A DNA stretch of 31,181 nucleotides from Chloroflexia bacterium (GTDB lineage: Bacteria; Chloroflexota; Chloroflexia; Thermomicrobiales; JALYUS01). A model generated the notes under the pieces. That model worked only from the letters and a program-made list of their open reading frames with translations, was not told where the DNA came from and did no database searches. Numbering within the stretch: the first letter of the stretch is position 1; each line of letters begins with the position of its first letter. Made by a program: the position numbers and the translations under genes. The stretch spans positions 1 through 31,181 of the forward strand of contig JAICIL010000008.1 of NCBI GenBank assembly GCA_025924435.1. Direction: 5' to 3'. Shown here in pieces: positions 1-31,181 of this stretch.

Positions 1-1013
1 ATCAGCGCGGGGGTGAGTAGGAGGAGGTCCGTGCTCTAGCCGGTCACGTCGAGCACCACGGCCAGGAGGATGAGCGACTTCATCTGCTACAGCGGCCAGC
101 GCACGCTGGCGCGGAACGACGGGCTGAACGGCATCGCCGCACCGAGGATGAACGGGCCGAGCATGACGTTGAGATCGAGCCGGGAGGTGATCCATCCCGT
201 CAGGACGAGGAGCGCGACGAGCACGACGAAGAGGTCGGGCGACGCCTTCTCGAAGATGCCGGGGCGGCGCGCTTCCAGCCAATTGCTCAGCATGCGAACG
301 CCGACGAGCAGCACCACCGCCATCAGCGCGAAGAGGCCGATGCGCCGGAAGGCCGGCGCCGCGCCCGCGTGCTTCGCCACATCCGCCGCCTGCGCGACGA
401 CGAGGAACATCAGCAGCGTGATGACGGCGGCGGCGGCGACCGTCAGCCGCCCCAACTCCGTGTCGAACAGGTTGCGCTCGTAGAGGACGAGGACGGCGAC
501 CGGGAAGGCGCTGACGGCGAAGCCCGCGCCGAGGATGAGGATGAAGGCGAGATTGCCGACGCCGGGCAGCTTGAACGCGGGGTCCGTGACGAGATAGGAG
601 ACCGGCCACGCGAGCAGCACCGGGATGCCGACCGACGCGATGCTGAGCACCAGCACGCGCGGAATCCGCCCCTTGAGGAGCCGCAGGTCGAGATCCAGCC
701 CCGCGACGAACATCAGGAACATCAGGCCGAGTTGGCCGAGGATATTGAGGATGTCCCGGCTCGCCTGCGGGAAGAGCGCGTTGTCGTGCGCCACGCCGAA
801 GACGGTCGGGCCGAGCAGGATGCCGGCGATGATCTCCCCGACGACACGGGACTGCCCGAGCCGCACGGCGATCCCGCCGCAGAGGCGCGCGGCAATCAGG
901 ATCGCGACGAGCGCCAGAAACGTCTTCTGGATGCCCGTCATGGCCGAGGTGTTCGTCAGATGCTGGTGAATCCAGCCGCCGAGATCGAGGAAGACCGGTT
1001 GTGCCGCACCCAT
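1..1013 (-). pseudogene. Decayed CPA2-type cation/proton antiporter, 3' end outside window
   Basis: The frame opens at 1013 behind a strong GGAGGAGAGG ribosome site and encodes about ten membrane segments of the Kef/CPA2 antiporter fold; GEIIAGILLGPTV near residue 63 is shared with the intact paralogue at 1593. The frame stops at TAG 87-89, then resumes in the same frame as QMKSLILLAVVLDVTG, meets a second TAG at 36-38, and continues as STDLLLLTPAL to the window edge. This tail lines up with the intact copy's segment ending in FFAVTGLRTNL, so both stops interrupt conserved sequence. The functional Asp pair (VDDAIAW in the paralogue) is also absent; the equivalent stretch reads AAAVITLLMF. I call it a pseudogene. 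A truncated, non-transporting membrane protein or sequencing errors at the two stops are alternatives. Confidence 0.65.
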
Positions 1014-1592
1014 ACGATTCCCTCTCCTCCCGCCCTCCGGGCGTACCGGGCAGACCGCGCACCACGCGGCCCGACGCCGACACGATCAGCCGCGTTCACT
1101 CCCGCACGGTCGCCCGGTGCTCCCGGAACCCGAAAGGGGCCATCACTCCTCACAACGCATGCGGCGCTCGTATCGTGACGTGAACGAAGCGGATTGTCGT
1201 GCCAGTTGCCGCTATCTTATTCAAAAACAAAGACGGTGCAAGCGCGGCAACGGTTCCGCACGCGCCATCTTTGTCCGAGCGTAGCGGACCGCGCGCCGCC
1301 GCACACTGACCGAAGGTTTTAATTGCGGCGGATGGATTTCCGATTCTTCAGTCCGTTGACACTCCATGCGCCGCTTCGGTATCCTCCATGAACGGTTGCG
1401 ACGGCAATTTACGAAGCAGTACATTTCGGCATATCGCCCACCAATGCGGCACGCCCGACACGGCAGCGCCGCGCCGCGCGACGACGGGCACGGCCCAAGG
1501 GGAAAGAACCCGCCACACCGCGCGAGCGTCGTATCGGTAACGGCGGTTGCGACGGGCGGGAGATCGCGACGGGTTGCGGGGGAGGGGTCTAC
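1014..1592. other. Divergent intergenic region between antiporter genes
   Basis: About 580 bases separate two divergent antiporter starts. I see no convincing gene: the open frames here are short, rich in Arg/Pro/Ala and lack ribosome sites. The stretch from about 1210 to 1240 is more AT-rich than its surroundings. A possible plus-strand promoter lies at 1396-1425. No hairpin repeat like those in other gaps of the window was noticed. Confidence 0.5.
1396..1425 (+). promoter_or_regulatory. Candidate promoter for the 1593 antiporter gene
   Basis: TTGCGA at 1396-1401 and TACATT at 1420-1425 are spaced by 18 bp. The -35 resembles the TTGCGC seen before other genes in this window. It would leave a leader of about 160 nt before the start at 1593, so the assignment is weak. 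Confidence 0.25.
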
Positions 1593-3788
1593 ATGGATGC
1601 CGATTCGATACTGCTCCATCTCATCATTGACCTCGTCATCATCATCATCGCGGCGCGCTCGCTCGGGTGGGCGGCGAAGAAACTCAATCAGCCCGCCGTG
1701 ATCGGCGAGATCATCGCCGGCATCCTCCTCGGCCCGACCGTGATCGGGCGGATCTGGCCGAGCGTGCCGGGGCGGCTTTTCCCGGCGGAGGTGCCGCTCG
1801 CCTTCTTCGCGGACATCGGCCTCATCTTCTTCATGTTCCTCGTCGGCCTCGAACTCAATCCCGATTTGATGCGCCGGGAGGGCAGGCGGGCGCTGCAAAT
1901 CTCCCTCAGCGGCATCTTCTCCCCCTTCCTGCTCGGCATCCTGCTCGCCACGCGGATGACCGGCGTGAACAATGGCGGCCACTTCGCCGATCCGACCAAA
2001 GGGCACCCGCCCACGCTCACCTTCGCGCTTTTCATCGGCGCTTCGATGTGCATCACGGCCTTTCCTGTGCTCGCGCGCATGCTCGTGGAGACCGGGCTGT
2101 ACAAGCAATCCTTCGGCACCGCCGCCCTCTGCGCCGCCGCCGTGGACGACGCGATTGCCTGGATTCTCCTCGCGAGCGTCGTCGGGCTGACGCGCAACGG
2201 CTCGGCCCGCAGCGCGATCCCGGTCTTCCTCCTCGCCGCCGTCTTCGTCCTCTTCATGTTCCTCGTCGGCACGCGACTCCTGAGTCTCCTGGCGAAGCGA
2301 TACGACGCGGTCGGCCATCTCACGGTGGATATGGTGGCGATTGTCCTCGCCGGTGTCCTCCTCTCCGCGTTCATCACCCAGCGGATCGGCATCCACTCGA
2401 TCTTCGGCGCCTTCCTCTTCGGGGCGATCATGCCGAAGCGCTCCGGCATGACGCGCGAACTGACCGACAAGGTCGAGGACTTCACCGTGATCGTCCTCCT
2501 GCCGATCTTCTTCGCCGTCACCGGCCTGCGCACCAACCTCTTCTCGCTCAACAGCCCGTCGCTGATCGGCTGGCTCGTGGCGATTGTGCTCGTCGCGACG
2601 ATCGGCAAATTCGCGGGTTGCGGCATCGCCGCCCGGCTCACCGGCTCCACGAAGCGCGATGCGGTCATCCTCGGCGCGCTGATGAACACGCGCGGCCTCA
2701 CCGAACTGGTGATCCTCTCCATCGGCCTCGGCCTCAACGTCCTCTCCGACCGGACCTTCGCGATGATGGTCATCATGGCCCTCGTCACGACGGTCATGGC
2801 CGCGCCGATCGTCAACCGCCTCGTCTCGCGGGACGAGCAGATCCGCGACCTCGTCGGCGAAGCGCCCGATGTGGCGATCGTCCCGGCGGCGCGCGTCCTC
2901 GTGGCAATCGGCAACCCGCTCAACGCGCCCTCGCTTGTGGATGCGGCGATCCGCCTCACCGGCGGCAAGCGGCCCGCCGAACTGCTCCTCATCCGCCTGA
3001 TCCCGACGCCGCGCGCGCCGGAATTCCGCACCGGCTTACTGGAAGCGGAGAGCCAGGTGGAGGCGGCGATCGAGTCCATGCGCCCGCTCGTGGCGCAGGC
3101 GGCGGCGGCGGGCGTCGTCGCGCGGCCCATCTCCTTCCTCTCCGACGATGTCAGCCCGGACCTCGCCCGCGTCGCGCGGGACCAGCATTGCGACACGATG
3201 CTGCTCGGCTGGCACCGCGCCTCGCTGCCGAAGCACGTCATCCAGGCGCTCGTCCATCGCGTCTTCACCCTCGCCTCGTGCGATGTCACCGTCTTCGTGG
3301 ACCCGGCGGGCGCCGGCATCCGCCCGGAGACGGATCGCCCGGTCGTCATCATCCTCGGCGGGCGGGCGCAGGACGAGGGGGCGATCCGCCTCGGCATGCG
3401 GCTGGCGGAGGATATGCGCACGAGTGTCAAACTGGTCGGCTATACGGGCGATCGGCACGAGCGCGCGCTGACCGTCGCCTCCGAGGAACTGGCGGAGCGC
3501 GCGGACGCCCTCCGCCAGCAGAGCGGCCGCTGGGTCGTGCCGGTCTTCGTCGGCGGCGATTCTCTGAGCAGCGCGGGCGGCGAGACGGCGGAAGGCGCGG
3601 TCGCGGTCGTGCCGGTCGGGGACGACTGGTTCACCGAGGAGGACTTCGGCCACCCCGCCGCCGAACTGGCCGAACTGACCGCCTGCCCGATGTTCGTCGT
3701 GCGCGGCGTGGACGCGATGAGCGGCGCGGCGAACGGCAAGCGCCGCATGGGCCGGGCGGCCCGCGAGACGGTGCCCGCCGGGCGGTGA
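1593..3788 (+). CDS. Cation/proton antiporter (CPA2/Kef family) with universal-stress-like C-terminal region
   Basis: This is a 731-residue inner-membrane exchanger expected to swap Na+ or K+ for protons. Residues 1 to about 400 hold roughly twelve hydrophobic segments with family signatures: GEIIAGILLGPTVIG near residue 37, the ion-binding Asp pair D185-D186 in AAVDDAIAW, and MNTRGLTELVIL near residue 365. Residues from about 430 to 710 form a soluble region that looks like two universal-stress-protein-like domains (for example the VVIILGG strand near 586), as in plant CHX and related bacterial exchangers. ATG 1593 follows GGAGGGG with normal spacing. The gene is divergent from the decayed paralogue at 1-1013, which suggests duplication and loss. 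Cation specificity cannot be assigned. Confidence 0.88.
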   Translation: MDADSILLHLIIDLVIIIIAARSLGWAAKKLNQPAVIGEIIAGILLGPTVIGRIWPSVPGRLFPAEVPLAFFADIGLIFFMFLVGLELNPDLMRREGRRALQISLSGIFSPFLLGILLATRMTGVNNGGHFADPTKGHPPTLTFALFIGASMCITAFPVLARMLVETGLYKQSFGTAALCAAAVDDAIAWILLASVVGLTRNGSARSAIPVFLLAAVFVLFMFLVGTRLLSLLAKRYDAVGHLTVDMVAIVLAGVLLSAFITQRIGIHSIFGAFLFGAIMPKRSGMTRELTDKVEDFTVIVLLPIFFAVTGLRTNLFSLNSPSLIGWLVAIVLVATIGKFAGCGIAARLTGSTKRDAVILGALMNTRGLTELVILSIGLGLNVLSDRTFAMMVIMALVTTVMAAPIVNRLVSRDEQIRDLVGEAPDVAIVPAARVLVAIGNPLNAPSLVDAAIRLTGGKRPAELLLIRLIPTPRAPEFRTGLLEAESQVEAAIESMRPLVAQAAAAGVVARPISFLSDDVSPDLARVARDQHCDTMLLGWHRASLPKHVIQALVHRVFTLASCDVTVFVDPAGAGIRPETDRPVVIILGGRAQDEGAIRLGMRLAEDMRTSVKLVGYTGDRHERALTVASEELAERADALRQQSGRWVVPVFVGGDSLSSAGGETAEGAVAVVPVGDDWFTEEDFGHPAAELAELTACPMFVVRGVDAMSGAANGKRRMGRAARETVPAGR

Positions 3789-3797
3789 GTTTTCACA

Positions 3798-3908
3798 ACC
3801 CCCTGCCCCATCCCTCGGAGGGAAGGGGTGACTCGCCGCGATATCGTAGGGCTTGGGCGAACGCCTCAAACATCCGGAATGATTCCCCTCCCTCGGAGGG
3901 AGGGGGCT
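3798..3908. repeat. Paired CCCTCCCTCGGAGGGAGGG palindromes between convergent genes
   Basis: Two hairpins at about 3803-3828 and 3885-3906 share the core CCCTCGGAGGG and sit about 55 bases apart. They fill the gap between the antiporter stop and the cyclase-gene stop, which the second palindrome reaches. The paired arrangement, with C-rich outer left and G-rich outer right ends, matches the element at 30725-30853. They could act as terminators for both convergent genes. Confidence 0.6.
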
Positions 3909-6900
3909 AAGGGATAGGGAAATTTCCGTCCGGCACGCCGGGCGGGGCGGGGCGGGGCGGTGGCGCGGGCATGGTCGGCGCGTCGGCGGGCGCGGTCGCT
4001 AGTGCGAAGACGCGGGCGAGTGGCAAGGCGCGGCCCTCGGCCCAGGCGACTTCCCAGACATTCCCCGCGACGCCGTGCCGGGCGGCGGCAAGATCGCGCT
4101 CATAGCGCGCCTGCTCGTCCGGCACGCGGGGGGCGCGATGCTCGTCGCGCAGCGTCTCGATCGCGCCCCAGAGCCGGGCGGCGCGCACCCCATCGCCCTC
4201 CGCGCCGACGAGCGCCGCCAGACCTTCCAGCGACTCGATGACGCCGCGCGCGTCATCCAATTGCCGGCTCACGGCGAGGCTTTCCCGATACGCGGCGCGG
4301 GCGGCGGCGACATCGCCCTGCCGCCGGGCGGCGAAGGCCACATTGTTGAGTGAGAAGGGCAGGGCGCGCGGGTCGCCCAGTTCGCGCCGGATGGCGAGCG
4401 CTTCGTCGTAGTGCGCGCGGGCGGCCGCGTCATCGCCCTGTTGCCCCGCGATCATCCCGAGGTTCGTCAGCGAGAAGGCGATGGCGCGCATGTCGCCCAG
4501 TTCGCGCCGCAGGGCGAGGCTTTGTTCGGAGAAGGCGCGGGCGGCGGCGACATCGCCCTGCCGCCTCGCGACCGCGCCGAGATTATTCAGGGCGAAGCCG
4601 ACGGTCGCGGTGTCGCCCGTCGCGCGCCCGGCCGTCAGACCCTCCTCGTAATGGATACGAGCAGCGGCGAAATCGCCCCGCTGCTGCGCGACGGCGCCGA
4701 GGTTCAGCAGGGCGTGGGCGACCGCCTGCTGATGCCCCTCCGCCCGCCCGATGGCCAGACCCTCCGCGTAGCGGTCGTGGGCGGTAACATCGTCGCCCTG
4801 CCGCTGCGCGAGGATGCCGAGGTTAATGAGCGTGCGCGCCACAGCCTCCGTGTCGCCCATCGCCCGCCGGATCGCGAGGCATTCTTCGTAGAGCGTCCGC
4901 GCGGCCTCGAAATCGCCCTCGTCGCGCGCCATACCGGCGAGGTTGCTGAGCGAGTGCGCGATGCCCGCCTGGTGCCCCAGGCCGCGCCGGATTGCGAGGC
5001 TTTCTTCGTATCGCTCCCGCGCCGCCGCGTGCTCCCCCTGCGCCCGCATCAGCGCGCCGAGGCCGTCCAGCGCTTTCGCCCGCACCAACGGCGGCACGCC
5101 CTCCGCGCGTTCCAGCGCGCGCTCCATCCAGCGGCGCCCCTCCGTCAGGTAGCCGCGGACGGACCAGAAGCGCCAGAATGCCGCGACGAGGCGCGCCGCC
5201 GCCGCGTACTCGCCCGCTTCGAGGGCGTTGCGGATCGAGACGCGGACGTTGTCGTGCTCCTCTTCGAGGCGGGCGAGCCACACACCCTGCGCCGCCCCGG
5301 CGAGGTGCGGTTCCGCCTCCTCCGCGAGCGCGAGATAATACATCGTGCGGGCGTGGCGCATCGCCGCCAATTCGCCGCGCGCCTCCAACCGCTCCAACGC
5401 ATACTCGCGGATCGTGCCGAGCATCGCGAAGCGCGGCTCGCCCTCCCGCCCCTCGACATGCCGGAGCAGGCTCTTGTCCGCGAGCGACGACAACCCGTCG
5501 ATGATCGCCGTCGTCGGGTCGCGCGGCGCGCCGCAGATCGCCTCGATCGCCGTCAGCGTGCCGCCCCCCGCGAAGACGGCCATGCGCGCGAACAACGTCT
5601 GCTCGTCCGTGTCGAGCGTCGTGTAACTCCAATCAATCGCGCCGCGCAGCGTCCGTTGCCGCTTGGGCAGATCGCGCGCCCCGCCAGTGAGCACCTGCAG
5701 GGTGTGCGAGAGCCGCTCAAGGAGCGCCTGCGGCGTGAGCAGTTTGATCCGCGCGGCGGCGAGTTCGATGGCGAGCGGCAGGCCGTCCAGCCGGTGGCAA
5801 ATCTCCACGATGGCCTTCGCGTTCGCCGGGGTGAGCGCGAAATCCGCCTTCACCTCTTGCGCCCGCGCGACGAAGAGGCGCACCGATTCGTACTGCATCG
5901 CCCGCTCGACCGTCGCCCGCCGGTCGGGCAGTGGCAGCGGCGGCACCGGGTACTCCCGCTCGCCGTAGACACGGAGCGCGGCCCGGCTCGTGGCGAGCGC
6001 CTTCAATCCCGGCGCGGCGGCGAGCAACCGGCCGATCGCCGGCCCCGCGTCGGCGACCTGCTCGAAGTTGTCCAACACGAGCAGCAGCCGCTGCTCGCGG
6101 AGTGCGGCGGGCAGGCGGGCGGCGAGCGGCTGCCCGCCCTCCTCGGTGACGCCGAGCGTCTCCGCGATCTGCGACAGCACCCGCGCGGGATCGACGACAT
6201 CGGCGAGCGGGACGAAGAAGACGCCGTCCGGGAAGAAGTCCAGGCATTCCGCCGCCGCCTGCACGCCGAGGCGCGTCTTCCCCGTGCCGCCCGGCCCTGT
6301 CAGCGTCGCGAGGCGCACGTCGTCCCGCTGCAGCAGCGCGACGACCTCCATCGCCTCGCGCTCCCGCCCGACGAGCATGTTCGCCTGGGCGGGCAGGTTC
6401 GTGCGCCGGGCGTCGAGCGTCTTGAGGGGCGGGAAATCGGCCGGCAGGTCGGGCGCGACCACCTGGAAGATGTGCTCCGGGCGCAGCAAGTCTTTCAGCC
6501 GCGCCGCGCCCATGTCCCTGAGGGCGACACCGGGCGGCAGACCGTCGCGGATCAGTTCCTCCGTCGCGCCGGAGACGAGCGTCTGCCCGCCGTGCCCGGC
6601 GGAGAGGAGCCGCGCCACGCGATTGAGCGGTCGCCCGAAGTAATCGCCGTTCTGGGCCTCGACAGAGCCGGTGTGCAGGGCCATCCGCACGCGCAACGGG
6701 TCGCCGCCGCCCCACTCCGCGGCGAAGAGCGCGCGCTGGGCGGCGAGCGCGGCATCGAGCGCGGCGGGCGCGTTCGTGAAGGCGGCGTAGAAGGCGTCGC
6801 CGACTGTCTTGAAGACCACGCCGCCGCAGTCGTCAATCGCCGTGCCGAGGAGCGCATCGTGCCGGGAGAGGATGGCGCGCATCGCCTCGGCGTCGTGCTC

Positions 6901-6969
6901 CCAACGCTGCGTGCTCCCGGCGATGTCCGTGAAGAGGAACGTCACCGTCCCGCTGGGAAGATCCCGCAT
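3907..6969 (-). CDS. Class III adenylate/guanylate cyclase - NB-ARC ATPase - TPR regulator
   Basis: This is a 1,020-residue, probably cytosolic signalling protein. An N-terminal class III cyclase domain (about 1-190) carries metal-binding D15 in FLFTDIAGST and K54/D58 in FKTVGDAF; LNRVARL supplies the Asn/Arg pair expected for catalysis. An AfsR/NB-ARC-type ATPase follows, with Walker A GPGGTGKT at 225-232 and Walker B LLLVLDNF around D300. The C-terminal third is tetratricopeptide repeats of 40 residues. I chose ATG 6969 rather than the upstream ATG at 7005, because AAGGA lies 7 nt before it, family members begin at this point, and the only good -10 element (7008-7013) leaves no room for the longer start. 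No LuxR-type HTH is visible, so output may be through the cyclase or a TPR partner. Confidence 0.85.
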   Translation of the reverse strand: MRDLPSGTVTFLFTDIAGSTQRWEHDAEAMRAILSRHDALLGTAIDDCGGVVFKTVGDAFYAAFTNAPAALDAALAAQRALFAAEWGGGDPLRVRMALHTGSVEAQNGDYFGRPLNRVARLLSAGHGGQTLVSGATEELIRDGLPPGVALRDMGAARLKDLLRPEHIFQVVAPDLPADFPPLKTLDARRTNLPAQANMLVGREREAMEVVALLQRDDVRLATLTGPGGTGKTRLGVQAAAECLDFFPDGVFFVPLADVVDPARVLSQIAETLGVTEEGGQPLAARLPAALREQRLLLVLDNFEQVADAGPAIGRLLAAAPGLKALATSRAALRVYGEREYPVPPLPLPDRRATVERAMQYESVRLFVARAQEVKADFALTPANAKAIVEICHRLDGLPLAIELAAARIKLLTPQALLERLSHTLQVLTGGARDLPKRQRTLRGAIDWSYTTLDTDEQTLFARMAVFAGGGTLTAIEAICGAPRDPTTAIIDGLSSLADKSLLRHVEGREGEPRFAMLGTIREYALERLEARGELAAMRHARTMYYLALAEEAEPHLAGAAQGVWLARLEEEHDNVRVSIRNALEAGEYAAAARLVAAFWRFWSVRGYLTEGRRWMERALERAEGVPPLVRAKALDGLGALMRAQGEHAAARERYEESLAIRRGLGHQAGIAHSLSNLAGMARDEGDFEAARTLYEECLAIRRAMGDTEAVARTLINLGILAQRQGDDVTAHDRYAEGLAIGRAEGHQQAVAHALLNLGAVAQQRGDFAAARIHYEEGLTAGRATGDTATVGFALNNLGAVARRQGDVAAARAFSEQSLALRRELGDMRAIAFSLTNLGMIAGQQGDDAAARAHYDEALAIRRELGDPRALPFSLNNVAFAARRQGDVAAARAAYRESLAVSRQLDDARGVIESLEGLAALVGAEGDGVRAARLWGAIETLRDEHRAPRVPDEQARYERDLAAARHGVAGNVWEVAWAEGRALPLARVFALATAPADAPTMPAPPPRPAPPGVPDGNFPIP
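4201..5040 (-). repeat. Seven tandem 120-bp units encoding TPRs
   Basis: Inside the cyclase-fusion gene, units of exactly 120 bp end at 4320, 4440, 4560, 4680, 4800, 4920 and 5040, marked by a CATCGCCCTG-like tail. Each encodes one 40-residue helix pair of kinesin-light-chain TPR type. Nucleotide similarity between neighbouring units suggests recent amplification or gene conversion. Confidence 0.85.
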
Positions 6970-7007
6970 TCGCCCATCCTTCGCATGCGTGCCCGTCTGC
7001 CCCATTC

Positions 7008-7036
7008 AGTATAGCGGTCGAAGAACGGGGGTGAAA
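7008..7036 (-). promoter_or_regulatory. Candidate promoter of the cyclase/NB-ARC/TPR gene
   Basis: On the minus strand TTTCAC (7031-7036) and TATACT (7008-7013) are spaced by 17 bp. Transcription would begin near 7001, about 30 nt before the chosen ATG at 6969, which supports that start over the ATG at 7005. Confidence 0.5.
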
Positions 7037-7137
7037 GACGGGGACGATCCGCCATGGATGTGCGATACTGCGGCTGACAGAATGTACGTACCGCCCGGCT
7101 ATTTCGGGCATCGGGTGTGTCTGGAGGGACAGGGCTT

Positions 7138-9939
7138 TTGCAACGCAGTGCAGCGCCAGCGCGACCGCGCGGCTGGTGGAATGAATATGTCGCGCTTTTC
7201 CTCACGGTGTGGATGGTCGGTACCGTCGTCTGGGCATTGGGGCACGCGGGGTGGGATCCCCTCCTGCGGCGGCTGCCGCTCGTCGCGCTCCCCGCCGTCG
7301 CGATGGGCTATGGCTTCACGAAATTGTGGCGCGTGCCGGTCGCCGCGCTGCACGCGCTGGCGCTGCTCGGCGGCGCGCTCGCCTGCTGGCTCGTGACGAT
7401 CACCGCGCCCGGCGTCGCATCCGGCTCGCCGCGACACCGCACGGTGCTCGTCTGGCATCGCGGCGTCGCGTGGGTGCGCGCGGCGTGGCGCGGCGAGACG
7501 TCTCAGGACCGGCCACTTTTCCTGCTCATCGTCAGCATCCTCGTCTTCGCGCTCGCCTATCTGGTGCTCTGGTGGGTCTTCCGCACCGGATCGTCCGTGC
7601 TCGCGATCGGCGTGCCGGGCGCCGCCCTGCTCGCGACGGTCGGCACGACGCATCTCGCCGGGCGGTGGTATCTGGCGGCGTACCTGCTCGCGGCGCTGCC
7701 GCTCTCCGCCCGCTTCGCCGGATTTCGGCAGGAGGCGCGCTGGCAGCGGCAGTGGATTGCCTACCCGGCCACCCTCCGTTCGCGCTACCTCTCCGTCGGA
7801 TCCGGCATCGCGCTCGTCCTCGTCCTGCTGACGGCGCTTTTGCCCGCCACCGTGCATGTCGAGGCGATCAACCGCGCGTGGCAGCGGGCGCAGCAGCCCG
7901 CCCAGCAACTGTACGCGGATGTGCAGGAGCGCTTCACCCGCGCGGTTGATGGCCAGGGCGCGCCGCAGGTGATCCCCGGCTTCGCCTCCTTCGGGCCGAC
8001 GTTTCGCCTCGCCGGAAGCCTCAACCTGTCGGACGCGCCCGCCGTCTCGGTCGCGGCCCAGGAGCCGCACTACCTGAGCGCGAACGCGTACGACTTCTAC
8101 ACCGGCCTCGGCTGGGAGGATCACGCGGGCCAGACCTTCAACCCGCAGGGGCCGAACGGCGCCGTCTACTCGCCGCAGGTCTCGGTCGGCGCGACGCAGC
8201 AGGTGCCACGCCCCGCCGGTGGCGTCGAGGCGACACAGAGCGTTGCGTGCGACACCACGTTCCTCCGCCCGCGCGGCACGCTGCTCTATTCCTGCGGGGA
8301 GGCGGAGTCGCTCTCCGTTAATTCGCGCGTCTCGCTCTCGTGGCAGCAACTGGGGCAGGCCGGCGTCGCGATCCCCGTGCCGCCGGACGCCGGCGTGCCC
8401 GCCGTGCTGAACGACCACCTCGTCCGGCTCGTCAGCAACCTCGAAGGGCTGACGCTCCCCGGCGACGTGCCGACACCCGGCCCCAACGGCGAGGCGACGA
8501 GCGTCCGCCCGGACGGGACGCTCGTCATCTCCCTCAGCCCCGCGCGCGCGCAGACATGGCATCCGACGGCGGCGGACCTTTCCGGATATGTGCAGCGCGC
8601 GACGCAGGCGAGGACGCCGAACGCGCCGCCGATCTCGCGCATCATGATCGTGCCGCCACTCGCCAATACCACGACCGCCGGGACACCGCCGCGCGCCAGC
8701 GCAGCCGCCACCGATGCCGACCCCCGCTTCGCCGCGATTGACGCGGAGCAGGATCGCCTGCGCAAGCAACTGGTTGATACGCAGGTCGTCATCCAGGGCG
8801 GCAAGGTGACGATGCTCCTCTATCGCGGCCAGACGCCGAACTTCGCCGATGTGACGACGCTCGACGCGGGCACGCCGCTCGCCGCGAATGAGACGGTCGC
8901 GCAGACCGCGCGGATCAGCACGGCGACGGCGGACCAGTTGCGCGCGGCGGCGACCGCCTACCCACAATGGCTGGATCGCTATCGCCTGCTGCCGGACGGC
9001 AGCGCGCCGAACACGATCGCCACGCCGCAACGCGTCAAGGACCTCGCCGCGCAACTGGCGCGGGGCCAGCGCAATCCGTACGACATCGCGACCGCGATGG
9101 AGCGCTATCTGCGCGCGACGTACGGCTACGCGACCGTCGTCAACAACCCGCCCGCGAACCGCGATGTCGCCGATTACTTCCTCTTCGACGCCAAAGAGGG
9201 GTACTGCGAGTACTTCGCGACCGCGATGACCGTGCTGCTGCGGGCGGACAGCATCCCGGCGCGCGTCGTCACCGGCTATTTGCCCGGCGCGCGGCAGCCG
9301 GACGGCCGCTTCCTCTCGCGCGAGAGCCAGGCGCACGCGTGGGTGGAGGTCTACTTCCCGCAGTACGGCTGGATCACCTTCGACCCGACGCCGCGCCCGG
9401 ATGTCGCGCCGATTGTCCGGGCTGCCGGTGGCGCGCCGCCGGAACCCGCGCCCGCCCCGGCCCCCGCGCCCACCGTGCCGCCGCCCGCACCGTCGAACGC
9501 CGCATCGCCACTGACCGCGACGCCGAGCGTCGGGCGCGATGGCGGCTTCCACCTTTCGCCGTTCTTCTTCCTCGTCCCATTCACGCTGCTCATGCTCGGG
9601 GGGCTGGCGGCGTGGTACTGGTTCCTCCCCTTCCGGGGCCTCGCGCCCGCCGCGCAGTGGTACGCGCGGCTGCAACGGAGCGCGCGCTGGCTCGGCGTCC
9701 CGAACGCGCAAGCCGCCACCCCCTATGAGACGGCGGAAGCGATCGGCGACCGGCTGCCGGAGGGCAGGCCCGCCGCTGTCACCATCGCCCGGCGGTACGC
9801 CGAGGCGCAGTACGCCGGTCGTCCCCTCGCCCCGCCGGAGATCGAGAAGATGCGCGGCGCCTGGCGCACAGTCCTCACCACGACGCTCCGCGCCCTCCCC
9901 CGCCGCCTCCGGTGGCTTGGGAAACGGAAAGGGCGTTGA
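7138..9939 (+). CDS. Membrane-bound transglutaminase-like protein (TgpA/DUF3488-DUF4129 type)
   Basis: This is a 933-residue membrane protein with a papain-like transglutaminase core on the outer face. About six hydrophobic segments occupy the first 240 residues. The core carries Cys690 in EGYCEYFATAM, His733 in QAHAWVEVYF and Asp749 in ITFDPTP, the expected catalytic triad. A Pro/Ala-rich linker, one more membrane helix (about 807-830) and a DUF4129-like tail follow. I prefer TTG 7138, because GGAGGG at 7123-7128 is correctly spaced for it; an in-frame GTG at 7117 would add seven residues and has no ribosome site. Related genes often sit beside MoxR and DUF58 genes, but none is here. The substrate is unknown. 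Confidence 0.85.
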   Translation: MQRSAAPARPRGWWNEYVALFLTVWMVGTVVWALGHAGWDPLLRRLPLVALPAVAMGYGFTKLWRVPVAALHALALLGGALACWLVTITAPGVASGSPRHRTVLVWHRGVAWVRAAWRGETSQDRPLFLLIVSILVFALAYLVLWWVFRTGSSVLAIGVPGAALLATVGTTHLAGRWYLAAYLLAALPLSARFAGFRQEARWQRQWIAYPATLRSRYLSVGSGIALVLVLLTALLPATVHVEAINRAWQRAQQPAQQLYADVQERFTRAVDGQGAPQVIPGFASFGPTFRLAGSLNLSDAPAVSVAAQEPHYLSANAYDFYTGLGWEDHAGQTFNPQGPNGAVYSPQVSVGATQQVPRPAGGVEATQSVACDTTFLRPRGTLLYSCGEAESLSVNSRVSLSWQQLGQAGVAIPVPPDAGVPAVLNDHLVRLVSNLEGLTLPGDVPTPGPNGEATSVRPDGTLVISLSPARAQTWHPTAADLSGYVQRATQARTPNAPPISRIMIVPPLANTTTAGTPPRASAAATDADPRFAAIDAEQDRLRKQLVDTQVVIQGGKVTMLLYRGQTPNFADVTTLDAGTPLAANETVAQTARISTATADQLRAAATAYPQWLDRYRLLPDGSAPNTIATPQRVKDLAAQLARGQRNPYDIATAMERYLRATYGYATVVNNPPANRDVADYFLFDAKEGYCEYFATAMTVLLRADSIPARVVTGYLPGARQPDGRFLSRESQAHAWVEVYFPQYGWITFDPTPRPDVAPIVRAAGGAPPEPAPAPAPAPTVPPPAPSNAASPLTATPSVGRDGGFHLSPFFFLVPFTLLMLGGLAAWYWFLPFRGLAPAAQWYARLQRSARWLGVPNAQAATPYETAEAIGDRLPEGRPAAVTIARRYAEAQYAGRPLAPPEIEKMRGAWRTVLTTTLRALPRRLRWLGKRKGR

Positions 9940-9990
9940 ACCGCCAATACTGACCAGAGGGCGCCCGCAAGGACGCCAGGAGAGGGAAAT

Positions 9991-10074
9991 TTAGCGCAGA
10001 GATCGCAGAGGACGCAGAGGCCACAGAGAAGAGAAACGAAAGAAGGGATTTCTCTGCGATCTCCGCGATCCCTG
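9991..10074. repeat. CGCAGAG-type intergenic inverted repeat
   Basis: The left arm has tandem CGCAGAG-like units (about 9994-10020) and the right arm has TCTCTGCGATCTCCGCGAT (about 10050-10068), giving an imperfect hairpin. It lies after the transglutaminase gene and before the ThDP-enzyme gene, and belongs to the same broad family as the elements at 23612 and 24676. Confidence 0.6.
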
Positions 10075-10137
10075 TACCCTCCGCGCTCGATGTTTCTCGG
10101 GGCGGTAGCGGCGGTTTGATCGGAAAGGGGAAGCCCG

Positions 10138-11754
10138 ATGGCGATGAGTGGCGGGCGCGCGGTCGTCGAGACGTTGCGGGCGGGGGGTGTGGACACCGTC
10201 TTCGGCCTGCCCGGCGTGCATAATCTGGCGATCTATGACGCGCTGTTCGAGACGCCCGCCGTGCACCATGTCGTCTGCCGCCACGAGCAGGGGGCGGGGT
10301 TCGCCGCCGACGGCTACGCGCGCACGTCGGGCAGGCCCGGCGTCTTCATCACGACGACCGGCCCCGGTGCGACCAACGCCTTCACCGCGCTCGGCGAGGC
10401 GTGGGCCGATTCGTCGCCCGTGCTCCATCTCGCCTCGCAACTGGACGCCGATCTGATTGACCGCGAGCGCGGCGTCACGCACGAACTGACCGACCAGGCC
10501 GGGACGTTCCGCGCGATCACCCGCCACCATGAGGGCGTCCGATCGCTCGATCGCGTCTCCCCCGCCGTCGCGGAGTGCTTGACCGCGATCCAGAGCGGCC
10601 GCCCCCGCCCCGCCTATCTCGATTTCCCGCAGGATCTGCTCAACGCGACGGGTGATCTGACGATTACCGTCCCAACTCCGCCGCTGCGCTCCATGGCGGA
10701 CTCGGCGCTCGCCCGCCGCGCCGCCGAGCGACTGGCCCGCGCGCACCGCCCGGTGATCGTCGCCGGGGTCGGCGTGCAGCGCGCCGGGGCAACGGCGGCG
10801 CTCCTCGCACTGGCGGAAGCATTGCAGGCGCCTGTGTTCGAGACCGCGCCGGGGCGCGGCGCGATCCCCGGCGACCATCCGCTCGCCGTCGGCGGCCGCT
10901 GGACGGGCGAACCCCGCCTGATCCGCCTCCTCTCCGAGTCCGACGCGCTGCTGGCCGTCGGCACGCGCCTCGGCAACGGCTCGACGCAGGGCTGGACGAT
11001 CCCGCTCCCCGCAGTCATCCAGATTGATGCCGACCGCGCGATGATCGGCAAGAATTATCCGGTGGAGATCCCGCTGCTCGGTGATGCCCGCCTCGTCCTC
11101 GAACAATTAGTGGAGGAAGTGGCGCGATGCGGCCCGCGCGCCGATACGGCGTTCGCGCACGCGACGCGATCACTCTGCGCGCGATGCGATGCCGAGATGC
11201 GCGCCGATCATCCGGTGCCGATGGGCGTCCTCGACAGCCTGCGCGATGCGCTCGACCGCGACGCAATTGTCACGAACGACAGCCTGATCCAATACTGGAC
11301 GGCGCGCCATCTGCCGGTCTTCACGCCGCGCTCGTATCACATCCCCTGGATTTACGGGACACTCGGCTCCGCGTTGCCGTTCGGCATCGGCGCCGCGCTC
11401 GCCGCGCCGGGGCGGCAGGTGGTCGCCATCGGCGGCGATGGCGCGTTCGTCTTCACGGCGACCGAACTGGCGACGGCGGTGCAGGCCGGGGCCAATGTCG
11501 TGAGCATCGTCTGCAACGACGGCGGGTACAACGCGATGCGCCGCCACCAGCGCAACCGCTACGGCGCGGATCGCGTCTTCGCCAGCGACCTCGCCACGCC
11601 CGATTTCGCCGCCTTCGCCCGCAGTTTCGGGGCGAACGGCTACACCCTCGAATCACCGGACGATCTCGGCCCCGCCCTGCGTGAGGCGCTCGCCGCCCAC
11701 CGCCCGGCCGTCATTGATCTCCCCCTCGCCCTCGACCTCCCGTGGCTGGCGTGA
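10138..11754 (+). CDS. Thiamine-diphosphate-dependent enzyme of the acetolactate synthase/decarboxylase family
   Basis: This is a 538-residue cytosolic enzyme with the three-domain layout of acetolactate synthase-like ThDP enzymes. E50 in RHEQGAGFAADGYAR is the Glu that activates the cofactor. The central domain spans about 190-330. The C-terminal cofactor site has GDG at 433-435 and, about 25 residues later, CND at 459-461, binding Mg and diphosphate. ATG 10138 follows GGAAAGGGG with normal spacing; ATG 10144 is an alternative. No small regulatory subunit or ilvC lies nearby, so branched-chain amino acid synthesis is unlikely. A 2-oxo acid decarboxylase or carboligase role beside the dehydrogenase block is inference. 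Confidence 0.8.
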   Translation: MAMSGGRAVVETLRAGGVDTVFGLPGVHNLAIYDALFETPAVHHVVCRHEQGAGFAADGYARTSGRPGVFITTTGPGATNAFTALGEAWADSSPVLHLASQLDADLIDRERGVTHELTDQAGTFRAITRHHEGVRSLDRVSPAVAECLTAIQSGRPRPAYLDFPQDLLNATGDLTITVPTPPLRSMADSALARRAAERLARAHRPVIVAGVGVQRAGATAALLALAEALQAPVFETAPGRGAIPGDHPLAVGGRWTGEPRLIRLLSESDALLAVGTRLGNGSTQGWTIPLPAVIQIDADRAMIGKNYPVEIPLLGDARLVLEQLVEEVARCGPRADTAFAHATRSLCARCDAEMRADHPVPMGVLDSLRDALDRDAIVTNDSLIQYWTARHLPVFTPRSYHIPWIYGTLGSALPFGIGAALAAPGRQVVAIGGDGAFVFTATELATAVQAGANVVSIVCNDGGYNAMRRHQRNRYGADRVFASDLATPDFAAFARSFGANGYTLESPDDLGPALREALAAHRPAVIDLPLALDLPWLA

Positions 11755-11765
11755 GCGGAGTCATT

Positions 11766-11863
11766 GAACCGCGAAGGACGCGAAGGAAACACAGTGATAG
11801 AGACGGAAACAGCCGTTTTCTTTCTCTTCCCCTCTTCGCGCCCTTCGCGCCTTCGCGGTTCAC
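11766..11863. terminator. GAACCGCGAAGG inverted repeat between convergent genes
   Basis: The left arm is GAACCGCGAAGGACGCGAAGG (from 11766) split as GAACCGCGAAGG plus a second GCGAAGG unit, and the right arm at about 11840-11862 is its near-perfect complement, with a loop of about 55 nt. It lies between the convergent ThDP-enzyme and Ldh_2 genes, and the right arm touches the Ldh_2 stop. It probably acts as a two-way terminator, though it is built like the mobile repeats elsewhere in the window. Confidence 0.55.
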
Positions 11864-12963
11864 ATTCCCGTTGCGTCCGGCATCGGGATGCCGAAGCGGG
11901 TAGCGAGGCCGGAGAGGTCCCGCCAGATCGGCTCCGGGATCGGGATGCCGTCGCGCGCGCGGGCGGCGCGGGAGCGGATCTCCGGCTCGCCGGGGACGAG
12001 CACTTCGTCCTTGCCGGGGGCGGGCGGCGTCTGCTTGACGGCGGCGAGCGTCTCGCCCGTCAGCCGCCGGTATTCCGCGCTGTCGCCGAAGGCGGCCGGG
12101 TCCATCGCGATCACGAAGACGCCGCCGAGCGCGCCGCGCTGCATGCCCGCGTCCGGGTGCGCCGAGGGGACGGGCATCACCGCCCGGTCGTCGTCCACCA
12201 TCGCGAGGCCCGCGATCAGGGCGGAGGCCATCGAGAGGCCGTACCCCTTATGCCCCGCGACATCGCCGCCGACCGGCAGCAGCGCGCCGCCGTCGTAGAA
12301 GTCTTCGGCATTTGTGGAGGGATTGCCCTCTTTATCCACGATCAGCCCCGGCGCGAGCGCCGCGTTCTTGGAGCGCGCGACGCGCAGTTTCCCTTCCGCG
12401 ACGACGGACGTTGCCGCGTCGTAGACCATGTTCGTCGGGCCGTCTGCCGGGACGCCGAAGGACCACGGGTTCGTGCCGAGGAAGCGTTGCGCCCCCTGGA
12501 AGGGCGCGACGCCGCCACCGCCCGGCGCTGCGGTACCGATGGTGACGATCGCGATCATCCCCGCCGCGCTCGCCCGCTCGGTGTACTCGCCCAACCGACC
12601 GATGTGCGTCGCGTGGCGCGAGGCGACGGCGGCGATGCCGTGCGCTTTCGCCCGCTCCATCGCCCAGTCGAGCGCGACGGCGGTGGAGTACTGGCCGAAA
12701 CCGAAATGCGCGTCCATCACCGCCGCGCCGCCCATCTCGCGGATCACCGTGGGCCGCGCGCTCGGCACGAGGCCGCCCCTGTCCGCCTGCGATACGTACT
12801 GCGGCAGCCGCAGGACACCGTGCGAGTCGTGGCCGGAGAGATTCGCCTTGACGAGATGATTGGCGAGTTCGTCCGCGATGTCGCCATCGGCCCCGATCGC
12901 CAGCGCCACCTGGCGGACATACGCGCGCAACTGATCGGAGGGACAAAGGTGCATCTCCGCCAC
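11860..12963 (-). CDS. Malate/L-lactate dehydrogenase family protein (Ldh_2), copy 1
   Basis: This 367-residue NAD(P)-dependent oxidoreductase belongs to the Ldh_2 (YlbC/ComC/sulfolactate dehydrogenase) family, which oxidises 2-hydroxy acids or reduces 2-oxo acids. It carries the family signatures SGHDSHGVLRLPQY with the proton-relay His near residue 48, RHATHIGRLGEY near 120, and GHKGYGLSMA near 240. The start is GTG 12963 behind AAGGAG with 6 nt spacing; ATG 12954 is a weaker alternative. It is the last gene of the minus-strand block. A homologue of similar length stands at 20635 on the other strand. The substrate cannot be read: malate, lactate, sulfolactate, ureidoglycolate and diketogulonate enzymes all share this fold. 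Confidence 0.85.
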   Translation of the reverse strand: MAEMHLCPSDQLRAYVRQVALAIGADGDIADELANHLVKANLSGHDSHGVLRLPQYVSQADRGGLVPSARPTVIREMGGAAVMDAHFGFGQYSTAVALDWAMERAKAHGIAAVASRHATHIGRLGEYTERASAAGMIAIVTIGTAAPGGGGVAPFQGAQRFLGTNPWSFGVPADGPTNMVYDAATSVVAEGKLRVARSKNAALAPGLIVDKEGNPSTNAEDFYDGGALLPVGGDVAGHKGYGLSMASALIAGLAMVDDDRAVMPVPSAHPDAGMQRGALGGVFVIAMDPAAFGDSAEYRRLTGETLAAVKQTPPAPGKDEVLVPGEPEIRSRAARARDGIPIPEPIWRDLSGLATRFGIPMPDATGM

Positions 12964-12982
12964 GTACCGCTCCTTCTCTTCC

Positions 12983-13044
12983 CGGTAGCGTAGGCGTTCC
13001 CGCCTGCGAGAGTCAGACCGCAGGCTGGAAAGCCTACGCTACCG
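12983..13044. repeat. GGTAGCGTAGGC palindromic repeat
   Basis: Arms at 12983-13008 and 13019-13044 pair almost perfectly (GGTAGCGTAGGC with GCCTACGCTACC), with a loop of about 10 nt. It lies between two minus-strand genes, just upstream of the Ldh_2 start. It is unrelated in sequence to the other palindromes here. Confidence 0.8.
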
Positions 13045-13109
13045 ATCTATCGCCACGTTTCACAGCATCGCACCGGGCGATGGCCAATGCAATCCACGGA
13101 GGGCGGCGG

Positions 13110-14018
13110 TCAGCGACCGGCGATCATGAGCAGTTCGGCCAGCCCGTAGACCGGGATCGTCCGATCATCGGAGGAGAGTTCGCCGGTGGCGACGCCCATC
13201 GAGAAACCGGCGACGAACCAGTTGCCGATCCGCTTCCGGGTCGAGAGTCGGACGTTCAGTGACACGGGGCCGTTGCTCCCCTGCCACGAGACGCGCCATG
13301 CCGTGGGCCAGCGATAGAACCCAAACGCCGGCGCGTGCTTCGTCGCCGCGAAATGAATCTCGCCCAGTTGCTCCGACGCTCCGCCGCGCACGAAGAAGCC
13401 GAGGCGGTCGCCCAATAACCCGAAGGGGCCGTCGCCATGCTGCTTGCGGACCGATTGGATGTAGAGGTCGTCGCCGCCACCCGCCAGCAGGTACAGCCCC
13501 TGGAACTCCGCCAGCCCCTTGAGCGAGCGCCGGGTCATCAGGTTGTAGCCCGTGCGCACCAGATACTCGTAGATGAGCCGGCCGTGGATCGCCCGCCCGT
13601 TCCATGTCAGCACGGCGGACGTGGAGCCGAGCGAAAAGAGCGTCTCATCGTCCGCGCGCCGGACACGCTCCACGATCGGGGCGATGGTGAGGGTGAGATG
13701 ATTGACCGCGCTTGCGATGGTCAGGCCCGTTGCCGCGTCGCCGATAAACTGAAAGGAAGGCGAATCCGGGATGGGGAGCAGCGCGTGTTTCGCGTTCTCG
13801 TAGCGACCGACCCCGGCGAGGTTAACCCAGCCCCGGCGCTCGTCGTGCAGCACGACGTAGAGATGCTCGGCCTGATACGCATCGCCGTCGCGGCCCCGGG
13901 TGTTGTCTATTGCGAAGGCCACGCGCCCCCGCTCGTCCGCGCCGACAAAGGAGAAGTAGTCGGAGACGTAGACGAGGTCGGCGTCCGCAATCACACTCCC
14001 CGCATCCCGCATGCTCAT
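13110..14018 (-). CDS. Unrecognised protein, possibly of lipocalin-like (CrtC/AttH) type
   Basis: I do not firmly recognise this 302-residue protein. It has no signal peptide and no membrane helix. It is rich in aromatic and beta-forming segments in two similar-sized halves (for example LVYVSDYFSFVG near the start and GFYRWPTAWRVSWQG near residue 255), with WNGRAIHGRLIYEYL in the middle. The overall look recalls two-barrel lipocalin-like proteins such as CrtC/AttH, but no diagnostic motif proves it. ATG 14018 is chosen because TGGAGGGG lies 8 nt upstream; the frame is open further back without a ribosome site. It follows the ketopantoate-reductase-like gene by about 80 bases, so it may be cotranscribed with the dehydrogenase block. 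Confidence 0.6.
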   Translation of the reverse strand: MSMRDAGSVIADADLVYVSDYFSFVGADERGRVAFAIDNTRGRDGDAYQAEHLYVVLHDERRGWVNLAGVGRYENAKHALLPIPDSPSFQFIGDAATGLTIASAVNHLTLTIAPIVERVRRADDETLFSLGSTSAVLTWNGRAIHGRLIYEYLVRTGYNLMTRRSLKGLAEFQGLYLLAGGGDDLYIQSVRKQHGDGPFGLLGDRLGFFVRGGASEQLGEIHFAATKHAPAFGFYRWPTAWRVSWQGSNGPVSLNVRLSTRKRIGNWFVAGFSMGVATGELSSDDRTIPVYGLAELLMIAGR

Positions 14019-14099
14019 GCCGCGCACCCCTCCACGCTGCCTGGTTCGCGGATTGTCGCACACGAGCGCGCGTCCGGCGTGCGGGTGCCGGGCGCGGAG

Positions 14100-15125
14100 T
14101 TACTCACCGCGCGTGATGCGATCAATGCCACGCAGCACGTCCCGCACGAACGTCAGATGCGGCACGGCGACGCCCGCGCGCTCGGCCCGCGCGACGAGAT
14201 CGCCGAAGACCTGCTCCACTTCCATCGGGCGACCGGCGAGCAGATCCTGCGTCATCGAGGGCAGGCTGCCGCCGCGCGGGAGCGGGCCGGGCGTGATCTG
14301 GGACAGTATCTCGTCGTCCGGCGTCGTGGCATAGGTATGAATCGGCGGGAAGTTCGGATAGTTGCCGACCGCGACATCGTATGCCGCGCCGATGGCCGCC
14401 GTCTCGCGGACGAGCGCGAGGTAAGCGCGCATCAGGTTCGCGTCGCTGAAGAGTTGCGGCGCGGTCGCGCGGGCGAGGACGGAGACGCCGAAGACGCCCG
14501 CCGCGTTGCACGCCTTGGACCAGAGGACGCTCCGGATGCTCGCGGGCGCTTGCGCCGGGATGCCCGCCGCCATCAGCGCGCCAATCGCCGCGTCCACGCG
14601 CGGCGAACCGCCGCCCGCCATCTCGCCGAGGTAGGTCATGCCGAGGGCCGCCACGGTCACGATGCCACCCGCACCCCGGCCACCGCCGAAGATCGTCGCG
14701 CCGCCGACGACGCACGCCGCGCCGAATGCCGCCGTGAGCATGTCGTCCTTCGCGAGGCCGTTCTGGAGGCCCGCCACCCACGCGGTGTCATCGCCGGGCC
14801 GGGGCCACACGGCGCGCACCGTCGCAATCGCCTTCGCGAGATCGTGCCCCTTCGTCAGGAAGATCAGCCCCACGCCATCCGGTACATCCGCCGGATCGGT
14901 CGCGATGCCGACGCTGCCCGGCGGCGCGGGGGCGGGCGCGACGGGTATTTCGCAATCAACGACGCCTTGCAGCCGGATATGGCCCGCCGCAAGCAACGAA
15001 GCAGCAGTTCGCGGTGTGGCGAGGAGCGTCACGGCCTGCCCGCTCTTTGCCAACAATCCAGCGAACGACTGACCGAGCGCGCCCGCGCCGACGAATGCGA
15101 GCGCGGACCGTGCGGGGGCGCTCAT
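14100..15125 (-). CDS. Ketopantoate reductase-like (PanE/ApbA family) oxidoreductase
   Basis: This 341-residue protein has an N-terminal Rossmann fold with VGAGALGQSF (G13, G15, G18) and a C-terminal helical domain with the family's catalytic-region Lys and Asn (K204 and N207 in WSKACNAAG). The usual NPLTAL-like segment after the Asn is replaced by FGVSVLAR, so ketopantoate may not be the substrate; the family also reduces other branched 2-oxo acids. The true start is ATG 15125, overlapping the SDR stop as ATGA. The open frame continues upstream to 15587, but that part is only a shadow of the SDR gene. Tight coupling to the SDR and E1/E2 genes suggests a shared pathway on hydroxy/oxo acids. 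Confidence 0.78.
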   Translation of the reverse strand: MSAPARSALAFVGAGALGQSFAGLLAKSGQAVTLLATPRTAASLLAAGHIRLQGVVDCEIPVAPAPAPPGSVGIATDPADVPDGVGLIFLTKGHDLAKAIATVRAVWPRPGDDTAWVAGLQNGLAKDDMLTAAFGAACVVGGATIFGGGRGAGGIVTVAALGMTYLGEMAGGGSPRVDAAIGALMAAGIPAQAPASIRSVLWSKACNAAGVFGVSVLARATAPQLFSDANLMRAYLALVRETAAIGAAYDVAVGNYPNFPPIHTYATTPDDEILSQITPGPLPRGGSLPSMTQDLLAGRPMEVEQVFGDLVARAERAGVAVPHLTFVRDVLRGIDRITRGE

Positions 15126-15958
15126 GGGGCGACGTCCTCCGTCGGCCACCGTTTGCTGCCGCCCGCATTGAGGGCGAGGTTGCCGCCGTCCACGGGCAGC
15201 GTGTGGCCGGTGATGAAACTCGCGCCATCCGAGGCGAGGAAGAGGGCGGCGCGGGCGATATCCTCCGGCTCGCCGATCCGGTCGAGCGGGATGCCCTTGA
15301 GGAAGCGCGCGGTGAGCGTCTTCGGGTCGAGTTGCGGATCGTTCAGCATGTTCGTCATCGCCTGCGTCATCGTCTGCGCGGGCTGGATGGCGTTGAGGCG
15401 GATCTTGTACGGCGCCCACTCCACCGCCAACTCGCGCGTGAACTGGATGATACCGGCTTTGGTGACGCTGTAGACGAAATTGCCGCGCCCCAGGGCGGAA
15501 CTGCCGGCAATCGAACTGATGCTGACAATCGCCCCGCCCCGCCCCGCCCGGATCATTCGCCGCCCGACCTGCTGCGTGCAGACCCACGTCCCCTCGAGGT
15601 TAACGCGGACGATCCTGCGCCATTCCTCCAGCGGCAATGACTCCGGTCGGTAGCGGCTGCCGAGGCCGCAGTTGTTGATGAGGATGTCCACGCGGTCGTA
15701 GGCGTGGTCGAAGTCGTCGAACATCGCGACGATGGCGTCCGCGTCGCCCATGTCGCACGTCACCGCCGTGCATTTCCGGCCGAGCGCCCGGACCTCGCGC
15801 GCCGTTTGCTGCACCCCCTCGCCGTCAATGTCGCAGACGAAGAGGTCCGCGCCCGCCTTCGCCAGTTCAAGCGCCGCCGCGTGCCCGATCCCGCCCCGCG
15901 CGGACCCCGCCGTCACGATCGCCACCCTGCCCGTCAGATCGAGCCAGTCAACAGCCAT
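15122..15958 (-). CDS. Short-chain dehydrogenase/reductase (SDR), copy 1
   Basis: This is a 278-residue classical SDR. It carries the cofactor loop TAGSARGGIG (16-25), an Asp after strand 2 (VCDIDGEG) that favours NAD over NADP, a variant NNCG in place of NNAG, the catalytic Ser in SISSIAG, and Tyr163-Lys167 in YSVTK. ATG 15958 follows AAAGGAG with 6 nt spacing. The frame is open upstream to 16042, but those codons translate a palindromic repeat and lack a ribosome site. Its stop overlaps the next start (ATGA), so both are translated together. It probably acts on a secondary alcohol or ketone; an acetoin or diol dehydrogenase role would fit the E1/E2 context but is inference. Confidence 0.85.
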   Translation of the reverse strand: MAVDWLDLTGRVAIVTAGSARGGIGHAAALELAKAGADLFVCDIDGEGVQQTAREVRALGRKCTAVTCDMGDADAIVAMFDDFDHAYDRVDILINNCGLGSRYRPESLPLEEWRRIVRVNLEGTWVCTQQVGRRMIRAGRGGAIVSISSIAGSSALGRGNFVYSVTKAGIIQFTRELAVEWAPYKIRLNAIQPAQTMTQAMTNMLNDPQLDPKTLTARFLKGIPLDRIGEPEDIARAALFLASDGASFITGHTLPVDGGNLALNAGGSKRWPTEDVAP

Positions 15959-15979
15959 CGGTCGCTCCTTTCCGTCGCG

Positions 15980-16043
15980 GGTTCGGGGTTGGGAGTTCGG
16001 AGAGAAACCCTCGAACCGCGAACCGCGAACTCCGAACCCCAAC
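15980..16043. repeat. GTTCGGGG/GTTCGCG inverted repeat between E2 and SDR genes
   Basis: The left arm GTTCGGGGTTGGGAGTTCGG (15981-16000) pairs imperfectly with the right arm, which ends in GAACTCCGAACCCC (about 16013-16041). Arms are made of 7-8 bp near-tandem units (GTTCGGG, GTTCGCG). It fills the E2-SDR spacer up to the E2 stop. Confidence 0.65.
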
Positions 16044-17255
16044 TCATCTCGTCAACCAGACGAGCGGCTGCTCGACAAACTGCGCGACCCGCTTGAGGAA
16101 CCGCGCGGCGGACGCGCCGTCCACGACGCGATGATCGAAGGTCAGGCTGAGGACGACCCGCTTTCGCACCGCGACCGTCTCCGCGTCCTCGTCCACGACG
16201 ACGGGGCGCGCGACGATCCGGCCGATGCCGAGGATCGCGCATTCCGGCAGATTGATGATCGGCGTGAAGGCGTCAATGCCGTACATGCCGAGGTTCGTGA
16301 TCGTGAAGGTGCCGCCCGTCAGATCGTCGTGCGCCGCCGTGCCCGCCCGCGCCCGCTCGATGAGCCGCGCCGACTCACTCGCGATGGATTGCACCGACTT
16401 GGTATGTGCGTCGCGGATGACCGGGACGAGCAGGCCGCGCTCGGTATCCACCGCGACACCGAGATGCACCGCGTCGTGCCGGACGATCCCGCCGTCCGCG
16501 AGCGAAGCGTTCAGATCCGGGAATTCCCGCAACGCGACCGCGACGAGCCGTACAAAGAGGTCATCGTAGGACGGCGCCGGTGCATCGCCCCCCGCCAATG
16601 CGCCCGCGAGCTCGGTGCGCAGCCGGACGAGCGCGGTCGCGTCCGCCTCAGTCGTCAATGTCACGGGCGCGGCGGTGTACGCGCTCCGCGCCATCCGCTC
16701 GCCGATGATGCGCCGCATCTGGCCCGGCGGGGCTATCCGCGCTTCCGGCGCGGGCGGTACGGGCGCGGCGGTTGCCGCCCGCTCGAACGCGGCGCGGACA
16801 TCGCGCTCGACGATCCGCCCGCCCCCGCCCGTGCCGGTCAGTCGCGTCCAGTCCACGCCGAGTTCCCCCGCGACGCGGATCGCGCGCGGGCTGGCGGCCG
16901 GGAGAGGACTGAGGACTGAGGACTGAGGGCTGAGAGTGGACGGCTGTCGCGCCCCGTTTGCTGCCTGCCGCCTGCCGCCTGCCGCCTGCTGCTCCGCCGG
17001 CACGCTCTCCCCTTCCTGCACGAGATACGCGAGCACCGTCCCGACGGGCAATTCCTCACCGACGCGCAGGGCATTGCCGGGGATGCGCAAGATGCCACTA
17101 TCGAGCGATTCGACCTCCGTCGTCGCCTTGTCGCTCTCGACGAGGAAGAGATACTCGCCCGCCTTCACCGGATCGCCGTCGCGCTTCAGCCATTCCACCA
17201 CCGTCCCGGCCTCCATATTCCAGCCCAGCCGGGGCATGACCACCGCTATCGCCAT
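16044..17255 (-). CDS. Dihydrolipoamide acyltransferase, E2 of an acetoin/pyruvate-type dehydrogenase complex
   Basis: This 403-residue E2 carries one lipoyl domain (1-80) with lipoyl-lysine K43 in ESDKATTEVES, a peripheral-subunit-binding domain (about 118-150, PRAIRVAGELGVDW...), and a CAT acyltransferase domain ending in DHRVVDG with H375 and D379. It transfers the acyl group made by the E1 subunits to CoA. The linker between the lipoyl and subunit-binding domains (about residues 88-117) is translated from two short tandem-repeat tracts, unlike the usual Ala/Pro linker. ATG 17255 is the natural family start. E1-beta lies about 80 bases upstream. No dihydrolipoamide dehydrogenase (E3) gene is in the window, so E3 is presumably shared with another complex. 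Confidence 0.88.
   Translation of the reverse strand: MAIAVVMPRLGWNMEAGTVVEWLKRDGDPVKAGEYLFLVESDKATTEVESLDSGILRIPGNALRVGEELPVGTVLAYLVQEGESVPAEQQAAGGRRQAANGARQPSTLSPQSSVLSPLPAASPRAIRVAGELGVDWTRLTGTGGGGRIVERDVRAAFERAATAAPVPPAPEARIAPPGQMRRIIGERMARSAYTAAPVTLTTEADATALVRLRTELAGALAGGDAPAPSYDDLFVRLVAVALREFPDLNASLADGGIVRHDAVHLGVAVDTERGLLVPVIRDAHTKSVQSIASESARLIERARAGTAAHDDLTGGTFTITNLGMYGIDAFTPIINLPECAILGIGRIVARPVVVDEDAETVAVRKRVVLSLTFDHRVVDGASAARFLKRVAQFVEQPLVWLTR
16905..16993 (-). repeat. Tandem heptamers forming the E2 inter-domain linker
   Basis: Four GGACTGA-like units lie at about 16906-16933 and about four GCCGCCT-like units at about 16968-16990, both inside the E2 reading frame. The minus-strand translation includes STLSPQSSVLSPL. 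The GGACTGA unit is the same one that forms the arms of the palindrome at 18326-18419. Confidence 0.8.
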
Positions 17256-17281
17256 CGTCGCTCACTCCGTTCCCTGGGTGG

Positions 17282-17335
17282 GTAGTGGGCAGCTGGCGCT
17301 GCGCGTGTCCTCGACTGCTCACTGCCCACTGACTC
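17282..17335. repeat. AGTGGGCAG inverted repeat between E1-beta and E2
   Basis: GTAGTGGGCAG near 17283 and its complement CTGCCCACTGAC near 17323-17333 form a short hairpin that fills the spacer and touches the E1-beta stop codon. Confidence 0.5.
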
Positions 17336-18311
17336 ATGCTGCCAGCAGATCGCGGATCGCCTGGGCGATGGTGCGCGGATTCGGGATGATCGCCTCTTCG
17401 AGCGGCGCGCTGTACGGCACCGGCGCGCACACGCCGGTCAGCCGCGCGACGGGCGCATCGAGATCGTCGAAGCCGCGCTCCATCACCTGCATGCCAATTT
17501 CCGCGGCGACGCCGCACGGGCCGTAATCCTCGTCCACGACGAGCAGCCGCCCGGTCTTGTGGACGGAGGCGAGGATCGCCTCGATGTCGAGCGGCACGAG
17601 CGTCCGGGGGTCAATCACCTCGACGGAGACGCCCTCCCCGGCCAGCGTGTCGGCGGCGGCGAGCGCCCGGTTCATCATCCCGGCGATCGCGACGACCGTC
17701 ACGTCCGTTCCCTCGCGGGCGATGCGCGCCTGCCCGAAGGGAATGACGTACTCCTCCTCCGGCACCTGCCCCTTCGCATTGAGGACGGAGCGATGCTCCA
17801 TGAACAGCACCGGATCGTCCGAGCGGATGGCGGTTTTCAGCAGCCCCTTGGCGTCATACGGCGTCGTCGGCACGACGACACGGAAGCCGGGGGCGTGGGT
17901 GAAGATCGCGTAGTAACTGCCGGAGTGGTGCGTCGCCGCCGAGTTGCCGATGCCGATGCAGCCGCGCAACACCATCGGCATCTTCAGGCGCCCGTCGCTC
18001 ATGTACTGGATTTTGGCGGTCTGGTTGATCAGTTCGCCCATCGCATCCAGGCCGAAGTCAATGAACATGTAGTCCACGATCGGGCGCGCGCCCGTCATCG
18101 CCGCGCCGGTGCAGAGGCCGGTGAAGCCGCGTTCGGTGATCGGCGTGTCGCGCAGACGCGCCGGGCCAAAGCGGTCGTAGAGGCCAACGGTCGTGCCGAA
18201 GTTGCCGCCGCGCGCCCCGATCCCCTCCCCGACGACGAAGATCAGCGGGTCGCGCTCCATCTCCTCGGTCAGCCCCTCCAGAGCGGCGGCGGTGTACGTC
18301 ATCTCGCGCAT
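17334..18311 (-). CDS. 2-oxo acid/acetoin dehydrogenase E1 component, beta subunit
   Basis: This 325-residue beta subunit of a heterotetrameric ThDP-dependent E1 resembles PdhB/AcoB. The pattern VVGEGIGARGGNFGTT...RLRDTPITERGFTGLCTGAAM is the typical N-terminal half, with a Glu near residue 29 at the cofactor-binding loop, and VEVIDPRTLVPLD near residue 235 opens the C-terminal half. It completes the active site with E1-alpha (18408-19409), and its product goes to the E2 at 16044. ATG 18311 follows AAGGAG with 5 nt spacing; ATG 18302 is an alternative. The complex type (acetoin versus pyruvate or branched-chain) is not settled by sequence alone. Confidence 0.88.
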   Translation of the reverse strand: MREMTYTAAALEGLTEEMERDPLIFVVGEGIGARGGNFGTTVGLYDRFGPARLRDTPITERGFTGLCTGAAMTGARPIVDYMFIDFGLDAMGELINQTAKIQYMSDGRLKMPMVLRGCIGIGNSAATHHSGSYYAIFTHAPGFRVVVPTTPYDAKGLLKTAIRSDDPVLFMEHRSVLNAKGQVPEEEYVIPFGQARIAREGTDVTVVAIAGMMNRALAAADTLAGEGVSVEVIDPRTLVPLDIEAILASVHKTGRLLVVDEDYGPCGVAAEIGMQVMERGFDDLDAPVARLTGVCAPVPYSAPLEEAIIPNPRTIAQAIRDLLAA

Positions 18312-18325
18312 GCTGGCTCCTTATG

Positions 18326-18419
18326 AAGGACTGAGGACTGAGGACTGAGGTGAGGATCGTCAGCATCGGCCTACGTGGACGAGAGCGTGATGCTCAGTCC
18401 TCAGTCCTCAGTCCTTCCC
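18326..18419. repeat. GGACTGA-heptamer inverted repeat between E1-alpha and E1-beta
   Basis: The left arm (18326-18350) is three GGACTGA units and the right arm (18394-18418) is their perfect complement, with a loop of about 43 nt. The right arm runs into the E1-alpha reading frame: its minus-strand copy reads GGG AAG GAC TGA, so the repeat encodes the last residues and the stop codon of E1-alpha. Confidence 0.88.
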
Positions 18420-19409
18420 ACTAAAGACATGATCGGTCGCGGTGGCGGCATCGGGCCAGGGGCTTTCTTTGGCGAACGCGACGGCCTCCGCGATCAATTC
18501 CTGCACCGCGCGGTCAATCTGTGCCAGTTCATCCTCGGCGGCGATCCCCTCCGCCAGCAGATGATCGCGCAGCCGGGGGATCGGGTCGCGCGCCCGCCAG
18601 GTCTCGACCTCCTCCTGCGTGCGATAGCCCGCGTCGCGCATCCCCTCGGAGTGTGGGCGCGTGCGGTACGTTTTGCATTCGAGCAGCGTCGGCCCGCCGC
18701 CCGCCCGCGCCCGGCCGACCGCCTCGCCCGCCGCCCGATAGATGGCGAGCGCGTCGTTGCCGTCAAGTTCCACGGCGGTGATGCCGTAACTCGCGCCCTT
18801 CGCCGCGACGCTCGGCTGCTTCGTGACCGAGGAATAGGCGACCTCGGTCGCGTACTGGTTGTTCTCGCAGACAAACAGGACGGGCAGCTCCCAGACGGTG
18901 GCGAGATTCAGCCCCTCGTGGAAGGCGCCGTTGTTCGTCGCGCCATCCCCGAAGAAGGCGACCGCCACCTGATCGGATTTCTTCAGCATGTAGGTGTAGC
19001 CCGCGCCCGCCGCCATCAGGATGCTCGGCCCGACGATGCCGCTCGTGCCGAGCATCCCGACCTCCGGCTTGAAAAGGTGCATGCTGCCGCCCCGGCCATG
19101 CGAGCATCCCGTCACCTTGCCCAAGAGTTCCGCGATCAGTTCGCGCGGCGGCACGCCCTTGGCGAGCGCGTGGCCGTGGCCCCGGTGCGTGCTCATCACC
19201 GTGTCGCTCGCCCGCAGATGCGCGCAGACCGCCGCCGCGATCGCCTCCTCGCCGACGTAGGTGTGGCACGCGCCGGGGATCAACCCGCTCTGATGCAGGC
19301 GCGCCAACTGCTCCTCGCACCGGCGGATTTCCAGCATCTGCCGGTACAGCGCGAGCAACCGCTCTTTGCTCAACGGTGCGTACGCTGCCTGTGCCGTCTC
19401 AGCCACCAT
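18408..19409 (-). CDS. 2-oxo acid/acetoin dehydrogenase E1 component, alpha subunit
   Basis: This 333-residue alpha subunit performs ThDP-dependent decarboxylation or cleavage and passes the acyl unit to E2. It carries THRGHGHALAKG and GRGGSMHLF near residues 75-110, patterns close to acetoin dehydrogenase AcoA, and the ThDP/Mg motif GDG (D155) followed by ENNQYA. The phosphorylation-loop region has RTRPHSEG. ATG 19409 is chosen because GAGGGAGGG lies 7 nt upstream and the likely -10 element (19447-19452) rules out the in-frame ATG at 19451. Its stop codon is supplied by a palindromic repeat. It is the first gene of the minus-strand block. Confidence 0.88.
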   Translation of the reverse strand: MVAETAQAAYAPLSKERLLALYRQMLEIRRCEEQLARLHQSGLIPGACHTYVGEEAIAAAVCAHLRASDTVMSTHRGHGHALAKGVPPRELIAELLGKVTGCSHGRGGSMHLFKPEVGMLGTSGIVGPSILMAAGAGYTYMLKKSDQVAVAFFGDGATNNGAFHEGLNLATVWELPVLFVCENNQYATEVAYSSVTKQPSVAAKGASYGITAVELDGNDALAIYRAAGEAVGRARAGGGPTLLECKTYRTRPHSEGMRDAGYRTQEEVETWRARDPIPRLRDHLLAEGIAAEDELAQIDRAVQELIAEAVAFAKESPWPDAATATDHVFSGKD

Positions 19410-19446
19410 CCGCGCCCCCTCCCTCTCGTGTTCCACGATAATCGCT

Positions 19447-19476
19447 AGCATACGACGAATCCTTGCGCATACGAAA
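19447..19476 (-). promoter_or_regulatory. Candidate promoter of the E1-alpha/E1-beta/E2 block
   Basis: The -10 TATGCT (minus strand of 19447-19452) and a poor -35 TTTCGT (19471-19476) are spaced by 18 bp. Transcription would start near 19440, giving a leader of about 30 nt before ATG 19409. Confidence 0.35.
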
Positions 19477-19491
19477 GCGCCAACCGATACT
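19463..19491 (+). promoter_or_regulatory. Candidate promoter of the luciferase-like oxidoreductase gene
   Basis: TTGCGC (19463-19468) and GATACT (19486-19491) are spaced by 17 bp. It overlaps the divergent minus-strand promoter, so the two transcripts may share control. Confidence 0.45.
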
Positions 19492-19573
19492 TCCCCGGTA
19501 TCACCGGGCGCGTATCAGTCGCTGAATGGGGCAAACCGACGACCCACACCGTCACATGAAAGGAAGGCGCGCG

Positions 19574-20542
19574 ATGTCCGTCGCATCGAGCATCGCCGGG
19601 AGTCGCAAACGGCCACTCAAGGTTGGTATCCATCTCCCGATCACCGATCCTTGGGCGGAGACGCTGGCGATGGCGCGGCGCGCCGCGGCCGTCGGCTTCG
19701 ATTCGCTCTGGCTGCCGGATCATCTGTATATGAAGCGCGACGAACTCTGGACGACGGCGGGCAGGCCCGTCCCGCCCGGCGTCGAGGCGGAGCCGCCCGC
19801 CGGGGCATGGGAGACGTGGTCCATGCTTTCCGCCCTCGCGATGGCGGTGCCGGATGTCGAACTCGGCACGCTGGTGATGTGCACCGGGTTCCGCAACCCC
19901 GCGCTGCTCGCGAAGATGGCGGAGACGCTGGACGCGATCAGCGGCGGGCGGCTGATCCTCGGCCTCGGCTCCGGGGATGTCGCCTTCGAGCATCGCGCCT
20001 TCGGCTATCCCTTCGACCACGCCGTCAGCCGCTTCGAGGAGGCGCTGACGATCATCACGGCGCTGCTGCGCGAGGGCTATTGTGACTTCCACGGCACGTA
20101 TTACACGGTGAACGACCTGACACTCGAACCGCGCGGCCCGCGCCCGAACGGCCCGCCGATCCTGATCGGCACACTGCTCACCGGCAAGCGGATGCTCCGC
20201 CTCACCACACGATACGCCGATCTCTGGAACGGCTTCCTGTGCTACGGTCGCAACTGGCCGGACGTGCTGCCGCCCCTGCGCGAAGCGATTGACGCCGCCT
20301 GCGTCCGTCAGGGCCGCGACCCCGCGACGCTCGGGCGCACGGTCGGCCTCCGCGTCGCCCTGCTCGGCGAGAAGGTCGCGGGCGGCGTCGAGCCGCTCGA
20401 AGGCGCGCCGGAGCAGATCGCGGACGCCCTCCGCGAATACGCGCGCGGCGGCGTCTCGCATGTTCAGGTCTGGTCCGTGCCGCGCACCCTCGCCGGTATT
20501 GAGGCCTTCGCGCCGGTGCTGGAGGAATTGGATCGGGGATAG
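19574..20542 (+). CDS. Luciferase-like (LLM) F420- or FMN-dependent oxidoreductase
   Basis: This 322-residue TIM-barrel flavin/F420 enzyme belongs to the bacterial luciferase-like superfamily. Typical segments are KVGIHLPITD near the start, GFDSLWLPDHLY near residue 42, ELGTLVMCTGFRNPALLAKMAETLD near 115, and GRLILGLGSG near 140. ATG 19574 follows AAAGGAAGG with 6 nt spacing; the in-frame ATG at 19526 lacks a ribosome site. It is divergent from the E1/E2 block and upstream of the second Ldh_2 gene. Cofactor choice (F420 or FMN) and substrate cannot be decided from sequence. Confidence 0.83.
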   Translation: MSVASSIAGSRKRPLKVGIHLPITDPWAETLAMARRAAAVGFDSLWLPDHLYMKRDELWTTAGRPVPPGVEAEPPAGAWETWSMLSALAMAVPDVELGTLVMCTGFRNPALLAKMAETLDAISGGRLILGLGSGDVAFEHRAFGYPFDHAVSRFEEALTIITALLREGYCDFHGTYYTVNDLTLEPRGPRPNGPPILIGTLLTGKRMLRLTTRYADLWNGFLCYGRNWPDVLPPLREAIDAACVRQGRDPATLGRTVGLRVALLGEKVAGGVEPLEGAPEQIADALREYARGGVSHVQVWSVPRTLAGIEAFAPVLEELDRG

Positions 20543-20561
20543 GGTGGGGGCAGTTCGCCGC

Positions 20562-20591
20562 TTGCGCCCTCGTCCGCTATCGCGCCATACT
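20562..20591 (+). promoter_or_regulatory. Candidate promoter of the second Ldh_2 gene
   Basis: TTGCGC (20562-20567) and CATACT (20586-20591) are spaced by 18 bp, ending about 43 bases before ATG 20635. The -35 is identical to that of the preceding gene. Confidence 0.4.
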
Positions 20592-20634
20592 CCCCGCTAT
20601 GGAAGCGTCAGTCGAGAGCGAGTAGGAGAAGGAC

Positions 20635-21711
20635 ATGGCCGCCGCGACCGCCGAGCATCGCGCACGCATCCCCGTGCAGGCGTTAATTGACTTCACTGTC
20701 CGCGCCTTCCTGCGCGTCGGGCTGACGCGGGAGGACGCCGAAACGATGGCGGATGTCCTGATCGGCGCGGACATCCGGGGGATTGATTCGCACGGCGCGC
20801 CCCGGCTGCGCATGTATGTCACGCGGCTGCGCGACGGCCTGACAAACCCGGAGCCGCGCATCGCCACCGTCTCCGAGACGCCGGGGACGCTCGTGCTGGA
20901 CGGCAACAACGGCTCCGGCCCCATCGTCGGCACGTACGCGATGCGGCGGTGCATCGAGAAGGCGCGCGAGAACGGCGTCGCGACCGTGACGGTGCGCAAC
21001 AGCAACCACTACGGCTCGCTCTATTACTATCCCCTGATGGCCGTCGCGGAGAACTTCGCGGGCATGACGATGACGACGACCGGGCCGTTCATCGTGCCGA
21101 CCTTCGGCGCGGCGGGCATCCTCGGCACGAACCCGCTCTGCATCGCCTTCCCCGGCGGGGACACCGAGCGCCCGTTCATGATTGACATGTCCACCAGCGT
21201 CGTCGCGGGCGGCAAACTGGAGATCGCCCGCCGCGAGGGGCACGACATCCCGGCCGGTTGGGCACTGGACGAACACTTCCAGCCGACGACCAGCCCGTTC
21301 GACGCCAGGTACCTCAAGACGCTCGGCGGCGACCGCGAGCACGGCAGCCAGAAGGGGTACGGCCTCAATGTCGCGGTGGACCTCTTCGCCGGTCTGCTCT
21401 CCGGCGGCAAGGTGAGCGCGGAGAACACGCAGATCGAGCGGACGGCGAAGGCGACGCACACCGCGCACATGTTCAGCGCGTGGCGGATTGATGCGTTCGT
21501 GCCGTGGGAGCAGTACGCCGCCCGGTTTGACGAGTACATGCGGATGCTGAAATCCTGCCCGCCCGCGCCCGGCCACGACCGCGTCCTCACCCCCGGCGAA
21601 CCCGAATGGCTCGCCGAGGACGACCGCCGCGCCAACGGCATCCCGCTCCACCCCGCCGTCGTCGCGGATCTGCAGCACCTCGCAGACGAATTGGACGTGC
21701 CGTTCGTGTAA
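20635..21711 (+). CDS. Malate/L-lactate dehydrogenase family protein (Ldh_2), copy 2
   Basis: This 358-residue NAD(P)-dependent 2-hydroxy acid dehydrogenase belongs to the Ldh_2 family. Signatures are GIDSHGAPRLRMY with the relay His near residue 46, RNSNHYGSLYYYP near 122, and GSQKGYGLNVAVDLFAGLLSG near 240. It differs clearly from copy 1 at 11860 (for example GSQKGYG against GHKGYG), so the two probably use different substrates. ATG 20635 follows AGGAGAAGG. The gene stands behind the LLM oxidoreductase with its own candidate promoter. Family length is 330-370 residues, so it is complete. Confidence 0.85.
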   Translation: MAAATAEHRARIPVQALIDFTVRAFLRVGLTREDAETMADVLIGADIRGIDSHGAPRLRMYVTRLRDGLTNPEPRIATVSETPGTLVLDGNNGSGPIVGTYAMRRCIEKARENGVATVTVRNSNHYGSLYYYPLMAVAENFAGMTMTTTGPFIVPTFGAAGILGTNPLCIAFPGGDTERPFMIDMSTSVVAGGKLEIARREGHDIPAGWALDEHFQPTTSPFDARYLKTLGGDREHGSQKGYGLNVAVDLFAGLLSGGKVSAENTQIERTAKATHTAHMFSAWRIDAFVPWEQYAARFDEYMRMLKSCPPAPGHDRVLTPGEPEWLAEDDRRANGIPLHPAVVADLQHLADELDVPFV

Positions 21712-21718
21712 TACCCTT

Positions 21719-22804
21719 TCACGATTCGCCGATCCGCGACGCGGCAGGCAAACCGATGAATTGGCCATAGCGCCTTGCCGCGTCTTCAACAGCCCGCGCC
21801 TCCGCCGCATCGAGCGGGGTGAAGAGCCGTGCGTCAACGGTCACCGCGCCCTTCTTGAGTGTGCGCTTCCAAGTACCGACGACCCGGCCATCAATGACGA
21901 TCGTGTGATTGAAGAGGAGATTGCCCCGCGCGTCCAACTTCTCGGCGGGCGCCGCATCGAGCACGGCGCGACGATCGGTGTAGCCGACGATGAACTCGTC
22001 GAAATTCGGCAACAAGAAGGCGGTCGGAGCCGGATCGTCTGCTATCGGCGCAGCGGTGAACCAATACGTCCGGCCATCGACATTCTCATGCATGATCCGG
22101 GAGCCGACCATGGCGAGGCCCGCTTTCGCGTCGGCGACCGTCAGCCCCGACCACCAGACGAAATCGTGCACGGTGGCCGGCCCGTGGCTCGCAATGTAGC
22201 GCGTGGTCAGTTCGGCGAGGGCTTCGTCGCGTGCGAATGGCGTGGTGTGCGGCGCCCGCTCATCGAGCAAGGCATAGGTAAATTGCTTCCCGCGCCACGC
22301 GCCGCTGCAGACGATTCCATTCAGCTCGGCGTGCATCATGAGGTGGGTAAGCCGCTGACCATCGATGGCTATACCGGCGTGCCGTAGGACGGAGGCAAGC
22401 TCGATGCGGGTGAGCTGATTACCGCCCCGTAGTGCGCTCGTCAGCGTGGCGTTGCTGCGGGCTAAGGTCGCATCATCGAGCGCGAGCTGCCGACACCGAT
22501 AGGCATTCGCGATGTGAACGCGCGGGGCGGTGAGTGCCAGCAGCCAGCGGATGTCGGCGGGAGTCACGAAATGCCAGGTGGGGCGCATCACATGGGTACG
22601 AAGGATCGTCCCGGCGGCGCATGCGGCGTCGAGGGCAGCATCCGTCGCGCCGTGCATGCGCTGGCCGACCGCCCATTTCGCGCCCGCGTAATCCTGCGCC
22701 TGGACCGCGCCGAACCAGCGCACGACCCCTTCGGGCTTCTCGAATTTCGCTCCCGTAATCCGCTGGTTATGCAATCGCTGGCGCGCAATATCCATGCTCA
22801 TCAT
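21719..22804 (-). CDS. HTH_42 winged-helix protein, AlkZ/AlkX-like DNA glycosylase candidate
   Basis: This 361-residue protein belongs to the HTH_42 superfamily, which includes the crosslink-unhooking DNA glycosylases AlkZ and AlkX (YcaQ). The N-terminal winged helix carries Q35-A-Q37 in GAVQAQDYAGAKWAVGQR, matching the QxQ catalytic motif described for AlkZ-type enzymes; the YcaQ type has QxD. Later family-like segments are RPTWHFVTPADIRWLL near residue 80 and LLPNFDEFIVGYTDR near 275. I place the start at ATG 22804 within CAATGATGA, overlapping the SDR stop; ATG 22801 and 22795 are also possible. The upstream open frame to 23041 is a shadow of the SDR. It is translationally coupled to that SDR. 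Repair of alkyl or crosslink damage is inference from the family. Confidence 0.75.
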   Translation of the reverse strand: MMSMDIARQRLHNQRITGAKFEKPEGVVRWFGAVQAQDYAGAKWAVGQRMHGATDAALDAACAAGTILRTHVMRPTWHFVTPADIRWLLALTAPRVHIANAYRCRQLALDDATLARSNATLTSALRGGNQLTRIELASVLRHAGIAIDGQRLTHLMMHAELNGIVCSGAWRGKQFTYALLDERAPHTTPFARDEALAELTTRYIASHGPATVHDFVWWSGLTVADAKAGLAMVGSRIMHENVDGRTYWFTAAPIADDPAPTAFLLPNFDEFIVGYTDRRAVLDAAPAEKLDARGNLLFNHTIVIDGRVVGTWKRTLKKGAVTVDARLFTPLDAAEARAVEDAARRYGQFIGLPAASRIGES

Positions 22805-23583
22805 TGCGCCGTGTACCCGCCGTCCACCGCCAGCACATGGCCGGTGACGTAGGAGGAGGCATCGGAGCAGAGGAAGAGGACGGGGCCGACGATCTCCGGC
22901 GGGTTGCCGAAGCGGCCAATCGGGTGCTTCGCCCGGAAGGCATTGTAGAACTCCGGCTCGCCCGCCACTTGCCGCGCGACCGGGGCCGTCGCGAAGACGC
23001 CGGGCGCGACGGCGTTGACGCGCACGCCCGTCGTCGCCCACTCGATGGCGAGGGAGCGCGTGATTTGCACGACGCCGCCCTTGCTGGCGATATACGCCGG
23101 GTTGCCCGGATAGGCGGTTAACCCCGCGATGGAGGCGAAATTGACGATCCGGCCATCGCCTGCCGGAATCATCACGCGGGCGGCGGCTTGGCAGCAGAGG
23201 AACGTCCCGGTCACATTGAGCGCCAGCACTTCGTCAAATTTCTTGCGGTCGTAGCCGAGCGCGAGGCCCCGGCTGCCGCCGCCCGCCGTGTTGATGAGGA
23301 TGTCCAGGCGGCCCCACTGATCCACCGCGCGCCGCACCATCGCGTCCACCCGCGCCTCGTCCAGCACGTCCACGTCCATCGCCAGCGCGTCGCCGCCCGC
23401 CGCGCGCAGATCCCCGGCGAGGGATTCCGCCCGGTCGCCGTCACGGTCCGCGACGAGGACGGCCGCACCGCTGGCGATCAGGCCATGCGCGATCGGCGTC
23501 CCCAATCCACCCGCTCCGCCCGTGATGATCGCCGCCCGCCTATCCAGCCGCCAAATGCCCGGTATCATCTTCCCCTCGTCCAT
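22801..23583 (-). CDS. Short-chain dehydrogenase/reductase (SDR), copy 2
   Basis: This is a 260-residue classical SDR. It has the cofactor loop TGGAGGLG near residue 20, the acidic VADRDGDR after strand 2 favouring NAD, NTAG in place of NNAG, the catalytic Ser in NFASIAG, the YIASK active site, and the C-terminal DGGYTAQ. ATG 23583 follows GGGAGGG with 5 nt spacing; the frame is open to 23613 without a standard start. The stop overlaps the HTH_42 gene (ATGA). It is similar in layout to copy 1 but not a close duplicate. The substrate is unknown. Confidence 0.85.
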   Translation of the reverse strand: MDEGKMIPGIWRLDRRAAIITGGAGGLGTPIAHGLIASGAAVLVADRDGDRAESLAGDLRAAGGDALAMDVDVLDEARVDAMVRRAVDQWGRLDILINTAGGGSRGLALGYDRKKFDEVLALNVTGTFLCCQAAARVMIPAGDGRIVNFASIAGLTAYPGNPAYIASKGGVVQITRSLAIEWATTGVRVNAVAPGVFATAPVARQVAGEPEFYNAFRAKHPIGRFGNPPEIVGPVLFLCSDASSYVTGHVLAVDGGYTAQ

Positions 23584-23611
23584 CTTTCCCTCCCATTCAT
23601 TGCGTAGGGAC

Positions 23612-23730
23612 AAACCGGGGAGAACCGCAAAGACGCAGAGATCGCAAAGAAACGCAGAGAGAAGTGATGTGAGAAGAATTCTTTGCGTCCTTTGTATTTC
23701 CCTTACGTCTTTGCGGTTCTCCCCGGTTTC
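23612..23730. repeat. AAACCGGGGAGAACCGC inverted repeat, copy 1
   Basis: The outer arms, which begin AAACCGGGGAGAACCGC at 23612 and end with its complement near 23729, are perfectly complementary over about 24 bp. The inner part holds CGCAAAG/CGCAGAG units facing TTTGCGT units. It occupies the divergent spacer between the SDR and the HAD gene. Confidence 0.88.
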
Positions 23731-23800
23731 CTCCTCGTCGCGCCATCATAATGTGAGCGGCGCGGCTCTGCTATGCTGCACATCGAAGAAAGGCGGGGAG

Positions 23801-24661
23801 ATGGCGATTCGGTTGATTGCGCTCGATGTGGACGGCACGCTGCTGACTTCCGCCGGGGAGGTCTCGCCCGGCGTGCGCGCGGCGATCCGGGAGGCGGCGG
23901 CGCGGGGCGTCCACGTCACGCTCGCGACGGGCCGGCGGCTCTACGCGGCGCGCGTCTACGCGGAGATGCTCGGCTTCCGCCTGCCGCTCATCCTCCACGG
24001 CGGCGCGGTGATCCAGGAATCGGCCACCGGCGCGGTGCTCTACGAGGACGCGATCCCGCCCGATGTGCTCCGCGAAGCGGTCGCGATCGGCCGCGCGCAC
24101 GGCTATCAGCCCGTCCTTCTGGAAAGCCCGGCGCACGGCGGGCGGCTCTACACCGGCCCGGAAGCGGCGGACAACCGGGCGACGCGCGAGTACCTCATCA
24201 CGCGGGACGGGCTGGCGCGCACCGATGGCGACACGCTGCCGACGCTCGGCAACATCCTCAGCATCGCGCTGTTCGACGACGAATTGCCGCCCCTCCTGAC
24301 GCTCCGCGAGGCGCTGGTGGCCGCGCTCGGCGAGCGGATCGGCAACCTGATTGACCGGCCTGTCTCCGCGACCGCGAGCATCAAGACCTTCGCGCTCGAC
24401 CTCTTCAACGCGGGCTGCGGCAAGGCCAAGGCGCTCGCCCACCTCGCCGCACAGGAAGGGATCGCGCTCGCGGAGACGATGGTCGTCGGCGATTACCTGA
24501 ACGACCTCGAAATGCTCGTCGCCGTGCGCGACGGTGGCGGCATCGCCGTCGCGATGGGCAACGCCGAACCGGAACTGAAAGCCGTCGCCACCGCCGTTGT
24601 CGCCACCAACGACGCCGACGGCGTGGCCGAAGCGATCCACCGCTTCGTCCTTCAAACATGA
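23801..24661 (+). CDS. HAD superfamily hydrolase, Cof type
   Basis: This is a 286-residue cytosolic phosphatase of the Cof/YbiV type with a C2 cap. Motif I is ALDVDGTLL with D9 and D11, motif II is TLATGRR near residue 45, the motif III Lys lies in NAGCGKAKAL, and motif IV is VGDYLNDLEML near 230. Such enzymes dephosphorylate sugar phosphates or flavin and PLP precursors; the substrate is unknown. ATG 23801 follows an AAAGGCGGGGAG ribosome site; the open frame continues upstream only through the repeat. The gene stands alone between two copies of the AAACCGGGGAGAACCGC palindrome. Confidence 0.87.
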   Translation: MAIRLIALDVDGTLLTSAGEVSPGVRAAIREAAARGVHVTLATGRRLYAARVYAEMLGFRLPLILHGGAVIQESATGAVLYEDAIPPDVLREAVAIGRAHGYQPVLLESPAHGGRLYTGPEAADNRATREYLITRDGLARTDGDTLPTLGNILSIALFDDELPPLLTLREALVAALGERIGNLIDRPVSATASIKTFALDLFNAGCGKAKALAHLAAQEGIALAETMVVGDYLNDLEMLVAVRDGGGIAVAMGNAEPELKAVATAVVATNDADGVAEAIHRFVLQT

Positions 24662-24675
24662 TAAAGGCCGGGGAG

Positions 24676-24817
24676 AAACCGGGGAGAACCGCAGAGGCGC
24701 AGAGAGCGCAGAGGACGCGGAGGGAAGAGGAATATTTTGAATGCGTCTCTCGAATCTCTTTTGGTATTTCTCTGTGATCTCTGTGTCCTCTGCGCTCTCT
24801 GCGGTTCTCCCCGGTTT
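24676..24817. repeat. AAACCGGGGAGAACCGC inverted repeat, copy 2
   Basis: The arms at about 24676-24722 and 24770-24817 pair over more than 40 bp with few mismatches. The outer end is the same AAACCGGGGAGAACCGC as copy 1, followed by tandem CGCAGAG-type 8-9 mers. The loop is AT-richer. It lies between the two HAD genes. Confidence 0.88.
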
Positions 24818-24836
24818 GTCGCTTTCTGGAGGAGCC

Positions 24837-25535
24837 ATGATTCGCGGGTTGATCTTCGATTTCGACGGGCTGATTTTGGACACCGAACTGCCGGACTTCG
24901 AGAGTTGGCAGGAGATGTTCGTGGAGCATGGCGCGTCGCTGCCGCTCTCGGCGTGGGCGCCGCTGATCGGCACCGCGTCGTCATTCGACCTCTACGACTA
25001 TCTGGAGCAGCAGGCGGGTCGCACGATTGATCGCGCGGATGTGCGCGAAAGGCGGCGGCGGCGATTCCACGAGCGGGTGATCGAACAACGCATCCTACCG
25101 GGCGTCGAGGAGTGCATCGGGGAGGCGAAACGGCGCGGGCTGAAGATCGGGCTGGCGTCGGCGTCATCGCCGGATTGGGTGCTGGGGCATCTCGCGCGGC
25201 TCGGTCTGCATGTCCATTTCGATGCGGTGAAGACATCGGCGGATGTTGAGCGCGTCAAGCCGGACCCGGCGTTATATCGCGCCGCGCTCGACGCGCTCGG
25301 GCTGGATGCGACCGAGGCGATCGCGCTCGAAGACTCCCCGAACGGCATCGCGGCGGCAAAGGCGGCGGGACTCTTCTGCGTCGCCATCCCGAACGCGATG
25401 ACGCGCGACCTCGACCTCCGCGCCGCCGATCTCCACCTCGCCTCGCTCGCCGATCTGCCCCTCGCGCAATTGCTGGAAATCGCGGAGAATCGGCCCATCG
25501 GAACCGAAGACACCACGCGAAAGGAAGCGCCATGA
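24837..25535 (+). CDS. HAD superfamily hydrolase, beta-phosphoglucomutase-like
   Basis: This 232-residue HAD enzyme has a small helical cap (subfamily I). Motif I is FDFDGLILDTE with D8 and D10, motif II is GLASASSPDWV near residue 105, the motif III Lys is in RVKPDPALY, and motif IV is ALEDSPNGIAAAKAAG near 165. Relatives are sugar-phosphate phosphatases and beta-phosphoglucomutases. ATG 24837 follows GGAGGA; the in-frame ATG at 24741 lies inside the upstream palindrome and has no ribosome site. Its stop overlaps the DinB-like gene (ATGA), so the two are translated together. Confidence 0.85.
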   Translation: MIRGLIFDFDGLILDTELPDFESWQEMFVEHGASLPLSAWAPLIGTASSFDLYDYLEQQAGRTIDRADVRERRRRRFHERVIEQRILPGVEECIGEAKRRGLKIGLASASSPDWVLGHLARLGLHVHFDAVKTSADVERVKPDPALYRAALDALGLDATEAIALEDSPNGIAAAKAAGLFCVAIPNAMTRDLDLRAADLHLASLADLPLAQLLEIAENRPIGTEDTTRKEAP

Positions 25536-26005
25536 CCGCCACGACCGCGCCGAACGCCGAAATCGTCGCCTTTGCCGACCCGCTGATCGCCGCCATCGAG
25601 CGAATTTTCGCCTGCCTCGACGGGCTGGATGCCGAGGGGTTGAACTGGCGCCCGCCCGCGCCGCTGACGAATAGCCTCTACGTTCTCGCCTTCCACACGA
25701 TGGGCAGCGCCGAAGCGGCGATCATCGGCGAATTGGCGGGCGAGCGCGTCGAGCGGGACCGCGACGCGGAGTTCCGCGCCTCCGGCGATTCGCGGGAGCC
25801 GCTCGACGCGCGGTGGCGCGCGCTCGAACCGCGCCTGCGCGGGGCGTTGAACGGTTTGACGGCGGCGGACATGGAGAAGACCGTCCACCATCGTCGCTTC
25901 GGCGCGATGAGCGGCCGCTCCTTCCTAATTCTCTCCACGCAGCACCCCGCCGAGCACGCCGGGCATGCGGAACTGACGCGCGATCTCTTCAAGGCATCGC
26001 GATAA
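25532..26005 (+). CDS. DinB-like (DUF664/DinB_2) metal-binding four-helix protein
   Basis: This 157-residue protein has the pattern of the DinB/YfiT-like four-helix-bundle superfamily: His55 in VLAFHTMGSAEAAIIGE, and H138 and H142 in STQHPAEHAGHAELTRD form the expected three-His metal site. Families with this fold include thiol-dependent S-transferases and many uncharacterised damage-responsive proteins. It begins inside the HAD stop (ATGA), indicating a two-gene unit. No exact function can be assigned. Confidence 0.78.
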   Translation: MTATTAPNAEIVAFADPLIAAIERIFACLDGLDAEGLNWRPPAPLTNSLYVLAFHTMGSAEAAIIGELAGERVERDRDAEFRASGDSREPLDARWRALEPRLRGALNGLTAADMEKTVHHRRFGAMSGRSFLILSTQHPAEHAGHAELTRDLFKASR

Positions 26006-26035
26006 TCGCGCACGTTCATCGCGCGCGGGTATGCT
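26006..26035 (+). promoter_or_regulatory. Candidate promoter of the cobalamin-regulated operon
   Basis: TCGCGC (26006-26011) and TATGCT (26030-26035) are spaced by 18 bp, just after the DinB-like stop. Transcription would begin near 26042, at the first base pairs of the riboswitch. Confidence 0.5.
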
Positions 26036-26043
26036 ATCCTGTC

Positions 26044-26232
26044 GGTGCATCCCGCCCCGGCGCGCACCGGATGCGCGTGGCCGGTCTTACCAACCCGATC
26101 TGTACAGGGAGCGGGCGCCTCATCGGAGGCGCGCAGGGGGAAGTCCGGTTCGAGTCCGGCGCTGTCCCGCAACGGTATCCGACGCTTCGCCGTCGTCAGC
26201 CCGACCACCCGCCGCTCCCCGGATTCGTCACC
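26044..26232 (+). promoter_or_regulatory. Cobalamin riboswitch (AdoCbl type)
   Basis: The region has the conserved cobalamin riboswitch core: GGGGGAAGTCCGGT (about 26136-26149), GCTGTCCCGCAAC (26161-26173), and the B12-box-like GTCAGCCCGACCACCCGCC (26195-26213). The closing stem P1 can be drawn between GGTGCATCC (26044-26052) and GGATTCGTCACC (26221-26232). It should bind adenosylcobalamin in the leader RNA and shut down the genes that follow. Only 8 nt after P1 stands GAAAGGAG, so control of translation is plausible. The first recognisable gene starts more than 200 nt later, with repeats in between. Confidence 0.93.
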
Positions 26233-26255
26233 CTTCGCGTGAAAGGAGACGGACG

Positions 26256-26273
26256 ATGGCGCCCGCGCCGTGA
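26256..26273 (+). other. Five-codon leader ORF directly behind the riboswitch
   Basis: ATG 26256 stands 7 nt after GAAAGGAG (26241-26248) and reads MAPAP before TGA at 26271-26273. This is where the start of a riboswitch-controlled gene is expected. It may be a leader peptide, or the remnant of a former first gene whose body has been replaced by repeats. No extension in another frame is recognisable. Confidence 0.4.
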
Positions 26274-26276
26274 TAC

Positions 26277-26312
26277 GTCCCTCGCCCGGTTCCGCAAGGA
26301 CCGGCGGGGGAC
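26277..26312 (+). promoter_or_regulatory. Hairpin downstream of the riboswitch, possible terminator
   Basis: GTCCCTCGCCCGGTTCC pairs with GGACCGGCGGGGGAC around a GCAA loop, with two bulges. It is followed by GCTCATTT, a weak T-tract. It could be part of the expression platform, but the poor T-run makes intrinsic termination uncertain. Confidence 0.4.
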
Positions 26313-26322
26313 GCTCATTTAA

Positions 26323-26440
26323 GTGCTGAGGACTGAGGGCCGGGCGCACTGCCGTGCGCCCCTACGTAACGGATTTCTCCCCTCTCCTTTGCTCTAAAGC
26401 AAAGGAGAGGGGGGTGCCCTTTGGGCAGTGGGGGGTGAGG
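26323..26440. repeat. Three stacked intergenic repeats between riboswitch and first gene
   Basis: In order: a CTGAGGACTGAGG fragment (about 26325-26337) of the GGACTGA family; the palindrome GGGCGCACTGCCGTGCGCCC (about 26342-26361); and a long hairpin CCCCTCTCCTTTGCT...AGCAAAGGAGAGGGG (about 26380-26412) with a G-rich tail ending GTGGGGGGTGAGG at 26440. The tail supplies the purine-rich ribosome site for the gene at 26446. Confidence 0.75.
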
Positions 26441-26445
26441 TTTCC

Positions 26446-27366
26446 ATGCGCACACGAATCGGGACGCTGCTGGCACTGCTGCTCGTCGCGCTCATGGTGG
26501 TGGCGAACGCGCCCGTCGCGGCGGCGGCGACGCCGGAGGCGGAGAACGCGCTGGCTTACCTGCGCGCGCAACAGAATACGGACGGCGGCTACCCCGGTCT
26601 CTCCGGCCCGGCGAGCGACCCGAGCGTCAGCGCGGACGCGGCGCTCGCCTTCGTCTCGTCGGGCGTTGCGCTCGGCGATGTGAAGAAGGGCGACAGCAGC
26701 CTGCTCGATTATCTCCATGCGAGCGCAAACGGCCTGAAGAGCGGCCCGGCGGCGAAGTTCCTGCTCGTCGCGGCGAATATCGGCGAGGACCCGGCCTCCT
26801 TCGGCGGCGCGAACCTCCTCACCCTGAGCGCCGCCGACAAGAGCGCGGACGGCATCTACGGCGGCTCGTACTTCATCCATGCCCTCGTCATCCTCGCGCA
26901 TGCCATCGCGGAATCTCCGGACGCGGCGAAGGCGCTCGATAACGGCGTCCTGCTCCGGGCGCAGCAGGTGGACGGCGGCTGGGGTTTCGACGCGAAGGGG
27001 GCGAGCGACACGAACACGACCGCGCTCGTCGTGCAGGCGCTCGTCGCCAGCGGGCAGGGCGGCGACGCGACGACGCGCGGCATGGCGTACATGGAGGGCA
27101 CGCTGCAACCGAGCAACCTCTATCCGTTCGACGCCAAGAGCGGCGACGGCGACGCGAACAGCACCGCCTACGTCCTGCAGGCGAAGATCGCCGCCCGCGC
27201 GAATCCGGATGAGATTACGCGGACGCGCGCCGCGCTCGTCGCCCTCCAGAATCCGAGCGGCGCGTTCCCCTTCCAGAAGGCCGCGCCGGACGACAATCTC
27301 CTCGCCACCATCCAGGCCATCCCCGCCATCAATGGCCGCGCCTTCCCCGCAATCGGACAGGGATGA
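26446..27366 (+). CDS. Secreted alpha/alpha-toroid protein, intrinsic-factor alpha-domain-like
   Basis: This 306-residue protein starts with a signal peptide (residues 1 to about 28, MRTRIGTLLALLLVALM... ending in AAA). The mature part is repeated helix pairs of the prenyltransferase/terpene-cyclase alpha/alpha-toroid type, seen in QQNTDGGYPGL and QQVDGGWGFDAKG followed by TNTTALVVQAL. Catalytic motifs of terpene cyclases (DXDD) are absent, so a binding role is more likely. The N-terminal domain of intrinsic factor and transcobalamin has this same alpha6/alpha6 fold. The cobalamin riboswitch upstream and the DUF4430 gene downstream support corrinoid capture. ATG 26446 follows GGGTGAGG 5 nt upstream, provided by a repeat; a GTG at 26428 would add six residues. 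Cobalamin binding is inference. Confidence 0.75.
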   Translation: MRTRIGTLLALLLVALMVVANAPVAAAATPEAENALAYLRAQQNTDGGYPGLSGPASDPSVSADAALAFVSSGVALGDVKKGDSSLLDYLHASANGLKSGPAAKFLLVAANIGEDPASFGGANLLTLSAADKSADGIYGGSYFIHALVILAHAIAESPDAAKALDNGVLLRAQQVDGGWGFDAKGASDTNTTALVVQALVASGQGGDATTRGMAYMEGTLQPSNLYPFDAKSGDGDANSTAYVLQAKIAARANPDEITRTRAALVALQNPSGAFPFQKAAPDDNLLATIQAIPAINGRAFPAIGQG

Positions 27367-27377
27367 GGACGAAACGA

Positions 27378-27518
27378 AGGAATGAGGACTGGGTATCCCT
27401 ACAGGAACTGAGGACTGAGCAGGGGAGGCGGCATGGCTCCGATGAAGACTGCAAGAGAGCACGCGCGGATAAGGACCTCAGTCCTCAGTTCCTGTAGGGA
27501 TACCCAGTCCTCATTCCT
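27378..27518. repeat. Perfect 42-bp inverted repeat around the DUF4430 start codon
   Basis: Bases 27378-27419 are the exact complement of 27477-27518, with a 57-nt loop. The arms include GGGTATCCCTACAGGAACTG and GGACTGAG units. The loop contains the ribosome site GGGGAGG (27422-27428) and both possible ATG codons (27433, 27442) of the DUF4430 gene, and the right arm is coding. Confidence 0.95.
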
Positions 27519-28320
27519 CATTTTCGATTGGAGCGGCCTGAAGGTCCTGCTCGCCGCGCTGCTCGTCCTCGTTGCACTGACCGGGGGCACGGGGACGGCG
27601 CAACCGGCGCGGGCGGCGGGGGCGGTCGGGATCGTCGTGCGACACGGCGACGGGCGCATCCTCTATGCCTATCTCCCGCTGGCGGGCGACCGGATGACGG
27701 GCGCGGAGGCGCTGCAAAAGTCGGGGCTGACGCTCAATGTCACGGCCGGTGGCGCGTACGGCACGGCGGTCTGCGCGATTGACGGCGAGGGGTGCGAGTC
27801 GCCGAAGGAGGACTGCTTCTGCAAATCCTACGGCAGCCCGTCATTCTACTGGCATTACTACCTGCGCGGCCCGGACGGCGCGTGGCGCAACGCCACCCTC
27901 GGCGCGGGGAGCCGCGTCCTCCGCGACGGCGATGTGGACGGTTGGTCGTGGACGAGCGGCGACAGCGACCTGCCGACCGTGACACCGGCGCAGATCGCGG
28001 CGGCGGTGCAATCCGCGAGCACGACGCCCACGCCACGCGCCGCTCCATCCGTGGCAGCGACCGAGCCGAGCGCGGCGACGCCGGTTGCCTCGCGCGCGAC
28101 CGCCACGGCGGGGGATCGGCCCCGCGTCGCCGCCATCGGGCCGAACGGGAGCACGACGCCGATCGTCGCGGCGGCGAAGTCTTCCGGCGCGGCGAAGGGC
28201 GGGGCCATCGGTTGGTTCGTCGCGGTCGCGGCGCTGATGCTCGCGCTGCTCGCACTCGCCCCACTCGGCGCGCGGCGGGCACGGCGACGGCGCGACACCA
28301 ATCCGTCGCGGGAACCGTGA
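27433..28320 (+). CDS. Membrane-anchored DUF4430 protein, transcobalamin C-terminal-domain-like
   Basis: This is a 295-residue surface protein. Residues 15-29 are translated from a palindrome arm. A signal-peptide-like helix spans about 36-58 (LKVLLAALLVLVALTGG). The DUF4430 domain covers about 60-180: MTGAEALQKSGL, the Cys-rich DGEGCESPKEDCFC, YWHYYLRGPDG and VLRDGDVDGWSW match the family pattern. A Thr/Ala/Pro-rich stalk, a C-terminal membrane helix (about 256-280) and an Arg-rich cytosolic tail follow. DUF4430 is the fold of the C-terminal half of transcobalamin and intrinsic factor, so this protein plausibly closes over a corrinoid held by its upstream partner. No in-frame ATG, GTG or TTG exists between 27445 and the end of the signal helix, so translation must start in the hairpin loop. 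Confidence 0.78.
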   Translation: MAPMKTAREHARIRTSVLSSCRDTQSSFLIFDWSGLKVLLAALLVLVALTGGTGTAQPARAAGAVGIVVRHGDGRILYAYLPLAGDRMTGAEALQKSGLTLNVTAGGAYGTAVCAIDGEGCESPKEDCFCKSYGSPSFYWHYYLRGPDGAWRNATLGAGSRVLRDGDVDGWSWTSGDSDLPTVTPAQIAAAVQSASTTPTPRAAPSVAATEPSAATPVASRATATAGDRPRVAAIGPNGSTTPIVAAAKSSGAAKGGAIGWFVAVAALMLALLALAPLGARRARRRRDTNPSREP

Positions 28321-28342
28321 CGGGGTGATGAAAGGACCGGCG

Positions 28343-29749
28343 ATGAGCGCGCGAATCGTCCTCGCGGGGAGCGCATCGAATGTCGGCAAGACGACGCTCG
28401 CCACCGGGATGATCGCCGCGTTCCGCCGTCGCGGGCTGGCGGTCCAGCCGTTCAAGGTCGGGCCGGACTACATTGACCCGCCCTACCACACCCACGCCGC
28501 CGGGCTGCCGAGCCGCAACCTCGATTCGTGGCTCGTCCCGCACGACCGGCTGCGCGCCTGCTTCGCGCACGCGGCCCGAAACGCGGACGTGGCGGTGATC
28601 GAAGGGATGATGGGCCTCTACGACGGCCAGGAGTATCGGGGCGAGGCGGGCAGCACGGCGGAGGTGGCGAAACTGCTCGATGCGCCGGTGGTCGTCATCC
28701 TCGATGTGTCGGCGCAGGCCCGGAGCGCCGCCGCGACCGCGCTCGGTTTCATGCGCCTGGACCCGGCGTTGCGCGTCGCGGGCTTCATCTGCAACCGCAC
28801 CGGCGGGCCGGGGCATGGTCGCGGCGTGAAGGAGTCGATTGAGGACGCGACCGGGCTGCCGGTGTTCGGCGGCGTGCCGCAGACCGATGCGGTCGCGATC
28901 CCGGAGCGCCATCTCGGCCTCACGCCGACCGGCGAGCGGGGCGACCTAGGGCCGCTCATCGGCGCGCTCGCCGACCTGATCGCCGAGCATTGCGACCTTG
29001 ATGCATTGCTTGCCCTCGCGCGGAGCGCTCCACCGCTCGCCGCCACGGCGGAGGATCCATCGGTCTTTGCGGAAATCGGAGCCGCCGATACGGAGGGCGA
29101 ACGCCCGGTGATCGCGGTCGCGCGGGATCGGGCGTTTTCGTTCTATTACGAGGACAACCTCGACCTCCTGCGCCTCGCCGGGGCGGCGATTGTGCCATTC
29201 AGCCCGCTCGAAGACGCGCGCCTGCCGGACGGCGCGGCGGGACTATACATCGGCGGCGGCTTCCCGGAGATGTACGCCGCCGAACTCGCGGCGAATGGCG
29301 CGCTCCGCCGGGAAATTCGCGACGCTGTGGCCACCGGGATGCCCTGCTACGCGGAGTGCGGGGGATTGATGTACCTGACCGAGTCGCTCACCGACGGCGC
29401 GGGCGAGCGGCATCCGATGGTCGGTCTCGTGCCGGGGCGCGCGGCGATGGGCGGGCGGTGGCCCCACATCGGGTACACGACCGTCCGCGCCCTCCGGGAT
29501 ACGCCGCTCCTGCGCGCGGGCGAGCAGGCACGCGGCCACGAATTCCATCACTCCACCTGGGAAGGCGTCCCGCCGGACATTCCGCACGCATTCATCGCAC
29601 AGGACGCCCGCGGCGGCACGCCGGCGGGGTATGCGCGCGGCAATCTCCTCGCCTCCTATATCCATCTCCATTTCTGGGGCATGCCCGCGCTCGCCGCGCG
29701 CTTTGTCGCGCGGTGCGGGGCATACGCCGAGAAGCGAGCGCCGCGATGA
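28343..29749 (+). CDS. cbiA: Cobyrinate a,c-diamide synthase (CbiA/CobB)
   Basis: This 468-residue glutamine-dependent enzyme amidates the a and c side chains of cobyrinate (or hydrogenobyrinate) using ATP. The N-terminal P-loop domain carries SASNVGKTTLATG (K16) and KVGPDYIDPPYH, and EGMMGLYDG near residue 85. The C-terminal class I glutaminase domain has IGGGFPEMYAAEL, nucleophile C339 in CYAECGGLMYL, and RGHEFHHSTWE near 395. ATG 28343 follows GAAAGGA with 6 nt spacing, 22 bases after the DUF4430 stop; GTG 28325 and ATG 28328 lack a ribosome site. It overlaps the ECF gene by ATGA. No other corrin-ring genes are nearby, so it may complete imported precursors or simply share B12 control. Confidence 0.92.
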   Translation: MSARIVLAGSASNVGKTTLATGMIAAFRRRGLAVQPFKVGPDYIDPPYHTHAAGLPSRNLDSWLVPHDRLRACFAHAARNADVAVIEGMMGLYDGQEYRGEAGSTAEVAKLLDAPVVVILDVSAQARSAAATALGFMRLDPALRVAGFICNRTGGPGHGRGVKESIEDATGLPVFGGVPQTDAVAIPERHLGLTPTGERGDLGPLIGALADLIAEHCDLDALLALARSAPPLAATAEDPSVFAEIGAADTEGERPVIAVARDRAFSFYYEDNLDLLRLAGAAIVPFSPLEDARLPDGAAGLYIGGGFPEMYAAELAANGALRREIRDAVATGMPCYAECGGLMYLTESLTDGAGERHPMVGLVPGRAAMGGRWPHIGYTTVRALRDTPLLRAGEQARGHEFHHSTWEGVPPDIPHAFIAQDARGGTPAGYARGNLLASYIHLHFWGMPALAARFVARCGAYAEKRAPR

Positions 29750-31181
29750 CGCCCGATCGGCACGGTGCCACGCCCGACGGGGATCAACGCGCGGACCAAT
29801 CCGGTGGCGCCGCGCCCATCGCCTCAACACTCCATCCCCTCGCGTGGCTCGCCTGGGCGGTCGCGTGCACGCTGGTGGTGGCGACGACGCGCGATCCGCT
29901 CTACCTGCTGCTCGTGACGCTCTGCGCCGGGGCCGCGTACCGCGCCGCGCGCGGCGCGCGACCGGAAACGGGCGCGCGCTGGTCGCTCGTCCTGCGCGCG
30001 GCATGGACACTCGCGACCATCTCGATCCTTTTCAACACGCTGACCGTCCACGCCGGAGACCGCGCGCTCTTCGCGCTGCCGCGCGCCCTGCCGCTCGTCG
30101 GGGCGGTGATCGGCGGGGCGGTGACGCTCAACGCGCTGCTCTACGGCCTCGTCGCCGCGCTCGCCCTCGGCACGCTCATCCTCGTCTTCGCGGCGCTCAA
30201 CGCCGCAGTCGGCTACGAGGAATTGCTCCGCCTCCTGCCCCGTCCGCTCACCGGCCTCGGCGTGACGATGACGGTCGCCCTCGGCTTCCTGCCCCAAACC
30301 ATCGCAGCGCTCGGCGAGGTGCGGGAGGCGCAGGCGGTGCGCGGCCACACGCCCCGACGCGGGCTGCGCGGGGGTCTTTTGGACAGCATGCCGCCGCTCG
30401 TCGTGCCGGTGCTCGCGCTCGGCCTCGAACGGGCGATCGCGCTCGCCGAGGCGATGGCGGCGCGCGGCTTCGGCGTCCCACAAACCGGGAGCGTCCGCAT
30501 CCGGCGCACGTCCTATCGTGCCCAGCCGTGGCGGATGCCCGGCAGCATCGTGACCGCCGGTGCGGCCATCACCGCCGTCGCGGTCGCGGCGGTCGCTCTC
30601 GGTGGAAGTGCGCTCGTCTATTACCCGTACCCAATCCTGCTTTGGCCGCCTTTTACCCCCCTGATTGGCCTCGCGCTGCTGCCTCTGCTGCTGCCCGCGC
30701 TGGTGGTGCCGTACGCGGGGATCGGCCCACCCCCGGCCCCTCCCGCGTCGGGAGGGGAGAGGGGCAGGCTGGCTCATCCGGCTGCTCCGCTGAATGCCAG
30801 GATGCGCGACGCCGGTTCCCTCTCCCGACGCGGGAGGGAATCAGGGGGTGGGCACGTCGCCCGCCTCGATCGCGTCACGTATGCCTATCCCCACGTGGCG
30901 GCATTGACGCTCGATACCGTCTCCTGGGATATGTGTGAACACGGCCCGACACTCCTGCTCGGCCCGTCGGGTGCGGGGAAATCCACGCTGCTCCGCACCT
31001 TCAACGGCCTCGTGCCGCACTTCACCGGCGGGCGGTTCGGCGGCGCGGCGACCGTAGCCGGGCGTGCGGCGCACCGCGACGGGCCGCGCGGGATGAGCGG
31101 GGTCGTCGGCATGCTCTTCCAGGACCCGGAAGCGGCCGCCGTCGCGCCGCGCGTCGCGGACGACGTCGCCTTCGCGCTCGA
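29746..31181 (+). CDS. Fused ECF transporter: EcfT transmembrane subunit plus EcfA ATPase, 3' end outside window
   Basis: One frame of 478 codons runs from ATG 29746 (overlapping the cbiA stop) to the window edge without a stop. Residues about 30-325 are an EcfT/CbiQ-like membrane protein, with both coupling motifs: EVREAQAVRGH (near 190-200) and EAMAARGFG (near 232-240). Residues from about 371 on are an ECF ABC ATPase: RLDRVTYAYP, Walker A GPSGAGKS at 406-413 and Q-loop Gln459 in LFQDPEA. Signature and Walker B lie outside the window. The 43 residues between them (about 327-369) come from a palindromic repeat. A separate ATPase start at ATG 30802 is possible, but it has no ribosome site. 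It should energise vitamin uptake; the S component is not in view. Corrinoid is the inferred cargo. Confidence 0.85.
   Translation, partial: MTPDRHGATPDGDQRADQSGGAAPIASTLHPLAWLAWAVACTLVVATTRDPLYLLLVTLCAGAAYRAARGARPETGARWSLVLRAAWTLATISILFNTLTVHAGDRALFALPRALPLVGAVIGGAVTLNALLYGLVAALALGTLILVFAALNAAVGYEELLRLLPRPLTGLGVTMTVALGFLPQTIAALGEVREAQAVRGHTPRRGLRGGLLDSMPPLVVPVLALGLERAIALAEAMAARGFGVPQTGSVRIRRTSYRAQPWRMPGSIVTAGAAITAVAVAAVALGGSALVYYPYPILLWPPFTPLIGLALLPLLLPALVVPYAGIGPPPAPPASGGERGRLAHPAAPLNARMRDAGSLSRRGRESGGGHVARLDRVTYAYPHVAALTLDTVSWDMCEHGPTLLLGPSGAGKSTLLRTFNGLVPHFTGGRFGGAATVAGRAAHRDGPRGMSGVVGMLFQDPEAAAVAPRVADDVAFAL
30725..30853 (+). repeat. Composite palindromic element forming the EcfT-EcfA linker
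   Basis: Terminal inverted repeats GCCCACCCCC (30725-30734) and GGGGGTGGGC (30844-30853) enclose two hairpins: CCCCTCCCG-CGT-CGGGAGGGG at 30737-30757, and one at about 30817-30839 with core CTCCCGACGCGGGAG. The length of 129 bp equals 43 codons, and all are sense codons in the EcfT-EcfA frame. It has the same layout as the paired palindromes at 3798-3908. Confidence 0.8.

Follow-up and report, generated by a model that had tools for sequence, protein, structure and literature searches.

The locus described here raises the question of whether two adjacent bacterial genes downstream of a cobalamin riboswitch encode, as separate polypeptides, the counterpart of the animal B12 carriers intrinsic factor (IF) and transcobalamin (TC). 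It lies in a stretch of 31,181 nucleotides from a Chloroflexia bacterium (GCA_025924435.1, contig JAICIL010000008.1), hereafter the window, which a preliminary description based on the DNA letters had read as encoding a two-piece extracellular corrinoid receptor feeding an ECF importer. The analyses reported below support this reading, in which corrinoid binding and delivery are the predicted elements.

Organization of the window locus

The plus strand of the window presents, in order, the riboswitch, the toroid gene, the beta-grasp gene, cbiA and an EcfT-EcfA frame (Table 1). The cobalamin riboswitch of the preliminary description was borne out by an RF00174 match exceeding the gathering threshold, located on the same strand as the toroid gene and approximately 215 nt 5' of its ATG, and the two adjacent open reading frames, each delimited by an ATG and a stop codon, were found where they had been placed. 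The inverted repeat between them overlaps the start codon of the beta-grasp gene, which leaves the true start of this gene, or the presence of a regulatory hairpin, uncertain. Elsewhere in the window, positions 3907-7005 of the minus strand encode a 1032-aa protein matching guanylate cyclase, NB-ARC and TPR.

Table 1. Features of the window locus, with their strand and the evidence for each.
Feature	Positions	Strand	Evidence or detail
Cobalamin riboswitch aptamer (RF00174)	26095..26230	+	48.5 bits against a gathering score of 31.5; full model, 1-189
Secreted alpha/alpha-toroid protein (SQHop_cyclase/SCO2321-like), 306 aa, signal-peptide-like N-terminus	26446..27366 (ATG to stop)	+	Pfam, NCBIfam, sequence reading
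Inverted repeat between the toroid and beta-grasp genes	27370..27526	.	Two 50-nt arms with 94% complementarity, separated by 57 nt
Anchored protein (295 aa) with a signal-like segment, a beta-grasp domain of transcobalamin type, a linker rich in Pro, Thr and Ala, and a hydrophobic segment at the C-terminus	27433..28320 (ATG to stop)	+	Sequence reading and alignment
Beta-grasp (SLBB, transcobalamin-type) core, four conserved Cys	27604..27978	+	AF2 model and conserved columns
cbiA, cobyrinic acid a,c-diamide synthase	28325..29749	+	NF002204, 522.7 bits against a cut-off of 254; PF07685 and PF01656
EcfT-EcfA, one reading frame running past the window edge; ATG overlaps the cbiA stop	29746..31181	+	CbiQ PF02361, E 2e-4 (below cut-off); ABC_tran, E 8e-7

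The cbiA and ECF genes announced downstream of the pair are both present, the identity of CbiA being certain from its sequence and EcfT being a weak Pfam match, but cbiA does not recur: a search with the window's CbiA found none in the 80 related loci fetched, and we rejected this gene as a conserved part of the operon. The S component would lie beyond the window. In the nearest genome locus (L001, 1872-4637), EcfT and two ECF ATPase stretches occupy one 921-aa ORF, which is followed by the S component; EcfT and the ATPases likewise share one frame in the window as far as it is visible.

Predicted folds of the two extracellular proteins

The secreted alpha/alpha toroid ascribed to the first gene was confirmed by a match of its product to the Pfam family SQHop_cyclase_N (E 6e-9) and by a signal-peptide-like stretch that, by reading of the sequence, opens the protein. 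Its nearest relative among the matches listed is 97% identical. The toroid resembles cyclases more than TC in sequence: its profile retrieved 46 matches among PDB sequences at E<=1, with zero TC or IF chains, and its relatives there are squalene cyclases. A loose LPxTG-like tail pattern occurs in 15 of 70 toroid frames, although the match in L080 is not anchor-like. Among the toroid ORFs of L002-L010, several from loci labelled as Thermomicrobia show, at the sequence level, repeats with FGYPLTEE-like motifs near the C-terminus, which may represent a wall-binding module.

By reading, the second protein has a hydrophobic stretch at its N-terminus and a conserved core, which a linker separates from a second hydrophobic segment at the C-terminus, itself trailed by basic residues; this agrees with the membrane anchor previously described. 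In contrast, its assignment to DUF4430 did not stand as a sequence label, and we rejected it: neither window protein matched PF14478 (DUF4430) or PF01122, the animal cobalamin-binding family, at E<=1. Similarity to these families, which had been proposed as a check, appeared among relatives instead, with PF01122 matched by 10 of 57 aligned toroids (E<=0.01) and PF14478 by 1 of the 79 beta-grasp cores (E 0.001) that were taken, out of 112 core matches, into the core alignment (A2), as well as by 0 of 12 genomes. Searching PDB sequences with the beta-grasp profile, we found nothing related. P0059 and other relatives are beta-grasp proteins bearing the precomputed label PF28005.1; Pfam scans of these gave no family.

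The AF2 model of the beta-grasp core alone (pLDDT 91.1, pTM 0.84) was compared to known structures with VIA. The first 15 of 50 rows are TC, IF and haptocorrin entries together with 3u7z, so that, among the matches listed, beta-domains of the transcobalamin family and one bacterial structure far outscore the rest. The second protein is thus predicted to contain a transcobalamin-type beta-grasp domain, a type under which the available portion of PMC1949818 lists strands inserted before strand 3.

A two-domain model (pTM 0.70) was obtained as one chain, translated across the stop codons that separate the genes, for which only loci with both genes in one frame were usable. The underlying joint alignment (A5, 87 rows) replaced an earlier one (A4) in which toroid tails were misaligned into the beta-grasp region. 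The toroid part of the model (pLDDT mostly 96-98) adopts an alpha/alpha-toroid fold for which IF/TC and squalene cyclases share the top VIA rows with tied Z. Over both domains, IF is the best VIA row; the TC entries 2v3n, 8ixt, 2bb5 and 2bb6 come after some cyclases, rows that differ by no more than one Z unit being tied. The VIA rmsd rises from about 3 for the toroid alone to 4.0-4.3 with both domains, indicating that the two-domain placement is rough. Foldseek ranked squalene-hopene cyclase first and superposed the joint model poorly on TC/IF, with an rmsd of 12-15 over 509-532 columns, and how the two domains would pack around a ligand site is to be read from these rmsd values and the pTM of a read-through chain. 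AlphaFold was trained on solved structures, probably including those of TC and IF. Structure prediction, named beforehand as a test that could refute the proposal, upheld it to the extent that the beta-grasp core matches the TC family, the best row of the joint model is IF, and the same two fold types are predicted in the same order as in TC/IF, toroid first and beta-grasp second.

Recurrence in the Chloroflexota and alternative readings

The best 80 of 126 relatives were kept as related loci. Their titles name Chloroflexota groups, some of which we take to be such from the group names, with the exception of L013 (Gemmatimonadales) and of L002, L009 and L041, titled only as bacteria. The toroid is present in 69 of the 80 loci, and EcfT in 47 of the 52 that extend 3 kb or more downstream (on the opposite strand in L024). 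A profile built from seven seeds, with L001 left out, identified an S-component family in 39 of the 80 loci including L001, 31 of the 39 being among the 52, and did not find it in the Thermomicrobia-labelled loci L003-L008 and L010. In 47 of the 56 loci scanned, a same-strand cobalamin riboswitch was detected upstream (RF00174, or RF01482 in L038, L047 and L025), more than 1 kb away in L040 and L055; it was not detected in the remaining nine (L064, L007, L075, L002, L005, L080, L004, L009 and L006). Two tandem beta-grasp proteins, typically a shorter followed by a longer one, occur in L028, L033, L035, L036, L044, L048, L059, L060 and others.

In a less selected sample of 201 Chloroflexota genomes, 50 encode the beta-grasp core. 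The toroid lies at most 4 kb upstream, in the same orientation, in 37 of these carriers, a cobalamin riboswitch at most 6 kb upstream in 44 (5 of them below the gathering score), and both in 34; the recurrent arrangement is more than chance. No toroid was found at E<=1e-10 in 11 of the 50; the toroid of G055 is near the end of another contig, and that of G208 approximately 5 kb away.

The riboswitch in most loci scanned speaks against the operon importing cobalt ions or another vitamin, with extracellular proteins that bind something else, such as an isoprenoid in the manner of squalene cyclases. The transcobalamin-type fold of the beta-grasp domain and the corrinoid genes near some copies point the same way, as do the S candidates, which score above the PF12822 cut-off in four loci in all; of six searched against Pfam, those of L034, L020 and L055 match this family and those of L044, L063 and L001 match nothing. 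We regard import of cobalt or another vitamin as very improbable, even though the toroid sequence is nearest squalene-hopene cyclase models, CbiQ is Pfam's cobalt transport family, and two S candidates from toroid-less loci also match a riboflavin S family below its cut-off, one of them being best matched by DUF6580.

The toroid-less genomes bear on whether the ligand is shared at all. In 10 of these 11 genomes the riboswitch lies 199-231 nt 5' of the beta-grasp core, and EcfT and EcfA adjoin the beta-grasp gene in at least four of six toroid-less loci fetched (L081-L084). Furthermore, L086 combines a beta-grasp gene with CobS, CobU and a candidate S component that matches DUF6580 and falls just short of the PF12822 cut-off. 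These relatives indicate that the toroid is not always needed, and they favor a beta-grasp subunit that is by itself the corrinoid receptor, the toroid being a separate surface protein that acts as a scaffold or binds another compound. We nevertheless consider an unshared ligand unlikely, since the toroid is directly upstream in the 37 carriers mentioned above, the two domains of the joint model are arranged roughly like those of TC/IF, and proteins that fuse the two domains occur in either order. The beta-grasp core is fused in front of the toroid in 11 ORFs, and in the same order in P0218, while P0214 is a single 685-aa chain in TC order, 57% and 54% identical to the two proteins of the window. 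P0214 is, however, one sequence with a signal-like stretch retained in its interior, and may owe its single chain to the loss of a stop codon or to an error in sequencing. The window itself, with two ORFs, departs from the single chain of the TC/IF family. The protein that constantly accompanies the importer is the beta-grasp protein; the toroid has the look of an addition, which may raise affinity or close the site. By reading, the beta-grasp proteins of L081 and L082 have a lipobox-like Cys.

Which corrinoid would be bound is left open by our preferred reading of a jointly held ligand, and the alternative of a receptor and importer whose main substrate would be a precursor of the cobinamide type or a cobamide other than cobalamin overlaps with it. 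The cbiA gene of the window is in line with such a substrate, as are CobS, CobU, CobO or CbiB near some relatives and the ECF-CbrT transporter, which takes both Cbl and Cbi according to the available portion of PMC5997447. Yet relatives of CobU, CobS, CobO or CbiB lie near only 11 of 86 loci (union), including the toroid-less L085, where CobS and CobU are encoded on the opposite strand; cbiA was detected in the window alone, and one receptor could accept several corrinoids. A main role in cobinamide or other cobamide uptake appears less likely than not.

B12-binding domains are encoded in all 51 genomes of a set comprising the 50 carriers and that of L001, and the corrin-ring enzyme CbiC in 8 of the 51, counted irrespective of genome completeness. 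We had expected carriers to be depleted in corrin-ring synthesis, and dropped this idea: CbiC is present in 27 of the 201 genomes, 8 of 50 carriers versus 19 of 151 others, and lack of synthesis therefore does not single out the carriers.

Proposed mechanism and relation to known systems

We consider it likely that the window carries a riboswitch-controlled corrinoid uptake operon, in which the toroid and the anchored beta-grasp protein bind a corrinoid jointly and deliver it to an ECF importer through its S component. When cobalamin is scarce, the riboswitch, presumably an off-control, would permit expression of the operon. The toroid would be secreted, whereas a C-terminal anchor would keep the beta-grasp protein on the outside of the membrane. 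These proteins would pair up much like the two domains of transcobalamin and hold the corrinoid between them, after which the anchored subunit would hand it to the S component of the downstream importer.

ECF importers are usually described as capturing their substrate by the membrane S component alone. More tentatively, and with somewhat less than even confidence, we propose that in the Chloroflexota a two-subunit extracellular receptor clamps the corrinoid between separately encoded proteins and hands it to an ECF importer, and that lone beta-grasp proteins, split pairs and fusions may retrace the origin of the two-domain design of animal B12 carriers. If so, an ECF importer can be served by an extracellular receptor of its own, the IF/TC design comes in two halves that exist as separable proteins, and hypothetical proteins in 50 of 201 sampled Chloroflexota genomes acquire a function. 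A 2007 prediction on bacterial B12 scavenging and the origin of the animal carriers would, moreover, become testable by simple binding assays.

That prediction was made by Burroughs et al. 2007 (PMC1796856), who, in the portion of the article available, define the SLBB superfamily and describe bacterial proteins that join it to a toroid, whichever comes first, in some cases an additional extracellular SLBB protein, and operons that include CbiO/CbiQ, predicting B12 scavenging by the bacterial proteins and their transfer to animals. The general idea of bacterial SLBB/toroid B12 scavenging, as found in that portion, is not new. Like members of that clade, the window encodes a secreted SLBB protein (the signal being assigned by reading only) beside a toroid in an operon of the CbiO/CbiQ type. 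In that portion the clade is drawn from low-GC Gram-positives, planctomycetes and some euryarchaea, and the string 'chloroflex' is absent from the main text. The Chloroflexota version differs from what this portion describes in being diverged beyond PF14478, encoded by two genes, preceded by a riboswitch and also found in forms without a toroid. What is new in the window is the split pair, diverged beyond Pfam, under a riboswitch and widespread in the Chloroflexota, where toroid-less as well as fused relatives also occur. B12 transport under riboswitch control in Chloroflexi is touched on by Sun et al. 2013 (PMC3766115), who do not name these proteins in the portion available.

Compared to animal TC, IF and haptocorrin, with which it shares the predicted domains, their order and the best VIA rows over both, the window pair differs in consisting of two polypeptides, one of them anchored, with an ECF importer adjoining. 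ECF-CbrT, as described in the available portion of PMC5997447, comprises EcfT, EcfA, EcfA' and an S component for corrinoids that itself binds the substrate, whereas the window additionally encodes the extracellular protein pair. The bacterial structure 3u7z, a putative metal-binding protein of Ruminococcus gnavus, is a 96-residue chain without a toroid, and its locus name was found in no paper of the literature searched. Experimental work on such bacterial pairs was likewise absent among the matches listed, in a search whose scope largely excluded subscription journals.

Both window proteins also match the NCBIfam models SCO2321 (toroid, E 1e-16, 60.7 bits) and SCO2322 (beta-grasp protein, E 0.0014, 19 bits), but far below the curated cut-offs of 300 and 85, respectively. 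The SCO2321 and SCO2322 genes are presumably neighbours in Streptomyces. Among the relatives, matches to these two models reach down to E 3e-30 and 8e-7.
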